DNA from: Devosia litorisediminis
Lineage (GTDB): Bacteria; Pseudomonadota; Alphaproteobacteria; Rhizobiales; Devosiaceae
NCBI RefSeq assembly: GCF_018334155.1
Contig: NZ_JAGXTP010000001.1
Coordinates: 124,001 to 188,000 of the forward strand
DNA: 64,000 nucleotides
Reading direction: 5' to 3'
Shown here: positions 1 to 64,000 of the stretch, piece after piece
Layout: every line of letters starts with the position of its first letter
Position numbering within the stretch: position 1 is the first letter of the stretch
The notes under the pieces: model-generated
Seen by the model: the letters and a program-made list of their open reading frames with translations, nothing else
Databases searched by the model: none
What the model was told of the DNA's origin: nothing
Program-made: the position numbers and the translations under genes

Positions 1-100
1 GATGGCCGTAGTCGGGATTGCCGGCGACAAGTTCACAGATAAAGCAGGGGCCGTGCTGGCTGCGTTGCACGTGGGCGTCCAGATCAAACGGCAGCCGCAT
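1..100 (-). CDS. HIT-family protein, N-terminal fragment
   Basis: The first 33 codons of a gene that runs off the left edge. It starts with ATG at 100, two bases after the TAG stop of the response regulator, so the two are probably one transcript and translationally coupled. The fragment contains the pattern CFICELVAGNPDYGH, which resembles the cysteine-bearing N-terminal segment found in many bacterial HIT (histidine triad) nucleotide hydrolases and transferases. The catalytic HxHxH triad would lie outside the window, so neither catalytic competence nor the subfamily can be judged. A family-level guess only. Confidence 0.6.
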   Translation of the reverse strand, partial: MRLPFDLDAHVQRSQHGPCFICELVAGNPDYGH

Positions 101-102
101 GG

Positions 103-609
103 CTAGCTGGCTTCGCGCTTCTGGGCTTCGGTACGCCGTTCATTCTCTCCGATATCGACAGTCTTGCGGCGACGGTCGGGGCCGGTATAGGCCTCAGCTT
201 CAATGAAGCCGCGCGGATTGGTCTCGATGCTGGTCAGACGGGTCTGAAGATGGTTGGCAGCAAATGGCTTGCGCAAGAATTCGGTGACGCCGGCGTCGCG
301 GGCGTCGGCGATGCGTTTGGCGTCGGGTGCTGCACTCATCATGATGATGGGCACCAGACGGTTCTGGCAATCGGAGCAGGCACGCAGCTTTTTGGTGAAG
401 GCAACGCCGTCCATGCCATTGAGGTCATCATCAATGATCAACACGTCAAACGCGCGGCGGCGCAGTTCAATCATGGCGCGGTTGGCGTCGTAGCTCTCGC
501 GGATATCCCTGCGTCCCAAGCTGCGCAACATCACCGCAATCAGCGATGCCATGTGGGGAGAGTGATCGGCGATCAACACACCGTGCTTGGTAATTTCCTC
601 AGTGGCCAT
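103..609 (-). CDS. Single-domain response regulator (CheY-like receiver)
   Basis: A 168-residue receiver-domain protein with no DNA-binding output domain. The acidic pocket is at residues 15 and 60-62 (strand ending IIDDDLNGMDG, with Asp60 aligned to the phosphoacceptor), and the conserved lysine is in FLRKPF near residue 111. The C-terminal tail carries GPDRRRK, a basic motif common in alphaproteobacterial single-domain regulators. An in-frame TTG lies three codons upstream at 618, but ATG 609 has AAGGG about ten bases ahead and is preferred. Such proteins usually pass phosphate or bind a partner; the partner is not visible here. Downstream is a HIT-family gene, two bases away. Confidence 0.85.
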   Translation of the reverse strand: MATEEITKHGVLIADHSPHMASLIAVMLRSLGRRDIRESYDANRAMIELRRRAFDVLIIDDDLNGMDGVAFTKKLRACSDCQNRLVPIIMMSAAPDAKRIADARDAGVTEFLRKPFAANHLQTRLTSIETNPRGFIEAEAYTGPDRRRKTVDIGENERRTEAQKREAS

Positions 610-823
610 GGTACGCAAACCCTTACTTCGCAGGCCTGCATCTTAGCAGGGCTTTGCATATGAGCGGTTAATCGGGTTCATTATATGCAAGCCATAGCTT
701 TTCACGACATTTGCGTGAAAACTCCGGCCAAGCCGCGTTGACAGGGTGGGGCATTTTCCCTATGTATGCCGCCAAGTTTCCGGGCGCCATGGCGCCCCTT
801 TTGTTTGACCAAGGAATCGTCCG

Positions 824-949
824 ATGAAGATCCGCAACTCGCTGAAGGCGCTGATGACTCGCCACCGCGCGAACAAGCTCGTCCGCCGTCGCGGCCGGGT
901 TTATATAATCAACAAGGTAGACAAGCGCTTCAAGGCCCGTCAGGGCTAA
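824..949 (+). CDS. rpmJ: 50S ribosomal protein L36
   Basis: A 41-residue, strongly basic protein (starts [10 protein letters not shown], ends DKRFKARQG) of the longer 41-residue L36 type, which lacks the zinc-binding cysteines of the 37-residue form. L36 sits in the large subunit. An AAGGAA element lies about eight bases before ATG 824. The gene is monocistronic: it is followed within 35 bases by a strong intrinsic terminator. A longer ORF on the opposite strand over the same bases is a composition shadow. Confidence 0.95.
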
Positions 950-979
950 GCTAAAGCTTGATACTGAAGATTGACTGAC

Positions 980-1005
980 AAAGCCCGCGAAAGCGGGCTT
1001 TGTTG
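980..1005 (+). terminator. Intrinsic terminator of rpmJ
   Basis: AAAGCCCGC, a GAAA tetraloop-like turn, then GCGGGCTTT followed by T-rich sequence: a perfect 9-bp stem 30 bases after the rpmJ stop. Confidence 0.85.
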
Positions 1006-1268
1006 CGTTTGGGGTTGGTCCGGGCCCTTCCGGCGCGTTGCCTGTGGGCGGTCCGCGCGCAATACCGATGCGGGCCATCATTCACGTACCCCACCGTCCC
1101 CAAACCCCCGCGTTTAAAGCTCAATGCGCAGGTGAGGGATGGTGCAAAGGTTTACGTCGTTTGGCATAATTATACCTGTGCATCAGTACGTTACGTTATC
1201 TATTGTCTGGTTTTATCCAGCCGTTTTTTATTTGCGCCATTTTTTTCGCGTTCGCCGCGAGGTAATTT
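1006..1268. other. Non-coding spacer rpmJ to SRPBCC gene
   Basis: With the terminator, 319 bases separate rpmJ from the next gene. The left half is GC-rich; the right half (from about 1150) is markedly AT-richer, with TTTACG near 1151, a TAATTAT element near 1167 and a GTACGTTACGTTA run near 1187, so it probably holds the promoter of the downstream gene. No ORF, tRNA or clear operator was found. Confidence 0.5.
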
Positions 1269-1670
1269 ATGCTCAAGGCCCGAACACTAACCGTGCTGAT
1301 CAATCGACCGATCCAGGATGTGTATGACTTTCTGGTGGAGCCCGCCAATCTGGCACGTTGGACGCTGGTGGGCCCCGGACAGGCAGAGCCCGAAGAAGGG
1401 CCACTGGTGTGGTCGTTTGACGGGCCGCACGGGCTGGTGCTGGTCCGCTTTACGCCACGCAATGCGTTTTTTGTGCTCGACTACTCGCTGCAGTCGGGAC
1501 CACATGTGTGGCAGTCCTCAAGCGTGCGGTTGATCCGCAATGGCAATGGATGCGTGTTGACCCATACTTCGGTGCAGCAGCCATTGGTGTCCGACGCGGT
1601 CTTCGCCTCCGAGGAGGAGTGGCTGTATTCGGACCTGCTGGTGCTCAAGACCCTAATGGAAACGAAATAG
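1269..1670 (+). CDS. SRPBCC (START/polyketide-cyclase-like) protein
   Basis: A 133-residue protein whose N-terminus (TLTVLINRPIQDVYDFLVEP, then NLARWT) is the typical first strand and helix of the SRPBCC helix-grip fold, which binds hydrophobic ligands in a deep cavity. No catalytic residues can be assigned. It is soluble, with no signal peptide. It converges on pyruvate kinase, with a shared bidirectional terminator between them. The ligand is unknown. Confidence 0.75.
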   Translation: MLKARTLTVLINRPIQDVYDFLVEPANLARWTLVGPGQAEPEEGPLVWSFDGPHGLVLVRFTPRNAFFVLDYSLQSGPHVWQSSSVRLIRNGNGCVLTHTSVQQPLVSDAVFASEEEWLYSDLLVLKTLMETK

Positions 1671-1687
1671 GCGATCAGCCAAAGAAA

Positions 1688-1715
1688 AACCCGCGGACGT
1701 GCCGCGGGTTCTTTT
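1688..1715. terminator. Bidirectional terminator, SRPBCC gene / pyk
   Basis: AACCCGCGG and CCGCGGGTT form a 9-bp stem. A T-run follows on the plus strand (TTCTTTT), and the complementary strand also ends in a T-rich run (TTTTTCTTT), so it can stop both converging genes. Confidence 0.85.
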
Positions 1716-1736
1716 ATCGGGTCATGCCTGGCGGGC

Positions 1737-3173
1737 TTAGCTGGAGCCGGCGCCGTCCTGGCGGACGAAGGCGATGCGGAGCATGTTGGTGGCGCCTGGT
1801 GTGCCCAGCGGAATGCCGGCCGTGATGGCGATACGATCACCGGGACGGGCAAAGCCTTCCTGATAGGCGATGACACAGGCGCGATCGACCATGTCTTCCA
1901 GGCTCACTGCATCTTCGGTCTGCACGCAATGGACGCCCCAGACCACCGACATGCGGCGGATGGTGCGCTGGTTGGGCGAGAGCACGATAATGGGCTTGGA
2001 GGGCCGCTCGCGGGCGGCACGGATGCCGGTCGAGCCGGAGGCGGTATAGGTAACGATGGCGGCCAGATCGAGCGTTTCGGCAACCTGGCGGGTCGCCGCC
2101 GAGATGGCGTCGGCCGCAGTGGCTTCAGGTTCGGTCTGGGCAGCGCGGATAATGCCGCGATAGTTGGCGTCGCCTTCGACGGCCACGGCCACCTTGTTCA
2201 TGGTGGCGACGGCCTCAACCGGATACTGGCCAGAAGCCGACTCGGCCGAGAGCATGATGGCGTCAGCGCCTTCAAACACGGCGATGGAGACGTCCGAGAC
2301 CTCGGCGCGGGTCGGGACCGGCGCGGTGATCATGGATTCAAGCATCTGGGTGGCGACGACCACTGGCTTGCCGTAGCGGCGGGCCATGCGGATCATGCGC
2401 TTCTGCAGGCCGGGGACCTGCTCAAGCGGCAGCTCGACGCCCAGATCGCCACGCGCCACCATGATGGCGTCGCACAGCTTGATGATCTCTTCGAGGCGCT
2501 CGATAGCCTGCGGTTTTTCGATTTTGGCCATGACGCCTGCGCGACCCTGAACGATCTTGCGCACATCGATGATGTCTTCGGGGCGCTGCACGAAGGACAG
2601 GGCAATCCAGTCGGCATCGGCAGCCAGGCCGGCGACCAGATCGGCGTGGTCCTTTTCGGTCAGTGCGCCGGTGGGCAGCAGCGTATCGGGGAGCGATACG
2701 CCCTTCTTGTCGCTAAGCTTGCCGCCATAGACCACTTCGGTCTCGATGGCGCCATTGCCCACCTTGGTGGCCTTGAGCTGCAGCTTGCCGTCATCGAGCA
2801 GCAGGCGGTCGCCTACCGAGACGCTTTCGATGATTTCAGGATGGGGCAGGTAAACGCGCTCGGTGGTGCCGGGCGTGTCATCGCTGTCCAGGGTGAATTT
2901 CTGCCCGGCGGCCAGTTCGACAGCGCCATCGGCAAATTTCCAGACGCGCAGCTTGGGACCCTGGAGGTCGACCAGAATGCCCAATGGATGGTTGAGGCGC
3001 TTTTCGACATTGCGAATGCGCTCGACCGTGGTGTTGAGCACTTCGTGGCTGGCGTGGCTCATATTGATGCGGAACACGTCCGCGCCGGCCTTGGCCAGTT
3101 CCTCGATCATCTTTTCCTCGTGGCTGGCTGGCCCGAGGGTGGCGACGATCTTTGCGCGTCTCATGCGTCTCAT
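1737..3173 (-). CDS. pyk: Pyruvate kinase
   Basis: A 478-residue cytoplasmic enzyme converting phosphoenolpyruvate and ADP to pyruvate and ATP, the last step of glycolysis; the length is normal. Visible landmarks are KIVATLGPAS at the N-terminus, RINMSHAS, the active-site stretch VMAKIEKPQAIERLEEI with its catalytic lysine, ARGDLGVE, and ATQMLESM. The C-terminal allosteric domain is present (TASGSTGIRAARERP). The ATG at 3173 overlaps the stop of the upstream DUF1036 gene (ATGA), so the two are co-transcribed and coupled; a second ATG at 3164 is a possible alternative start. Confidence 0.97.
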   Translation of the reverse strand: MRRMRRAKIVATLGPASHEEKMIEELAKAGADVFRINMSHASHEVLNTTVERIRNVEKRLNHPLGILVDLQGPKLRVWKFADGAVELAAGQKFTLDSDDTPGTTERVYLPHPEIIESVSVGDRLLLDDGKLQLKATKVGNGAIETEVVYGGKLSDKKGVSLPDTLLPTGALTEKDHADLVAGLAADADWIALSFVQRPEDIIDVRKIVQGRAGVMAKIEKPQAIERLEEIIKLCDAIMVARGDLGVELPLEQVPGLQKRMIRMARRYGKPVVVATQMLESMITAPVPTRAEVSDVSIAVFEGADAIMLSAESASGQYPVEAVATMNKVAVAVEGDANYRGIIRAAQTEPEATAADAISAATRQVAETLDLAAIVTYTASGSTGIRAARERPSKPIIVLSPNQRTIRRMSVVWGVHCVQTEDAVSLEDMVDRACVIAYQEGFARPGDRIAITAGIPLGTPGATNMLRIAFVRQDGAGSS

Positions 3174-3733
3174 TGCGTGTCCGTTTCTTGCGTCGTTATG
3201 TCGTCCTGCGGTGCGTCCACATCGTTGGGATCGACAAGGAAAGTGGGATCTTCAAGGTCTTCACCACCATCAGGCCCGACAATCGCGGGTCCGGCGGCGT
3301 TCTCGGTGAGCTGCAGTGTCCAGTCGGAACGGTTCTGTGTATCGATTTCGAAGAAACCGGTGCGCTCATAACCGCGCGCAAGACAATCCTCAACCCCGAA
3401 TATGGTGAAGGTCTCGTCGCGTGTACACATGAATACTGCTCCGTCCCATGCGCCGCCTGCCACATCATCTGCTGCGAAGATGTAATAAAAGCGACGCTGG
3501 AGTTCACCCTGATACAGCACGCGGCAATCGCCCGGAGGGGCTTGCCACCAGCCTTCGCTCATCCAGCCACGCTCGGCACGGTAGCCCAAGGCTACCGAAA
3601 CGAGATTGGAAGTCTCGTTGCAGATGCGTAGATCAGCCTTGGCCGGCGTTGCAAAGAACACCAAGCCTGCAAGCGTTGCGCTGATCAAAGTCGTGCCGAG
3701 ACGAATGGTTTGCAAAAGCGAGCCGGAAATCAT
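3170..3733 (-). CDS. DUF1036 family exported protein
   Basis: 187 residues from ATG 3733. The N-terminal 33 residues form a signal peptide (hydrophobic LISATLAGLVFFA, then TPAKA before DLRICN). The mature part has the DUF1036 features: a CNETSN start, the GWW segment, paired cysteines, and a C-terminal acidic tail rich in Asp and Thr. Function is unknown; in alphaproteobacteria these are predicted periplasmic or outer-envelope proteins. The stop overlaps the pyk start by four bases, an odd pairing of an exported protein with a glycolytic enzyme. An upstream in-frame TTG at 3778 would precede the signal sequence and is unlikely. Confidence 0.85.
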   Translation of the reverse strand: MISGSLLQTIRLGTTLISATLAGLVFFATPAKADLRICNETSNLVSVALGYRAERGWMSEGWWQAPPGDCRVLYQGELQRRFYYIFAADDVAGGAWDGAVFMCTRDETFTIFGVEDCLARGYERTGFFEIDTQNRSDWTLQLTENAAGPAIVGPDGGEDLEDPTFLVDPNDVDAPQDDITTQETDTQ

Positions 3734-3874
3734 CGGGAAAACGTGCCTTCTTTGAGCCCATGGGAGGGAATTGGTCAATGGCTAATGCCCTGATTTGGCG
3801 GAATTGGGGGCATGCAGAAGCGCGGTGATGTGGATTGGGTCACAAAGGGGTTGAACCGAGGGTGAGTCTGGGGT

Positions 3875-3889
3875 TCAAGCATCGCTTGA
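3875..3889. promoter_or_regulatory. Palindrome upstream of gapR
   Basis: TCAAGC-ATC-GCTTGA is a perfect 6-bp inverted repeat with a 3-base spacer, ending 18 bases before the gapR start. It could be an operator, perhaps autoregulatory, or a small 5'-leader hairpin. No protein can be assigned. Confidence 0.45.
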
Positions 3890-3907
3890 GACAAAGAGGT
3901 ATGACCC

Positions 3908-4168
3908 ATGGCTGAAGACAGCGTTGCCCAGGACCAACTCCGGGCGTTCATCGAGCGCATCGAGCGCATGGAAGAGGAAAAGGCAGCCATTGCTGCCGAC
4001 ATCAAGGAAATCTACGCCGAGGCCAAGGGCAACGGCTTTGACACCAAGATTCTGCGCAAGATCGTGACGATCCGCAAGCAGGACGCCAATGAGCGCATGG
4101 AGCAGGAAGCCCTGCTCGAACTCTATATGAGTGCCCTTGGGATGGTGGCGGCCCCGTCAGACGACTGA
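3908..4168 (+). CDS. gapR: GapR-type nucleoid-associated protein (DUF2312)
   Basis: An 86-residue protein matching the DUF2312 family throughout: an N-terminal coiled coil ([20 protein letters not shown]), the central [17 protein letters not shown] block, and [19 protein letters not shown]. In Caulobacter the family member GapR binds overtwisted AT-rich DNA ahead of replication forks and stimulates topoisomerases; transfer of that role here is family knowledge, not seen in the sequence. It is monocistronic, with AGAGGT ahead of the ATG and a terminator 25 bases after the stop. Confidence 0.9.
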
Positions 4169-4192
4169 GCCAACGCCCCATGCAAGTTTCAG

Positions 4193-4226
4193 AACGCCCG
4201 GTTGCCCATGGCAGTCGGGCGTTTTT
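4193..4226 (+). terminator. Intrinsic terminator of gapR
   Basis: ACGCCCG (4194-4200) pairs with CGGGCGT (4216-4222), followed by a T-run. The flagellar-rod-like gene on the other strand ends at 4231 and may share it. Confidence 0.8.
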
Positions 4227-4230
4227 GCGT

Positions 4231-4458
4231 TCAGGCGAGAATGTCGATGGTGGTCTGGGTCATGCGGTCAGCGGCACGCACGACTGTAGCAGCGGCCTTG
4301 AAGTCGGTCTGGGCCATTATGGTCTCGACCATTTCGGTGGTCAGGTCGACGTCCTGCAGGCCCGTGCCGAAGCGGGCCACGCGGCTGGCGCTGGCTTCGA
4401 GGCGGTCGGCGGCGCGGTGCATGCCGGCGGCGCCGGAGGCAATGGCTGAAATGGTCAT
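4231..4458 (-). CDS. Small protein with flagellar basal-body rod C-terminal domain
   Basis: 75 residues. The second half (DVDLTTEMVETIMAQTDFKA, then VVRAADRMTQTTIDIL) matches the C-terminal helix shared by flagellar rod and hook proteins such as FlgC, FlgF and FlgG. The first half (MTISAIASGAAGMHRAADRLEASASRVA) resembles the N-terminal helix of the same proteins, so it looks like a rod protein with the whole middle removed. No other flagellar gene is in the window. It may be a minimal axial protein or a relic; it has a normal start and stop and no frameshift. Confidence 0.7.
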   Translation of the reverse strand: MTISAIASGAAGMHRAADRLEASASRVARFGTGLQDVDLTTEMVETIMAQTDFKAAATVVRAADRMTQTTIDILA

Positions 4459-4635
4459 GAGGCAGGCCTAACGGAAAGTTCAGTGGTCACCAGATAGCGC
4501 CACAAGGCTTGCGGTTTCCTTTAGGGCGACGCGCTCAATCTATTTCAAACGCGACCTAACCCCGCGCGGCGGCGTGAGGCCACGCCCGTTCTCAGCGCCG
4601 TGTAATCACTTTGGGATAGTCAGCCCTAAAAGAGG

Positions 4636-6567
4636 CTAGCTGGACTTGCCGAGTGCTGCTGCCATGGCAGCCTGATCGTAGCCCAGCGTGGTCAGGGCAG
4701 TGGCGACGATGCCGGCGCGATCGAGACCGGCATCGGCATACATGTCGGCCTGGCTGGCATGTTCGACAAAGCGATCGGGGATCATCAACGGGCGGAAGCG
4801 CAGCTTGCCGTCGAGCAAGCCATTGGTCGTCAGGAAAGTGGCGACATGGCTGCCAAAGCCGCCCAGTCCACCTTCTTCGGCGGTCAGCAGCACATCATGG
4901 GTGCTGGCGAGCTTTGCAATCAGTTCTTCGTCGAGCGGCTTCATGAAGCGCGCGTCGGCAATGGTGGGGTTGAGGCCAAGCGCGGCCAGCTTGTCGGCGG
5001 CGGCGAGCACTTCGGCCAGCCTGGTGCCGTAGCTGAGAATGGCAATGGTGGCGCCCTGGCGCACGATACGGCCCTTGCCGATGGGCAGGATCTCGCCGCG
5101 AGCGGGCAGGTCGACGCCCATGCCGTCACCGCGCGGATAGCGGAAGGCGATGGGGCCGTTGTCGTAATGGGTGGCCGTGGTCACCATGTGGCGCAGTTCG
5201 GCCTCGTCGGCGGCGGCCATCTGCACGATGCCGGGAATGGCGCCGAGATAGGCGCTGTCGTAATTGCCGGCATGGGTGGGGCCGTCGGCGCCAACATAGC
5301 CGGCGCGATCAATGGCGAAACGGACCGGCAATTGCTGAATAGCGACATCGTGCACGACCTGGTCATAGGCACGCTGCAGAAAGGTCGAATAGATGGCACA
5401 GAACGGGCGCATGCCTTCGCTGGCTAGGCCCGCGGCAAAGGTGACGGCGTGCTGCTCGGCAATGCCGACATCAAAGATGCGGCCGGGGTGGATTTCGGCG
5501 AATTTGTCCAGACCCGTGCCCGATGGCATGGCAGCGGTGACGGCCACGATGCGCGGGTCGTCATTGGCTTCCTGGATCAGGGTTTCGGCGAACACACTGG
5601 TATAGGAGGGCGCATTGGACGGGGTCTTGGTCTGGGCGCCGGTAACGACGTTGAACTTGGAAACGCCATGGTACTTGTCGTCGGAATCCTCGGCGGGGCC
5701 ATAGCCCTTACCCTTTTTGGTCACGACATGGACAAGGATCGGGCCTTCGGCCGCGTCGCGCACATTGTCGAGAATGGGCAACAGGTGATCGAGATTGTGG
5801 CCATCAATGGGGCCGACATAGTAGAAGCCGAGCTCTTCAAACAGCGTGCCGCCGGTAAAGAAAGAGCGGGCAAATTCCTCGGTGCGGCGGGCAGGCTCGT
5901 AGAGAAACTGCGGTAGCTTGGACACGAAATTCTTGGCTGCCTCGCGCGCGCCGCGATACATCGGGCCTGAGACCAGCCGCGCCAGATAAGAACTCATGGC
6001 ACCGGTCGGGGGCGCGATGGACATGTCATTGTCGTTGAGCACGACGATGAGCCGGGCATCCATGGCGCCCGCATTGTTCATGGCTTCGTAGGCCATGCCG
6101 GCAGACATCGCCCCATCGCCGATAACGGCAATCACATTGCGCGGCTTGTCGAGCAGGTCGCTGGCGACCGCCATGCCCAGGCCGGCGGAGATCGAGGTGG
6201 ACGAGTGGCCGGCGCCAAACGGGTCGTATTCGCTTTCGGCACGGCGGGTGAAACCGGACAGGCCGTCCTTCTGGCGCAGCGTGCGAATGCGATCGCGGCG
6301 ACCGGTCAGGATCTTGTGTGGGTAGGCCTGATGGCCGACATCCCAGATGATGCGATCATGGGGCGTGTCGAACACGGCGTGCAGCGCCACGGTCAGTTCA
6401 ACCACGCCCAGACCAGCACCAAGGTGGCCACCGGTCACCGAGACCGCGTCGATCATCTCGGCGCGCAACTCGTCGGTCAATTGCCGCAAGTCCTCGCGCG
6501 GCATGGCGCGCAGATCGGTCGGGGAATTGACGGTGTCGAGCAGCGGTGTCGCGGGCTTGTCGGCCAA
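4636..6567 (-). CDS. dxs: 1-deoxy-D-xylulose-5-phosphate synthase
   Basis: A thiamine-diphosphate enzyme joining pyruvate and glyceraldehyde-3-phosphate, the entry step of the MEP isoprenoid pathway and a source for thiamine and pyridoxal. Landmarks are [35 protein letters not shown], the ThDP motif [18 protein letters not shown] with the NDN end, [14 protein letters not shown], and RYPRGDG. The reading frame is open to 6636, but the first 23 codons are atypical. TTG at 6567 ([13 protein letters not shown]) has AAGGA about ten bases ahead and gives 643 residues, the normal length, so it is preferred. No co-transcribed ispA or xseB is visible here. Confidence 0.95.
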
Positions 6568-6705
6568 AACGGGCAGTCCTTCGCCAAAGGGGCAGTAATG
6601 CTGTTGTTTAGGCGCGCATGCGGCGCATTGCAACAATGCCGAGCCGGCTGCGCCAATCTGCGCGACCGCCCAAGTGCACTGTAATGATGCCTGAATTGGG
6701 GCCGG

Positions 6706-8382
6706 CTAGTTGACCGTGAGGGCGACGGGCTGAGCGCCAACAAAACGGGTGTGCGACAAACCCTCTGGGAAATCGCCGACGCGCATCACCGTGACATAGC
6801 GGCCCATCTCGGTGACGGGGCTGAAATCGGCCTCATCGTGGTCCCAGATCTCGGCGAAATGATCCGAACTCATTTCGGTCGGGGTGATGAAGACTTCGGC
6901 GACATGCTCGAGATCGGGGATGATCAGATCGGGCTGGCGCATAGTGCCCATGGTCGGGCGCTTGGCGATGTGGCTGGCCAGGGCCTGAGCGACGGGTTCA
7001 TCCTGCGCGGGGGCCGAGAACGTGCCGCGGAACAGATTGCCCAGCGTATCTGTGACAACATTGCCGCCGAGCGAAGCGGTGCGCAGGCCGGTTGCCCCGG
7101 TAACGCCCTTGAGTACGGGCAGGTCGGGCAGGCGATCGGTGGGGATCGATGCCGTCACGGTGGGGGCGGTTTCGCGAGCAATGATCATCTCAAGCGCGCG
7201 CTGGGCATCGGGATCCTGGGGCAGCGGCGGCAGATAGGCTGTCATCATCTCGGGCTGTTCGGGCTCGCTCATGATCAGACGCGGCTGCGGTACAGGGGCG
7301 CTGAACGCGGCCAGAGCCATAACGGCGTCGCCGGCAGGCAGAGCGCTGGCCGTCGCCATCTGGAGGGCTTCGGATTTGCGCATTGGCATGGGCGCACTGA
7401 CCAGCGTTGTCAGTTCGGCGGCATCAAGGGGGGCGCTGCCATCGGTTGAGAAGGGCAGGGCCGGTGTTGGGGCTTCAGCGCTGGCGAGGGCGAGGCTGGC
7501 CGGGCGCATGGCTGGAATGGGGGCAGCCTTGGGTGTGGAGGGCTGCGGCGCGACCGAGGCGACCTGCACGGGTGCAGCCTTGGTAGCGCTGGCCGGCTTG
7601 TCGTCATTGCCGCCAAACAGCATGTCGACCAGGGTGCGGCCGCTGCCGCTCGAAGCGACCTGGGTGCCTGAAGAGCTGCCATTGCAGGGATAGGCGTGGC
7701 ATTTTTTCCATTCGGCCAGCGCTACCTGATAGCCCTGCTGCGACAACGGCTTGCCGTCGGTGGGCACATGCATGGTCTTGCCGTCGGGGAAGATGTCCTT
7801 GAGCTGAGCGCGGGTCATGCGCGGCCAGGCGCGGACTGAGCCGGTGTCGAGATGAACAAAGGGACTGCCCGACGTGGGATAATAGCCGACGCCGCCGACC
7901 TGCTTCTTCATGGCAGCGGCGCGCAGGCGCGACAGCGGCACACCGGGAATGAAGAAATCCATGGCGTTGCCCTTGGTGTGCTGACTGTTTTCAGCAACAC
8001 CGGAGGATTTGGCGCGGAGCATTTCATTGGTAGCAGGTGAGCGATAGGCCGAGACCACATTGATGGGCTGGCTGCCGCCGACTTCCTGATAGACTTCCCA
8101 GACCAGATCGAACAGGCGCGGGTCCATTTTGGTGGGCTCGTTGCGGCGCCAGTCACGCAGGAAATAGTTCAGTTCATTCAGACCGGACTGAACAAACTGA
8201 CCGTTGCGCTTGAAGACGATGCGCGCGGTCTCTTTGGTGTGGGTGTAATAGAGATAGATGGCGCGTTCGGAAGCGGCTGCCGCGGGCACGACGGCCTGCG
8301 GCATGATGAGGGAAACGCTGATCATGGCGGCGAGCAAAAGCCGCCCGATACGATGCCGTTGCAAAAAGGAAGTCCCCGTCAC
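6706..8382 (-). CDS. DUF882 / M15-like peptidase, secreted
   Basis: 558 residues from GTG 8382. A signal peptide (LLLAAMISVSLIMPQAVVPA, AAA) is followed by a DUF882 domain (residues about 45-190) with the zinc-ligand pattern SQHTKGNAMDFF (HxxxxxxD) and PFVHLDTG, as in D-Ala-D-Ala carboxypeptidase-like M15 peptidases related to E. coli YcbK/MepK. The remaining 350 residues are low-complexity, Ala/Pro-rich and repeat PALPF- and MPMRK-like segments, ending in a short ordered stretch. The likely role is periplasmic cleavage of peptidoglycan cross-links. It lies downstream of an L,D-transpeptidase in the same orientation, which fits a wall-remodelling pair. Confidence 0.85.
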   Translation of the reverse strand: MTGTSFLQRHRIGRLLLAAMISVSLIMPQAVVPAAAASERAIYLYYTHTKETARIVFKRNGQFVQSGLNELNYFLRDWRRNEPTKMDPRLFDLVWEVYQEVGGSQPINVVSAYRSPATNEMLRAKSSGVAENSQHTKGNAMDFFIPGVPLSRLRAAAMKKQVGGVGYYPTSGSPFVHLDTGSVRAWPRMTRAQLKDIFPDGKTMHVPTDGKPLSQQGYQVALAEWKKCHAYPCNGSSSGTQVASSGSGRTLVDMLFGGNDDKPASATKAAPVQVASVAPQPSTPKAAPIPAMRPASLALASAEAPTPALPFSTDGSAPLDAAELTTLVSAPMPMRKSEALQMATASALPAGDAVMALAAFSAPVPQPRLIMSEPEQPEMMTAYLPPLPQDPDAQRALEMIIARETAPTVTASIPTDRLPDLPVLKGVTGATGLRTASLGGNVVTDTLGNLFRGTFSAPAQDEPVAQALASHIAKRPTMGTMRQPDLIIPDLEHVAEVFITPTEMSSDHFAEIWDHDEADFSPVTEMGRYVTVMRVGDFPEGLSHTRFVGAQPVALTVN

Positions 8383-8421
8383 GCTGTACTCTGTCCGGTT
8401 ATTGCCAGTCTATCTTCGGAC

Positions 8422-8458
8422 GTTAGCGTAAAATCCGATGCAAACGATTAACGCTAAC
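8422..8458. promoter_or_regulatory. Inverted repeat upstream of the DUF882 gene
   Basis: GTTAGCGT (8422-8429) and ACGCTAAC (8451-8458) form a perfect 8-bp inverted repeat around a 21-base centre, 40-76 bases upstream of the GTG start. The spacing suits a dimeric or looping regulator; the stem is too far apart and lacks a T-run to be a terminator. Confidence 0.45.
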
Positions 8459-8557
8459 AAGCTGTGATCAGCCCTCTCAGCCTGCTCACGCAGACGTTAT
8501 TACGATCAAAACCGGGCGCAACCAAGGCGAAATTGTAAACGCGGGGTTAACCGGGCG

Positions 8558-10258
8558 TTATGGCGAGATGGTGCCATCGCCAATTTCGGCAATGATTTCA
8601 GGGGCCGGTGCCGGTGTGTCCAAGCCCATGGCGGCGATCAGCTTGGCATTGTGGCCATAGATGTCGCCGAAGGACTGCAGCGAACCATCGGGGGCAACGC
8701 GTACCGTGAAATAGGCGATGTGCACCGGGATCTGCCGTTCGGGGTTCACCCACCGCTCGGAATTGCCAAACATGCCTTCAAGCGAGGCGCGGCTGATCTT
8801 GGTTTCATTGGCCATCAGGGCACCCGCAAACTCGAGCGGGTTCTGCACGCGGACGCAGCCGTGGCTGTAGGCGCGGAAATCGCGCGAGAACAGCGACTTT
8901 GAAGGGGTGTCGTGCAGGTAGACATTATGCTTGTTGGGGAACAGGAATTTGATCTGACCCAAGGCATTGCCGCTGCCCGGACGCTGGCGGACGCGGAAGG
9001 GGAAGTTGGCGGCGCTGACCTGGCTCCAGTCCACCGAATAGGGGCTGATGGCGGTGCCGTTATAGAGAAGATCGTAATTGTGGCTGTCGATGTAGCCGGG
9101 ATTGCGCAGCACAGCCGGTGCGATTTCGCCCTTGGTAATCGAGCTGGGCACGTTCCAGTATGGATTGACCACGATGTGGCGAATGCTTTCCGAGAAAACC
9201 GGGGTCTGGTTCTTGGTAGTGCCGACGACAACGCGGGTGGTGTATTCTTCCCTGTTGTCGCGATTGATCGACAAGCGGTATTCGGGAATGTTGACGAGCA
9301 CGTGGAACGCACCCATGTCGCGCGGCATCCAGCGCCAGCGTTCCATATTGGCCAGAATGTCGGCCCGGGTCAGCGGCGCGCCGCCGTTCAGGGCTGCTAG
9401 GGTCGCCGGACCCATGACACCGTCGACAGCCAGATTGCGGGTCTTCTGAAATGCCTTGATGGCGTCCACGACACTGTCGTCATAAAGCGTTGCGCTGTCA
9501 CCGGCATCGGCGATTTCAAAGCGCTGGCGCAGCACGGGTACGCGCGGATCGCTCATGCCCGGACGCAGGGTGGCGCCGGCGGCAATCTGCACCGGGCGCT
9601 CGGCCTGGATCCTGTCGAAATCGGCGAGCGCGGCCTTGAGCGCCACAAATTCGGGGTGGGTCGGCTCAAGCGCAGAGAGCACCTTGACGGGATCGTTGCT
9701 GGAGGCCAGTTGCACCAGCAGGCTGGCTTCATCAAGCTTTTTGGGCGTGATGTCGAGCTGCGAGCTGATCGAGCCGGGGACGATACGGCCGGTATAGATA
9801 TGGGTCGCGTAGCGCATGGTGGCGCGCGAAAATGCGGTTTCCAGTGCCGCCATCTTGATGGGATCATTGTCGACAGTGGTGACGTCGAGCTCGGCGGTCA
9901 GATAATCGCTGGGGCGCAGGCCTTCGCTGGCCGCGGCTTCAAACAGCTTGATGATTTTTTGTGCCGAGGGGGAAAAGGCGACCTGACCGTCCGGCATTTC
10001 ATCAAGCCAGATAGGTTCGAAATGGCGCGCGCCATAGAAGAAATAGAGCTTCTGGGCCTCGTTATAGGCCTTGCTTTCCTTGTTGGCGCCATAATAGGCG
10101 ACTGACAGGCCGCCCTTAATGGTTTGGGCCAGCGGTGTGCGTGGGGGCGCGATAATGACGGTTCCGGCCGCCAGGCCGGCAACATCCTGGGCTGTGGCGG
10201 GGAAAGCGCTTCCTACACCGGCAAGGGCGGCGACAAGGCAGACCAGAATCTTGTTCAT
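8558..10258 (-). CDS. L,D-transpeptidase (YcbB/LdtD type)
   Basis: 566 residues. A signal peptide (MNKILVCLVAALAGVGSAF) is followed by a helical N-terminal region, a peptidoglycan-binding_1 domain (about residues 230-290, with FQKTRNLAVDGVMGPATLAALN) and a YkuD catalytic domain whose active-site motif is SHGCVRV (about residue 465), containing the catalytic cysteine. It forms 3-3 cross-links or attaches proteins to peptidoglycan in the periplasm. Rhizobiales with polar growth depend heavily on such enzymes. TGGAG precedes ATG 10258. Its last bases overlap a near-consensus CtrA half-site pair (TTAA-N7-TTAT, 8547-8561). Confidence 0.93.
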   Translation of the reverse strand: MNKILVCLVAALAGVGSAFPATAQDVAGLAAGTVIIAPPRTPLAQTIKGGLSVAYYGANKESKAYNEAQKLYFFYGARHFEPIWLDEMPDGQVAFSPSAQKIIKLFEAAASEGLRPSDYLTAELDVTTVDNDPIKMAALETAFSRATMRYATHIYTGRIVPGSISSQLDITPKKLDEASLLVQLASSNDPVKVLSALEPTHPEFVALKAALADFDRIQAERPVQIAAGATLRPGMSDPRVPVLRQRFEIADAGDSATLYDDSVVDAIKAFQKTRNLAVDGVMGPATLAALNGGAPLTRADILANMERWRWMPRDMGAFHVLVNIPEYRLSINRDNREEYTTRVVVGTTKNQTPVFSESIRHIVVNPYWNVPSSITKGEIAPAVLRNPGYIDSHNYDLLYNGTAISPYSVDWSQVSAANFPFRVRQRPGSGNALGQIKFLFPNKHNVYLHDTPSKSLFSRDFRAYSHGCVRVQNPLEFAGALMANETKISRASLEGMFGNSERWVNPERQIPVHIAYFTVRVAPDGSLQSFGDIYGHNAKLIAAMGLDTPAPAPEIIAEIGDGTISP

Positions 10259-10532
10259 TGGTGCTCCAGCATAGGCAATTCATCGGGGCAACACCCGCAT
10301 CCTGCACTGGACTGGGCGGGCCGCACCGCACGCTAGAGCAATACTCTGCAAACCTTAACGGGAACAACATCTCGCAAACTTGTGAGCCAGTTTTGTGGTC
10401 GGTCTGCAACGCTTTGGCGAGAAGCGCGATGGCAGGGATCCCGGTGCAAAAATCTGCGTTTGACCAAGCATAGTTAAATGCCGCGGGGCCGCGCGGCTGC
10501 TAGAGCGCGCGGTTTTGCGGAGAGGTTGCAGC

Positions 10533-10757
10533 GTGGTGAAATACAGAGTTGTTGACTGCCGGGGGGGCGAAACTGATGGCCAGGAGATGATGGTGGACAG
10601 CGCGTCTTCGCCCGAAGACGCTGCGCGCAAGGCGATTGACGAAGTGCTGGTGCGCAGTGGTCGCCGCAGCGATCTGCGGGTGCGGGTTTATTACCAGTAT
10701 CCTGATCAGGCACTTTCCATGGTGCGGCTGTATGCCAAGGCGATCGACCGCGACTAG
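10533..10757 (+). CDS. Conserved hypothetical small protein
   Basis: 74 residues from GTG 10533, which has GGAGAGG seven bases ahead; an in-frame TTG at 10515 lies before that element and is rejected. The protein is soluble, predicted alpha/beta (YRVVDCRGGETDGQEMMVDS, an AARKAIDEVL helix, LRVRVYYQYP), with the look of a small ligand- or partner-binding domain. I do not recognise the family. It lies 99 bases before the halogenase gene in the same orientation and may be co-transcribed. Confidence 0.65.
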   Translation: MVKYRVVDCRGGETDGQEMMVDSASSPEDAARKAIDEVLVRSGRRSDLRVRVYYQYPDQALSMVRLYAKAIDRD

Positions 10758-10856
10758 GGGCGGCGGCGTCCGATAAAGACACGGAGAGTTCCGGGTTCCT
10801 AAGACCGACTTGCGCGGCGACAGGGCCGGCCATAGCGTCGATGCAGGAGGACGAGC

Positions 10857-12398
10857 ATGGACCGGCAAGCGCAATTTGTGGTGGTGGGGGGCGGTACGGC
10901 TGGCTGGATCGCCGCGTTCATTGTGCAGGATGCGGCGCGTCGAAAAGGGCTGAACGCCAAGATCAGCGTGATCGAGCCCTCCAAAATCCCCACAGTTGGC
11001 GTTGGCGAGGGGACGACAGCGGCATTCCGACTGTTGCTCAAGCATTTCGGCATTGATGAATTCGAGTTTATCCGCGAGACGGGCGCGACCATCAAGCTGG
11101 GGATTCGCCATCAGGACTGGCGCCGCAAGGGGCACAGCTATGACGGGCCCATTGATGATCCGCATCAGGTGCTGCGCGCGCCCGCCGGGGCGCCATCGGA
11201 CTATCTCAATGTCTATGCCACAGCGGCGGGGCGCAGCCTGACCGACATGCACCTTTTCGGGCCGCTGCTGGCACAGACCAAGGCACCGTTTGCCCGCAAG
11301 ACTGACGGTTCGCTGATCCCGCTGGGGCCGTTTCACTATGGCTATCATTTTGATCAGGCGCTGGTGGGCCGGTTTTTCGCCGGCAAGTCCAAAGGTGTCG
11401 AGATCATCGATGCGGTCGTGGCGGGCGTGCAGCGCGATGCCGAGAGCGGCGACGTGACGGCGCTGGAACTGGATAACGGGCAGACACTGGCGGCAGATTT
11501 CGTCATTGATGCGACCGGTTTCCGCAAGCAGTTGATCGTCAAGGAGATGGGGGCATCCTGGACGTCCTATGCCCATGAATTGCCGGTCAACCGCGCGCTG
11601 CCATTCTGGATCGATATCAAGCCCGGCGAGGAGATCGCCAACTACACCAAGGCCTGGGCACAGGATAGCGGCTGGATGTGGCAAACGCCGACACAGACCC
11701 GCTATGGCTGCGGCTATGTGTATTCGGACCAATTTGCCACGCCCGAACAGGCCAAGGCCGAGGTCGAGGCCTCCCTTGGCCACGAGATCGAAGTGCGGGC
11801 CGATATCCGGTTCGACATCGGGCGGCTGGACCGGGCCTGGATCGGCAATGTGCTGGCGGTGGGGCTGAGTTCGAGCTTTCTCGAGCCACTGGAATCCACC
11901 TCAATCCACGGCACCATCGTGCAGATGATGCTGTTTGCCGACCGGCATATGAAAGACCCGAGCAAGATCAGCGATGCTGACCGGGCCGACTATAATGGCC
12001 GGGTGGGGCGGCAGGTCGATGATTTCCGTACCTTCATCAACATGCACTACATGGTGGAACGCGACGACACCCCGTTCTGGCGCGAGGTGCGGGCCAATCG
12101 TATCCACCCCGAAACGCAGGAGCGGCTGGCACTGTGGAAGACCGCCATGCCGCGGCACGAGCATTTCGACGAGCAATTATTCGGTCTGCCGCATATCCAG
12201 AGCCAGCTCTATTATCCGATACTGGACGGGTTGGGGCTGCTGGACCAGAATCTTGCGCGGCGGGAAATGGAAGCAGACCCCAAGCTGCGTCAGTTTGCGC
12301 GGCAGGCCTATGACGGGCTGGTCAAGGAATACCGCGCTGCGGCCAGTCAGGCGCTAGGGCATGCGGCATTTCTGGAGATTGTGCGGGGGATGGGGTGA
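10857..12398 (+). CDS. Flavin-dependent halogenase (tryptophan-halogenase family)
   Basis: 513 residues, full length for the family. The FAD-binding motif GGGTAGWIAA is at residues 11-20 and the second motif PTVGVGEGT at about 45-53. Lys80 in ETGATIKLGI aligns with the catalytic lysine (Lys79 of PrnA). The halogenase signature that normally reads WxWxIP appears as GWMWQTP, a Thr for Ile change. FLEPLESTSIHG matches the catalytic-glutamate region. Such enzymes use FADH2, oxygen and halide to halogenate an electron-rich substrate. No flavin reductase, TonB receptor or biosynthetic cluster is adjacent, so the substrate is unknown. GGAGGACGAGC precedes the ATG. Confidence 0.88.
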   Translation: MDRQAQFVVVGGGTAGWIAAFIVQDAARRKGLNAKISVIEPSKIPTVGVGEGTTAAFRLLLKHFGIDEFEFIRETGATIKLGIRHQDWRRKGHSYDGPIDDPHQVLRAPAGAPSDYLNVYATAAGRSLTDMHLFGPLLAQTKAPFARKTDGSLIPLGPFHYGYHFDQALVGRFFAGKSKGVEIIDAVVAGVQRDAESGDVTALELDNGQTLAADFVIDATGFRKQLIVKEMGASWTSYAHELPVNRALPFWIDIKPGEEIANYTKAWAQDSGWMWQTPTQTRYGCGYVYSDQFATPEQAKAEVEASLGHEIEVRADIRFDIGRLDRAWIGNVLAVGLSSSFLEPLESTSIHGTIVQMMLFADRHMKDPSKISDADRADYNGRVGRQVDDFRTFINMHYMVERDDTPFWREVRANRIHPETQERLALWKTAMPRHEHFDEQLFGLPHIQSQLYYPILDGLGLLDQNLARREMEADPKLRQFARQAYDGLVKEYRAAASQALGHAAFLEIVRGMG

Positions 12399-12537
12399 GG
12401 CTGATGTGGGCTAACAGGCCCAGGTCAGGAGCACCGAGGATGAGTGGATGCGCTGGCGGCGCTGGTTTGGGCGCAAGATCGGGGTTCGTGCTGGTGTAGC
12501 GGGCTTTGAGTGGGCGCGCCGCATCAAAGAGGATGCA

Positions 12538-13083
12538 ATGGGCATTAGGAACTATCTGATCGAGGGCGTATCGGGGAGCGGCAAGACCAGCGTGGCCGAG
12601 GAACTGCAGCGGCGCGGCTATCATGTCATTCACGGGGACCGGGTACTGGCCTATCATGGCGACCCGCAGACCGGGGCGCGACTTGAACCCCCGCGTGGGC
12701 CTGGGGTGGCGGACAGTGCAGCCTGGGTGAATGCACACTGGATCTGGCCTGTCGACACGGTCCGATCATTGGTGGCTGATCAAGGCGAAGCCATAACCTT
12801 CTTCTGTGGCGCCTCCAGAAATTCGCGCCACTTCATTGATCTTTTCGACGCCGTGTTTGTGCTCGAGATTGATGCCCAGACGTTGACCCGGCGGCTAGTC
12901 GGGCGGCCGGAGGATGAGTTTGGCGGCCTGCCTGCCGAGCGTGCGCTTGTCATGCGATTGCACGCCACCAAAGAGAATATCCCCGAGCGTGGCACTGCAA
13001 TCGATGCGACGGCGCCACTGGCGCGCGTCGTCGATGATATTCTGGCTAGAAGTGGCGAGACAGGTCGCGGATCGTCTTCGTAG
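12538..13083 (+). CDS. P-loop kinase-like protein
   Basis: 181 residues from ATG 12538 with AGAGGA five bases upstream. A Walker A loop (GVSGSGKTS, residues 10-18) is followed by a helix and HVIHGDRVLAYHGDP. The latter part (FDAVFVLEIDAQTLTRRLVGRPEDEFGG) is typical of the lid region of small nucleoside or shikimate-type kinases. The phosphate acceptor cannot be named. It follows the halogenase by 139 bases and converges on the sigma54 activator gene, with only 20 bases between them. Confidence 0.75.
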   Translation: MGIRNYLIEGVSGSGKTSVAEELQRRGYHVIHGDRVLAYHGDPQTGARLEPPRGPGVADSAAWVNAHWIWPVDTVRSLVADQGEAITFFCGASRNSRHFIDLFDAVFVLEIDAQTLTRRLVGRPEDEFGGLPAERALVMRLHATKENIPERGTAIDATAPLARVVDDILARSGETGRGSSS

Positions 13084-13103
13084 ACGAGCCGATCGGGCGC
13101 TGT

Positions 13104-14588
13104 TCAGGCCGCGTCGCTGAGGAGTTCTTCGGCCAGACCGTATTCATGCAGTTTGCGATAGAGGGTGGAGCGGCCAATCTTGAGGGCGCGGGCGACGCGT
13201 GACATGCGGCCGCCATGATGGGCGATGGCAAAGACGATGGCAGCACGTTCGATCTCGGCCAGGGCGGCGATTTCGCCGGTCGGGTCAAGGAAGCGGTCGG
13301 GTGCGGCGGGCGGGGTGAAGTCGACGCGTTGGCGGGCGGTGGCGGTGTCGATATGGGTTGGCGCGGCGGCGACGGGGGCGGCTTCGATGGCCTTGATGGC
13401 CAGTTCACGCCCGCTGGCCTGAGCGATGATCTGCGGGAAGTCCACGCTTTCGAGGAAGGCGCCATCGCTGAGGATTACGGCGCGATAGACGGCATTTTCA
13501 AGCTGGCGGACATTGCCAGGCCAGTCATAATTGCGCAGCAGTTCAAGGGCGGCGGGCGAAATGCCCAGAATGCGCTTGCCAGCCTCGGCCGCGAAGCGGG
13601 CGATGAACATCGAGACCATTGCGGGCATGTCTTCCATCCGTTCGCGCAGGGGCGGGGTATAAATGGGGAAGACGTTCAGGCGGTAATAGAGATCTTCGCG
13701 GAACTCACCGGATTTTGCCAGATTGAGCAGGCGGCGATTGGTCGCCGAAATGACGCGGACATTGACGCGCTCGGTGCGGGTGGCGCCGACGGGCTCGATC
13801 TCGCCTTCCTGCAGGGCGCGCAGCAGCTTGACCTGGGTTTCGAGGGGTAGTTCGCCCACTTCGTCGAGGAACAGCGTGCCGTTATGGGCTTCGGAGAACT
13901 TGCCGGGCTGGTCGGCAATGGCACCGGTAAAGGCACCCTTTTTGTGGCCGAATAGGACGGATTCCACCAGATTGGGCGGGATGGCGCCGCAATTGACGGT
14001 GACGAAGGGCTTGCCGGCCCGATCGCCTGAACCCTGAATGATGCGCGCGATAAGCTCCTTGCCGACCCCGGTCTCGCCTTCGATCAGCACTGGAATGGTG
14101 GACTTGGCGGCCTTGGCGCACAGGCTGATGACGCGGGCCATGGAGGGCGCCTCGGCAATCATGTCGGTGGCGCTGAAATTGCCCGACTTGCGGGCGCGCT
14201 CGGCCCGAATGGTGGCCTCGAGTGCATCCAGCTTCATGGCGTTGCGCAGCGAGATGACGAGGCGCTCGGGCGCGACCGGCTTGACGAAATAATCTGCGGC
14301 GCCGTTGCGCATGGCAGAAATGACGGTTTCGAGCGAGGCATTGCCGGTCTGGATGATGACGGGGGTGGTCAGGCCTTCGCGGCGCATGGCGTCCATCACG
14401 CCCATGCCGTCAAGATCAGGCATGACCAGATCAAGGATCATCGCGCCGATGTTGCGATCTTCGCGCAGAATGGTCAGGGCCTGTTCGCCGCCAGTTGCCG
14501 TAAGCGGCTTGAAGCCGGCCTTGTTGGCGACTTCGGCAGTCAGGCGCAGCTGAACCGGATCATCATCGACTACCAGAATGCGCGTCAT
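13104..14588 (-). CDS. Sigma54-dependent response regulator, TacA-like
   Basis: 494 residues with three modules: a receiver domain (residues 1-120, MTRILVVDDDPVQ with the DLVMPDLDGMG phosphoacceptor region and VKPVAPE), a central AAA+ domain (about 140-375) with Walker A GETGVGKE, the sigma54-contacting GAFTGA loop and LFLDEVGELP, and a C-terminal Fis-type helix-turn-helix (RMSRVARALKIGRSTLYRKLHEYG). It activates sigma54 promoters when phosphorylated. Size and layout fit the TacA group, which in Caulobacter controls stalk genes and is itself a CtrA target. A perfect CtrA box lies 70-84 bases upstream. No histidine kinase gene is adjacent. The TacA assignment is inference. Confidence 0.88.
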   Translation of the reverse strand: MTRILVVDDDPVQLRLTAEVANKAGFKPLTATGGEQALTILREDRNIGAMILDLVMPDLDGMGVMDAMRREGLTTPVIIQTGNASLETVISAMRNGAADYFVKPVAPERLVISLRNAMKLDALEATIRAERARKSGNFSATDMIAEAPSMARVISLCAKAAKSTIPVLIEGETGVGKELIARIIQGSGDRAGKPFVTVNCGAIPPNLVESVLFGHKKGAFTGAIADQPGKFSEAHNGTLFLDEVGELPLETQVKLLRALQEGEIEPVGATRTERVNVRVISATNRRLLNLAKSGEFREDLYYRLNVFPIYTPPLRERMEDMPAMVSMFIARFAAEAGKRILGISPAALELLRNYDWPGNVRQLENAVYRAVILSDGAFLESVDFPQIIAQASGRELAIKAIEAAPVAAAPTHIDTATARQRVDFTPPAAPDRFLDPTGEIAALAEIERAAIVFAIAHHGGRMSRVARALKIGRSTLYRKLHEYGLAEELLSDAA

Positions 14589-14657
14589 TCAAACTCCGGC
14601 CTTTTTGCTACGGCATCGAATCGTGTGCCGTTTTGGGAACAAGATGAGCCGAGGGCC

Positions 14658-14672
14658 TTAAGAGGGGATTAA
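14658..14672 (-). promoter_or_regulatory. CtrA box upstream of the TacA-like gene
   Basis: TTAA-GAGGGGA-TTAA is an exact match to the CtrA consensus TTAA-N7-TTAA, in the intergenic region 70-84 bases upstream of the minus-strand regulator. The -10 element downstream of it is not obvious. Confidence 0.6.
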
Positions 14673-14707
14673 TCATAGTGATTTTGCTTGAGCCACATTG
14701 TTGGCAT

Positions 14708-14723
14708 TGGCACCGGTTTAGCC
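14708..14723 (+). promoter_or_regulatory. Possible sigma54 promoter upstream of pepF
   Basis: TGGCACCGGTTTAGC has the essential GG-N10-GC spacing (GG 14709-14710, GC 14721-14722) and matches TGGCACG-N4-TTGC except at two positions. It would start transcription about 80 bases before the pepF ATG. Its closeness to a sigma54 activator gene is suggestive only. Confidence 0.35.
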
Positions 14724-14815
14724 CGGTATTTGGCGGGGCGGCTGAAGTGTCACTCTTTCCATAAGGCCCCCGTCTGGCTAAGGTCCGCGCGCCATTGACC
14801 AGCCGGAGAGACCGC

Positions 14816-16618
14816 ATGACCACGCCCGCTCAAAAGAGCCACAACGAGTTCGGCACCTTGCCGGTCTGGGATCTGACGGACCTTTATCCCGGCGGCGACA
14901 GCGCCGCCTTCAAGGGCGATCTGGAAAAGGCCAAGGCGGACGCAGTGGCCTTTGAGGCTGCCTACAAGGGCAAGCTGGTCGCGCTGACCAAATCGGGTCA
15001 ACTGCTCAAGGCGATCAAGGACAGCGAAGCGCTGGGCGATCTGACCGGCCGGCTCGGCTCGTTTGCCTTTCTGCAATATGCGCAGAAGTCGACTGACCCC
15101 GACCGGGCCAAGTTCATGGGTGACACCAATGAGGCGATCACCAATCTGGCCACCAAGGTGCTGTTCTTCGAACTCGAACTGAACCGGATTGCCGATGCCG
15201 ATCTTGAGGCAGCGATGGCGGGCGACAGCGAGCTGGCGCGCTACCGGACCTGGTTCGACGAACTGCGCAAGGCCAAGCCCTATCAGCTCGATGATAAGCT
15301 AGAAGAGCTGTTCCACGACAAGTCGACCACGTCGTTTTCGGCGTGGAACCGGCTGTTCGACGAGACGCTGAGCAGCCTCGAATTCGAGGTGACCGGCGAA
15401 ACGCTGAGCATGGAAGCGGCGCTGCACCTGCTTTCGGACAAGGATGAAACCAAGCGCGAAGCCGCGTTCAAGGCGCTGGGCAAGACGCTGGCGCAAAATG
15501 CGCGGCTGTTCACCCACATCACCAATGTGCTGGCCAAGGACAAAGAAATTTCTGATCGCTGGCGCGGCTACCAGGACATTGCCGATAGCCGGCATATGGC
15601 CAATTCGGTGGAGCGCGAAGTGGTCGATGCGCTGCAAAAGGCGGTCGAGGATGCCTATCCCCGCCTGAGCCATCGCTATTACAAGATGAAGGCCAAATGG
15701 TTCGGCAAGGACAAGCTGAACGCCTGGGATCGCAATGCGCCATTGCCTACAAGCGATGAGCGGGTGTGGGACTGGGATAGTGCGGTGTCGACGGTGATGG
15801 AGGCCTATGGCCAGTTCTCGCCTCAGCTGGCGGAATATGCCGAGCCGTTCTTCAATTCGGGCTGGATCGATGCGCCCAGTGGCGATGGCAAGCTGTCCGG
15901 GGCGTTCGCGCATCCGACCGTGCCCAGTGCGCATCCCTATCTGATGCTGAACTATATGGGGCGTTCGCGCGATATCATGACGCTGGCGCACGAGCTGGGT
16001 CATGGCGTGCATCAGCGGCTGGCTGCAGCGCAGGGCCCCATTCTGGCCAATACACCGTTGACCCTGGCCGAGACCGCGTCGGTGTTTGGCGAGATGCTGA
16101 CCTTCCGCTCGCTGCTGGCCAAGACGACCGATCCAAAACAGCGCTTCGCCCTGCTCTCGAGCAAGGTCGAAGACATGCTCAATACTGTGGTACGACAGAT
16201 CGCATTCTACACCTTCGAGCGGCGCGTTCACACCGCGCGGCGCCAGGGTGAGCTCAAGACCGAAGAGATCAATCAGATCTGGCTCGATGTGCAGCAGGAA
16301 TCACTGGGCGACGCGGTGATTGCCAATGAAGGCTATGATGTCTTCTGGGCCTATATTCCGCACTTCATCCACTCCCCATTCTATGTCTACGCCTATGCCT
16401 TTGGTGACTGCCTTGTGAACTCGCTCTACGCGCAGTATGAGAAGTCCAGTGAAGGCTTCGCCGAGCGCTATTTCGAGCTGCTTAAGGCCGGGGGAAGCAA
16501 GCATCACTCCGAACTGCTTGCGCCGTTCGGACTGGATGCCAAGGATCCCCAATTCTGGTCGCTGGGTCTCTCGATGATCGAGGGGCTGATCGACGAGCTG
16601 GAAGCAACGGCGCCCTGA
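14816..16618 (+). CDS. pepF: Oligoendopeptidase F (M3 family)
   Basis: 600 residues from ATG 14816 (GGAGAG ahead; a TTG seven codons upstream is less likely). A zinc metallopeptidase with the motif HELGH at about residue 390 (LAHELGHGVHQRLA) and the downstream glutamate region LAETASVFGEML. The N-terminal half is helical, as expected for M3B. It degrades cytoplasmic peptides of roughly 7-17 residues. Transcription may continue into the downstream oxidase subunit and pnt genes (65 bases to the next ATG). Confidence 0.95.
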   Translation: MTTPAQKSHNEFGTLPVWDLTDLYPGGDSAAFKGDLEKAKADAVAFEAAYKGKLVALTKSGQLLKAIKDSEALGDLTGRLGSFAFLQYAQKSTDPDRAKFMGDTNEAITNLATKVLFFELELNRIADADLEAAMAGDSELARYRTWFDELRKAKPYQLDDKLEELFHDKSTTSFSAWNRLFDETLSSLEFEVTGETLSMEAALHLLSDKDETKREAAFKALGKTLAQNARLFTHITNVLAKDKEISDRWRGYQDIADSRHMANSVEREVVDALQKAVEDAYPRLSHRYYKMKAKWFGKDKLNAWDRNAPLPTSDERVWDWDSAVSTVMEAYGQFSPQLAEYAEPFFNSGWIDAPSGDGKLSGAFAHPTVPSAHPYLMLNYMGRSRDIMTLAHELGHGVHQRLAAAQGPILANTPLTLAETASVFGEMLTFRSLLAKTTDPKQRFALLSSKVEDMLNTVVRQIAFYTFERRVHTARRQGELKTEEINQIWLDVQQESLGDAVIANEGYDVFWAYIPHFIHSPFYVYAYAFGDCLVNSLYAQYEKSSEGFAERYFELLKAGGSKHHSELLAPFGLDAKDPQFWSLGLSMIEGLIDELEATAP

Positions 16619-16683
16619 GTGCCAATTTGCGTGCCTGCAATCGGGCACTTAGACTTATAGACTACTGGACTTACGAGGACGAA

Positions 16684-16851
16684 ATGGCCACCAAGCACCG
16701 CCCCGAACACCATTCCGATGTGCAGGTTGAATCGCCGATGGACTATGCCCAGCACGAGGCCACCTATAATGGCTTCATTACCGGCACGAAGTGGGCCGTG
16801 ATTGGCCTGGCGGCATCCATGGTCATTCTTTACTTCCTGATCCAGCCCTGA
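16684..16851 (+). CDS. aa3-type cytochrome c oxidase subunit IV
   Basis: 55 residues, ATG 16684 with GAGGACGAA ahead. A hydrophilic, His-rich N-terminus (KHRPEHHSDV) with the YAQHEATYNGFI segment is followed by one transmembrane helix (WAVIGLAASMVILYFLI). This is the bacterial COX4 type-2 family, a small accessory subunit of the aa3 oxidase. Its position just before pntAA is common in alphaproteobacteria. It is easily missed because of its size. Confidence 0.9.
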   Translation: MATKHRPEHHSDVQVESPMDYAQHEATYNGFITGTKWAVIGLAASMVILYFLIQP

Positions 16852-16915
16852 TTTCAGCGCGGGTACAGGCACTTTATTCGAGCCTGTCCGCCGGACAGGC
16901 GGGCAGGAGACTTTT

Positions 16916-18484
16916 ATGAAAATTGCCATCGTCCGCGAGCGTGTCGAGGGAGAGAACCGCGTTGCGGCTACCCCCGAGACGGTCGGCAAGCTCATCGCGC
17001 TGGGTGCCAGCGTTCAGGTCGAGAAAGGCGCCGGGCTCGGCTCGCGCATTCTGGACAAGGACTATGAAGCGGCGGGTGCGGCTATTGCGGCCAATGCTGC
17101 GGCTGCCCTGAAAAGTGCTGATGTGGTGCTGACCGTGCGCCGCCCAAGCGCGGCCTCGCTGGCCGGTGTCAGCAAGGGTGCGCTGGTGATCGGCGCGCTG
17201 GACCCCTATGGCAATGACAAGGACGTTGCGGCGCTGGCCAAGGCCGGTGTGACCGCAGTGTCGATGGAATTCATGCCGCGCATCACGCGCGCACAGGTGA
17301 TGGACATCCTTTCCAGTCAGGCCAATCTGGCCGGCTATCAGGGCGTCATTGAAGCTGCAGCGGCGTTCGACCGCGCATTCCCGATGATGATGACGGCGGC
17401 CGGCACGGTGCGTCCGGCCAAGGCCTTCGTGATGGGTGCGGGTGTGGCAGGGCTGCAGGCGATTGCTACGGCCAAGCGTCTGGGTGCTGTGGTTTCGGCC
17501 ACCGATGTGCGCCCCGCTGCCAAGGAACAGGTAGAGAGCCTGGGCGGCAAGTTCGTTGCCGTTGAGGACGAAGAGTTCAAGCAGGCTGAAACTGCTGGCG
17601 GTTACGCCAAGCAGATGAGTGCCGAATATCAGGCCAAGCAGGCCGATCTGACAGCGGCGCACATCGCCAAGCAGGATATCGTGATCACCACCGCGCTGAT
17701 CCCGGGGCGCCCAGCGCCGCGGCTGATCACCAAGGCAATGGTGGAATCGATGGCACCGGGTTCGGTGATCGTCGATCTGGCGGCCGAACGCGGCGGCAAT
17801 GTCGAATTGACGGTGCCAGGCCAGGTTATCGAGCATAATGGCGTGACGATTATTGGTTACACCAATGTGCAGGGTCGCATCCCGACCACCGCCAGCCAGC
17901 TTTATGCCCGCAATCTGCTGGCCTTCCTGACGACGCTGATCGACGCAAAGGAAAAGAGGCTCGCCATCAACTGGGATGATGAACTGGTCAAGGCGACCGT
18001 GCTGACGCGCGATGGTGCGGTGGTGCATCCAAGCTTTACCGGTGGTGACGTCAAACCGGCAACGCCTGCCAAGGCCGATGCCAAGCCGGCTGCAGCCAAG
18101 AAGCCCGCGTCCAAAGCTGCCGGTGCCAAGCCAGCAACAGCCAAGCCTGCTGCGAGTAAGTCGACCGCGGCCAAACCAGCTGCCGCCAAGACCGCGACAA
18201 CCAAGCCGCCAACCGCCAGAAAAATTGCGGCCAAGCGCAAGGCTGAGGCCCTGATCGACGCTGCAGCAGCGCCCAAGCCCGTGCGGGCCCGGCCTGTGCG
18301 CAGCAAGGCAGCAGCAGACGCTGACGCGGCAGCCAAGACCGCAGCTGCCAAGACGGCAGCGGCGAAAAAGCCAGCTGCCAAGAAACCGGCGGCCAAGAAA
18401 CCAGCCGCCAAGTCGGCCGCTGCCAAGGCACCAGCCAATACGCCTGCCGAAACCAAGCCTGATACACCCAAGGGAGACCAGTAA
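16916..18484 (+). CDS. pntAA: NAD(P) transhydrogenase subunit alpha-1 with histone H1-like tail
   Basis: 522 residues. Residues 1 to about 378 are the complete NAD(H)-binding dI component of proton-translocating transhydrogenase: [21 protein letters not shown], the Arg-Gln-Asp loop in [20 protein letters not shown], the dinucleotide fold [18 protein letters not shown], and the C-terminal [20 protein letters not shown]. Family members with split subunits end near 380-385 residues. Here a further ~144 residues follow, almost only Ala, Lys, Pro and Thr, with tandem AAKKP units, like histone H1 or the AlgP-type DNA-binding tails. The frame is open and the stop overlaps the next ATG, so the tail is genuinely encoded. 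It is the first gene of the pntAA-pntAB-pntB operon. Confidence 0.95.
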
Positions 18485-18786
18485 TGGAAGCCATCGACCC
18501 GTTCACTTTCCGGCTGGCGATCTTCGTGCTGGCGATCTTTGTCGGCTATTTCGTGGTGTGGTCCGTCACACCGGCACTGCATACCCCGCTGATGAGCGTG
18601 ACCAACGCGATCTCCTCGGTGATCGTGGTGGGTGCCCTGCTTGCCGTTGGCGTGCATCTGGCGACCGATTCCAGCTGGCTTTCCAAGCTGTTCGGCTTCG
18701 TTGCCCTGGTGTTTGCCAGCGTGAATATCTTTGGCGGGTTCCTCGTCACCCAGCGCATGCTGGCCATGTACAAGAAGAAGGGTTGA
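18484..18786 (+). CDS. pntAB: NAD(P) transhydrogenase subunit alpha-2 (membrane)
   Basis: 100 residues, three or four transmembrane helices ([55 protein letters not shown]) and a basic C-terminus YKKKG. It forms part of the proton channel (dII) together with PntB. The ATG overlaps the pntAA stop by one base (TAATG), and pntB starts four bases after its stop, so the three genes are tightly coupled. Confidence 0.95.
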
Positions 18787-18790
18787 GCCA

Positions 18791-20218
18791 ATGATCTCTG
18801 CAGATATTGCAGCCCTTCTCTATCTCGTTTCCGGCGTGCTGTTCATCATGGCGCTGCGCGGGCTATCGAGCCCAAGCTCGTCGCGTCAGGGCAATATGTT
18901 CGGCATGGTGGGCATGGGTATTGCTATCCTCACCACGCTGGCCGTTGCGGCGCCAAGCGATCTGATCAGCTGGGTGTTGATCCTGGGTGGTATCGGTCTG
19001 GGCGGCGGCATTGGCGCCTATATGGCGCGTACCGTCAAAATGACCGACATGCCGCAACTGGTTGCGGCCTTCCACTCGCTGGTCGGTCTGGCAGCTGTGT
19101 TCGTGGCGGCTGCGGCGCTCTACGCGCCTGAAGCCTTCCACATTGCCGAGATTGATCCGGTGACCGGCGCTGTGGGCCATATCCACATGCAGGCGCTGAT
19201 CGAAATGAGTATCGGCGTTGCTATCGGCGCCTTCACCTTTACCGGCTCGGTGATCGCTTTTGCCAAGCTGAACGGCAATATGAGCGGCAAGCCGATCATC
19301 CTGCCCATGCGCCATGCGCTGCATATCGTGATGGCAGTGGTGCTTCTGCTGCTGGTCTGGGCCTTCGCTACTTCGGCTTCGCCATGGTTGTTCTGGCTGA
19401 TCACCATTCTGGCCCTGGTGCTGGGTGGGTTGATGATCATTCCGATCGGCGGCGCGGACATGCCCGTTGTGGTGTCGATGCTCAATTCCTATTCGGGTTG
19501 GGCAGCTGCCGGCATCGGCTTTACGCTGGGCAATACTGCGCTGATCATCACTGGCGCATTGGTGGGTTCCTCGGGCGCGATCCTGAGCTACATCATGTGC
19601 AAGGCCATGAACCGCAGCTTCATCTCCGTTATCCTTGGTGGCTTTGGTGGCGATAGCGCCGCTGGCGGCGCTGCCGAAGAAGATGATCGTCCGGTCAAGC
19701 AGGGTGCCGCTGAAGACGCGGCCTTCCTGATGAAAAACGCAGGCAAGGTCATCATCGTGCCGGGCTATGGCATGGCGGTGGCGCAGGCACAGCACGCGCT
19801 GCGCGAAATGGCCGATATGCTCAAGGCCGAGGGCGTGACGGTCAAATACGCCATTCATCCCGTGGCGGGGCGCATGCCCGGGCACATGAACGTGCTGCTG
19901 GCTGAAGCCAATGTGCCCTATGACGAAGTGTTCGAGCTTGAAGACATCAACTCCGAGTTCGCGCAGTCCGATGTGGCCTTCGTGATCGGCGCCAATGACG
20001 TGACCAATCCATCGGCCAAGACCGACAAGACATCGCCGATCTATGGCATGCCGGTGCTCAATGTTGAGGATGCGGGCACAGTGCTGTTCATCAAGCGCGG
20101 CATGGCTGCCGGGTATGCGGGCGTGCAGAACGAACTGTTCTACCGCGACAATACGATGATGCTGTTTGGTGATGCCAAGAAGATGACCGAGGAAATCGTC
20201 AAGGCGCTTGGACACTGA
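18791..20218 (+). CDS. pntB: NAD(P) transhydrogenase subunit beta
   Basis: 475 residues from ATG 18791. The first ~280 residues contain the remaining dII helices; the C-terminal ~180 residues form the NADP(H)-binding dIII domain (VIIVPGYGMAVAQAQHAL, HPVAGRMPGHMNVLLAEA, VIGANDVTNP). With PntAA and PntAB it couples hydride transfer from NADH to NADP+ to proton entry, supplying NADPH. The segment between dII and dIII is acidic (AAEEDDRPVKQG). A terminator follows 30 bases after the stop. Confidence 0.96.
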   Translation: MISADIAALLYLVSGVLFIMALRGLSSPSSSRQGNMFGMVGMGIAILTTLAVAAPSDLISWVLILGGIGLGGGIGAYMARTVKMTDMPQLVAAFHSLVGLAAVFVAAAALYAPEAFHIAEIDPVTGAVGHIHMQALIEMSIGVAIGAFTFTGSVIAFAKLNGNMSGKPIILPMRHALHIVMAVVLLLLVWAFATSASPWLFWLITILALVLGGLMIIPIGGADMPVVVSMLNSYSGWAAAGIGFTLGNTALIITGALVGSSGAILSYIMCKAMNRSFISVILGGFGGDSAAGGAAEEDDRPVKQGAAEDAAFLMKNAGKVIIVPGYGMAVAQAQHALREMADMLKAEGVTVKYAIHPVAGRMPGHMNVLLAEANVPYDEVFELEDINSEFAQSDVAFVIGANDVTNPSAKTDKTSPIYGMPVLNVEDAGTVLFIKRGMAAGYAGVQNELFYRDNTMMLFGDAKKMTEEIVKALGH

Positions 20219-20248
20219 CTGGATTGTTGTCAGTCGATGAATAATATA

Positions 20249-20272
20249 GGGTCGCCTCAGGGCGGCCCTTTT
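20249..20272 (+). terminator. Intrinsic terminator of the pnt operon
   Basis: GGGTCGCC, a TCAG loop and GGCGGCCC (one G-T pair), followed by TTTT. Confidence 0.8.
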
Positions 20273-20315
20273 ACTTTGCAGTCTCGACTATTCTTCCGGG
20301 GCCGGGGAGGGTGGC

Positions 20316-22091
20316 ATGACAACAGGCAAGAGACGAACTGCACAAGCGCGGGCACCAGCGCGACAAACCGTGTCGGAAGGGCCCATGCCCAAGACGGCTG
20401 TCGTGTTCATTCACGGCATAGGCGAACAGCGCCCGCTTGAGACGCTCAGAGAGTTCGTTGAAACGGTCTATCGCCGTGACCCCACGGTTGCGAGCATGGC
20501 CGCTGGCCCTGATGGGCTGCTCAGCATATCTGTGGTGCCCGATGATGTGACGGGGTCGGCCGAATTGCGCCGGATCACCACGCTCAAGGACGGACCAGCC
20601 AAACGCACTGATTTCTTCGAATTGTACTGGGCGGACATCATGGACGGCACGCCTGTCGACATGGTGATCGGCTGGATCCGAATGCTGGTGCTGCGCTCCC
20701 CCTGGCGTTTGCCGGTGTCGACAAAGGTCAAACGGGCCTGGGCGATCCTGGCAGGCATCTTCATCCTGTGTGCGGGGGCCGCGCTGATCTCTGCTGGCGC
20801 CGGGATCACGCAGTTGACCGAAGGCCCACCAGCAGATCCGGCGCTGGTGTCGCGACTGGCGTTTTTCCGCGACTGGGTGGCGGGACTACTGGTGGCCGGT
20901 GGGGTGCTGTGGTTGCTGGTTTCGAGCATGCGCGTCGGTTTCGAGATGAAACGCGTCGCACTGCTCGGGCCGGTTCTGATCATCGTCGCCGGTTTCGCGC
21001 TGGCGGCCGTACCACCGATATTGCTGGGGTCGCTGCCGTTCTGGGCGGCGGCGCTTGCGGCGTTTTCCGGGTGGGCCTTGCATAGCGTGGTCACGCCCTT
21101 TGCCGGCGACGTGGTGCGCTATGTTAGGGCCACGCCCAGCACGGTCGAGCGTCGCAGACTGGTGCGCGAGCGCGGCCTGGCTTTGCTTGAAGCACTGCAC
21201 AAGCGGCGGCTGGATGGCACGACGCTGGAGAACTTCACCCAGGGCGACGGCAATAATCGCCCGGCTTATGACCGTATCGTGCTGGTTGGACACAGCCTGG
21301 GTACCATCATCGCATACGATATCCTGCAATTGTTCTGGCAGAAGCACGGCCCCACCCACCATCAGGACTGGGAGCCTGATGCACCGGGCGTGCAGGACGC
21401 CCTCAAAGCCTGCGATGCCTATGTGAAATCCGCCTGGGCGGATCCAGAGGGTGCGCCGTTCGACATGACGGGGTTTGCGACCGCGCAGACTGCGCTGTCT
21501 GAGGTGTTGGCGAAGCAGCGCCCGGGCTGGCGGATCAGCGACTTCATCACGCTGGGGTGTCCGCTGACACATGCGGAGTTCCTGCTGCTCGACAGCCGCG
21601 AGCAGGTCGAAGAGGCGGCCAAGGAGCGGTGGTTCGCGACCGCGCCGCCACACCCGGATTCGTTCCTGAAGGACACCATGCTGTTCTCGCGCACTGGTCT
21701 GGCGCTGAGACAGGACAAGTCAGAAGAGCCGCAGTTTCCGCACTTCGCGGCCCAGTTTGCGGCAGTAAAATGGACCAATATCTACGATGAATCGACCAAC
21801 CCGCTGCTCGGCGACCTGATCTCTGGCCGGCTGTCGGGAGAGTTCGGCCCTGGCATCCATGAGCATGGGGTTTCAATCAAGCGGCCCGGCCTGCCGGGTT
21901 TTCTGGGGCGGGTGTTCACCCATACGCAGTATTGGTCCTGGCATGACAGCTACGCGCCAAGTGCAGCAAACGCGGCGGCGGCTGATGTGGCCAGGGCAAA
22001 TGCGGATGAAGCCGGGCGTCGCGAATTGATCTGGCACAATGTGCCCGACCACATTCGCCTACTCCGAGTAGCGCTCCGTCTGGGTACGTGA
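20316..22091 (+). CDS. Membrane-anchored alpha/beta-hydrolase of unknown function
   Basis: 591 residues. The N-terminus has an alpha/beta-hydrolase start (KTAVVFIHGIGEQRPLETLREF, where HGIGEQ lies next to the oxyanion region). The middle (about residues 143-260) has four predicted transmembrane helices in two pairs, and the nucleophile elbow VLVGHSLGTIIAYDIL is at about residue 325. So the membrane segment interrupts the hydrolase fold between strand 3 and the nucleophile. The C-terminal 250 residues hold DFITLGCPLTHAEF and a WHDSY segment. The substrate, probably lipid or ester, is unknown. GGGAGGGTGGC precedes the ATG. A later ATG at residue 24 is possible. Confidence 0.75.
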   Translation: MTTGKRRTAQARAPARQTVSEGPMPKTAVVFIHGIGEQRPLETLREFVETVYRRDPTVASMAAGPDGLLSISVVPDDVTGSAELRRITTLKDGPAKRTDFFELYWADIMDGTPVDMVIGWIRMLVLRSPWRLPVSTKVKRAWAILAGIFILCAGAALISAGAGITQLTEGPPADPALVSRLAFFRDWVAGLLVAGGVLWLLVSSMRVGFEMKRVALLGPVLIIVAGFALAAVPPILLGSLPFWAAALAAFSGWALHSVVTPFAGDVVRYVRATPSTVERRRLVRERGLALLEALHKRRLDGTTLENFTQGDGNNRPAYDRIVLVGHSLGTIIAYDILQLFWQKHGPTHHQDWEPDAPGVQDALKACDAYVKSAWADPEGAPFDMTGFATAQTALSEVLAKQRPGWRISDFITLGCPLTHAEFLLLDSREQVEEAAKERWFATAPPHPDSFLKDTMLFSRTGLALRQDKSEEPQFPHFAAQFAAVKWTNIYDESTNPLLGDLISGRLSGEFGPGIHEHGVSIKRPGLPGFLGRVFTHTQYWSWHDSYAPSAANAAAADVARANADEAGRRELIWHNVPDHIRLLRVALRLGT

Positions 22092-22142
22092 AGGGCGCCA
22101 GAAGCCGGCATAGTCGCCGGGTCTGCCGAGGTGCGGACGCGG

Positions 22143-22496
22143 CTAGCTTTGGGGGCCACCAAGTTGATCCCAGGCGGCTACGGCATTGGCGGAGTACATC
22201 AACGATGGCCCGCCGCCCATATAGATTGCCATGCCCAGGGTCTCCTGAAACTCGGCCCGAGTGACACCCAGCTTGATCAAGGCTTCAGTGTGAAACCCGA
22301 TACAGCCATCGCAGTGGATGGCGACCGCAATGGCCAGCGCCATGAGCTCCTTGGTCTTTTTGTCGAGTGCGCCATCGCGGCTGGCAGCTGCGGCCATGGC
22401 CGAAAAACCAGCCATCACATCAGGGATGTCCTTGCGCAGGATCTTGGCGCCAGCGGAAATTTCCTTGGTGATATCGGGGTAGCTCTTCTCGCCCAT
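22143..22496 (-). CDS. Carboxymuconolactone decarboxylase / AhpD-like protein
   Basis: 117 residues from ATG 22496 (AGGAAACC ahead). A small all-helical protein of the CMD family with the redox motif HCDGC (HCDGCIGFHTEALIKLGVTRAEF), where the two cysteines and the following histidine match the AhpD-type peroxidase arrangement. The likely role is alkylhydroperoxidase or thiol-disulfide activity in the cytoplasm. No ahpC lies nearby. Confidence 0.88.
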   Translation of the reverse strand: MGEKSYPDITKEISAGAKILRKDIPDVMAGFSAMAAAASRDGALDKKTKELMALAIAVAIHCDGCIGFHTEALIKLGVTRAEFQETLGMAIYMGGGPSLMYSANAVAAWDQLGGPQS

Positions 22497-22600
22497 GGCT
22501 GGTTTCCTGACGGCTGACTGGTGACGGGCACCATCAAGCACAGCAGGGCTTGCTCAGCCTTGCGCCAGATCAATTGCTGGCGCGCAAAAGCCGGGTGGCT

Positions 22601-22807
22601 TCAATAATGGGGTGGTGGCGGCTCGCTGGAGGGGTCGGCAATATGGACGCCCGAGCGGACCTGCTCTACAATGGTGCCCAGCTTGCGCGTGAGCATATCG
22701 ATCTGCCGCCACTGTGCGGTGATAGTGGCGTTAAGCTCGTCAATTGTGTGGTCCTGAAAGGCCACGCGGGTTTCCAGCGCTTCCAGGCGATCGGCGATAT
22801 CGGTCAT
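22601..22807 (-). CDS. slyX: SlyX family protein
   Basis: 68 residues from ATG 22807. A predicted coiled coil with the SlyX pattern (ADRLEALETRVAFQDHTIDE, LNATITAQWRQIDMLTRKL) ends in the typical proline-rich PPPPHY. Function is unknown. GGATCCGCC precedes the start. It is divergent from the membrane protein gene at 22986. Confidence 0.9.
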   Translation of the reverse strand: MTDIADRLEALETRVAFQDHTIDELNATITAQWRQIDMLTRKLGTIVEQVRSGVHIADPSSEPPPPHY

Positions 22808-22985
22808 GGCGGATCCTTCGGTTTGGCCGGTTCTAGCGCAACGCGGCGCATTCGCCCAGCCAGCCAGAGGCACCGCGGACCGTTTGTGAGTGTGTTCACC
22901 TTGGCGTGCGCATTGACGTAAAGGGAAACCATTTGGCGTGCCGGGGATTGTTCCTGTCAAGCAATAGCAATGGCGGACCCCGCGC

Positions 22986-23540
22986 ATGGCGAACACAGAC
23001 ACAGTTTCACGCCCGATACAGTCTACGCTCGATGCGGACAGACGCGATATGCTTGGGCTGGTGCTAAGCGGCGCGCTGCCACTTTCGCTTTTCGTGATCG
23101 CCAATGGTCTGGCCGAGCTCAATAGTATTGTGCCGCTGTTTTTTGCGCCATTCGGTCTGCCTGGCTGGTTCGGTGCAGCTGTTCATATCGCCAGCCTGCC
23201 GCTGTTTGGCGTGGCCCGCTGGATGGTGGCTGATCGCGGTAGCGATGGCCGGCATGCGGGATGGTGGCTGGTTGGCCTGATGGCTGGCAGCATTACCCTG
23301 CCATTTCTGGTGACCCCGCTGGATTCCCTGATGTTGAGCCTAGTCGCGATGGCGCTGTTGGTAACCGCACTTTCGGCAATCCTGCGCGTAGCCAAAGTGT
23401 CGCCCAAGGCCGCGCTGGTAATGCTGCCCGGCGTATTTTGGATGGGGCTGAGTGCCTTTATCGGCTTGAGCCTGCTGGCCGGCTGGGCACCGCCTTTTGG
23501 GCTGACCAATCACAATGGTCAGGCGATGCAGCCGAACTAG
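22986..23540 (+). CDS. Multi-pass membrane protein, possibly TspO/MBR-like
   Basis: 184 residues with about five transmembrane helices: residues 22-40, 58-75, 92-110, 113-134 and 142-166. The block FGLPGWFGAAVHIASLPLFGVARWMV and the late KVSPKAALVMLPGVFWMGLSAFIG resemble the first loop and last helices of TspO/MBR sensory proteins, which bind porphyrins. However, the tryptophan-rich signature is weak (only a few Trp residues), so the assignment is tentative. It is followed 69 bases later by the DsbA-like gene. Confidence 0.5.
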   Translation: MANTDTVSRPIQSTLDADRRDMLGLVLSGALPLSLFVIANGLAELNSIVPLFFAPFGLPGWFGAAVHIASLPLFGVARWMVADRGSDGRHAGWWLVGLMAGSITLPFLVTPLDSLMLSLVAMALLVTALSAILRVAKVSPKAALVMLPGVFWMGLSAFIGLSLLAGWAPPFGLTNHNGQAMQPN

Positions 23541-23609
23541 GTTACGCCGGGGTGCGTGCTTGCAGTTCATGCCTATCCGCGCCATGTGAGGGGCAGAAAA
23601 GGATTTGCC

Positions 23610-24248
23610 ATGACCAAAATGCTCAAAATCGATGTGTTCACCGACGTTGTCTGCCCCTGGTGCGTTGTCGGGTCGGCGCGGCTGGACAAGGCGATCGCAG
23701 CATTGCCGGAAGACATCGAGGTCGTGGTGGAGAACCATCCGTTTTATCTCGACCCCAATACGCCTGAAGAAGGCGTCAACGTGATCGAAATGCTGCGCGA
23801 GAAGTACGGCCGCGATCCCCGTGAGATGTGGGACCGGGTCGAGAGTGAGGCCAAACGGCTGGGCATTGATCTGGACCTGAGCAAGACCGAGCGTCGCTAT
23901 CCGACCAAGAAGGCCCATACAGTAACCCGGCTGGCCAAGCCACTGGGTGTGCAGCATGAACTGGCCAATGCCATTGCCAATGCCTATTTCCTTGAGCATC
24001 GCGACATCCACGACGACAATGTGCTGGCCGATATCGCCGTCGCGTACGGCATGGATCGCGGCGATGTGCTTGATGCAATAAATGACGAAAATGAGCTGGA
24101 GATTACCGAGCAGCTGGCCACGGACGCGGCGGCACAGGGCATTCGTGGCGTGCCATTCTTCATTTTTGGTGAAAAGTACGCGCTGTCGGGTGCCCAGCCT
24201 GACGAGGTGTTTGACCGCGCGCTGGCCCAGACCATCGAAGAGCTCTAA
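23610..24248 (+). CDS. DsbA/FrnE-like thiol oxidoreductase
   Basis: 212 residues from ATG 23610 (AAAAGGA ahead). A thioredoxin fold with the CPWC motif close to the N-terminus (DVFTDVVCPWCVVGSARLDKA), a helical insertion, and the cis-proline loop GIRGVPFFIFGEKYALSGAQP. No signal peptide, so it is probably cytoplasmic like FrnE, a DsbA-family disulfide isomerase or oxidoreductase. A glutathione-dependent 2-hydroxychromene isomerase-type role is less likely because of the CxxC. Confidence 0.9.
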   Translation: MTKMLKIDVFTDVVCPWCVVGSARLDKAIAALPEDIEVVVENHPFYLDPNTPEEGVNVIEMLREKYGRDPREMWDRVESEAKRLGIDLDLSKTERRYPTKKAHTVTRLAKPLGVQHELANAIANAYFLEHRDIHDDNVLADIAVAYGMDRGDVLDAINDENELEITEQLATDAAAQGIRGVPFFIFGEKYALSGAQPDEVFDRALAQTIEEL

Positions 24249-24330
24249 GGCCAAGTCAGGCCATCGGATCGCTGGCGCAATGGTGCCAGTGGTGTAAATT
24301 CGGCACCTGTGATTTGCCGGGGTTTGGTTT

Positions 24331-25143
24331 GTGAAGCTGATGTTGCGCGTTCTGCTCATCGCCGTTGTGGCGCTGGTGATCTTCTATGGCGGCGTGTTTG
24401 GCTATGTGTTCGTCAACCAGCGGGCACTGCAATATTCTCCCGACGGACCGATAACGGCGCTCGCCGACACTGAATTGAGCGCGGCTGAAGCCGTTGCGAT
24501 TGCCTCCGGCGATGGGGTTATCAATGGCTGGTACCAGGCACCTCAGACGGGCAAGCCGGTGATCCTCTATTTCAAGGGCAATTCGGGCAGCTTCAGCGAA
24601 GAGCATAGTCGTTTTGAGCAATTCGCGGATGCCGGCTATGGTTTTCTGGCCTTCGACTATCGCGGTTTTCCGATGTCACCGGGTGAAATCAATCAAACCA
24701 ACATCCTGCAGGACGCCACCAGCGCTTTTGACTGGGTGAGTCAGAAAGGCTTTCCCGTTGTGATCTGGGGGCGTTCGCTCGGCTCGGGTCCATCCACCTA
24801 TGTGGCCAGTATTCGTGAGGCAAAGGCACTGCTGTTTGAGGTGGGCTTTCTGTCGGCCCTGACGGTGGCCAATGAGCGCTATCCGTTCCTGCCAGTCGGG
24901 CTGGCCATGGCTGACCGTTTTGAGGTCAATGAATGGATACTTGATGTCAGCGAGCCAGTGCTTGTGGCGCATGGCACAGGCGATGAAACAATCGATGTCA
25001 GCAATGGCGAGCGGGTATATGCGCTTGCGCCCAATCCGGACGCGCTGTGGATCGTGCCAGAGGCGGGGCATAGCGATCTGTGGGCGCTGGGTCTGTGGGC
25101 GCGTGCTGATGCGTTCTTCCAGCGGGCAATGGCCGCACAGTGA
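24331..25143 (+). CDS. Alpha/beta hydrolase, N-terminally membrane anchored
   Basis: 270 residues from GTG 24331. One N-terminal transmembrane helix (LRVLLIAVVALVIFYGGVFG) is followed by a BEM46/ABHD13-type hydrolase domain: ILYFKGNSGS, FDYRGFPMSPGE, the nucleophile motif GRSLGSG (about residue 148), VAHGTGDETID with the acid, and EAGHSDLW with the histidine. A serine hydrolase at the cytoplasmic membrane, substrate unknown. Its TGA overlaps the GTG start of the next gene, so it shares a transcript with the efflux gene. Confidence 0.85.
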   Translation: MKLMLRVLLIAVVALVIFYGGVFGYVFVNQRALQYSPDGPITALADTELSAAEAVAIASGDGVINGWYQAPQTGKPVILYFKGNSGSFSEEHSRFEQFADAGYGFLAFDYRGFPMSPGEINQTNILQDATSAFDWVSQKGFPVVIWGRSLGSGPSTYVASIREAKALLFEVGFLSALTVANERYPFLPVGLAMADRFEVNEWILDVSEPVLVAHGTGDETIDVSNGERVYALAPNPDALWIVPEAGHSDLWALGLWARADAFFQRAMAAQ

Positions 25144-26372
25144 GCTCTCCAGTACCATTTGCAACGCCGATGTCGGCGCGGCGCACCGCGCTGGTTGGCG
25201 GGCTGATGGTGGCAGCTGGTCCGTTGTCGATCTCGTTATATGGACCTGCGCTGCCCACCATTGTCAGCGAGCTGGGCACCACCGATGCCATGGGCAAGCT
25301 GTCGCTGGCGGTGTACTTCGGCGCTTTTGCGCTGGCGCAGCTGGTGTGCGGCCCGCTCTCGGATAGTCTAGGGCGTCGCAAGGTCACCGTGCTGTTCCTG
25401 ATGTTCTACGTGGTTGGCAGTCTGGTGGCGGCTTTGGGCGCCAGCGTCGAGATGCTGCTGCTGGGTCGCGTGTTGCAGGGTATAGGCGTGTCAGTCGGTG
25501 TTGCCCTGTCGCGGGCCATGGTGCGCGATCAGTTCACCGGCGCGGAATCGATCCGTATCATGACCCTGATCAATCTCATCCTGACGGTGGCGCCCGCCAT
25601 TGCGCCGACGCTGGGCAGCGTCATGTTGCTGTTTGGCAGCTGGCATCTGCTGTTTCTGGTAATGGGCGCCTATGGCCTGGGCCTGATTGCGCTGACGCAA
25701 TGGGCGACGCGCGAAACCCATCCGGTAGCTGCGCGGGTGCCGTTTCGCCTGGGTAGCGTCATGCGCAATTACGGGGCGTTGCTGACCTCCTCGGCGTTCA
25801 TGATTCCGGGTCTGGTACTGGCGCTGTCGTTTGGTGGTTTTTACGGCTTCGCCGCACTGTTGCCGTTCGTGCTGATCGGGGAGATTGGACTGAGCACGTT
25901 CCAGTTCGCCATGGTCATGCTGATCCAGACTGGCTCGTTCATTGCTGGCAATGTGCTGGCAGGCTACGCCGCGTCGCGCTTGACCGGCACGCGCATGGTG
26001 CAGGTCGGGCTGGTGTTGATCGGGCTGGCCGGGATCGGCTTTGCGATCGGCTTGCGGCTCTATCCAGACGCGGTGCTGGCCGTGATGCTGCCAGTGGCGC
26101 TGTGGATGCTGGCCATGGCCTTTATCGGACCGAGCACCACCTCTGCTGCCATGGCTGGCTTTGGCAGCATTGCGGGCGCCGCAGGGGCCATGACAGGGGT
26201 GTTTCAGATCGGTGGCGGCTTTGTCGGCTCGACGCTGGCAAGCCTAGCCTTTGCCACCGCCAGCGACGCGCTGACCACACTGATCCCGGTCATGGCGGGG
26301 CTCACCATTGCGGTGGCACTGCTGCACCGGATCGCGTTTCGCTCCAAGAGCATCCACCCGCCGCAGACCTGA
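25140..26372 (+). CDS. Bcr/CflA family drug resistance transporter (MFS)
   Basis: 410 residues, twelve predicted membrane helices. The MFS motif GPLSDSLGRRKV follows helix 2 and LLGRVLQGIGVSVGVALSRAMVRD matches the Bcr/CflA (DHA1) signature. A proton-driven exporter of drugs or small metabolites in the inner membrane. The GTG start overlaps the stop of the hydrolase gene by four bases (GTGA). A bidirectional terminator lies 40 bases after the stop. Confidence 0.92.
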   Translation: MSSPVPFATPMSARRTALVGGLMVAAGPLSISLYGPALPTIVSELGTTDAMGKLSLAVYFGAFALAQLVCGPLSDSLGRRKVTVLFLMFYVVGSLVAALGASVEMLLLGRVLQGIGVSVGVALSRAMVRDQFTGAESIRIMTLINLILTVAPAIAPTLGSVMLLFGSWHLLFLVMGAYGLGLIALTQWATRETHPVAARVPFRLGSVMRNYGALLTSSAFMIPGLVLALSFGGFYGFAALLPFVLIGEIGLSTFQFAMVMLIQTGSFIAGNVLAGYAASRLTGTRMVQVGLVLIGLAGIGFAIGLRLYPDAVLAVMLPVALWMLAMAFIGPSTTSAAMAGFGSIAGAAGAMTGVFQIGGGFVGSTLASLAFATASDALTTLIPVMAGLTIAVALLHRIAFRSKSIHPPQT

Positions 26373-26412
26373 GTGTCAGCAATGCCGGGTCATCGCTTCA
26401 ATCAGACACGAC

Positions 26413-26440
26413 AAAACGCCGCCCCGAAGGACGGCGTTTC
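26413..26440. terminator. Bidirectional terminator, MFS gene / rpsU
   Basis: AAACGCCG (26414-26421) pairs with CGGCGTTT (26432-26439) around a CCCCGAAGGA loop. A-rich and T-rich flanks on both sides allow use in both directions. Confidence 0.85.
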
Positions 26441-26462
26441 AAATTCTTGAACGCTCAGGCGC

Positions 26463-26732
26463 TTAGTTGCGCGGCGTAGCTGCTGCACTTGGACGCGCGG
26501 GCTGACCCGGACGTGACGTTGGAGCAGGAAGACCGCCTTCACGCTGTGCGCGCTTGCGAGCCAGCTTGCGAGCGCGACGGATCGCCTCGGCCTTCTGGCG
26601 AGCCTTCTTCTCAGATGGCTTCTCGTAGTAGTTACGAAGCTTCATCTCGCGGAAGACACCTTCACGCTGCAGCTTCTTCTTAAGCGCACGGAGCGCCTGA
26701 TCTACGTTATTATCGCGAACGACTACTTGCAA
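26463..26732 (-). CDS. rpsU: 30S ribosomal protein S21
   Basis: 89 residues, starting [20 protein letters not shown], with the conserved [33 protein letters not shown] block and a basic Pro-rich tail. It assists initiation on the small ribosomal subunit. Not linked to dnaG or rpoD as in enterobacteria. The 233 bases up to the next gene hold its promoter region; no other gene is seen there. Confidence 0.97.
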
Positions 26733-26965
26733 AGGTCAACCGCCCTTTCGAAGCTTGGACATGTGGGTTTGGATCGTGGCGCCGGAACAAAATACCCCGT
26801 CGCCGACCAGCAGGGCTGATCACCGTGGGGCGGTCTATAGCCCAGCCTTGGGGTCTTGTCCACCGACTCGTGGAGAAAAACCAAGGAAGTCTCACGGTCG
26901 GACTTGTTCACAGCACCGGCACGCGAAACAGTCGCAGAGATGATTTTGCTCATGGAGGCAGGGAT

Positions 26966-27658
26966 ATGACAAGTGCGTTGGTGTTGCTGCCCGGTTTGAA
27001 CTGCGACGAACGGCTGTGGCGCGATGTGATAAGCGGGCTGAACGCGGCCGTGGAGCCGCTGGTGGCTGACTATGGAGCCGCCGATTCCATAGCGGGAATG
27101 GCAGCGTCCGTGCTGGCCAGGGCCCCTGAGCGGTTCGCACTGGCCGGCTTGTCGATGGGCGGCTATGTGGCGCTCGAAATCATGCGGCAAGCCCCGGAAC
27201 GGGTTGAGCGTCTTGCACTGCTCGATACGGCGGCGGGCGCGGATGATGATGCGCGCAAGCAGACGCGGCGCGCCGGTATAGAGGCGGCAGAGCAGGGCAA
27301 ATATGGTCTGGTGATCCGCACCATGCTGGCCGGTCTAGTGGCGCCACAGCATCTCGATACAGCTATTGCCGCTGACGTGCTGACAATGGCGGAACGCACC
27401 GGGGCGCAGGCCTATATACGGCACCAACACGCCATTATGGGGCGAATCGACTCGCGACCGTCACTGGCCGATATTGCCGTGCCGACGCTGGTGGGGGTGG
27501 GCGCGCTGGATATGTTGACGCCACCGGCGCTGGCCGAGGAGATGGCCGCAGCGATCGCGGGCGCGCAACTGGTGCTATTTGCCGAGGCGGGTCACATGTC
27601 CACCATGGAAGCACCTGAAGCCGTTGTCGGGGCTATGAGCGGCTGGATGGCGCGCTAA
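26966..27658 (+). CDS. Alpha/beta hydrolase
   Basis: 230 residues from ATG 26966, with GGAGGCAGGG upstream. A compact alpha/beta-hydrolase: VLLPGLNCDERLW, the nucleophile elbow FALAGLSMGGYVALEIM at about residue 86, and EAGHMSTMEAPEAV with the catalytic histidine. Similar to small carboxylesterase or lactonase-like enzymes; no substrate can be named. It converges on purK. Confidence 0.88.
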   Translation: MTSALVLLPGLNCDERLWRDVISGLNAAVEPLVADYGAADSIAGMAASVLARAPERFALAGLSMGGYVALEIMRQAPERVERLALLDTAAGADDDARKQTRRAGIEAAEQGKYGLVIRTMLAGLVAPQHLDTAIAADVLTMAERTGAQAYIRHQHAIMGRIDSRPSLADIAVPTLVGVGALDMLTPPALAEEMAAAIAGAQLVLFAEAGHMSTMEAPEAVVGAMSGWMAR

Positions 27659-27665
27659 AGCAGGC

Positions 27666-28757
27666 CTAGCGGCGGCGGGTGATGCGATTGACATGGCCCA
27701 TCTTGCGGCCTGGTCGTGCTTCGGCCTTGCCATAAAGATGGGCTTGGGTGTTGCCATCAATCTCGCCCGGGACCGTATTGACGGCGTCGCCGATCAGGTT
27801 CTCCATCACGACATCAGCCATCCGGGCGGGATCGCCCAGCGGCCAGCCGAGCACGGCGCGGATGTGCTGCTCAAACTGATCGGTGAGGCAGACTGCCTCG
27901 GTCCAGTGACCCGAATTGTGCACGCGGGGCGCGATTTCGTTGACGGTCAGGCTGGGGCGCTCTTCACCCGGCACAACGAAGAACTCAACGCCCAGCACGC
28001 CGACATAGTCGAGCGCCACCACGATGACCTTGGCCAGCATGGCTGCGTGTTTCTCAACGCCGGGAGCGATATCGGCGGGTACAGTGCTGGTGTGCAGGAT
28101 GTGGTTGGTGTGCACGTTTTCCGCGGCGTCGAAGCTTTTGACCTCGCCACCGGCATTGCGAGCCACGACCACCGAGATTTCCTTCTCGAACGGCACGAAG
28201 GCTTCTAGCACCAGCGGCTTGGGTTCGAGCGCCGCGAAGGCGCTTGCAGCGTCCTGCGGGGTGCGCAGGACGCGCTGGCCCTTGCCGTCATAACCCAGCC
28301 GTGTGGTCTTAAGGACGGCGGGCAGGCCGAGCGCCGCGATGGCGGCCTCCAGATCGGTCAGGGATTCGATAGCGCGATATGAGGCGACCGGAATGTTCTT
28401 GGACGCCAGAAAGGTCTTTTCGGCGAGCCGGTCCTGGGAAATGGCCAGCGCATTGGCGCCGGGGCGCAGCGGCTTGCGCGCGGCAAGGAACTCCGCGGTT
28501 GCCGCCGGGACGTTCTCGAATTCATAGGTAATGACGTCGACGGCGTCAGCGAAGGCCGCCAGCGCCGCTTCATCATCATAGGCGGCAACGGTCTTGTGCG
28601 GGGTGACCTCAAAAGCGGGGCTGTCGGGGTCGGGGCAAAAGATGTGGGTGCGCATGCCCAGTCGCGCGGCGGCCATAGCCAGCATGCGGCCGAGCTGACC
28701 ACCACCGAGAATGCCAATCATGCTGCCAGCGGGCAGAGGGGTCGTATCGTGGGCCAC
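27666..28757 (-). CDS. purK: N5-carboxyaminoimidazole ribonucleotide synthase
   Basis: 363 residues of the ATP-grasp superfamily. It converts AIR, bicarbonate and ATP to N5-CAIR in purine synthesis. Landmarks are the N-terminal IGILGGGQLGRMLAMAAARLG, AVLKTTRLGYDGKGQ, VLEAFVPFEKEISVVVARN and the metal-binding ending TVNEIAPRVHNSGHWT. It is preceded by purE with three bases between, the classical purEK operon. Confidence 0.97.
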   Translation of the reverse strand: MAHDTTPLPAGSMIGILGGGQLGRMLAMAAARLGMRTHIFCPDPDSPAFEVTPHKTVAAYDDEAALAAFADAVDVITYEFENVPAATAEFLAARKPLRPGANALAISQDRLAEKTFLASKNIPVASYRAIESLTDLEAAIAALGLPAVLKTTRLGYDGKGQRVLRTPQDAASAFAALEPKPLVLEAFVPFEKEISVVVARNAGGEVKSFDAAENVHTNHILHTSTVPADIAPGVEKHAAMLAKVIVVALDYVGVLGVEFFVVPGEERPSLTVNEIAPRVHNSGHWTEAVCLTDQFEQHIRAVLGWPLGDPARMADVVMENLIGDAVNTVPGEIDGNTQAHLYGKAEARPGRKMGHVNRITRRR

Positions 28758-28760
28758 AGG

Positions 28761-29255
28761 CTACTCGGTATCGGCAGGGAACATGGGAACAGACTCGGTC
28801 TGTCGGGCGCGGTAGGCGTCGAGGCGGTCGGCCAGATCTTCATCGGACAGGGCCAGCACGGCGGCGGCGATCAGGGCGGCGTTGATGGCGCCTGGCTCGC
28901 CAATGGCTAGGGTGCCCACCGGAATGCCGCCGGGCATCTGGACGATGGAGAGCAGGCTGTCCTGGCCGCTCAGGGCCTTGGAGCGCACTGGTACGCCAAA
29001 CACCGGCAGTGGCGTCATGGCGGCGATCATGCCGGGCAGGTGGGCGGCGCCGCCAGCGCCGGCAATGATCACCTTGAAGCCTTCGGCCCGGGCATTGCTG
29101 GCAAATTCGACCAGTCGATCGGGCGTACGGTGGGCAGAGACGATGCGCGCTTCATACTCGACCTCGAGTGTTTCAAGGGTCTCGGCGGCAAGGCGCATGG
29201 TGGGCCAGTCGGACTGGCTGCCCATGACGATGGCGATCTGTGGTTTGGTGAGCAC
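28761..29255 (-). CDS. purE: N5-CAIR mutase (phosphoribosylaminoimidazole carboxylase catalytic subunit)
   Basis: 164 residues from GTG 29255, which has AGGGGAAT ahead; an in-frame TTG at 29282 lacks one. The sequence [14 protein letters not shown], the SAHRTP active-site histidine and [16 protein letters not shown] are typical of class I PurE. It shifts the carboxylate of N5-CAIR to CAIR. First gene of the purEK operon. Confidence 0.96.
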
Positions 29256-29330
29256 GGCCGATTCCCCTATCGGTCTTTGCAAAGCGCGGAACTAGCCCAA
29301 ATGTTGCCACACATCAAGCGCGGGGCACCA

Positions 29331-29546
29331 TCAGGCGATGATGTCGGGCAGGAGAATGTTCTCCAGTTCAACGATGCGATCCTTGAGCGCCAGCTTGCGC
29401 TTTTTCAGACGCTGCAAAAGCATGCGATCGGCGACGTGAGACTCAGTCAGCGTATCGATGGCAGCGTTGAGATCTGAGTGTTCCTGGCGTTTTGTGGCCA
29501 GTTCCAGACCGTACTGGGCTTCTTCTTCTTTGGTCAGCGACAGCAT
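29331..29546 (-). CDS. DUF465 (YdcH) family protein
   Basis: 71 residues, a helical hairpin (LELATKRQEHSDLNAAIDTL and LLQRLKKRKLALKDRIVELE) with the KRxKLxLKD signature of DUF465/YdcH. Function unknown. A second, shorter family member is encoded divergently 155 bases away. Confidence 0.88.
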   Translation of the reverse strand: MLSLTKEEEAQYGLELATKRQEHSDLNAAIDTLTESHVADRMLLQRLKKRKLALKDRIVELENILLPDIIA

Positions 29547-29701
29547 GAATTCGAACGCACCCCAGCGCCGTGCAAGATACCCTTGGTTAACCGATCACGG
29601 GACGTTTTGCACCCGATTTTCGGTCGCTGTACGAAGACAGTCGACAAGCCGTGAATTTTTTGTGACGATCAGGTGTCCATAGAGGCTTTCAAGGAGTTGT
29701 C

Positions 29702-29872
29702 ATGACGACTGAAGGGCATATCGCGGCGCTCGAACGGCGCCATCAAGAGTTGGACCGCCAGATCCAGGCCGAAATGCAAAGTACCAAGGCCGACAATCTG
29801 ATGGTTAGCGCGCTCAAGCGCAAAAAACTCGAAGTGAAGGACGAAATCTACCGGTTCAATACAACAAGTTAA
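29702..29872 (+). CDS. Small DUF465 (YdcH) family protein
   Basis: 56 residues (MTTEGHIAALERRHQELDRQ through VSALKRKKLEVKDEIYRF). The KRKKLxVKDEI block matches its divergent neighbour and the DUF465 family. AAGGAG lies six bases before the ATG. It is too short to appear in a standard 60-residue ORF list, but it has a strong ribosome-binding site, family match and a terminator 35 bases downstream. Confidence 0.88.
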   Translation: MTTEGHIAALERRHQELDRQIQAEMQSTKADNLMVSALKRKKLEVKDEIYRFNTTS

Positions 29873-29906
29873 ACCGCGGCGCGGAATTTCCCCCAGTTGG
29901 GGTGAA

Positions 29907-29937
29907 GGGTCACAGCAGAAGCTGCGGCCCTTTTTTA
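29907..29937 (+). terminator. Intrinsic terminator of the small DUF465 gene
   Basis: GGGTCACAGC, AGAA loop, GCTGCGGCCC (one mismatch, one G-T), then six T residues. Confidence 0.82.
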
Positions 29938-29962
29938 TTGCCCGGTTGATGGCGTTATGGGC

Positions 29963-30730
29963 TCAAAGGCCCAAGAAGACGCCACGGAAGCCGTCCCAGA
30001 CCAGCTTGAGCGCCAGCAGGAATACCAGCCAGTAAGCGATGCGGTAAAACAGCTTCATCGAGATGCGGCGCACCAGGAAGATGCCGGCGAAAACGCCAAC
30101 AATGCCGACCGGAATGAACATCGCCGATAGCTGCAGATTGTGCACGTTGAGCTGTCCCAGGAAGAAATAGGGGATCAGCTTGGATGTGTTGACGATGGCA
30201 AAGAAAACCGCCGAGGTGCCCGCATAGATTGCGGGTGGCAGGCGCTGGGGCAGCACATAAATCTGAAAGGGTGGGCCACCGGTGTGGCTGATAAAGCTGG
30301 TGAAGCCGGCAAAGCTACCCCAGAAGATTCCCCAGGGCTTTGAGGGCGGCAAGCCCTCGAGCTTCTTGCGAATGGGCAGCAGCGCATCAAGGATGAACAG
30401 CAGGGTGATAACGCCGACAAACAGCAGCACGGCGGCGTCGGAGACAAAGGCCCAGAGCACCCAGCCCACAATTGTGCCGACCGCTGCGCCGGGCAGCATC
30501 ATGCGCAGTACCCGCCAGTCGACTTCCTTGCGATAGGCGTAAACGGCGATGGCATCCATGGCCAACAGGACAGGCAACATTACGCCAGCGGCATCGCGCG
30601 CAGGCATGATCAGGCTGAGCAGAGGCACGCCGACCATGCCCAGGCTGCCAAGCAACCCTGCCTTGGACAAGCCAACAATAAGCACAGCGATGACGGCGAT
30701 CGTCACGAAGTAGGGATCAAATATGGGCAT
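29963..30730 (-). CDS. Sulfite exporter TauE/SafE family protein
   Basis: 255 residues, about eight membrane helices in two repeats. It carries the family marks VGLSKAGLLGSLGMVGVPLL near the N-terminus and FAGFTSFISHTGGPPFQIY in the middle. These inner-membrane proteins export sulfite, sulfoacetate or other organic anions; the substrate is not predictable. It is 24 bases downstream of the Kef antiporter gene in the same direction, so probably co-transcribed. Confidence 0.92.
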   Translation of the reverse strand: MPIFDPYFVTIAVIAVLIVGLSKAGLLGSLGMVGVPLLSLIMPARDAAGVMLPVLLAMDAIAVYAYRKEVDWRVLRMMLPGAAVGTIVGWVLWAFVSDAAVLLFVGVITLLFILDALLPIRKKLEGLPPSKPWGIFWGSFAGFTSFISHTGGPPFQIYVLPQRLPPAIYAGTSAVFFAIVNTSKLIPYFFLGQLNVHNLQLSAMFIPVGIVGVFAGIFLVRRISMKLFYRIAYWLVFLLALKLVWDGFRGVFLGL

Positions 30731-30754
30731 GGAAACAGTCCGGAGAGGTGCGTA

Positions 30755-32605
30755 CTAGTCGGTACGCTTCGTCTCGTCTTTGTCAACCGGTGTGGCCGAA
30801 CTATCTGCCTTCATGGCCTCGGTAAGCAGGCCCATGGCATTGCGCACCATGCCGATATAGGCCTTTTCATCTTCGCGCACGGCGAAGCTGTCCTTGAGCA
30901 ACTGGTTGTCATGCGCCTCAAAGGCGCTGGCCAAGCGTTCTGCCTCTTCAGGCTCGTGTCCCAGTTTGACGAGCACTTTGGTGCCCAGATTGATGGCGGA
31001 GCGGAACGTCTCGCGCTCGAAGACCTCGACACCCATGGCCATCAAATCGTGGGCGTGACCGCGATCGACTGCGCGGGCGGCAATGGTGACATGGGGGTAG
31101 TGGCGATGAATATTGCGGGCAATGGCCAGAATGCGGTCGCGACCCCCCACGGCGATGACCACCAGTTCGGCGTTCTGGACGCCTGCGGCGTGTAGCAGGT
31201 CCAGACGCGAGGCATCGCCATAGAACACTTTGACGCCAAAGCGCCGCACCAGTTCGATCTGCACCGGATCGTCGTCGATCAGGGTCATGTCGAAACCCTG
31301 GGCGCGCAGCATGCGGGTGACAATCTGGCCGAAGCGGCCATAGCCGAGCACAACTATCTTGCGATGTTCGTCAATGTCGTCATCGGCACGATCCGGACTG
31401 CGCGCATCAAGGCGCGGTGCAATCAGCTTGTCAAAGACCAGCAGCAGGAGCGGCGTGGTGATCATGGAGAGAGCCACGGCCACACTCATGGTGTCGTAGT
31501 CGGCGGCAGCAATGGCATTTTCGGTGCGGGCCAGTTGCAGCACCACAAAGGCGAATTCGCCTGCTTGACTGAGCATGATGGCGAATAGCATGCGATCGGC
31601 AAAATGCATGCGGAACATCGAGGCGAGCCCGAACAGGATGGCCATCTTGATGACGACCAGTCCAATTACGATCACCAGAATGCGGATGGGATCGGTGGCC
31701 AGCACCGAAAAGGCAATCGACATGCCCACCGAGATGAAGAACAGCCCGAGCAGAAGCCCCTTGAAGGGCTCCAGATTGCTTTCGAGTTCATGACGGTACT
31801 CGCTATCAGCGAGCAAGACGCCGCCGATAAAGCCGCCCAACGCGGGCGAGAGGCCAAGATACTGGGTGATGACGGCAGCGCCGACCACCATGGCCAGCCC
31901 CATTGCAGTAAAGGCTTCGCGTACCTCGGTGCGGGCGACATAACTGAGCAGCGGACGCACGACATAGCGCCCTGCGACCAGCGCGGCGACAAAGGCCCCG
32001 ACCACTGAAATCGGCATGATCCAGTCGACGGGACTGTCGAGGGCTTCGACGGCCTGGGTCACTTCGGCGTTCATTGCCGCGCCGCTGCCAGCAATGGCCA
32101 GTAGGGGTATCGCGGCCAGCACCGGAATGATGGCGACATCCTGTACCAGCAGCACGGCCAGGCTGGCGCGCCCGGTATCGGTGGTGGTGATGTCGCGCTG
32201 TGCAACTGTCTGCATGGCAATGGCGGTGGACGACATGGCCAGAGCCAGCCCCATGATGACCGCAACGTTCCAGTTCACCCCGGTCAGTGTCAGCAGCACG
32301 CTGATCACTGCGGATGTGGCAATGATCTGGGTCACCCCAAGGCCAAGCACCTTGTGGCGCATGCGCCAGATTTCGGAGGGCTGTAGATCCAGGCCGATCA
32401 GGAACAGCATCATGACGATGCCGAATTCGGCGATGTGGCGGGTGGTTTCGGTGTCTGACACCAGACCCAGCCCATAGGGGCCGATCAGAATGCCGGCTGC
32501 AAGATAGCCCAGCACGGTGCCAAGGCCAGCGGCCTTGGCCAGGGGGACCAGCGCAACGCTGGCCGCCAGGAGCACGAAAATGGCCAGCAGGATGTTGTTT
32601 TCCAT
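30755..32605 (-). CDS. Kef-type monovalent cation:proton antiporter with TrkA-N domain
   Basis: 616 residues of the CPA2 family. The first ~390 residues hold about twelve membrane helices with GLDLQPSEIW, LAMSSTAIAMQ and LLVQDVAIIP (the conserved Gln-Asp pair). A regulatory TrkA-N nucleotide-binding domain follows at about residue 412 (IVVLGYGRFGQIVTRMLRAQG, with the ribose-binding Asp in TLIDDD). KefB/KefC relatives extrude K+ under glutathione-adduct stress; here ligand control is inferred from the domain only. No kefG/kefF partner gene is visible. Confidence 0.92.
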   Translation of the reverse strand: MENNILLAIFVLLAASVALVPLAKAAGLGTVLGYLAAGILIGPYGLGLVSDTETTRHIAEFGIVMMLFLIGLDLQPSEIWRMRHKVLGLGVTQIIATSAVISVLLTLTGVNWNVAVIMGLALAMSSTAIAMQTVAQRDITTTDTGRASLAVLLVQDVAIIPVLAAIPLLAIAGSGAAMNAEVTQAVEALDSPVDWIMPISVVGAFVAALVAGRYVVRPLLSYVARTEVREAFTAMGLAMVVGAAVITQYLGLSPALGGFIGGVLLADSEYRHELESNLEPFKGLLLGLFFISVGMSIAFSVLATDPIRILVIVIGLVVIKMAILFGLASMFRMHFADRMLFAIMLSQAGEFAFVVLQLARTENAIAAADYDTMSVAVALSMITTPLLLLVFDKLIAPRLDARSPDRADDDIDEHRKIVVLGYGRFGQIVTRMLRAQGFDMTLIDDDPVQIELVRRFGVKVFYGDASRLDLLHAAGVQNAELVVIAVGGRDRILAIARNIHRHYPHVTIAARAVDRGHAHDLMAMGVEVFERETFRSAINLGTKVLVKLGHEPEEAERLASAFEAHDNQLLKDSFAVREDEKAYIGMVRNAMGLLTEAMKADSSATPVDKDETKRTD

Positions 32606-32623
32606 TCTGCCAGCCGTTCCTGC

Positions 32624-33349
32624 TTAGTTGTCGGTGTCGTTAGGGATCGACTTGAGCTTGGAGAACACCGAGTCCGCATCGAAATCGTCCTGCGCTTCGG
32701 CGGGACGGTGATCGTTGGCAGCAAACTCGCCATCTTCGTCGCTGTGACCGCGGGCGCCGGAACGGGCCAGCGCTTCCTCGGCCGTCATCAGCATGGTGCC
32801 TTCGGCCAATTCGTCAACGCCCGGACCACCCTTGGAGGCGCGACGCACTTCAAGATCGAGATCGATCTGGCTGCACAGGCCCAGTGTTACGGGGTCCATG
32901 GCGGCGAGGTTGGCGGCGTTCCAGTGGGTGGATTCACGGACCGAGTCGATGGTCGACTTGGTGGTGCCTACCAGACGCATGATCTGGGCGTCCTTGAGTT
33001 CGGGATGATTGCGCACCAGCCACTTGATGGCGTTGGGGCGTTCATTGCGACGCGAAATCGGCGTGTAGCGTGGGCCCTTGCGCTTGGCAGCGGCAACGCG
33101 AACCTTGGGCTCGCTCAGCTTGAGGCGATAGGCTGGATCGCCCTCGGCCTTTTCGATTTCTTCGCGGGTCAGCTGACCGTTCTGGATCGGGTTGGCACCC
33201 ATAATGCCGCCGGCGACATCGCCATCGGCAATGCCCTGAACTTCAAGTGGGTGAAGCGTGCAGAAGGCGGCGATCTGGTCGAACGACAGCGCAGTGTTGT
33301 CAACGAGCCAAACGGCGGTCGCCTTGGGCATCAACAGTGGCTGGGTCAT
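32624..33349 (-). CDS. TrcR-type cell-cycle transcriptional regulator (DUF1013)
   Basis: 241 residues from ATG 33349 with GGAGAG ahead. The DUF1013 family features are the MPKATAVWLVDNTALSFDQIAAFC start, VQGIADGDVAGGI, the RRNERPNAIKWLVRNHPELKDAQIMRLVGTTKSTIDSVR helix-turn-helix, and WNAANLAAMDPVTLGLC. The family is named TrcR in current annotation and is confined to alphaproteobacteria. The C-terminal ~70 residues are acidic and of low complexity. Targets unknown. Confidence 0.88.
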   Translation of the reverse strand: MTQPLLMPKATAVWLVDNTALSFDQIAAFCTLHPLEVQGIADGDVAGGIMGANPIQNGQLTREEIEKAEGDPAYRLKLSEPKVRVAAAKRKGPRYTPISRRNERPNAIKWLVRNHPELKDAQIMRLVGTTKSTIDSVRESTHWNAANLAAMDPVTLGLCSQIDLDLEVRRASKGGPGVDELAEGTMLMTAEEALARSGARGHSDEDGEFAANDHRPAEAQDDFDADSVFSKLKSIPNDTDN

Positions 33350-33492
33350 GATAAATCTCTCCTGCAGGCGCGGCCGGTTTTCCTCCGGACCGCTCCGCCT
33401 CTTTGCTTCGTGCTGAGGGGGAACATCGCCAATATATGGATTTATGGGCTGATCCGCAATGGCAATATGGGCTTTGCCCACTGGCTGATGGG

Positions 33493-34506
33493 CTAATTGG
33501 CGGCGCCGAAGGGCGTCAGCAGCACCAGTTTGCCCAGATGGTTGCGCCCCTCCATTGCACGGTGTGCTGCCGCAGCGTCCGCGATAGGGAAGCTGGTGAC
33601 TCTGGGCCGGACGAAATCGGGTCGGGCCAGAGCCGGCAGCAAGTGGGTGCGGATGTGGTCGGCAATGGCGGCTTTGGTGCCGGCGGTCTGCGGGCGCAGG
33701 GTAGAGCCCGACAGTGTCAGCTGCTTGGCCATAATGGTGCGCAGGGGGATTTCGGCGCTGGCGCCGTCCAGTGTCGAAACCTGCACGATGTGCCCCCCGC
33801 GGGCGGAGGCTGTGATATTGGTGAGCGCCATGGCCCCGCCGATAATATCAAGCACGCGGTCGACGCCGGCGCCATCGGTCAGCGCGAGCGCCCGAGCGGC
33901 AATGTCTTCTGTCTCGTAGTTGATGGTGGCATGAGCACCGAGCGCTCTGGCGTAAGCGGTTTTCTCGTCGGATGACACCACGGCAATCGCCTTGGCGCCC
34001 AAAATGCAGGCAATCTGGATGGCCGCGCCGCCAATGCCGCCAGCGGCGCCATGGATCAGAACATTCATGCCGGCCGTGAGCCCGGCGCGCATCACCAAAG
34101 TCTGGGTCACGGTGAACCAGGTTTCGGGTAAAGCGGCAGCGTCAGCCAGGCTCCAGCCATGGGGTACCGGCAGGACCTGACCGGCGGGGACAGCGACGAA
34201 ATCGGCGTAACCGCCGCCATTGGTCAGCGCCATCACCCGATCGCCAAGCTGCCAGCCCGTCACGGCGGCCCCGATACCGATAATTTCGCCGGAGACTTCG
34301 AGTCCGGGCAGGGGCGAGGCACCGGGTGGGGGATCATAATGGCCGCGCCGCTGCGCCAGGTCGGGGCCGTTGACCCCGGCGGCGGCCACGCGGACCAGCA
34401 CATCGCCGGGGCCGCTTTCGGGCATGGGCCAGGGCTGGCGGACAAGAACATCAGGATCACCGGGGCGGGTGATGGCGACAGCTTGATTGGTTTCGGAAAT
34501 GCTCAT
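33493..34506 (-). CDS. NAD(P)H:quinone oxidoreductase (zinc-independent MDR family)
   Basis: 337 residues from ATG 34506. A medium-chain dehydrogenase/reductase of the quinone-oxidoreductase type: GVNGPDLAQRRGHYDPPPGA, GLEVSGEIIGIG, and the nucleotide-binding motif VLIHGAAGGIGGAAIQIA. The zinc ligands of alcohol dehydrogenases are absent. It probably reduces quinones or enones with NADPH. It is divergent from the DUF1192 gene, 78 bases away. Confidence 0.93.
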   Translation of the reverse strand: MSISETNQAVAITRPGDPDVLVRQPWPMPESGPGDVLVRVAAAGVNGPDLAQRRGHYDPPPGASPLPGLEVSGEIIGIGAAVTGWQLGDRVMALTNGGGYADFVAVPAGQVLPVPHGWSLADAAALPETWFTVTQTLVMRAGLTAGMNVLIHGAAGGIGGAAIQIACILGAKAIAVVSSDEKTAYARALGAHATINYETEDIAARALALTDGAGVDRVLDIIGGAMALTNITASARGGHIVQVSTLDGASAEIPLRTIMAKQLTLSGSTLRPQTAGTKAAIADHIRTHLLPALARPDFVRPRVTSFPIADAAAAHRAMEGRNHLGKLVLLTPFGAAN

Positions 34507-34584
34507 GGACGCATGCTGAGCGAACTGGGCTTGCTCGGCAAGCCTGTCACGATAAGCTGAGCAATCGTAGTGCAGGAGGCCGCG

Positions 34585-34767
34585 ATGGACGAAGACGCAA
34601 TCAACACGCCCAAGACGCATGAGGTCGGCATGCCGATCGAGACGATGTCGGTTGAGGAACTGCAGGGGCGCATTAGCCTGCTGGAGAGCGAAATCGTTCG
34701 GCTACGGGTCGCCATCGAGGCGCGTGGTGAAACCCGTCAGGCGGCAGAGTCGATCTTCAAGTTCTAG
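34585..34767 (+). CDS. DUF1192 family protein
   Basis: 60 residues from ATG 34585 (GGAGG nine bases ahead). A short helical protein with the DUF1192 core MSVEELQGRISLLESEIVRLR, which is a predicted coiled coil, and a C-terminal SIFKF. Alphaproteobacteria-specific, function unknown. Confidence 0.88.
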   Translation: MDEDAINTPKTHEVGMPIETMSVEELQGRISLLESEIVRLRVAIEARGETRQAAESIFKF

Positions 34768-35099
34768 AGACTGAGATGCAGGGCAGGCTTGGATCGGGCC
34801 GCTGGTACGGGCCGTGGCTGCCCTGCGGCAGGCGTGCCGGGGGCTGGTTCGATTGGCGTTGATGCTGTTGGCGTCTGGGTGGGGTGACCGCCATCAGACT
34901 CATCAACAGACCAGTGGCGGCTCCGGGGGACAGGCTGGTCATGATCGATCTCCAAATCGGCAGGGACGTTGACGACAGCACAGCAGAGCCAGGCTGCACG
35001 CTATCGGAATCACCCGTTCATCTTCGATTCATCCAGTGCCTTCCGCGGCGCGCCAAGTGAACAGGCCGGGAAGCGACAGGGTTAAGAAATCGACTCCTG
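34768..35099. other. Non-coding part of the 593-base region between DUF1192 and DUF1465 genes
   Basis: From the DUF1192 stop to 35099 I see no convincing gene. A minus-strand ORF at 34757-34999 has a Pro/Gln-rich, shadow-like composition and overlaps the DUF1192 end. The sequence becomes AT-richer from about 35080, leading into the CtrA box. Confidence 0.5.
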
Positions 35100-35139
35100 T
35101 TAACGCGCAATTAACCGGTTCGCGCTAACCTCTCATTAT
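35100..35139 (+). promoter_or_regulatory. CtrA-dependent promoter (TTAA-N7-TTAACC, -10 CATTAT)
   Basis: TTAACGCGCAATTAACC at 35100-35116 is an exact CtrA box. Its second half (TTAACC, 35111-35116) stands exactly 17 bases before CATTAT (35134-35139), a plausible -10, so CtrA would bind over the -35 region as in known CtrA-activated promoters. Predicted start near 35146. Confidence 0.65.
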
Positions 35140-35145
35140 TCAGAT

Positions 35146-35230
35146 TGTTCTGGATTTTTCAGAGTGGTTTCTCCCTCTGTTTGACGCCTCCCTGTTAACT
35201 TCGAGAGCGGCTCACCCCGCTCTTTTTTCT
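35146..35230 (+). ncRNA. Candidate CtrA-regulated small RNA
   Basis: About 85 nt between the predicted promoter and a strong intrinsic terminator, with no ORF. It carries two C-rich, unpaired-looking motifs, TTTCTCCCTCTG (35168-35179) and GCCTCCCTG (35186-35194), which could pair with Shine-Dalgarno sequences, as in several alphaproteobacterial trans-acting sRNAs. The start is predicted from the -10, so the 5' end may shift by a few bases. Confidence 0.55.
35204..35230 (+). terminator. Intrinsic terminator of the candidate sRNA
   Basis: AGAGCGG (35204-35210) pairs with CCGCTCT (35217-35223) across a CTCACC loop, followed by TTTTTCTTTT. The nearest upstream same-strand gene ends 436 bases earlier. 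Confidence 0.85.
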
Positions 35231-35360
35231 TTTCTGGCGTCTGTTGCTCATCCTGTTGCCTTCGTCTTAAAGCTCCTTTCATGCTCATAGTGCCTGATAG
35301 GGCGACGCGTTGGGCTTATGCCCAAGGCGTGTGTGCGTGCGCGAGTGAGGAGACAGTCAA

Positions 35361-35879
35361 TTGGCAGATGCGAGTGAAACGGGATCAGCCATTGCGATTG
35401 GCCCACGGATCGTGGCCGCGGGCGGGTTCGACCTGCTCTACCGAGAAGGCATGTCACTGATCGAGGAAGTGGCGGGTTATCTTGATGGCGAAGGCCGCAA
35501 TGACAGCCGGATCCTGAGCCGCGAAGCTTCGTTTGTTTACGCAACGGAATCGATGCGCCTGACGACGCGGTTGATGCAGCTGGCCTCCTGGTTGCTTCTG
35601 CAGCGTGCGGTCAATGAGGGCGAGATCACCAAGGAAAACGCCCGCTCTGAAAAAGAGAAGGTGAAGTTCTCGGCGACACCGTCCGAGCGCGGTGGCCCCG
35701 GCTATGACCAATTGCCGGGCACGCTGCGCGACTACATCGACAAGGGTGACCGGCTGTTCGACCGGGTCATGCAGTTCGATACGCTGGAGCGCGGCAAGGT
35801 GAGCGAACTTGATCCGGGCACTGCGAATGGCATTGCCGACCAGTTGGCGCGGCTTAAAGCAGCGTTCGGGCGGGCCTGA
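35361..35879 (+). CDS. DUF1465 family protein
   Basis: 172 residues from TTG 35361, with GAGGAGA eight bases ahead. Helical and soluble: FDLLYREGMSLIEEVAGYLDG, EASFVYATESMRLTTRLMQLASWLLLQRA and the ARLKAAFGRA end are typical of DUF1465, a family restricted to alphaproteobacteria. Function unknown. It lies 130 bases after the sRNA terminator. The gene after it runs in the opposite direction. Confidence 0.87.
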   Translation: MADASETGSAIAIGPRIVAAGGFDLLYREGMSLIEEVAGYLDGEGRNDSRILSREASFVYATESMRLTTRLMQLASWLLLQRAVNEGEITKENARSEKEKVKFSATPSERGGPGYDQLPGTLRDYIDKGDRLFDRVMQFDTLERGKVSELDPGTANGIADQLARLKAAFGRA

Positions 35880-35882
35880 GGC

Positions 35883-36167
35883 CTAGCCTGTCAATCCATC
35901 CAGACCTTCAGCTGTCCGTGACAGCTCGATCTCCATTACCTCATAGCGCGCGACAGCTTCGGTCACGAAGGGGTCCTGGGCAAGATAGGCCTCAATGGCT
36001 GCGCGATCACCCTTGGCCAGAATCAGGCCGCCAGTGCGCGGTACCTTGCGGCCCGAAGCGAGAAACCAACCCTTGTCATAGCCGGCATTGACCCAGTCGA
36101 TATGGCCGGCCATGACCGCGTCGGCCCGTTCAAGAGAAGCAATATAGGTCAGTGACAGGATCAGCAT
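35883..36167 (-). CDS. YciI-like protein
   Basis: 94 residues from ATG 36167. A small dimeric alpha/beta-barrel (DABB) protein of the YCII family, MLILSLTYIASLERADAVMAGH, with GWFLASGRKVPRTGGLILAK and DPFVTEAVARYEVMEIE. The RxxxGG-type segment (KVPRTGG) fits. Function unresolved, possibly a small dehydrochlorinase-like or sensing protein. Only four bases separate it from the end of DUF1465 (convergent). Confidence 0.85.
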   Translation of the reverse strand: MLILSLTYIASLERADAVMAGHIDWVNAGYDKGWFLASGRKVPRTGGLILAKGDRAAIEAYLAQDPFVTEAVARYEVMEIELSRTAEGLDGLTG

Positions 36168-36197
36168 GGCGGCGCCTAGTGAGGAAAAAGGACAAGA

Positions 36198-36226
36198 AAA
36201 AACCCGGCGCGAATGGCCGGGTTTTT
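36198..36226. terminator. Terminator of rpmE
   Basis: AACCCGGC (36201-36208) and GCCGGGTT (36216-36223) form a stem flanked by A-runs and T-runs on both sides; on the minus strand it ends the rpmE transcript. Confidence 0.82.
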
Positions 36227-36246
36227 CAAATCTGTCACAGGCTGGA

Positions 36247-36468
36247 TTAGATGCCCAGGCCCTTGAAACGCTCCTTGAAGCGCGAAACGCGGCCGCCGCG
36301 GTCGAGCAGCTGGCCCGTACCACCGGTCCAAGCCGGATGGGTCTTGGGATCGATATCGAGCTGCAGCGTGTCGCCTTCTTTGCCGTAGGTCGAACGCGTC
36401 TGGTATTTGGTGCCGTCGGTCATGACCACGTTGATGACGTGGTAGTCCGGATGAGTATCAGCCTTCAT
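36247..36468 (-). CDS. rpmE: 50S ribosomal protein L31
   Basis: 73 residues ([28 protein letters not shown], then [13 protein letters not shown]). The cysteines of the zinc-binding L31 form are missing, so this is the C-minus type. Monocistronic, with its own terminator. 221 bases separate it from the divergent ABC exporter; no other gene is seen there. Confidence 0.96.
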
Positions 36469-36689
36469 CGTATTCGCCTCAAATCAAACGGGCGCCGCAG
36501 CGCCCGGAGAGCATCTAGAACTGGTGTTGGGCGCTTCATACAGAAACCCTGCTCAATCTGCAAGGGCGTGGGCGCGGCAATTTCGCGCCGGACAAAGCGG
36601 TTGTCGGAGCAGGCCCCAGTGCCTATATCGGTGCCACAGCGTGGCCCGGAAATTCTGGACCCATCTCTCAAGAGTGGCGTAACCGAGCG

Positions 36690-38510
36690 ATGACAGACCA
36701 AGCCGTCCCCGTCCAGACCGATTCCAACAAGAGTGAAAACCAGCCCAAGGCGGCGCCGCGCAAGCTGCAGCCGCTGCGCAGACTGGTGCCGTTTATCCTG
36801 AGATATCCGGTACGGCTGTCACTGACCGTATTGTTCCTGCTGCTGTCGGCGGTGTCTTCACTGTCGATCCCGGCGGTGCTGGGTGGGGCGATTGACGAGG
36901 GCTTTATCCAGCAGAATCTGGAGAACGTGGCACGCTATGGCTGGCTGATCGTGGGTATTGCCGCGGTTATGGCCCTGGCTAGCGGTGCGCGGTTCTACTT
37001 TATCTCGGTGATTGGCGAACGCGTGTTGGCCGATCTGCGACAGGCTGTGTTCGTGCATCTGCTGCGGCTCGACGCGCGCTATTTCGATACCAATCGGGTC
37101 GGTGAACTCACCAGCCGGCTCAACGGCGATGTTGCGGTGATCCGCAATGCGGTGGGCTCGAGCTTCTCGCTGGCCCTGCGCTCCATGGTGACCATTATCG
37201 GTGCGCTCGTGATGATGTTCCTCACCAGCCCGGTGCTGACGCTGGCGGTGGTGATTGCGGCGCCGGCCCTGCTGCTGCCATTGATTGCCTATTCGCGCCG
37301 GCTGCGCGGCATGTCGCGCCGCACGCAGGACGCGCTGGCTGATCTGTCGGCCATGGCCACAGAGATGCTGGGCGCAACCCGCACCGTCAAATCCTTCACC
37401 CAGGAAAATGCGCAATCGGCAATCTACGACGCGCGCAGCGAAGACAGCTATCAGGCCGAGATCAAGCGCCTGGGCGCGCGCTCGGTGCTGGTTGGTCTGG
37501 TGATCTTTCTGGGTACTTCGGCTGTGGTGTTCCTTGTTTGGTGGGGCGCCCGTTCGGTGTTTGCCGGCACCGTGACTGCAGGCCAACTTACCCAGTTCCT
37601 CGTCTATGCCCTGATGGCCTCGGGCGCGCTGACCAATGTCAGCGAAGTGCTGGGCATTTTGCAGACCGTTGCGGGCGCCACTGAGCGGTTGACGGAAATC
37701 CTCGATACCGAGGCGACGATTACCGATCCGGCCAATCCAGTTGCGTTGCCAAGCCCTGCTCTGGGCACGGTGGATTTTGATCATGTCGATTTCGGCTATC
37801 AGACCAGCGGCTTTGAACGGGTGCTCAGCGATGTGAGTTTTTCGGTCGGGGCAGGCGAGACCGTCGCGCTGGTGGGTCCGTCGGGCTCGGGCAAGTCAAC
37901 CACGCTGTCGCTATTGCAGCGCTTTTACGATGTGAACGCCGGCACCATTCGCGTCGACGGAATCGATATTCGCGATGTGCGGCTGCAGGAGTTGCGGCAG
38001 CGTTTTGCCTATGTCGAGCAGGAGCCGACCATCTTTGCGGGGACGATCGCGGACAATATCCGCTTCGGCAAACCCGAGGCGAGCCACGCCGATGTCGAGG
38101 CAGCGGCCAAGGCCGCATTGGTGCATGATTTCGTGATGGAATTGCCGCTGGGTTATGACGCCATTGTCGGCGAACGTGGCGTGATGCTGTCTGGCGGGCA
38201 GAAGCAGCGTCTGGCGATTGCGCGCGCGATTCTGAAGAACGCACCGATCCTGCTGCTGGATGAAGCCACCAGCGCGCTGGATGCGCAGAGCGAGCAGCTG
38301 GTGCAGAAGGCGCTGGAGCATCTGATGCAGGGGCGCACCACGCTGGTAATTGCGCACCGTCTGGCAACGATCCGCGACGCCGACAAGATCCTGGTGCTTG
38401 ATGCGGGCCGCATCATCGACCAGGGGACCCATGACCAGCTGGTGACCAAAGGCGGCCGCTATGCCGAATTGGCCAAACTGCAGTTCCGGCTTGAAGACAT
38501 CCCCGCCTGA
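36690..38510 (+). CDS. ABC transporter, fused transmembrane and ATPase domains (MsbA/ATM1-like)
   Basis: 606 residues. A six-helix exporter-type transmembrane domain (residues 30-330) is followed by an ATPase domain with Walker A GPSGSGKS (about residue 396), YVEQEPTIFAGTIADNIRFG, the signature LSGGQ, Walker B ILLLDEATSALD and H-loop VIAHRLAT. It works as a homodimer exporting lipids, peptides or drugs; the substrate is unknown. Its arrangement divergent from rpmE is frequent in Rhizobiales. Confidence 0.93.
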   Translation: MTDQAVPVQTDSNKSENQPKAAPRKLQPLRRLVPFILRYPVRLSLTVLFLLLSAVSSLSIPAVLGGAIDEGFIQQNLENVARYGWLIVGIAAVMALASGARFYFISVIGERVLADLRQAVFVHLLRLDARYFDTNRVGELTSRLNGDVAVIRNAVGSSFSLALRSMVTIIGALVMMFLTSPVLTLAVVIAAPALLLPLIAYSRRLRGMSRRTQDALADLSAMATEMLGATRTVKSFTQENAQSAIYDARSEDSYQAEIKRLGARSVLVGLVIFLGTSAVVFLVWWGARSVFAGTVTAGQLTQFLVYALMASGALTNVSEVLGILQTVAGATERLTEILDTEATITDPANPVALPSPALGTVDFDHVDFGYQTSGFERVLSDVSFSVGAGETVALVGPSGSGKSTTLSLLQRFYDVNAGTIRVDGIDIRDVRLQELRQRFAYVEQEPTIFAGTIADNIRFGKPEASHADVEAAAKAALVHDFVMELPLGYDAIVGERGVMLSGGQKQRLAIARAILKNAPILLLDEATSALDAQSEQLVQKALEHLMQGRTTLVIAHRLATIRDADKILVLDAGRIIDQGTHDQLVTKGGRYAELAKLQFRLEDIPA

Positions 38511-38516
38511 CCGGGG

Positions 38517-39542
38517 TCAGCCCTCGGTCAGCTTGAACTCGATGCGACGATTGCGGCGATAGGCATCGTCGTTCTCACCGGGGTCGAGTGGGGTGAACTC
38601 GCCAAAGCCAGCGGCAACCAGCCGGTTGGGCGAGACGCCCTTGCTGACCAGATACTGCGCCACCGAGATGGCCCGGGCTGCCGAGAGTTCCCAGTTCGAG
38701 GGGAAGCGGGCATTGCTGATCGGACGGCTGTCGGTATGGCCATCAATGCGCAGCACCCAGTTGATGTCGGCCGGGATTTCGGTTTCCAGCTGGAGAATGG
38801 CGTCAGCCAGGGCATCAAGGTCGGGCAGGCCCTCGGACTGCACATCGGCCTGGCCGGCCTCGAACAGCACTTCGGACTGGAACACGAAGCGATCGCCGAC
38901 GACGCGCACATCGGCGCGGCCTTCCAGAATTTGCCGCAGACGGCCAAAGAAATCGGAGCGATAGCGGGTCAGGTCCTGAACGCGCTGCGCCAGGGCTACG
39001 TTGAGACGGCGCCCGAGATCGGCAATCTGGGTGCGCGACTGGACATCACGCGCCTCTGAGGCCTCCAGAGCCATCTCGAGAGCGCCAATCTGGGTGCGCA
39101 AGGCGGCTAGTTGCTGGTTCAGCAATGCAACCTGGGCATTGGCCTCGTTGGACAGCTCCTGGGCCGCCAGCAAATCACCCTGCAGACCGGCAATGGTATC
39201 GTCCTTGCCATCAATGCCCGCGCCGATGCCGGCGAGCTGATTGCTCAGGCTGGTGTTTTCGGCCTGGGCGCTGCCCAGCGTGGCGGTCAGATTGGCAATC
39301 TGGCTGGTCAGATCATCGGAATTGGCGCGTTCGAGCTGCAGCAGATCGGTGAGCTCGGCGATCTGGCTGTTGAGCCGGGCCAGGGCCGTATCGCGCCCCT
39401 GGATCTCCTGACCCAGAAAGAACTGGGTCAGCATGAACAGGCTGAGCATGAAGATGATGACCAGCAGCAGGCTGGACAGGGCGTCAACGAAGCCGGGCCA
39501 GTAATTGGCCTCGATGCGCCGACGCGAACGGGCTCCCGGCAT
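38517..39542 (-). CDS. OmpA-domain (MotB-like) coiled-coil membrane protein
   Basis: 341 residues: a short basic N-terminus, one transmembrane helix (LSSLLLVIIFMLSLFML, about residues 22-41), a long coiled coil (about 50-190, full of Leu/Ala/Gln heptads) and a C-terminal OmpA/MotB peptidoglycan-binding domain (DRFVFQSEVLFEAGQADVQS, RIDGHTDSRPI, RNRRIEFKL). The Asp in ANYWPGFVDALSSL just before the helix could be the proton-binding residue, as in MotB. The gene follows the MotA/TolQ-like gene with four bases between, so they form a stator-like complex. Confidence 0.85.
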   Translation of the reverse strand: MPGARSRRRIEANYWPGFVDALSSLLLVIIFMLSLFMLTQFFLGQEIQGRDTALARLNSQIAELTDLLQLERANSDDLTSQIANLTATLGSAQAENTSLSNQLAGIGAGIDGKDDTIAGLQGDLLAAQELSNEANAQVALLNQQLAALRTQIGALEMALEASEARDVQSRTQIADLGRRLNVALAQRVQDLTRYRSDFFGRLRQILEGRADVRVVGDRFVFQSEVLFEAGQADVQSEGLPDLDALADAILQLETEIPADINWVLRIDGHTDSRPISNARFPSNWELSAARAISVAQYLVSKGVSPNRLVAAGFGEFTPLDPGENDDAYRRNRRIEFKLTEG

Positions 39543-39546
39543 GGAC

Positions 39547-40533
39547 CTAGTTCCGCCGCTCGTTGTCAGACTGGGTCAGCACGGCGTCAATCAGTTCGCG
39601 CAGTTTGCGATTGGTTTCGCCCTGCTCGTCGATATGCTTGCGCAGATCATCCTGCTCAGTGCGCATGTGTTTGACCAGGCCATCGATCCCGCGTGCCAGT
39701 TCGGCCATGGCGCGAATGGCGTTCTGGCTGGAGTTCTGGTTCTGCATGGAGCTGCCAAGCTTGTCGAACATGGCCTGCATTTCGGGGCCGCCGGCATTGG
39801 CCTGCATGGCGCTGACCGGGTGATCAAGCTCGGTCATGGAGGTCATCCAGTCTTCGAGGTCGGTATAAAAGGCGTTCTGCGCCTGGCTGGTCTGCAGGTC
39901 GAGAAAACCCAGCACAAGCGAGCCGGCCAGACCAAACAGGGAGGACGAAAAGGCGGTGCCCATGCCGGCCAGCGGGGCCGTCAGCCCGTCCTTGAGGTTG
40001 GAAAACAGGGCCGCAGAATCGCCCGCGGTCACATCGAGCTGATTGATGACCCCAGCTACCGAGGTCACGGTCTGCAGCAGACCGTAAAACGTACCCATCA
40101 GGCCCAGGAAAACCAGCAGGCCGGTCAGATAGCGCGAGGTGTCCTTGGCTTCGTCGAGACGATTGCCGACGCTGTCGAGAATGGAGCGCATCGAGGAGGG
40201 GGTAATCACCGCCTCGCCGATCCGCTCACGCAGAATGCCGGCAACAGGCGCCAGAAGGATGGGCGCGCGCACATTGGTTGAGGTGCCGTCCTGAAGCGAA
40301 TTGACCCACTTCACTTCGGGAAACAATCTGGCAACCTGCCGAATGCTCAGGAAGATGCCGATCGCCAGGGCAAAGAAGATCATCGAGTTGATGAACGGGT
40401 TGGCCCAGAAAAAGGTGGTGATGGTGCTGAACAGGATCGCACCGACCAGAACCACCAACACCAGAAAGATCAGAATCTTGATGAGGTAAACAGTGGGACT
40501 GGCGAGGTGATAGGGATCGTAGCCTTGCGTCAT
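39547..40533 (-). CDS. MotA/TolQ/ExbB-like proton channel protein
   Basis: 328 residues with an unusual start: two helices (LIKILIFLVLVVLVGAILFS, FINSMIFFALAIGIFLSI) come before the canonical MotA/TolQ block with TGLLVFLGLMGTFYGLLQTV and the PLAGMGTAFSSSLFGLAGSLVLG helices. The C-terminal ~90 residues are a charged coiled coil. Together with the OmpA-type gene it probably makes an ion-driven energising unit in the inner membrane; there are no flagellar or TonB genes nearby. A widespread alphaproteobacterial pair of unknown function. Confidence 0.82.
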   Translation of the reverse strand: MTQGYDPYHLASPTVYLIKILIFLVLVVLVGAILFSTITTFFWANPFINSMIFFALAIGIFLSIRQVARLFPEVKWVNSLQDGTSTNVRAPILLAPVAGILRERIGEAVITPSSMRSILDSVGNRLDEAKDTSRYLTGLLVFLGLMGTFYGLLQTVTSVAGVINQLDVTAGDSAALFSNLKDGLTAPLAGMGTAFSSSLFGLAGSLVLGFLDLQTSQAQNAFYTDLEDWMTSMTELDHPVSAMQANAGGPEMQAMFDKLGSSMQNQNSSQNAIRAMAELARGIDGLVKHMRTEQDDLRKHIDEQGETNRKLRELIDAVLTQSDNERRN

Positions 40534-40672
40534 CTATGCCTAAACCTTGCCCAGCCCGCAAATCAGTTGGTGCAAGATTAGTCAGAGCTGCCGGATGGGG
40601 CAATGACAAAGGTCAAAGCGATCGCGGGTGTGAACGCGGCGCCATGATGGATGCCGCCGCGTTGAGCCAATC

Positions 40673-41467
40673 CTACTGGATGGGCTTGAGTTCCTTGAGC
40701 AGCAAAGGCTGCAGGATTTCGTTGCCAGCCACGATCTGACCGTTCCAGACCGAACCGGTGGTGCCAGCGTAATCGCTGACGAACCCACCGGCTTCCTTGA
40801 CCATGAGCATGCCGGGCGCGACATCCCAGGGCGCCAGACCGGCTTCCCAGAGGGCGTCGTAACGGCCGGCAGCGAGCCAGGCCATGTCCATGGCTATCGA
40901 GCCTGAACGGCGAATGCCGGCGACAGCGGGGTTGATATGGCCCAGCTGGCGCAGCTGGAGCGCGTCATTGGCCGTGCCCTGGGTCTTGATGCCGGTGCAC
41001 ACGACAGCGTCCGAGAGGCTGCGACGACCGGCAACGCGCAGGCGCTTGCGGTCATTGAGCCAGGTGCCGCCGCCCTTTTCGGCCGTGTAGAGCTCATCCA
41101 TGATCGGGTTGTAGATCACCGATGCCACGATCTCGTTGGCGCGCTCGAGCGCAATGGCAACGCCAAACAGCGGGATCGAGTGCAGGAAATTGGTGGTGCC
41201 ATCAAGCGGGTCGATGATCCAGCGATGCTGGCCATCGGTGCCGGCCACTTCGCCACCCTCTTCCATCAGGAAGGCATAGGTGGGACGTGCCTTTTGCAGT
41301 TCACCAAAGATGATCTGCTCGGCCCGCAGGTCGGCCTTGGAAACAAAGTCTGCCGGTCCCTTGCGGGATACCTGCAGGTTTTCGACTTCATTGAAGTCCT
41401 TGGTCAGTGATTTGCCGGCCTTGATAGCCGCGCTCACCATGACATTGAGGATAGCTGAACGTGCCAT
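40673..41467 (-). CDS. suhB: Inositol monophosphatase family protein
   Basis: 264 residues, with the Mg/Li-binding motifs of the family: VSKADLRAE, MEEGGEVAG, WIIDPLDGTTNFLH, and late APWDVAPGMLMVKEAGG. It dephosphorylates inositol-1-phosphate or related sugar phosphates; SuhB in other bacteria also acts on rRNA transcription. Starts two bases after the efp stop, so efp and suhB form one operon. Confidence 0.94.
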   Translation of the reverse strand: MARSAILNVMVSAAIKAGKSLTKDFNEVENLQVSRKGPADFVSKADLRAEQIIFGELQKARPTYAFLMEEGGEVAGTDGQHRWIIDPLDGTTNFLHSIPLFGVAIALERANEIVASVIYNPIMDELYTAEKGGGTWLNDRKRLRVAGRRSLSDAVVCTGIKTQGTANDALQLRQLGHINPAVAGIRRSGSIAMDMAWLAAGRYDALWEAGLAPWDVAPGMLMVKEAGGFVSDYAGTTGSVWNGQIVAGNEILQPLLLKELKPIQ

Positions 41468-41469
41468 TG

Positions 41470-42036
41470 TCAGTCCGCCCGACGCAAATAGGTGGTTTCG
41501 TTGGTGTCGACGACGATGCGTTCGCCAACGGCGATAAAGGGCGGCACCATGACCTTGAGGCCATTGCCAACCTTGGCAGGCTTGAACTGGTTGGAGGCGG
41601 TCTGACCCTTGGTAACGGGATCGGCCTCGATCACTTCAAGCACAACATTGGGTGGGAAGCGCACGCCCAAAGGGGTGTCCTCGTGCATTTCCAGGGTAAT
41701 CTTCATGCCATCGGACAGGAAAGCGGCGCGCTCGCCGACGAAATCCTTGGCCAGCTCGACCTGCTCGTAGCTCAGCTGATCCATGAACACCAAGCTGTCG
41801 CCCTGCTCATAGAGATAGGTGAAGTCACGGAATTCGAGTTCGACCTGCTCGACGGTCTCGGCGGAGCGGAAACGCTCGTTGAGCTTGGTGCCGGTCAGGA
41901 TGGCTTTGAGCTCAACCTGCGCATAGGCGCCGCCCTTGCCGGGCTTGACGTGATCGACCTTGACGGCGACCCAGAGACGGTCCTGGATGTTGAGGACGAA
42001 GCCGGGGCGAATTTCATTGCCGTTGATCTTGGCCAT
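41470..42036 (-). CDS. efp: Elongation factor P
   Basis: 188 residues from ATG 42036 (the ORF is open further upstream, but this start gives the normal EF-P length and N-terminus, [17 protein letters not shown]). Three beta-barrel domains. The loop VKPGKGGAY carries Lys at the modification position, so a lysine-type modification by EpmA is expected. It prevents ribosome stalling at polyproline; several Pro-rich proteins in this window (DUF882, TolA) would need it. Downstream: suhB. Confidence 0.96.
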
Positions 42037-42156
42037 GCGGATGGTGCTTTCGGTGCGCAAACTGTTGGTGCGGGCCACGCGCGCCGGATGCGGCTGGCCG
42101 AAGGTTGATTGAGCTGATGGGCGTGGCGGGCTTATTGCCCCAGAACGCGGGTGGGT

Positions 42157-43275
42157 TCAAGGGTTTTGCGGTTCGGTGGGCTGGGCCGGTTCTGACGCGC
42201 TAGCCTCTGGGGCGGTGTCACTCGGCGCTGGGGGCGTCTGTTCTGGCGATTGGGTGACGCTGGGAACTTCGAAAATGGTCTCGATCTTTGGCACGGTTGC
42301 TGGCTCAAGCGGCCAGAAGCGGGCGCGCTCCTCGGCTTTGGCAAGATCCTCGGCGGGGATAGACACCAGCAGCCGGTCCAGCGAGGGATCGCTGAGGCCC
42401 TGACGCCGGGCCAGGGCGCGCCACATGGCGGCCTCCTGCAAATCAAGCGGCACGCCCTCGCCGACAGCGAGAAGCTTGGCATAGCGATTCTGAGCCACGG
42501 CATTACCGGCCTCTGCAGCCCTGGCATACCAGGCGACGGCGGCCTCGATATCCTGGTCGATACCCTGCCCCATATAGAGCAGGGTGGCATAATCGATCTG
42601 GGCGGCGATGAGGTTCTGCTCGGCAGCCAGTTCGATATAGCGGGCGCCCTTGACCGGGTCGGGTGGCATGCCGGCGCCTTCGATCAGCATGGTGCCGTAA
42701 TCGTACTGCGCTTCGGGCAGCTCGGCTTCGGCAGCCTCAAGCATCAGGGCCGCGGCGGTGGACAGGCTGGGCGAGGCGTAAACACCCTCGATATGGAGCA
42801 GGGCCATATTGTATTTGGCTGGCACATAGCCTGCCTGGGCAGCCTTGTTGAACAGGTCAGCGGCACGGGCGCGGTTCTTGGGCACGCCGATGCCTTCCTG
42901 ATAGAGCAGGGCCAATTCGAACGTGGCAAGCACATCGCCGTTATTGGCGGCCAGCTGATACCAGCCTGCGGCGCGCTGATCGTTCTGGGCTACACCGAGG
43001 CCCTTGGCATAGATTTCGGCGATAAGGGTTTGCGCGGCCGCATCGCCCTGTTCGGCGCGCGGCAGGGCAAATTCAAGCGCGGTCAGGAAATAGCCGCGCT
43101 GAAAGGCACCGAAGGCCAGATCGGTCGGCACGCGCGGGCCAAAGATCTGGTCGCTGATGCGTTCGGCTGGCCCTTCCTGCGGCGCATCAGTTGTTGTGGC
43201 GGCTTCCTGGGCCGTTACCGGTGCGGCGGCGAGCAGCGCCAGCAGGCTTGCAGCGATCAGCCGGGGCAGGGTCAT
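42157..43275 (-). CDS. Sel1-repeat (TPR-like) exported protein
   Basis: 372 residues. Signal peptide (MTLPRLIAASLLALLAAAPV, TAQ). About seven Sel1-like repeats of 35-37 residues follow, each with A..YG.......G...D...A..W...AA..G, e.g. YAKGLGVAQNDQRAAGWYQLA and GQGIDQDIEAAVAWYARAAE. The last ~60 residues are low complexity (Pro, Glu, Ala, Thr). A protein-protein interaction scaffold in the periplasm; partners unknown. Its ATG overlaps the stop of the ThiE-like gene. Confidence 0.88.
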   Translation of the reverse strand: MTLPRLIAASLLALLAAAPVTAQEAATTTDAPQEGPAERISDQIFGPRVPTDLAFGAFQRGYFLTALEFALPRAEQGDAAAQTLIAEIYAKGLGVAQNDQRAAGWYQLAANNGDVLATFELALLYQEGIGVPKNRARAADLFNKAAQAGYVPAKYNMALLHIEGVYASPSLSTAAALMLEAAEAELPEAQYDYGTMLIEGAGMPPDPVKGARYIELAAEQNLIAAQIDYATLLYMGQGIDQDIEAAVAWYARAAEAGNAVAQNRYAKLLAVGEGVPLDLQEAAMWRALARRQGLSDPSLDRLLVSIPAEDLAKAEERARFWPLEPATVPKIETIFEVPSVTQSPEQTPPAPSDTAPEASASEPAQPTEPQNP

Positions 43276-43868
43276 GCCGCGCCCAATGCATCAACGATGG
43301 TGGCGGTGGCGGCCACGGGATCCGCTGCCGACCAGATGGAGGTGGACAGAGCAAGAAATTCGGCGCCGCGCGTGTCGGTAGTGGGCGACGCGGCCGGATC
43401 GCTCAGGACCGCCGGAATTTCAAAGGTCGTGGCCCACCATTCAGCCAGGTCGGCGGCATTGGTGTCGCTGGCGCCGGCGAGCGGACCGAAGAACACGTAG
43501 TCGACGTTCATTTCGCCAACGGTCATGGCATCGTGTCGGGTTGCCAGGTTGCCCGCGCCCACGATCATGGATGGCTTGATGGCCGCAATCGCGGCCTTGA
43601 GGGCCACTGGCCCTTCAGTGACATGCACACCATCGGCACCAATCTTTTTGGCCAGCGCCGTGTTATTTTCGACCAGCACAGCGCAGCCCGCGGCTTGGCC
43701 CATGGCGACCAGTTCGGTTGCCAGTTTGGCATAGGCGGCGTCATCCAGCGATCCGCGCTGCACCAGCAGAGCAGAGAAGGTGGCGGCGTTCAGCACTGCG
43801 GCCACTGTCGCGGATGCCGTGTGCAGATCGGCAGTGGCTGGGGTGATCAGATACAGCTGGGGTGCCAT
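43272..43868 (-). CDS. ThiE/TenI-like protein
   Basis: 198 residues, TIM-barrel of the thiamine phosphate synthase superfamily: LYLITPATADLHTA, ALLVQRGS, LVENNTALAKKIGADGVHVTEGP, and MNVDYVFFGPLAG. The diphosphate-binding Gly-Ser-His and the PTxTK motif of true ThiE are degenerate (VGAGNLATRHDAM), and no other thi gene is near, so it may have a different activity or a moonlighting role. Coupled to the Sel1 gene by a four-base overlap. Confidence 0.65.
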   Translation of the reverse strand: MAPQLYLITPATADLHTASATVAAVLNAATFSALLVQRGSLDDAAYAKLATELVAMGQAAGCAVLVENNTALAKKIGADGVHVTEGPVALKAAIAAIKPSMIVGAGNLATRHDAMTVGEMNVDYVFFGPLAGASDTNAADLAEWWATTFEIPAVLSDPAASPTTDTRGAEFLALSTSIWSAADPVAATATIVDALGAA

Positions 43869-43963
43869 GGGTTCTCAATACTCGACGCTAGAAGCCTCTT
43901 CATGATGGGCCATTTTGGCAATAAAGAGGACGCCCCTCCAATAGGGGAAGGCAAACCTGGGCG

Positions 43964-44000
43964 CAAAGAAAATGCGCGCCCCCGGGAGGAGGACGCGCAT
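43964..44000 (-). terminator. Intrinsic terminator of fbaB
   Basis: ATGCGCG (43972-43978) pairs with CGCGCAT (43994-44000). Read on the minus strand, the stem is followed by TTTTCTTT. Confidence 0.75.
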
Positions 44001-44030
44001 CAGTTGTGACGTTGGGACGTCAGGTAGATC

Positions 44031-45059
44031 TTATGCGGCGCGGTCGACTTCGCCCGTCCAGGTGCCCAGGGCGGCCAGCGAATTCATATGGGCGCGATGG
44101 GAGAAGGCGACCTGCGCGGCCGGGAAGTTCTCCCGGCGACCTGCCCATGTGCGCAACGCGACATTCTGCAGGGCACGACCATAGGAGAAGGTCATTGGCC
44201 AGGGCTTGCCAGCGATCTGGTTCATGGCCGAGAGATGCGCAGTTGCCTCTTCATCGGTCTGACCGCCGGAGAGGAAGGCGATACCGGGCACTGCGGCGGG
44301 AACATGCTCACGCAGCACAGCTACGGTGCGACGGGCCACTTCCTCGACCGTTGGCCGATCGCGCGAATTGATGCCGGGCAGGACCATGTTGGGCTTGAGC
44401 AGCATGCCGCCCAGATCAACACCAGCCAGACGCAATTCCTTGAAGGTGGCTTCGAGCACGTCGCCGGTGACCGATGCGCAGCGCTCCATGGAGTGATTGC
44501 CTGGATCACCATCGCCGACGACTTCGGGTTCGACCACTGGCACGATGCCGGCTTCCTGACACAGGATGGCATAGCGGGCCAGCACGTGGGCATTGGCGCG
44601 GATATTGTTGCGGGTGGGGGCCACGTCATTGATGGTGATTACGGCACGCCATTTGGCAAAGCCGGCACCGTGTCCAGCATAGCGCACAAGACGCTGACGC
44701 AGGCCATCAAGGCCTTCGGTGATCTTTTCGTTGTGATCGCCGGGCATGGGGAAGGCGCCGCGGTCGACCTTGATGCCGGGAATGACGTCTGCATCGGCCA
44801 GAATGGCGCGGAACGCGGTGCCATCAGCGGCGGACTGCTCTAGCGTTTCCTCGGTCAGGATGACACCGGAAATGTACTTGGTCATCGCTTCGGTCGAGCG
44901 GAACAGCATTTCGCGATAATCGCGGCGCAGATCGAGCGAGTTGGGCAGATTGATCTTGGCAAAGCGCTTGGCGATGGTGCCTTCGGATTCGTCGGCAGCA
45001 AGGATGCCCTTGCCGGGCTCCATCAGTTTCTGGGCAATGGCATTAAGCGACTTCGTCAC
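44031..45059 (-). CDS. fbaB: Fructose-bisphosphate aldolase, class I
   Basis: 342 residues of the eukaryote-like class I type: AQKLMEPGKGILAADESEGT, FRSTEAMTKYISGVILTEET, the Schiff-base region ending LKPNMVLPGI, VEPEVVGDGDPG and AFLSGGQTDEEATAHL. It interconverts fructose-1,6-bisphosphate with glyceraldehyde-3-phosphate and DHAP. Its promoter region carries an unusual inverted repeat that brackets a perfect TATAAT -10 (see separate entries). It ends in its own terminator. Confidence 0.96.
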   Translation of the reverse strand: MTKSLNAIAQKLMEPGKGILAADESEGTIAKRFAKINLPNSLDLRRDYREMLFRSTEAMTKYISGVILTEETLEQSAADGTAFRAILADADVIPGIKVDRGAFPMPGDHNEKITEGLDGLRQRLVRYAGHGAGFAKWRAVITINDVAPTRNNIRANAHVLARYAILCQEAGIVPVVEPEVVGDGDPGNHSMERCASVTGDVLEATFKELRLAGVDLGGMLLKPNMVLPGINSRDRPTVEEVARRTVAVLREHVPAAVPGIAFLSGGQTDEEATAHLSAMNQIAGKPWPMTFSYGRALQNVALRTWAGRRENFPAAQVAFSHRAHMNSLAALGTWTGEVDRAA

Positions 45060-45089
45060 GGCAAAACCTCAAGCGTTGGAATTGCCGGC

Positions 45090-45105
45090 AGATTAGACTT
45101 TCGTC
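45090..45105. promoter_or_regulatory. Operator arm 1 at the fbaB promoter
   Basis: AGATTAGACTTTCGTC lies at about +6 to +21 of the predicted fbaB start. It is the inverted partner of the arm at 45137-45152, matching 15 of 16 bases. Confidence 0.65.
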
Positions 45106-45117
45106 ACCGTTCCCGCG

Positions 45118-45146
45118 ATTATACCTGTGGTTATGCGACGAAAGTC
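45118..45146 (-). promoter_or_regulatory. fbaB promoter
   Basis: On the minus strand TATAAT (45123-45118) stands 17 bases after GACTTT (45146-45141), with TTGGAC two bases further upstream as an alternative -35. Predicted start near 45111, about 50 bases before the ATG. The -35 lies inside operator arm 2. Confidence 0.6.
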
Positions 45147-45152
45147 CAATCT
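45137..45152. promoter_or_regulatory. Operator arm 2 at the fbaB promoter
   Basis: GACGAAAGTCCAATCT is the reverse complement of arm 1 except for one base. It overlaps the -35 region of fbaB; arm centres are 47 bases apart. Confidence 0.65.
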
Positions 45153-45268
45153 TGTATGGTAGAGTGCCCTGCAGGGTTTTACCGGCGCGACAAAGGCGCT
45201 AGTGTTTGCATCCAACAGCCTTCAGATGCGTTGCGCATCGTAACCCCAAATCATCATGGATCAGTTCA

Positions 45269-46099
45269 ATGAGCACTTCGCCCCTCATGACGTTTAATGA
45301 CGGCCGCACTATCCCCCAGCTGGGGCTGGGCGTGTGGAAAACCCCCAATGTTACGGCTGCCAGCACGGTGCAGACTGCCCTTGATGCTGGCTATCGCCAC
45401 ATCGACACCGCCGCGGTCTATGAGAACGAAGATGGTGTGGGCGATGGCCTGGCACAGGCCAGCGTGGCGCGTGAGGACATCTTTTTGACCACCAAGCTGT
45501 GGAACGAGGCGCAGGGGTTCGATTCCACGCTCAAGGCGATGGACGAAAGCCTCAAGCGGCTCAAGACCGACTATGTCGATCTCTACCTCATCCACTGGCC
45601 CTCGCCGTGGCGCGAAAAGTATGTCGATACCTGGAAGGCTCTGGTGCAGTTGCAAAAGGACGGCAAGGCGCGCTCGATCGGGGTATCCAATTTTGGTCCA
45701 GAGCATCTTGAGCGTATTATTGGCGAAACGGGCGTGGTGCCGGCGCTGAACCAGATCGAGCTGCATCCGCGCTTTCAGCAGCACGCCTGGACCAAGGCCA
45801 ATGCGGATCACGGCATTCTGACCGAAGCCTGGAGCCCATTAGGGCAGGGCAAGTTCCTCGATAATCCAGTGATTGGCGAGATCGCCAAAAAGCATGGCAA
45901 ATCTGCAGCGCAGGTGATCATCCGCTGGCACATTGATGGCAACCGGATCGTCATTCCAAAGTCGGTGACGCCCAGCCGGATCGTGGACAATATTGCGGTG
46001 TTCGATTTCGCGCTGGATGCTGATGATCTGGCAAAGATCGCCGCGCTGGATAGCGCCGATGGTCGGCTGGGTTCTGACCCCGCGACAGCGTCGTTCTAG
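45269..46099 (+). CDS. Aldo/keto reductase
   Basis: 276 residues from ATG 45269. The AKR catalytic tetrad is present: DTAAVYENE (Asp, Tyr), TTKLWN (Lys) and LYLIHWP (His). The NADPH-binding end has IPKSVTPSRI. Resembles 2,5-diketo-D-gluconate reductase-like enzymes. It is divergent from fbaB; the operator arms at 45090-45152 could also influence it, though they sit more than 115 bases upstream. Confidence 0.93.
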   Translation: MSTSPLMTFNDGRTIPQLGLGVWKTPNVTAASTVQTALDAGYRHIDTAAVYENEDGVGDGLAQASVAREDIFLTTKLWNEAQGFDSTLKAMDESLKRLKTDYVDLYLIHWPSPWREKYVDTWKALVQLQKDGKARSIGVSNFGPEHLERIIGETGVVPALNQIELHPRFQQHAWTKANADHGILTEAWSPLGQGKFLDNPVIGEIAKKHGKSAAQVIIRWHIDGNRIVIPKSVTPSRIVDNIAVFDFALDADDLAKIAALDSADGRLGSDPATASF

Positions 46100-46122
46100 G
46101 GTCTGGAAACCGATCAAAAGAA

Positions 46123-46155
46123 AAGGCCGTCACCCTTGGGGTGGCGACCCTTTTT
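46123..46155. terminator. Bidirectional terminator, aldo/keto reductase / pgk
   Basis: GTCACCC, a TTG loop and GGGTGGC pair, extended by flanking GG/CC. T-runs occur on both strands (TTTTTG forward, TTTTCTTTT reverse). Confidence 0.8.
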
Positions 46156-46175
46156 GTTGTGGTGGGCAGCGGTGC

Positions 46176-47378
46176 CTACTTCTTGAGGGCATCCACGCCT
46201 GGCAGAGGTTTGCCTTCCATCCATTCCAGGAAGGCGCCACCAGCAGTCGAAACGTAAGTGAAGGCGTCCTTGACGCCGGCATGGGCGAGAGCGGAGACGG
46301 TATCGCCGCCGCCAGCCACCGAGATCAGCTTGCCATCATGGGTGCGCTTGGCAACGTGCTTGGCAATCGCCACGGTGCCGGCATCAAATGGGTTCATTTC
46401 AAACGCGCCCATCGGGCCGTTCCACACCACGGTGTGGGCGTCGTCGATGGCGCCGACGATGCGCTCAATCGAGGAGGGGCCGATGTCGAGCATCATGGCG
46501 TCGTTGTCCATGGCATCGACGCCGTACAGACGTGTGGGGGTATCGGCCTTGAAGTGCCAGGCCATGACCGCATCAATCGGCAGGATGATGGCGCAGCCAC
46601 TATCAATGGCCTTGTCCATGATGCGCAGGGCGGTTTCCTTGAGATCCTTTTCGCAGAGCGACTTGCCCACACCATAGCCCTGAGCGTGCAGGAAGGTATT
46701 GGCCATGCCGCCGCCGATTACCAGGCCATCGACCTTGGTGACGAGGTTTTCCAGCAGGTCGATCTTTGAGGAGACCTTGGCGCCGCCAACAATGGCGACC
46801 ACGGGCTTTTTGGGTTTGCCGAGGCCAGCTTCGAGCGCTTCGAGCTCTGCCTGCATGGCCAGACCGGCAGCGGCCGGAAGCAGGTGCGCGATCGCGGCGG
46901 TCGAGGCATGGGCGCGATGGGCGGCCGAGAAGGCGTCATTGACATAGACGTCACCCAGGCTGGCCATGCGCTTGGCCAGGTCAACGTCATTGGCTTCTTC
47001 GCCGGGATGAAAGCGGGTGTTTTCCATGACCAGGACCGAACCGACCGGAGCGTCTTCAATGGCCTTGATAGCGTCGCTGACATCGTTCCAGTCGGTTGGC
47101 ACGAAGCCGACGGGGTGGCCGGTCTGGTCGGCCACAGCAGAGCAAACCTGCTCCAGCGAGAAGTCAGGATCGACCTTGCCCTTGGGGCGGCCGAAATGGC
47201 TAAGCAGGATGGCCTTGCCGTCGTGCCGCACGATTTCGCGGATCGTGGGGATCAAACGTTCAATGCGCGTGGCGTCGGTCACCTTGCCATCGGCCATGGG
47301 CACGTTGAGATCGGCGCGGAGCAGGACGCGTTTATTGTTGAGATCGAGCTCGTCGAGGGTTTTGAAAGTCGCGCTCAT
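46176..47378 (-). CDS. pgk: Phosphoglycerate kinase
   Basis: 400 residues, monomeric two-domain enzyme producing ATP from 1,3-bisphosphoglycerate. Landmarks: RVLLRADLNVPMADGKV, LLSHFGRPKGK, NDAFSAAHRAHAST, VAIVGGAKVSSKI, and the C-terminal ISVAGGGDTVSAL. In many rhizobia gap and pgk are adjacent; here four unrelated genes lie between pgk and gap on a mix of strands. Confidence 0.97.
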   Translation of the reverse strand: MSATFKTLDELDLNNKRVLLRADLNVPMADGKVTDATRIERLIPTIREIVRHDGKAILLSHFGRPKGKVDPDFSLEQVCSAVADQTGHPVGFVPTDWNDVSDAIKAIEDAPVGSVLVMENTRFHPGEEANDVDLAKRMASLGDVYVNDAFSAAHRAHASTAAIAHLLPAAAGLAMQAELEALEAGLGKPKKPVVAIVGGAKVSSKIDLLENLVTKVDGLVIGGGMANTFLHAQGYGVGKSLCEKDLKETALRIMDKAIDSGCAIILPIDAVMAWHFKADTPTRLYGVDAMDNDAMMLDIGPSSIERIVGAIDDAHTVVWNGPMGAFEMNPFDAGTVAIAKHVAKRTHDGKLISVAGGGDTVSALAHAGVKDAFTYVSTAGGAFLEWMEGKPLPGVDALKK

Positions 47379-47466
47379 GGATCGGGCCTCCCGGTCATAA
47401 TATCAGCGGTGGCGTAGCAGAGCGCCGCGAGAGGGGGAAGGCAAGGCAGATAAAAAACTGCAGTCC

Positions 47467-47790
47467 TCAGGCGGCGGGCAGCATCATGCGCAATGCATAA
47501 CCGGCAAAAAATAGCGGCAATCCGAGCAGGGTCACACAGATCAGGCGAGCCAGATCATCGACAAGCACATGGCGGGCAAATCCATCGCTGGGCCAAGCCG
47601 CACGTCCGACGCGTCGTCGGATGATGCGGTCGCGGCGCAGCACATAGAGCGCTGTCAGGGCGGGTGGGAGGAGCAATAGCGTGGCCTGACCGAGCAGACC
47701 GATCAACAGAGACGCCATGGGCAGGCTGGCGAAAATGCGCGGCATGATGTGGAACAAGACGACTGCCTCCACCTGATTTTCCCAGAGCAT
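47467..47790 (-). CDS. Small membrane protein of unknown function
   Basis: 107 residues from ATG 47790 (ORF open further upstream, with a non-coding appearance). Two predicted membrane segments (PMASLLIGLLGQATLLLLPPALTAL and LARLICVTLLGLPLFFAGYAL) enclose a basic loop with RRDRIIRRRVGRAAW. I do not recognise the family. Divergent from the MerR-type gene. Confidence 0.6.
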   Translation of the reverse strand: MLWENQVEAVVLFHIMPRIFASLPMASLLIGLLGQATLLLLPPALTALYVLRRDRIIRRRVGRAAWPSDGFARHVLVDDLARLICVTLLGLPLFFAGYALRMMLPAA

Positions 47791-47889
47791 AGAGGATTCT
47801 CGGGTCTCTGACCGGTGACAGATGCGTGATGGGCAAATGGCGCTTGACCCGGCCCCCGGGGCTGGCCTGATAAGAAGGACGGTCAACCC

Positions 47890-48933
47890 ATGCAGAGGTC
47901 AATCGTGTCGCCCTCCAAGCGCTATCTCAAATCTTCCGATGCTGCCCGCCAGCTGGGCGTTTCGGCCAAGGCATTGCGGCTTTACGAACAGCGTGGCCTG
48001 GTGACGCCAGACCGCACTGCAGCGGGGTGGCGCAGCTATGGCCCCGAGGACATGGTCAGGGCTGCCGAAATCGTTGCGTTACGGGCATTTGGGCTCAGTC
48101 TGAGCGAGATCGAAAGAGTGCTGAGCGGCGACCCGCGTGATCTGGAGCCAGCACTAGGCGCGCATCAGGCCGCGTTGGAGTCGCGCCTGCGCGAAATCGG
48201 TGGCGCGATAGGTAGGGTGCGCGAGTTGCGGGCCGACCTGCTGCAGGGCAAAGCACCAGAGATGGCGGAGCTGTCGCGGCTGATTGGGCCGCAGGATGTG
48301 CCCATGATTGGATTTGATCTGCCCTGGCCCTGGGGTGGCGAACGGTTTGAGCTGCGGACAAAGGCCCGGCTAACCTACATCATCGGACCGCTGGGGAGTG
48401 GCAAGACCAAGCTGGCCATGCGGCTGGCAGAAGCGCTCGAGGATGCTGAGTTTGTTGATCTGACACGCCTCGAAGACGGCGGCGTTGTCGCGCAAGCGCG
48501 GCTCAGCGCAGACGCCACATTGCGCAAACGAGTCGACGCTGCGCTTGGCTGGCTCATTGAGGATGATGCCACCGTGTCGCCGGCGCTTGAGGCCCTGTTG
48601 GTCGGCTTGCTGGGTTCGGGCGCCAAAACGGTTGTCGTCGACATGGTTGAAGATGGTCGCGATCACGCTACACAGCAGGCGGTGATCGCCTATCTGCGGC
48701 GGGCAAGTGACCTGCCAAAGCTGTTTCTGATGACGCGATCGAGCGCCATACTCGATCTGGCTGCCATGCCTTCGGACGAGGCGATTCTGTTCTGTCCCGC
48801 CAATCACAGTCCACCCACACTGGTCGCGCCTTATCCGGGCGCGCCCGGATTTGAAGCGGTGGCCAGTTGCCTTGCAAGCCCTGAAGTGCGCGCGAGAACC
48901 GCAGGGGTAGTGGTCAGACGCGTGGCGGTTTGA
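47890..48933 (+). CDS. MerR-family regulator fused to a P-loop ATPase domain
   Basis: 347 residues. Residues 12-80 are a MerR winged helix (LKSSDAARQLGVSAKALRLY, YEQRGLVTPDRTAAGWRSYG). A short coiled coil (about 88-125) follows. The C-terminal ~190 residues are a nucleotide-binding domain with Walker A GPLGSGKT (residues 166-173) and a Walker B-like KTVVVDMVEDG, plus a sensor-like LFLMTRSSA. Normal MerR effectors bind small ligands; here an ATPase replaces that domain. AAGAAGGA lies about ten bases before the ATG. Targets unknown. Confidence 0.82.
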   Translation: MQRSIVSPSKRYLKSSDAARQLGVSAKALRLYEQRGLVTPDRTAAGWRSYGPEDMVRAAEIVALRAFGLSLSEIERVLSGDPRDLEPALGAHQAALESRLREIGGAIGRVRELRADLLQGKAPEMAELSRLIGPQDVPMIGFDLPWPWGGERFELRTKARLTYIIGPLGSGKTKLAMRLAEALEDAEFVDLTRLEDGGVVAQARLSADATLRKRVDAALGWLIEDDATVSPALEALLVGLLGSGAKTVVVDMVEDGRDHATQQAVIAYLRRASDLPKLFLMTRSSAILDLAAMPSDEAILFCPANHSPPTLVAPYPGAPGFEAVASCLASPEVRARTAGVVVRRVAV

Positions 48934-48979
48934 TGGTCCGAGTGCCCCGCAGAGCCGCCAACGCCCAGACACGGGCCGC

Positions 48980-49519
48980 CTAGCCGACGCGGGTGAACAG
49001 GCCGGGATAGTCGAGGCCCAGACCGTCGTCATCGACCTTGATTACCCGCTCAAAGCTACCGTCAGCTGCCTGATAGCGGAAATGGCGATCATCGAGCCTG
49101 GTGTAGATCTGCTCGTGGCGGCGCACGCTCATGGTGTCGACATTGATCCAAGCCATGGTGAAGCGTTGGGGCTGGTCGATGACCCAGTCGCAGCGCCACA
49201 GGGGCAGGGAATTGGTCAGTGGGCTGGCCGAAATGTCGATATCGATGCAGCCCGCCAGATCGGGGAGTGGTTCGGCCCGATCATCGCTCCAGTGGCCGGC
49301 GCCATCGCTAAACAATTCAAGCAACGCGCCATCGGTGCGTTCGAGTCGCGCATGGCGAATTTCACCACTCGGCTCCAGCTTGAGCCGGTAGAACAGCCCG
49401 TAATCGGGGGTGATCACCGTGCTGCGGATGCGGGTGTCGCGGGCGCTGGAGATGATCCGGCAATGCTCGAGACCTTCGGGATCAAGCGCGCGCCAGCGTA
49501 TGGTTCGATCAAGGCTCAT
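48980..49519 (-). CDS. Putative glycolipid-binding (DUF1089) protein
   Basis: 179 residues from ATG 49519; in-frame ATGs at 49549 and 49558 cannot be excluded. Core signatures TIRWRALDPEGLEHC and ITPDYGLFYRLKLEPSGEIR with SLPLWRCDW match the DUF1089/COG3554 family, described as glycolipid-binding in Pseudomonas. A soluble beta-rich protein. Lies downstream of gap but behind a terminator, so has an independent promoter. Confidence 0.78.
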   Translation of the reverse strand: MSLDRTIRWRALDPEGLEHCRIISSARDTRIRSTVITPDYGLFYRLKLEPSGEIRHARLERTDGALLELFSDGAGHWSDDRAEPLPDLAGCIDIDISASPLTNSLPLWRCDWVIDQPQRFTMAWINVDTMSVRRHEQIYTRLDDRHFRYQAADGSFERVIKVDDDGLGLDYPGLFTRVG

Positions 49520-49590
49520 GGCTGACCCGAAAGAGATGCGTGCAACCATCTTCGCCATTGCGGTGGAGCCTGGCAATCGGGCGCATGAAA

Positions 49591-49615
49591 AAGGGCGCCC
49601 CGATGGAACGCCCTT
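49591..49615 (-). terminator. Intrinsic terminator of the tkt-gap transcript
   Basis: AAGGGCG (49591-49597) pairs with CGCCCTT (49609-49615). On the minus strand the stem runs into a T-rich stretch, 26 bases after the gap stop. Confidence 0.78.
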
Positions 49616-49641
49616 CGTAGTCCAATGTTCGAGGCCGGAGC

Positions 49642-50649
49642 CTAGAGAGTCTTGGCCATCGCCACCGCGGTGTCGGCCATGCGGTTGGAGAAGCCCCATT
49701 CATTGTCGTACCAGCTCAGGATCGAGGCGAAATTGCCGCCCATCACCTTGGTCTGATCGAAAGCCAGGGTCGAAGAATGGCTGTCGTGATTGAAGTCGAT
49801 TGAGACATTTGGCTGGGTGGTGAAGCCCAGAATGCCCCTGAGATCGCCTTCTGCGTATTTCTGAACAGCAGCGTTGATTTCTTCGGCGGTCACATCACGC
49901 TTGGTGATGAACTTGAAATCGACGCAGGACACGTTCGGGGTGGGAACGCGGATCGAGACGCCATCCAGCTTGCCCTTGAGCTCGGGCAGCACCAGGCCAA
50001 TGGCCTTGGCAGCGCCGGTCGAGGTCGGGATCTGGCTCAGGGCCGCAGCGCGGCCGCGATAAAGATCCTTGTGCATGGTGTCGAGCGTGGGCTGGTCACC
50101 GGTATAGGAGTGGATGGTGGTCATCATGCCACGCTCGATGCCGAATTCCTTGTGCAGGACATAGGCAACGGGGGCCAGGCAGTTGGTGGTGCACGACGCA
50201 TTGGAGACCACGATGTGGTCCTTGGTCAGCTGGTTGTGGTTGATGCCGTAAACCACGGTCAGGTCTGCACCGTCGCCAGGAGCAGAGATCAGCACCTTCT
50301 TGGCACCAGCCTTGAGGTGGGCGCTGGCCTTTTCCTTGGAGTTGAAAATGCCGGTGCATTCAAGGGCGATATCAACGCGCAAGTCGGCGTGTGGCAGCTC
50401 GGCGGGATCGCGCACCGCGGTCACCTTGATAGGGCCGCGACCAACGTCGATGGTGTCGCCATCGACAGTGACGGTGCCGTTATAGCGGCCGTGCACGCTG
50501 TCAAAGCGGAACAGATGGGCATTGGTTTCGACCGGGCCCAGATCATTGATGGCCACGACTTCGATGTCGGTGCGGCCAGATTCCATGATGGCGCGGAGGA
50601 CGTTGCGGCCGATACGACCAAAACCATTAATGGCGACGCGGACTGCCAT
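49642..50649 (-). CDS. gap: Glyceraldehyde-3-phosphate dehydrogenase
   Basis: 335 residues with NAD fold [16 protein letters not shown], active-site Cys in [17 protein letters not shown], the HSYTGDQ motif, and [12 protein letters not shown]. Preceded by tkt 48 bases upstream in the same direction. Links to pgk and fbaB as the lower-glycolysis set. Confidence 0.97.
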
Positions 50650-50697
50650 GAGAAAACGCTCCTTGGGAGGGGTTAGGAGAAGGGAGGCGGGGCTGTC

Positions 50698-52671
50698 TTA
50701 CAACTGTGCCGTGACAGCATCAACAATGGCTTTGGCCGTAATACCAAAGTGTTCATAGAGCTCGTCGATCGGGCCCGATGCGCCGAAGCCATGCATGCCC
50801 ACGAAGCGACCATTGTCGCCGAGCAGCTTGTTCCAGCTCATTTCGGTGCCCGCTTCGATGGCAACGCGGGCCTTCGCATTGCCGATGATCTCGGCGCGGT
50901 AGGCGTCGGACTGCTTGGCGAACAGCTCCATGGACGGCACCGAAACGACGCGGGCGCTGATGCCGTTGTCGGCCAGGGCCTTCATGCCGTCGAGCGCGAT
51001 GGTGACTTCCGAACCGGTGGCGAAGATCACCGCCTGGGCGTCGAGATCGCCTGCCAGGGTATAGGCACCCTTGGCCGACAGGTTCTCGGCAGTGTGTTCG
51101 GTGCGCACGGTCGGCAGACCCTGACGTGACAGCGCCAGAATGGATGGCGCGCTGTCGCTTTCCATGGCGAGCTGCCAGCATTCGGCAGTTTCCACCGCGT
51201 CGGCCGGACGGAAGACCAGCAGGTTCGGAATGGCGCGCAGGGCGGACATGTGTTCGACGGGCTGATGGGTTGGGCCGTCTTCGCCCAGACCGATGGAGTC
51301 ATGGGTCATCACATAGATGACGCGCTGGTGCATCAGGGCCGAGAGGCGGATTGCCGGGCGGGCATAATCGGTAAAGCACATGAAGGTGCCGCCATAGGGG
51401 ATCAGACCGCCATGCAGCGCGATGCCGTTCATGGCCGCGGCCATACCCTGTTCGCGAATGCCGTACATCATGTAGCGGCCAGCATAATTGTCAGCCTGGA
51501 AAGGCAGGGTTTCCTTGGTGTTGGTCAGGTTCGAGCCGGTGAGGTCGGCGGAGCCGCCCTGGGTCTCGGGAACGATAGCGTTGATCACTTCAAGCGCCAT
51601 CTGGCTGGCCTTGCGGCTGGCGACCTTTGGCTTGTCGGCGCTGAGCTGCTTCTTGTAGTCGTTCATCGCATTGGCGAAGCCAGCTGGCAGTTCGCCTGCC
51701 ATGCGTCGCTCGAACTCTGCCTTGTTGGCCGATGCGCCCAGACGTGAGGTCCACTCGCCCCGTATGTTCTGGCTGCGACGACCGGCGGCACGCCAAGCTT
51801 CGAGCGTCTCGGCTGGGACCTCAAATGCAGGATAGGTGATGCCCAGTGCAGCCTTGGCACCGGCCAGTTCCTCGGCGCCGAGCGGAGAACCGTGTACCTT
51901 GTTGGTGCCGGCCTTTTTCGGTGCGCCAAAACCGATGGTGGTCTTGGCCGCAATCAGGGTGGGCTTGTCGGATTTCTTGGAATCAAGCAGCGCCTTTTCG
52001 ATGGCGTCCTGATCGTGGCCGTCGATCTCAATCGTGTTCCAGCCCGATGCCTTGAAGCGGGCGATCTGGTCGGTGCTGTCGGAATTGGAGACGGCGCCAT
52101 CAATGGTGATGTCGTTATTGTCCCAGATCACGGTGAGCTTGTTGAGCTTGAGGTGCCCCGCAAAGGCGATGGCTTCCTGGGAGATGCCTTCCATCAGGCA
52201 GCCGTCGCCGGCCAGGCACCATGTGTGGTGATCGACAAGGTCGGCGCCGAACTCGGCAGCCAGCTTGGCTTCGGCAATCGCCATGCCGACCGCATTGCCA
52301 ACGCCCTGACCGAGCGGGCCGGTGGTGGTCTCGATGCCTTCGGCATAACCGTATTCAGGATGGCCGGCGGTCTTGGAGCCGAGCTGACGGAAATTCTTGA
52401 TCTGATCGATGGTCATGTCCTGGTAGCCCAGGAGGTAGAGCGATGCGTAGAGCAGCATCGAGCCATGACCGGCCGAAAGCACGAAGCGGTCGCGGTCAGC
52501 CCATTTGCTGTCAGCGGGATCGAACTTCATGACCTTGGTGAAGAGTGTGGTTGCGATGTCCGCACAACCCATGGGCAGGCCGGGATGGCCGGAATTGGCT
52601 TTTTCGACCGCGTCCATTGCAAGGGAACGGATCGCGTTGGCCAGATCATTCTGCTGGGCTGTATTCGTCAT
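50698..52671 (-). CDS. tkt: Transketolase
   Basis: 657 residues from ATG 52671; the reading frame is open for another 204 codons upstream, which overlap the DUF4164 gene and are not part of it. ThDP enzyme moving two-carbon units in the pentose phosphate pathway: [33 protein letters not shown], the ThDP motif [16 protein letters not shown] with NN, and [17 protein letters not shown]. The ribosome site (AAAGAAAG) is weak. First gene of tkt-gap. Confidence 0.97.
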
Positions 52672-52877
52672 CAGAGCGTGCGCTTTCTTTGGGACTGAAA
52701 TCTGGGGAGAAGAGGTACCGAAAGCCTCCTCCCAAAGGCGGGTTCGAGGCATAACAGGTTGGGATTGCCTGTCAATGACAACGCATGCTCCCACATCGTC
52801 GCGCTGGTTGCATTGCGGCGTATGCTGGGGCAGGCTGGCAGCGCCGGAATCGCCGCGCATTGAGGACCGTAGCAGCA

Positions 52878-53165
52878 ATGAGTGACACGGAACTTCAAGA
52901 CGGTTTGACTGCTGCCAGCGCGCGGTTTGATCGCGCATTGGCGCGATTGGACCAGTCTGTTCAGGAACTGGGCACACGGATGCGCCAGCACAATCGCATG
53001 GAAGTCGATACCCAGCGGCTGGTGCATGAGCGCGCACGGCTGGCCACCGAACTGGATAAATCGGCGGCGCGGGCCAAGCGTCTGGATGACAGCGCCCATG
53101 ATGTTTCGCGTCGCCTTGTAGAGGCGATGGAGACGGTGCGCTCAGTGCTGGCCAAGGCGGAGTAG
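52878..53165 (+). CDS. DUF4164 family coiled-coil protein
   Basis: 95 residues from ATG 52878, nearly all coiled coil ([41 protein letters not shown]). DUF4164 occurs directly before zapA in many alphaproteobacteria; it may assist ZapA or Z-ring assembly. Four bases separate its stop from zapA. Confidence 0.85.
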
Positions 53166-53169
53166 CGGT

Positions 53170-53547
53170 ATGCCCGAAGTCAATGTCGAGATTAACGGCC
53201 GTAAGTATCGGATGGCCTGTGAAGAAGGCCAGCAAAAGCACCTGATCGGTCTGGCCGAGCGTTTTGACGCTCATGTCGAGCAACTCAAGGGCGCGGTAGG
53301 CGAGATCGGCGATACGCGGCTGACCGTGATGGCGGGCATTGCGGTGGTTGATGAACTGGCCGAGGCAGAGCGCAGGATCAAGGCTCTGGAATCAGAGGTT
53401 GTAGTGCTAACCCGGGCTGGCCAGGAAGTGGCCGCTGAAATCGAGGCGCTCGAAGAAAAGTTTGCCGGAAAGCTGGATGATGCCGCCAAGGCGCTCGAGG
53501 GCGTGGCAAGCGTGCTGGACGACACCGCGCCCGTACCGCAGGGCTGA
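53170..53547 (+). CDS. zapA: Cell division protein ZapA
   Basis: 125 residues. N-terminal ZapA domain ([50 protein letters not shown]) followed by a C-terminal coiled coil. It binds and bundles FtsZ at mid-cell. The 6S RNA gene lies just downstream, the same order as in many proteobacteria. Confidence 0.93.
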
Positions 53548-53603
53548 ACGACCTGGGATTTGACCGTGTGATCACACATGGGTGGGAAGCGATTGTCGGG
53601 GCT

Positions 53604-53631
53604 TTGCACACGACAATGAAGCGCCTATATC
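53604..53631 (+). promoter_or_regulatory. Promoter of 6S RNA
   Basis: TTGCAC (53604-53609), 16 bases, TATATC (53626-53631). The 5' end of the predicted 6S terminal stem begins seven bases later. Confidence 0.6.
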
Positions 53632-53637
53632 TGCATC

Positions 53638-53786
53638 GCTGCCCGGTACGTGTGGAAACCAATATCCTCGGGGCCTTATCGATCTTAAGGGAGCTGTCCC
53701 TGACCGGACCCGTGGGTCCGGACATACGGTGCCCACCTACGTAAAGTAGGTTCCGGGATCGCGTATCCCACGGCCAGGGTGGCACC
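53638..53786 (+). ncRNA. ssrS: 6S RNA
   Basis: Between zapA and the formyl-THF ligase gene, the standard proteobacterial position. The ends pair as a terminal stem: GCTGCCC (53638-53644) with GGGTGGC (53777-53783), and CGTGTGG with CCCACG further in. Inside are a perfect hairpin CCGGACC-CGTG-GGTCCGG (53704-53721) and CCTAC-GTAAA-GTAGG (53736-53750). This matches the rod with a central bubble that binds sigma70-RNA polymerase. No ORF. No T-run follows, so the 3' end is probably processed from a longer transcript with the downstream gene. Confidence 0.8.
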
Positions 53787-53816
53787 TGAATTCTAGAATA
53801 GGCTACGGCGCGGCGC

Positions 53817-54404
53817 ATGGTTGACGAGAATATCGAAAACGCCAAGGCCGCCCTGCGGCTTGAGGCACACGCGGCGCGCGCAGGGCTATCGCCAGCACAG
53901 CGCGCCGATGCGGCTGCCACTGTGGCTGATCTGTTTTTCAACGAGATCGACTTGCAGGTCGCCGATGTGGTGGCGGCCTATTGGCGCATTCGCGACGAGT
54001 TGGACTGTCAGCCCATTCTGGTCCGGTTGATGGACAGCAACCAGACCGTGGTGCTGCCGGTGGTGCTTGGGCCCGAGCAACCTCTCGAATTGCGCGTCTG
54101 GGAGCAGGGCGCCTCACTTTACGAAGCGGGCTTTGGCACGCTGGCGCCGTCAGAGCTGGCACCGCAGACCGAACCCGATGTCATCATCATGCCATTACTG
54201 GGCTTTGACAGTCAGGGAACGAGGCTGGGCTATGGAGGCGGCTATTATGACCGCACCCTGGCACATATGAAAAAGTCGCCCAAGCTGATCGGTCTGGCCT
54301 TTGCGGCGCAGGAACTGGACAGCATTCCGCGCGACAGCCACGACGTGCCGCTGGATGCCATCATCACCGAAGCCGGCGTGCGCCATTTTGGCGACAACGC
54401 ATGA
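53817..54404 (+). CDS. 5-formyltetrahydrofolate cyclo-ligase
   Basis: 195 residues. ATP-dependent conversion of 5-formyl-THF to 5,10-methenyl-THF. Signature GYGGGYYDRTLAH and IIMPLLGFDSQGTRLG are present. It follows 6S RNA, as ygfA does in E. coli. Its stop overlaps the next ATG (ATGA). Confidence 0.94.
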   Translation: MVDENIENAKAALRLEAHAARAGLSPAQRADAAATVADLFFNEIDLQVADVVAAYWRIRDELDCQPILVRLMDSNQTVVLPVVLGPEQPLELRVWEQGASLYEAGFGTLAPSELAPQTEPDVIIMPLLGFDSQGTRLGYGGGYYDRTLAHMKKSPKLIGLAFAAQELDSIPRDSHDVPLDAIITEAGVRHFGDNA

Positions 54405-55219
54405 GACTTTTGTTTCTGGGCGATGTGATGGGCCGTTCGGGCCGCGACGCGGTCAATGATCGCCTGCCCGGCCTCATCGAGACCTATGGCCTGGACTTCG
54501 TTATCGTCAATGGCGAGAATGCCAGCCACGGCAAGGGTCTGACCGAAAGCCATTTCAACGCGATCCGCCAGGCGGGAGCGGATGTGGTGACATTGGGTGA
54601 CCATGCGTTCGACCAGCGCGAAACCATTTCCTATATCGAGCGTGAAGATACGCTGATCCGGCCGATCAACATGCCGCCGGGCACGCCTGGTCGTGGCGCC
54701 ATGTTCGTTGAGGGCCGCAATGGTCATCGCGTGCTGGTGGTCAATGCGCTGGGTCGGGTATTCATGGGCCCCGCAGATGATCCGTTCCGGGCAGTGGAAG
54801 CTGCTGTTGCGGCGTGCCCGCTGGGCGAACAGGCCGATGCGATCGTGGTGGATTTCCATACCGAAGCGACGTCAGAAATTCAGGCCATGGGACATTTCCT
54901 CGACGGCAAGGTCAGTCTGGTTGTGGGCACCCATACCCATATTCCCACTGCTGATCACCGCGTGCTCAAGGGGGGCACAGCCTTGATGGCCGATGCGGGG
55001 ATGTGCGGGGATTTCGATTCCATTATCGGTACCGATACCGATGAGCCGCTCAACCGGTTTCTGACCGGCATTCCCAATGGCCGGTTCTCGCCATCGGAAG
55101 GCGAGGCCACGCTTTGTGGCGTGGTTATCGAGACCGACCCGCGCTCGGGGCTGGTCAAGACGGTCCAACCGCTGCGTATCGGTGGTACACTGGCCCAGGC
55201 TGAACCACGCTTTGACTAG
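54401..55219 (+). CDS. YmdB-type metallophosphoesterase (TIGR00282 family)
   Basis: 272 residues with the metal-binding blocks LFLGDVMGRSGRDAV, VNGENASHGKGLTE, GDHAFDQRE, DFHTEATSEIQAMG and GTHTHIPTAD. Bacillus YmdB hydrolyses 2',3'-cAMP and affects biofilm; in alphaproteobacteria the function is open. Coupled to the folate ligase gene by a four-base overlap. Confidence 0.9.
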   Translation: MRLLFLGDVMGRSGRDAVNDRLPGLIETYGLDFVIVNGENASHGKGLTESHFNAIRQAGADVVTLGDHAFDQRETISYIEREDTLIRPINMPPGTPGRGAMFVEGRNGHRVLVVNALGRVFMGPADDPFRAVEAAVAACPLGEQADAIVVDFHTEATSEIQAMGHFLDGKVSLVVGTHTHIPTADHRVLKGGTALMADAGMCGDFDSIIGTDTDEPLNRFLTGIPNGRFSPSEGEATLCGVVIETDPRSGLVKTVQPLRIGGTLAQAEPRFD

Positions 55220-55440
55220 CGTCTAGCTGGTGGAACGTCGGGCCGCACTTTGCGGGCTAATGCCTCGATAGGTGGTGCAAGTTATGCACAACCCGATCAT
55301 TTGTGTTGCACATGCCAGTATTGTGAGTGCCCAATGACAATTGGGTGATCGCTTGGGGCCATTATCCATTTGCGTGTCCTCCCGGCCGCCACAGCACGCC
55401 CGAAACAGTTGAAACCAACTGCTTATGGAGCACGGGCTGC

Positions 55441-56850
55441 ATGGATCCGATTATCAATTTTCTCAACGATATCTTCTGGGGCTATGTCCTCATTTACGGT
55501 TTGCTGGCCGTCGGGTTGTTTTTCACGGTCCGGCTAGGTTTTGTGCAATTTCTGCAATTCCCGGAAATGTTCAAATCGGTTCTGGGCTCCAAAAAGAACG
55601 ACAAATCCGGCATCACCCCTTTCCAGGCGCTGTGCACCAGCCTTGCCTCACGCGTCGGCACCGGTAATCTGGCGGGCGTGGCGGTGGCGCTTTATCTGGG
55701 CGGTCCAGGCGCGCTGTTCTGGATGTGGATGGTGGCGCTGGTCGGCATGGCGACCGCCTATGCGGAGTCCACGCTGGCGCAACTTTACAAGACCCGAAAT
55801 CAGGACGGCGACTATCGCGGTGGCCCGGCCTTCTACATTGCGCGCGGTCTGGGAGCGCCCTGGGCGGGTGGCATTTTCTCGGTCTGCCTGATCATCGCCT
55901 TCGGGCTGGTGTTCAACGCCGTGCAGGCCAATTCGATTGCCGATGCTTTCCAGGGCGCCTTCGGCTTTGAAAAGATCTGGGTCGGTATTGCCGTTGCGGC
56001 GCTGACGGCGGTGGTGATCTTTGGCGGCATCAAGCAGATCGCTCGAGTTGCCGAGTTGCTGGTGCCGTTCATGGCGGTGATCTATCTGGCCGTGGCGCTG
56101 TTCGTGGTGTTCAGCCATATCGGGGAGGTCCCCGGTCTGCTGGTGATGATCGTCGAGAATGCGTTTGGCTTTGGAGCCGCCACGGGTGGCATTGCCGGCG
56201 CGATGCTCAACGGCATCAAGCGTGGGCTGTTCTCCAATGAGGCCGGCATGGGCTCAGCGCCCAATATCGCGGCCGTCGCCACGCCCAATCCACACCATCC
56301 CTCATCGCAGGGCTTTGTGCAGGCGCTCGGTGTGTTCATCGATACGTTGCTGATCTGCACAGCCACTGGCCTGATGATCCTGCTCTCTGGCGTGATGGTG
56401 CCCGGTGGCGAACTGACCGGAACGCCACTGACACAGGCGGCGATGACCGTACATATCGGGGGCGCCGGACAGTACTTCATCGCCATTGCGATCCTGTTCT
56501 TCGCGTTCACCTCGATCATCGGCAATTACTCCTATGCCGAAAACGCCATGACCTTCCTCAAGCTGAGCAGCAAGCCATGGATCACGGCATTGCGGCTGGG
56601 CGTTCTGGCCATGGTGGTGTGGGGCGCGTATGAAAGCGTCGCCACCGTGTTCAATGCGGCGGACGCCTCGATGGGTCTGATGGCGACGGTCAATCTGATC
56701 GCCATTGTCATGCTGTCGGGCACGGTCGCCAAGTTGACCAAGGACTACGCCAAACAGCGCAAGGCGGGCCTTGAGCCCAGCTTCCATGCGGCTGACTATC
56801 CCGAACTGGCGGGGCGGATCGATGAGACGATCTGGACCCGCGACGCCTGA
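55441..56850 (+). CDS. Alanine/glycine:cation symporter family protein
   Basis: 469 residues from ATG 55441; the upstream open frame (to 55327) is not similar to the family. About eleven membrane helices. Family marks: [39 protein letters not shown] and [11 protein letters not shown]. Imports alanine or glycine with sodium. A GC-rich terminator-like hairpin follows. Confidence 0.93.
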
Positions 56851-56855
56851 ACAGT

Positions 56856-56900
56856 GCGGGGTCGGTTGGCGCCGACCCCGCCTCGTGCCTTTTCTTTTGC
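56856..56900 (+). terminator. Terminator-like hairpin after the symporter gene
   Basis: GCGGGGTCGG and CCGACCCCGC form a 10-bp stem with a TTGGCG loop, followed by CTCGTGCC and a T-rich run (TTTTCTTTT). Confidence 0.75.
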
Positions 56901-56957
56901 CGCACCGGATTCTATAAGCGGGCGAATTTTTCTCTTAGACGATCCGGGGTTTATCGA

Positions 56958-57704
56958 ATGGCCGGCCATTCCCACGCCAAAAATGTGATGCACCGCAAGG
57001 GCAAGAGCGACGCGGTTCGCTCGAAGATTTTCTCAAAGCTCGCGCGCGAAATCACCGTTGCAGCGAAAATGGGCATGCCTGACCCGGCGTTCAATTCCCG
57101 CCTTCGACTGGCCGTCACCAATGCCCGTGCCCAGTCCATGCCCAAGGACAATATCGACCGCGCCATCAAGAAGGCAATCGGCTCGGACGGCGAGAACTTC
57201 GAAGAGATCCGCTATGAGGGCTATGGTCCGGGCGGTGTTGCGCTCATCGTTGAGACGCTGACTGACAATCGCAATCGCACTGCCTCCAATGTCCGCTCCT
57301 ATTTCTCCAAGAATGGCGGCGCAATGGGGGAAACCAACTCTGTCGGCTTCATGTTCGACAAGGTTGGCGAGATTGTCTATCCGGCCAGCGCCGGCACCGA
57401 AGACGCCATCATGGAAGCGGCCATCGAGGCGGGCGCCGATGACGTCGAGAGCAGCGAGGATGGCCACTATATCACCACGACTTTTGAAGCGATGGTGGAT
57501 GTTGCAGCGGCGCTCGAAGCTGCATTGGGCGAGGCTGAATCGGTCAAGGCCGTGTGGAAGCCGCAGACCAACACGCCGATCGACGCGGACAAGGGCGCTA
57601 CGCTGATGAAACTGATCGCGACCCTGGAAGAAGATGATGATGTGCAGAACGTCTATTCGAACTTCGAGATGAGCGACGAGGACATGGCCAAGCTCGAGGT
57701 ATAG
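56958..57704 (+). CDS. yebC: YebC/PmpR family transcriptional/translational regulator
   Basis: 248 residues with [58 protein letters not shown] and [10 protein letters not shown]. Family members bind DNA (PmpR) or promote translation of polyproline stretches. Its location just before ruvCAB is conserved; here two GGDEF genes intervene on the other strand. Confidence 0.95.
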
Positions 57705-57729
57705 TCGGCAGCAGGCCAACAGGATTTGG

Positions 57730-57757
57730 GGGCGGTGCCAAGGGTGCCGCCCTTTTT
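57730..57757 (+). terminator. Intrinsic terminator of yebC
   Basis: GGGCGG (57730-57735) pairs with CCGCCC (57747-57752), followed by TTTTT. The converging GGDEF gene ends at 57758. Confidence 0.82.
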
Positions 57758-58540
57758 CTATGCGCTGCAGGGCAGGCTGGGGATGGGCAGGTCGGCGACG
57801 TTGACCACGGTCGACCGGTTGCGGCCCGTCTGCTTGGCCTTGTAGAGGCGTTGATCGGCAATGCGGAACAGTTCAGCGAAACTGGCGCGCCCTTCAAAGA
57901 CTGCACCACCAATACTGACCGAGAGCGTGCGTTGGCGCCCGTCCGGGTTGAAGACGGCGAGATTGACCGAGCGGCGAATGCGCTCGGCAATGGCCTCGGT
58001 TTGAGAATAATCCAGGTCCGGCAGATAGACGGCAAATTCCTCCCCACCCATGCGACCCACCAGATCGCCAGTGCGCAGCACAGAGCGGATCGAGCGGGCG
58101 ATGATGGCCAGAGCCTGATCGCCATTGTCGTGGCCGAACAGATCGTTGATCGCCTTGAAATTGTCAGCGTCGATCATTAGCAGTGCGCCGGTGGCGGTGG
58201 TCTCACGCTGGGCCAGCAATATGGTGACCCGGGCGGTGAAGGCGCCGCGATTGAGGCATGAAGTCAGGCTGTCGGTGCGGGCGACCAGACCCAGCCGCAT
58301 ATTGCTCAAAGCCAATCCCCGTACGCGCATGCCCAGAAACAAAAACAGCGGAATGCCCAGCAGGGCGGGGAGCACGGTGGCGCTGAAAATCGAGCGCTGC
58401 AGGGCGGTGGGGCCCAAATCACCAAACATCAGCGTGTTGAAGGCGACCGACACCAGCATACACGACAGAGTACCGAACAGGGTCCACCGGCCAACGCTGG
58501 ACCAGCTCTGCAGGGCAGTCAAAGTCTTGGAAGGTAACAT
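57758..58540 (-). CDS. Diguanylate cyclase, membrane-anchored, with I-site
   Basis: 260 residues from ATG 58540 (GGAGA ahead). Two N-terminal membrane helices (about residues 10-30 and 45-65) precede a GGDEF domain whose active site reads GGEEF (RMGGEEFAVYLP), the variant expected to be active. RTGD five residues before it is a product-binding I-site (RxxD), so c-di-GMP should inhibit the enzyme. Tandem with a related gene 102 bases away in the same direction. Confidence 0.92.
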   Translation of the reverse strand: MLPSKTLTALQSWSSVGRWTLFGTLSCMLVSVAFNTLMFGDLGPTALQRSIFSATVLPALLGIPLFLFLGMRVRGLALSNMRLGLVARTDSLTSCLNRGAFTARVTILLAQRETTATGALLMIDADNFKAINDLFGHDNGDQALAIIARSIRSVLRTGDLVGRMGGEEFAVYLPDLDYSQTEAIAERIRRSVNLAVFNPDGRQRTLSVSIGGAVFEGRASFAELFRIADQRLYKAKQTGRNRSTVVNVADLPIPSLPCSA

Positions 58541-58642
58541 CGGACAATCTCCGGCTTGCGAACGGCGCAACTGAGCGCGGGCGGATGTAAATAGGACGAA
58601 GTCTGGTGGTTCACCTCGATCAGAGATGTTGGCCGGTTTGGG

Positions 58643-59392
58643 TCATGCGGCCTGCATCATCGCTACGCAATCACGGCCGGAGTTCTTGGCCTGGTAGAGG
58701 CGTTGATCGGCATGACGGTAAAGTACGGAAAACTGTGTTCTGGCGGAGTAGATAGCGCCTCCAATCGAAACTGAGAGTGGCCATTTGGTACCGGCTGGTG
58801 AAAAAGCGATGGCCGCGACGGCACTGCGCACGCGCTGTGCAACCCGGTCGGCTGCGACAGCATCGGTGCCGGGCAGGAAGATGCCAAATTCCTCGCCACC
58901 CAAGCGGCCAATGATGGCGGCGGTGTTGGCCGTGGCGGCATGAAGCGCATCGGCGATCTGGCGCAGGGCCTGATCGCCGACGTCATGCCCGAAACGGTCG
59001 TTGACGGTCTTGAAGTTGTCCGCATCGATGACGAGCAGAGCGCCGCCAGCGTTTGCGGGGGCGTCGAGATAGTCGGCCACCTGATGGGTAAAAGCGCCGC
59101 GCGAGCGGCACCCGGTTAACCAATCGGTCGAGAGCAGTGCCTGGAGCTGCAGATTGGCCTGGCGCAGCTGCTCGTGACGCAGTGTCAGCACAAATACCAG
59201 GGGGCCACCCAGGATGATGGGCATGGTGATGGCCACGAGCAGTCCGGCCAGGCTCGTGCCTGCTGAAAAGGTCTCCATGATCACATTGGTCAAAATGACC
59301 GAAAGTGCCACGGAGACGGCGGTTGCACTGCCCGCAATACGCTTGATCCGGCGCCACGATTTTATCGGCAGCTCGGTGTTTAGTCCGGTCAT
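58643..59392 (-). CDS. Diguanylate cyclase, membrane-anchored, no I-site
   Basis: 249 residues. Two N-terminal membrane helices and a short coiled linker, then a GGDEF domain with GGEEF (GRLGGEEFGIFLP). The position of the I-site reads ATANTAA, so product inhibition should be absent. The start MTGLNTELPIKSW is preceded by a weak ribosome site. The proteins are similar enough (LVIDADNFK, DRFGHDVGDQAL, LYQAKNSGRDCV versus LMIDADNFK, LFGHDNGDQAL, LYKAKQTGRNRS) to be an old local duplication. Confidence 0.92.
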   Translation of the reverse strand: MTGLNTELPIKSWRRIKRIAGSATAVSVALSVILTNVIMETFSAGTSLAGLLVAITMPIILGGPLVFVLTLRHEQLRQANLQLQALLSTDWLTGCRSRGAFTHQVADYLDAPANAGGALLVIDADNFKTVNDRFGHDVGDQALRQIADALHAATANTAAIIGRLGGEEFGIFLPGTDAVAADRVAQRVRSAVAAIAFSPAGTKWPLSVSIGGAIYSARTQFSVLYRHADQRLYQAKNSGRDCVAMMQAA

Positions 59393-59557
59393 TTATTGAT
59401 CCCTGCATCCCTTGGTCGGAACGCTAGGGGGGCATCTTGAAGAATGTGTTGGCGGGATCGATAAAATTTTAGCCAGATGGAGGTTATCCACCGTCGCCGT
59501 TGCCATTTTGTTCACATTGAACTTGGTAGGATTGGCGCCTGTGATTAAGGATACCCC

Positions 59558-60064
59558 ATGAGCTTATCCACACGAATCATCGGCATCGATCCGGGCCTGC
59601 GCCGCTGCGGCTGGGGCGTGATCGAAAGTCAGGGCAGTCGGCTGACCTTTGTTGGCGCAGGAACGGTGACGCCACCGGTCGACGGTTCGCTGGCCGAACG
59701 GCTTGCGGTGTTGTTTTCCGGGTTGGGCGCGGTCATGGACCGCTATGTGCCCGCAGAAGCTGCCGTAGAAGAAACCTTCGTCAATGCCGGGGTGCGCTCG
59801 GCTCTGATTCTCGGGCAGGCGCGGGGGGTGGCATTGCTGACCCCGGCAGCACGCGGCTTGCCGGTAGCCGAGTATGCCGCCAATCTGGTCAAGAAGTCGG
59901 TGGTCGGGACCGGTCATGCTGCCAAGGGGCAGGTAGAATTGATGGTCAGGACCTTGATGCCGACGGCCGATTTCAAAGGGCCCGATGCGGCTGATGCGCT
60001 TGCGATTGCGATCTGTCACGCCCATCACCGGGTGGCCAACCAGCGATTGAGGGCAATGGCATGA
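59558..60064 (+). CDS. ruvC: Crossover junction endodeoxyribonuclease RuvC
   Basis: 168 residues with the catalytic acid start [18 protein letters not shown] and the C-terminal [17 protein letters not shown]. Resolves Holliday junctions. AAGGA precedes ATG 59558. Its stop overlaps the ruvA start, part of a ruvC-ruvA-ruvB-ybgC operon linked by four-base overlaps. Confidence 0.96.
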
Positions 60065-60678
60065 TCGGCAAGCTCAAGGGACTGATCGACAGCTTTGGCG
60101 ATGACCATGTGCTGATCGACTGTGGTGGGGTTTGTTACGAGGCATATTGCTCGAGCCGCACGCTGCAGGCCCTGCCGTGTGTCGGGGAAGCTGGCGTGGT
60201 TTTCATCGAGACCATCGTGCGCGAGGACATGATCCGGCTCTATGGTTTTGCAACCGAGAGCGAGAAGGCCTGGTTCAATCTGCTGTCGACTGTTCAGGGC
60301 GTGGGTGCCCGGGTGGCGCTGTCGATCCTGTCGGTGCTGTCGCCATCAGAACTGTCGAGCGCCATTGCGCTGCAGGACAAGGCGATGATTGGCCGCGCCA
60401 ATGGTGTGGGTCCCAAGCTGGCGGTGCGCCTGTTGACCGAACTCAAGGGCAAGGTGCCCACCGGCGCCGGTATTGATGCGGGCACGCTGGGGCTGCAGGC
60501 CGCGCTGGGTGATGGTGTTGCGCCGGGCGCGATTTCGGATGCGGTTTCGGCGCTGACCAATCTGGGTTATTCGAGCGCGCAGGCATCGGCCGCGCTGGCC
60601 CGAATCGTGGCGCGTGAGGGGGAGGGTATCCCCACCGAGAAACTGATCCGGCTAGGATTGCGGGAGCTGAGTAGTTGA
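60061..60678 (+). CDS. ruvA: Holliday junction DNA helicase subunit RuvA
   Basis: 205 residues: N-terminal OB domain ([20 protein letters not shown]), central helix-hairpin-helix pairs ([33 protein letters not shown]) and the C-terminal UBA-like domain ([18 protein letters not shown]). It holds the junction for RuvB. Overlaps ruvC and ruvB. Confidence 0.96.
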
Positions 60679-61712
60679 CTGATCTGACCTCTCCAGCCGC
60701 CGGGCGCGACGACAATCTTGATGTGTCGCTGCGTCCCTCGGGCTTTTCCGAGTTTGTCGGTCAGGCTGCAGCGCGTGCCAATCTCGAAGTCTTCATCCAG
60801 GCGGCCAAACAGCGTGGCGCAGCGCTGGACCATGTGTTGTTTGTCGGCCCGCCCGGTCTGGGCAAGACGACGCTGGCGCAGATCATTTCCAAGGAATTGG
60901 GCGTTGGCTTTCGCGCGACGTCGGGCCCGGTGATTGCCAAGGCTGGCGATCTGGCCGCCCTGCTGACCAATCTCGAAGAACGCGACGTGCTGTTCATCGA
61001 CGAGATCCACCGGCTCAACCCGGCGATTGAGGAAGTGCTCTATCCCGCGATGGAGGATTTTCAGCTCGATCTGATCATCGGCGAAGGTCCGGCTGCCCGC
61101 TCGGTGCGGATTGATCTGGCCAAGTTCACGCTGGTCGGGGCAACGACACGTGCCGGGCTGCTGACCACGCCGCTGCGTGACCGTTTCGGCATCCCGGTGC
61201 GGCTCAATTTCTATACGCCTGAGGAACTGGTGCAGATCGTAACGCGCGGCGCGCGTTTGCTGGACATGCCCATGGCGCCTGATGGGGCCATGGAGATTGC
61301 CCGCCGGTCGCGCGGAACACCGCGCATTGCCGGGCGGCTGCTGCGCCGGGTGACCGATTTCGCGCTGGTGGACGGATCGGGCGAGATTACCCGAGCCATC
61401 GCGGACAAGGCGTTGCTGCGGCTTGATGTGGATGCGCGCGGGCTCGATCAGCTCGATCGGCGCTATCTGACCACGATTGCTGATTTCTATGATGGTGGCC
61501 CGGTGGGCATTGAGACCATTGCCGCTGCATTGAGTGAGCCCCGTGACGCCATTGAAGAAATCGTTGAGCCCTATCTGCTGCAGCAAGGGTTCATTCAGCG
61601 CACCCCGCGTGGCCGCATGCTGACAGGCGCTGCTTTCCAGCATCTGGGCAAGGTTGTGCCGCAGGGATTTGTTGGCATGCAGTCCAGCCTGTTTGAGGAG
61701 CCCGAGGCGTGA
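60675..61712 (+). CDS. ruvB: Holliday junction DNA helicase subunit RuvB
   Basis: 345 residues from TTG 60675, overlapping the ruvA stop. AAA+ motor with Walker A GPPGLGKT, Walker [14 protein letters not shown], sensor [18 protein letters not shown] and the winged helix with RTPRGRMLT. Drives branch migration together with RuvA. Confidence 0.97.
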
Positions 61713-62107
61713 GCGTGCATCGCTTCCCGGTCCGTATCTACTACGAGGACACCGATTTTTCGGGCAATGTCTATCATGCGGCCTATTTGAAATTCTTCGA
61801 GCGCGGCCGCACTGAGTTTCTGCGTGATGCAGGTATCCATCATTCCGAACTGGCAGCGCAGGGCGTGGCATTTGCAGTCCGCTCGATGGATATCCAGTTC
61901 GACGGCGCGGCCCATATCGACGATCTACTGACGGTGACGACCGCTGTTGCCTCCGCCACCGGCGCACGACTCATGCTGACCCAGACCATCATGCGCGCGG
62001 ACACCGTACTGACGCGGGCCAGCGTGATGGTAGTGGCGATCAAGACAACGGGTGGACCTGCTCGCATGCCGGCTGCGGTGCGCGCGCTGGTGACTCCGGA
62101 AAGCTAG
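61709..62107 (+). CDS. ybgC: YbgC-type acyl-CoA thioesterase (tol-pal associated)
   Basis: 132 residues, hotdog fold with [31 protein letters not shown], where the Asp of YEDTD is catalytic. Hydrolyses acyl-CoA thioesters and is usually the first gene of the tol-pal cluster, linked to phospholipid metabolism. Here it forms the end of the ruv operon, 226 bases ahead of tolQ. Confidence 0.94.
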
Positions 62108-62170
62108 GCGCTTCGCCCCGGCGGAATGGCTGATCACATCTCGGTGCTTGTTGCGCGCCGAATCGCTTTG

Positions 62171-62185
62171 TTAACCAATCCTTGA
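62171..62185 (+). promoter_or_regulatory. Near-consensus CtrA box upstream of tolQ
   Basis: TTAA-CCAATCC-TTGA matches the CtrA consensus at seven of eight fixed bases, 149-163 bases upstream of tolQ. Confidence 0.35.
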
Positions 62186-62333
62186 CCATAATTGCGGCAA
62201 AGCGAGCTTATGCCCGGCTGCCTATCCACAACGGTCCGGTTTCCGGGCATTTCTCTTAATTTTGACAGATTTCGACCCCATCGCCTGATGGCAGAGGGTC
62301 GGGTGCGTGAACCGGGCCAAAAAGGATCACTAC

Positions 62334-63044
62334 ATGGAAGCCATGGACGCTGTGGGTGCCGCTGTGCCGCACACCGATTTTTCCATATGGGGCTTGTTCT
62401 GGGCTGCCGACTGGATCGTCAAGTCGGTGATGCTGGGATTGCTGGGTGCCTCGATCTGGTGCTGGGCGATCATCATCGACAAGACCATCATCTATCGCCG
62501 CACCAATGCCGAGATGAACCGCTTTGAGCGGACATTCTGGTCGGGTCAGTCGCTTGAAGAGCTCTATCAGATGCAGTCCGAGAAGCCATCGGGCGGCATG
62601 GGCGCGGTGTTTGTCGCCGCGATGAAGGAGTGGAAGCGCAGCCACGAGCAGAATGCGGCGAGCTTTGTGGGCATGCAGCAGCGCCTGGACAAGGTGCTCG
62701 ATGTCGCCATTGCCCGCGAGAGCGAAAACCTGGAAAAACGGCTGGGCTTTCTAGCCACTATCGGTTCGGCCGGACCATTTATCGGTCTGTTCGGCACCGT
62801 GTGGGGCATCATGAATGCCTTTACCGCCATTGCTGCGTCTTCAAGCACCAATCTGGCTGTGGTCGCCGGGCCGATCGCCGAGGCTCTGTTTGCGACCGCC
62901 ATTGGTCTGGTCGCGGCTATCCCGGCGGTTATCGCCTACAACAAGCTGAGTTCCGACTCATCCAAGATGGTGGGGCGCCTGGAAGGCTTTGCCGACGAGT
63001 TCTCGACCATTCTCAGCCGTCAGCTCGAAGCGCGGAGCCACTAG
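62334..63044 (+). CDS. tolQ: Tol-Pal system protein TolQ
   Basis: 236 residues from ATG 62334 (AAGGA eight bases ahead; an in-frame GTG at 62307 is less likely). Three membrane helices; FLATIGSAGPFIGLFGTVWGIMNAF and IAEALFATAIGLVAAIPAVIAYN are the TolQ/ExbB signatures. With TolR it forms the proton-driven motor that energises TolA for outer-membrane constriction at division. Confidence 0.96.
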   Translation: MEAMDAVGAAVPHTDFSIWGLFWAADWIVKSVMLGLLGASIWCWAIIIDKTIIYRRTNAEMNRFERTFWSGQSLEELYQMQSEKPSGGMGAVFVAAMKEWKRSHEQNAASFVGMQQRLDKVLDVAIARESENLEKRLGFLATIGSAGPFIGLFGTVWGIMNAFTAIAASSSTNLAVVAGPIAEALFATAIGLVAAIPAVIAYNKLSSDSSKMVGRLEGFADEFSTILSRQLEARSH

Positions 63045-63045
63045 C

Positions 63046-63489
63046 ATGGGCATGGGCGCAGCAACCAGTGGCGGGGGCGGCGGACGCCGCCGTCGCGGCC
63101 GCAAGAAAGCGGTGATGAGCGAAATCAATATTACGCCCATGGTGGACGTGATGCTGGTTCTGCTGATCATCTTCATGGTGGCAGCGCCAATGATGACGGC
63201 TGGCGTTCCCATTGACCTGCCGCAGACGGCGGCCAATGAAATGCCCAGTCAGACCCAGCCGGTCACCGTCGCAGTGACGCCGGAGGGGGTGATCTATGTC
63301 GACGAGAATGCGGTTGCCGAGGCCGAACTGATCAATACATTGACCGGAATGAACACCAGCCCGGAAGACCGGATCTTCCTGCGCGGCGATACCACGGCTG
63401 ACTACGGCTCGGTGATGCGCGTAATGGGCATTCTGTCGGCGGCAGGCTATACCAAGATCGGTCTGATCACCGAGCGGGAACCGGGCTAG
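63046..63489 (+). CDS. tolR: Tol-Pal system protein TolR
   Basis: 147 residues from ATG 63046, one base after the tolQ stop. A Gly/Arg/Lys-rich cytoplasmic start (GGGGGRRRRGRKK) precedes one membrane helix with the proton-binding Asp in INITPMVDVMLVLLIIFMV, then a periplasmic domain. Partner of TolQ. Confidence 0.95.
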   Translation: MGMGAATSGGGGGRRRRGRKKAVMSEINITPMVDVMLVLLIIFMVAAPMMTAGVPIDLPQTAANEMPSQTQPVTVAVTPEGVIYVDENAVAEAELINTLTGMNTSPEDRIFLRGDTTADYGSVMRVMGILSAAGYTKIGLITEREPG

Positions 63490-63493
63490 TCCA

Positions 63494-64000
63494 GTGCGCA
63501 TCGGCGTAACCGCATCGATCATCGCCCACATCGTTGTGCTGACCATCGGCCTGATCAATCTGGGTCTGGCAGAGCCATTGATGCCGGCGGTAGAGTCGAT
63601 CTCGGTCGATCTGGTGCCGGTGGAGGAATACTCCAATATTCGCGCTGGCCAGCTCGACAGCACGATTGTCGATACCCAGACGCCATCAATCGTTGAAGAT
63701 GATACGCCCGCCGAGATTGCCCAGCCTACGGGCAATACCGAGCAGGACCAGGTGACGCCGTCGCCCGCCGACATACCAACGCCCGCCCCCGTGACCAACA
63801 CCGCGCCTGCACCCGAAAGCCAGCCCGAACCTGCCCCTGAGCCGGATCCCGCGCCCGAGCCTGCGCCGGCACCTGAGCCTGTTGTTGCCCCCGTGCCAGC
63901 AACGCGACCCACGCCTGGTCCAGAGCCAACGCCAGAACCCACTCCTGCGCCTGAGCCGACTCCTGAGCCCGTGCCAGCGCCAACGCCTGAACCAGCGCCA
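63494..64000 (+). CDS. tolA: Tol-Pal system protein TolA, partial
   Basis: 169 codons from GTG 63494, open at the right edge (no stop). One N-terminal membrane helix (TASIIAHIVVLTIGLINLGL) followed by SVDLVPVEEYSNI, typical of alphaproteobacterial TolA, then a long Pro/Glu/Ala/Thr-rich linker with PEPAPAPEP and PTPEPTPAP repeats. The C-terminal domain that contacts Pal lies beyond the window. It follows tolR by four bases. Confidence 0.88.
   Translation, partial: MRIGVTASIIAHIVVLTIGLINLGLAEPLMPAVESISVDLVPVEEYSNIRAGQLDSTIVDTQTPSIVEDDTPAEIAQPTGNTEQDQVTPSPADIPTPAPVTNTAPAPESQPEPAPEPDPAPEPAPAPEPVVAPVPATRPTPGPEPTPEPTPAPEPTPEPVPAPTPEPAP

Follow-up and report, generated by a model that had tools for sequence, protein, structure and literature searches.

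What is transcribed from the 593-nt gap that separates a DUF1192 gene (stop at 34767) from a DUF1465 gene (TTG start at 35361) in Devosia litorisediminis? Both genes lie on the plus strand of the window, the 64,000-nt stretch of DNA analyzed here. We take DUF1465 to be the RcdA family, a name that agrees with the match obtained in the Caulobacter vibrioides control. CtrA is the master switch of the bacterial cell cycle, and the rcdA product aids its destruction. An earlier note, made from the letters of the window, had proposed a CtrA-activated small RNA in this gap. We report that the gap probably encodes a trans-acting RNA of ~92 nt that resembles BjrC1505, with a CtrA-activated promoter and a terminator of its own, a reading in which we have good confidence. 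The features of the locus are as follows.

34570..34767, plus strand: DUF1192 gene, 5' neighbor (Pfam, 65.8 bits)
35082..35086, plus strand: upstream CtrA-like half site TTAAG, 18 nt 5' of the box, from Devosia conservation
35092..35096, plus strand: GACTC, a GANTC (CcrM-type) methylation site directly 5' of the box, with a presumed role
35100..35114, plus strand: CtrA box TTAACGCGCAATTAA (TTAA-N7-TTAA), read directly, at a conserved position and inside the Rfam BjrC1505 match
35126..35131, plus strand: probable -10 element TAACCT, at a fixed offset of +26 from the box start
35138..35229, plus strand: BjrC1505-like small RNA, predicted transcript of ~92 nt, start placed to +/- 2 nt, with a predicted fold
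35138..35155, plus strand: hairpin 1, AUUCAGA-UUGU-UCUGGAU, from the fold, complete only with the corrected start
35160..35179, plus strand: hairpin 2, from the fold and the helix of relatives, with a predicted UUUCU loop in the window
35181..35198, plus strand: conserved core UUGACG-CCUCCC-UGUUAA, a predicted weak hairpin with CCUCCC in a 6-nt loop
35203..35228, plus strand: intrinsic terminator, from a terminator scan and arm-swap pairing
35267..35281, plus strand: second CtrA-like box TTAAAGCTCCTTTCA, one mismatch, between the terminator and rcdA
35300..35331, plus strand: counterpart of the promoter-like motif that other Devosia have ahead of rcdA (GGGATGACGC ... CCTAGCAT), degenerate in D. 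litorisediminis
35361..35879, plus strand: rcdA homologue (DUF1465, PF07323), 3' neighbor (Pfam, 175.8 bits)

The CtrA box by itself is suggestive

The perfect TTAA-N7-TTAAC box described in the earlier note is present on direct reading, with TTAACGCGCAATTAAC occupying 35100-35115. Its chance expectation, given there as about 0.1 TTAA-N7-TTAA in 64 kb, is close to the 0.09 that we computed, against two found in the window (14658 and 35100). The other perfect copy, at 14658-14672, reads TTAAGAGGGGATTAA. Genome-wide, TTAA-N7-TTAAC yields 29 strand hits (19 places) versus 9 strand hits for a reversed control, so the box alone, without conservation, is suggestive but not decisive. The argument that such a box is unlikely by chance therefore stands through conservation, and not through the motif count.

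Within Devosia the surroundings of the box are also shared. Between -30 and -8 relative to the box, 65 of 67 distinct Devosia sequences contain a TTAA[GC] half site, as do 12/146 of a set designated 'others' (which, for this and for the -10 count below, takes in six named Devosia records). GANTC is found at exactly -8 from the start of the box in 40 of the 67. A one-mismatch second box at +80..+100 of the core is found in 24 of the 31 Devosia loci, out of 70, that have enough flank; among the matches listed for named loci, a second box occupies this interval in 11/115.

Box and RNA keep their spacing across the order

We assembled 70 Devosia loci, window included, from 73 genomes with a DUF1465 match, leaving out three (G004, G052 and G072) whose matches were broken or at an edge. 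The box lies upstream of rcdA in all 70, perfect in 69 and with one mismatch in the other, 76-84 nt before the core. The core GACGCCTCC is present in 68 of these loci (67 perfect boxes and the one-mismatch box), while the remaining two carry the variant core GACCCCTCC behind perfect boxes. Loss of the box and terminator in close relatives had been named in the earlier note as one of the outcomes that would speak against it; the box is kept at 70/70 Devosia loci.

Searching with the 21-base core string alone returned at least 120 named stretches, 116 of them usable. Among the matches listed, a box with at most one mismatch lies at -92..-72 in 114 of the 116, versus 0/115 and 0/113 in windows at -152..-132 and -212..-192, and the boxes of the remaining two, L132 and L197, contain two mismatches each. 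(A previous count of named loci, in which 71 of 80 were used and 68 had the box, was later recounted with this stricter anchor.) The named Bradyrhizobium and Stappia loci among the matches listed mostly read TTTA-N7-TTAA, and many others are perfect. Sets chosen with RF02356 gave boxes with at most one mismatch in 30/30 loci of the order, 30/30 of family f42 and 19/21 of the class (21 of 26 class loci have the exact core), although selection with a model that includes the box favors loci that have one. In the same sets, the nearest upstream window holds a box in 0/30, 0/30 and 1/21 loci, windows further upstream in none, and downstream windows in 0 to 2 per set. The sets overlap in part. The spacing between box and RNA thus holds, at the level of sequence, across the order and partly beyond it. 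Family f42 is probably not Rhizobiaceae; Sinorhizobium probes found no close match in it, nor in g27, g65 and g122.

The -10 element and the start probably lie further upstream

The earlier note had taken CATTAT as the -10 element, 17 bases from the second half of the box. That spacing is true (CATTAT at 35134-35139 lies 17 nt past TTAACC at 35111-35116, on direct reading), but the homologous -10 is probably TAACCT, 8 nt upstream: counting from the start of the box, a TATAAT-like hexamer occupies offset +26 in 80 of the 147 'others' sequences, and Devosia has a conserved TAANNT there. A -10 at 35126-35131 therefore predicts a start at ~35138, which probably moves the 5' end ~8 nt upstream of the position first given, 35146. 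Folding favors the earlier start as well. RNA from 35137 reaches -28.4 kcal/mol (z -4.1; 0/200 shuffles as stable), versus z -2.1 from 35146 (6/200 shuffles as stable), and CATTAT as -10 would overlap hairpin 1. On both grounds CATTAT and its start were rejected.

The 5' base of the box would then lie at about -38 of the start, which fits the location of CtrA-activated boxes near -35 to -39. In Caulobacter, the full motif of the CtrA-activated promoter ctrA P2 begins at -39, and repressing CtrA sites lie near -14 (excerpts of PMC4287350). We consider direct control of the RNA by CtrA very likely.

A predicted RNA with maintained pairing

With the corrected start, the terminated candidate RNA of the earlier note stands, its length rising from ~85 to ~92 nt. 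The intrinsic terminator with its T-run is where it had been seen, at 35203-35228: GAGAGCGG-CTCACC-CCGCTCTT spans 35203-35224 and the T-run 35223-35228. It is the sole terminator-like site in 34760-35400; since shuffles average 0.9, the hit alone is not significant. Pairing provides further evidence. In an arm-swap test on 44 sequences (300 swaps), the terminator forms 301 of 308 pairs (swap mean 281, maximum 289) and hairpin 2 forms 253 of 264 (swap mean 240, maximum 247).

The helix homologous to hairpin 2 is 100% paired in alignment A2, made of 18 relatives (no Devosia) picked for similar hairpin length, which favors this helix, and it holds five two-sided cells in two pairs. None of 500 shuffles reaches its paired cells, two-sided cells or covariation score, while the number of pairs with two-sided changes (2/11) is equaled by 85/500 shuffles and that of further pair types by 300/500. 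Two-sided changes are absent from the core hairpin of these 18 relatives. RNAalifold on alignment A1 (37 of 39 reduced sequences; model R1) recovered no more than 3 pairs, since MAFFT aligns hairpin arms out of register when their lengths differ. The core is near-invariant in both alignments, and UUGACG-CCUCCC-UGUUAA is presumed to be the pairing site.

Both of the C-rich anti-Shine-Dalgarno-like motifs noted earlier are present, UCUCCCUC at 35170-35177 and CCUCCC at 35187-35192. The hairpin 2 loop reads CUCCUGU or similar in most relatives; in Devosia the hairpin is shifted (CAGAG/CUCUG) and its C-rich bases are largely paired, so that in the predicted fold only the CCUCCC of the core would be exposed.

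The RNA is a homologue of BjrC1505

A permissive Rfam search aligned positions 1-140 of the RF02356 model to 35092-35229 with 42.9 bits (E 8.9e-7 in 606 nt; 1.3e-6 in the whole genome). As this score is below the gathering score of 50 bits, a standard Rfam search misses the window RNA, and we term it a BjrC1505 homologue and not a formal member. The small RNA proposed in the earlier note thus gains a full-length covariance match, but it is not new in kind, being homologous by sequence to a family already catalogued as BjrC1505, an alphaproteobacterial sRNA. The BjrC series comes from Bradyrhizobium japonicum (excerpt of PMC7143759). The window RNA has the same core UGUUUGACGCCUCCCUGUUA, hairpin 2 and terminator, including the invariance of the core and the pairing of hairpin 2, and its neighborhood is that of over-threshold relatives, with DUF1465 downstream; it differs in that hairpins 1 and 2 are altered in Devosia. 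The fetched stretches of the top 30 order relatives contain DUF1465 (30/30), a QOR-type dehydrogenase (26/30) and L31 (21/30).

In the order, 245 of 297 genomes have an RF02356 match, which exceeds the cut-off in 211; the other 52 are unmatched at the sensitivity used, and 14 control genomes have no match. In a class sample the model matches 40 of 385 genomes; 4 of the 40 are from the host's order, its own genome included, and 16 of the 40 score over the cut-off. Caulobacter vibrioides has DUF1465 and no RF02356 match. Near the 5' end of the model, the Rfam consensus (aUUuACggccuAUUaac) is the CtrA box, and the model starts upstream of the start deduced here. Because the model appears to include the promoter with its CtrA box, we suspect that its 5' end is wrong.

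Relation to rcdA

rcdA lies downstream on the same strand at 30/30 top order loci (and at the 70 Devosia loci by construction), so its association with the RNA is old. The RNA nonetheless looks like a transcription unit separate from rcdA, because some lineages keep RNA and box without an adjacent rcdA. Genome G365 (98% complete) retains the RNA with a perfect box and has no DUF1465 match, as is also the case for DUF1465 in G888, among 30 hand-picked genomes. The RNA lies ~41 kb from DUF1465 in G405; in G443 and G550 the two are on different contigs, and the core was not found before DUF1465. The fetched stretches of ten class loci contain no rcdA that the Devosia protein detects by tblastn. 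Nine of these loci keep the box, perfect or with a single mismatch; at the tenth, L126, a one-mismatch box sits closer to the core. At one of the ten, L119 (G547), DUF1465 follows ~3.4 kb further on.

The genes after the RNA can be a Cys/Met PLP enzyme (L105, L109, L119) or a 3-hydroxyisobutyrate-type dehydrogenase (L113, L121). Loci L105-L107, L109, L113, L119 and L121 are outside the order and keep RNA and box with rcdA not adjacent; L105-L107 and L109 still have a QOR-type gene nearby.

Alternative readings

The box and the terminated RNA might instead be the leader of rcdA, with CtrA driving rcdA and the terminator acting as an attenuator that is sometimes read through. The constant same-strand position of rcdA in the order (30/30) would suit this, as would the presence of rcdA among CtrA-bound promoters in Caulobacter (excerpt of PMC4287350). 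In the Devosia alignment upstream of rcdA (68 loci aligned, 17 rows listed), the stretch from the terminator to rcdA contains TGAC (at least 97%) and, after it, a CCTAGCAT that is kept less well; this separate promoter motif is degenerate in D. litorisediminis, also in keeping with a leader, and for that reason there may be readthrough into rcdA in this genome. However, other Devosia do have the promoter-like motif past the terminator, and the box keeps a tight distance to the RNA (76-84 nt in Devosia), whereas the distance from the core to the rcdA match runs from 144 to 579 nt over the loci compared. The rule that the RNA is always upstream of rcdA, true in the window, fails across relatives (G365, G405, G443 and G550). 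Since RNA and box persist unlinked to rcdA in several lineages, we rejected the leader as the main reading and regard it as improbable.

CtrA can repress from a box, too. The RNA could then be an sRNA made constitutively or under stress, with CtrA only tuning it from a box of repressing or structural function. This would agree with data on Sm84 of Sinorhizobium meliloti, a possible homologue for which six array conditions with detection are listed and a sigma70 promoter is given (excerpts of PMC2573895). We think this unlikely: a box that begins at about -38 overlies the -35 region, an activating position in Caulobacter (excerpt of PMC4287350), and a non-systematic look at the box-anchored consensus brought no separate -35 hexamer to notice. 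Coincidence of a random TTAA-N7-TTAA with a random terminator has a negligible probability. About a third of the genome's boxes are expected from the reversed control (9 versus 29 strand hits) and the terminator hit alone lacks significance, but positional conservation across genus and order, together with pairing maintained by base changes, refutes chance for the unit of box, RNA and terminator. Coding for a small protein or a leader peptide is very improbable as well. As the earlier note had stated, no plausible gene lies between box and terminator; a 17-codon TTG frame does span the core in the window, but only 30 of 68 Devosia loci have a start in that frame, on which ground we rejected a coding function. 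Single-base differences in the box-core distance and hairpin 2 loops of differing size also shift the frame. A CtrA-type promoter driving a small RNA, as first proposed, remains the best reading, with the box kept at 70/70 Devosia loci and the spacing kept across the order.

A diverged version in Rhizobiaceae

Two genomes, G1214 and G1132, share 97% and 96% identity with positions 1-3000 of S. meliloti pSymB. Upstream of rcdA both carry a diverged version of the RNA, with a CUCCCUGUUUUACC core and a terminator, which at locus L341 scores 27.8 bits (E 0.07) with RF02356. A perfect box lies ~94 nt before this core and a second perfect box between terminator and rcdA. In Rhizobium/Sinorhizobium-type loci, the first box (at most one mismatch) is found in 15/16 and the second, perfect, in 16/16; the latter is at 1321-1335 in L341, and similarly placed in 15 further loci. 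Among 28 loci read, L361, from a 2.0 Mb genome, has neither core nor upstream box. L357 and L359, from Rhizobiaceae, have both boxes and the terminator before rcdA without the CCUCCC core; either the promoter has outlived the core there, or another RNA has replaced it.

ChIP-seq in S. meliloti located CtrA at the rcdA promoter region, and CtrA depletion was without effect on rcdA (excerpt of PMC4433202). That this signal comes from the box of the sRNA is a testable lead, and a lead rather than proof because either of the two boxes could give it. S. meliloti has a 100-nt intergenic sRNA, Sm84/SmelC671, defined by RNA-seq and located between two forward genes (excerpts of PMC2573895 and PMC2873474). 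In strain 1021 it occupies 2986421-2986520. Its order and strands relative to 6S, as far as the excerpts give them, are those of the rcdA-linked RNA of G1214 and G1132. It differs in its distance from 6S, which is 14.2 kb in strain 1021 and 12.5 kb for the RNA of L363 and L364 (a difference of ~1.75 kb), and in a Northern band of ~80 nt that is shorter than the length deduced here (excerpts of PMC2573895 and PMC2873474). Sm84 is possibly the S. meliloti homologue of the window RNA.

A possible mechanism and its place among known RNAs

In the mechanism that we propose, CtrA~P would bind the box (5' base at about -38 from the predicted start) and would recruit RNA polymerase in predivisional cells. 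The RNA would present an anti-Shine-Dalgarno loop (the CCUCCC of the core, joined in most relatives by CUCC in the loop of hairpin 2) that would cover the ribosome-binding sites of target mRNAs. Blocking of ribosome sites through this C-rich loop is plausible from the modeled fold. When we scanned the genome for longer stretches complementary to the core (RYRGGGRGGYGT), 8 sites came up, one of them the gene itself, and no site fell at a convincing start codon; the reversed-pattern control gave 3.

CtrA-linked ncRNAs are already known in Caulobacter, where six ncRNAs are among the promoters with a CtrA motif and a ChIP signal (excerpt of PMC4287350). One ncRNA that is presumably CtrA-activated, CcnA (CCNA_R0094), was compared by description: it is 182 nt long, versus ~92 nt here, and lies inside the replication origin with DnaA boxes (excerpts of PMC8959179). 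The length led us to reject identity with CcnA. EcpR1 (SmelC291) resembles the window RNA as a Hyphomicrobiales trans-sRNA tied to the cell cycle, but its neighbors are pleD/divK and rpmG and its promoter is of the sigma70 type with ppGpp influence (excerpts of PMC4414408). Its SL1 loop UCCGCCGCAUCU is absent from 35138-35230 on reading, and identity was rejected. The MmgR/suhB RNA (RF00519) likewise has CCUCCCU, and ACUU before the terminator; it differs in being under NtrC/AniA control (excerpt of PMC7143759), and at 22.0 bits against a gathering score of 41 it was also rejected. With the RNA family catalogued and such ncRNAs known, what appears to be new here is the CtrA promoter of the family, its place beside rcdA and the doubtful Rfam 5' end. 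In open-licence papers we found no literature linking BjrC1505 or RF02356 with CtrA, and no description of the CtrA box in the model or of the family's place beside rcdA.

More speculatively, and as an idea that may well prove wrong, the family could be a pan-Hyphomicrobiales sRNA of the CtrA regulon that feeds back on the cell cycle, made predivisionally and silencing S-phase or CtrA-pathway mRNAs through its CCUCCC loop; in S. meliloti it would be Sm84, and the source of at least part of the rcdA ChIP peak. Direct CtrA control of the RNA would in itself link the cell-cycle master regulator to post-transcriptional control, and would give the CtrA circuit of the whole order, nitrogen-fixing symbionts included, a dedicated RNA arm. 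It could also explain the puzzle of CtrA occupying S. meliloti rcdA without effect on rcdA (excerpt of PMC4433202).

Two other genes of the window may be mentioned. TrcR (PF06242; Pfam name, transcriptional cell cycle regulator) lies at 32627-33352 on the minus strand, ~1.7 kb 5' of the box, and is present also in stretches L056 and L059. A 6S RNA (RF00013, 63.1 bits) at 53633-53789 on the plus strand is the window's only Rfam match over the gathering score.
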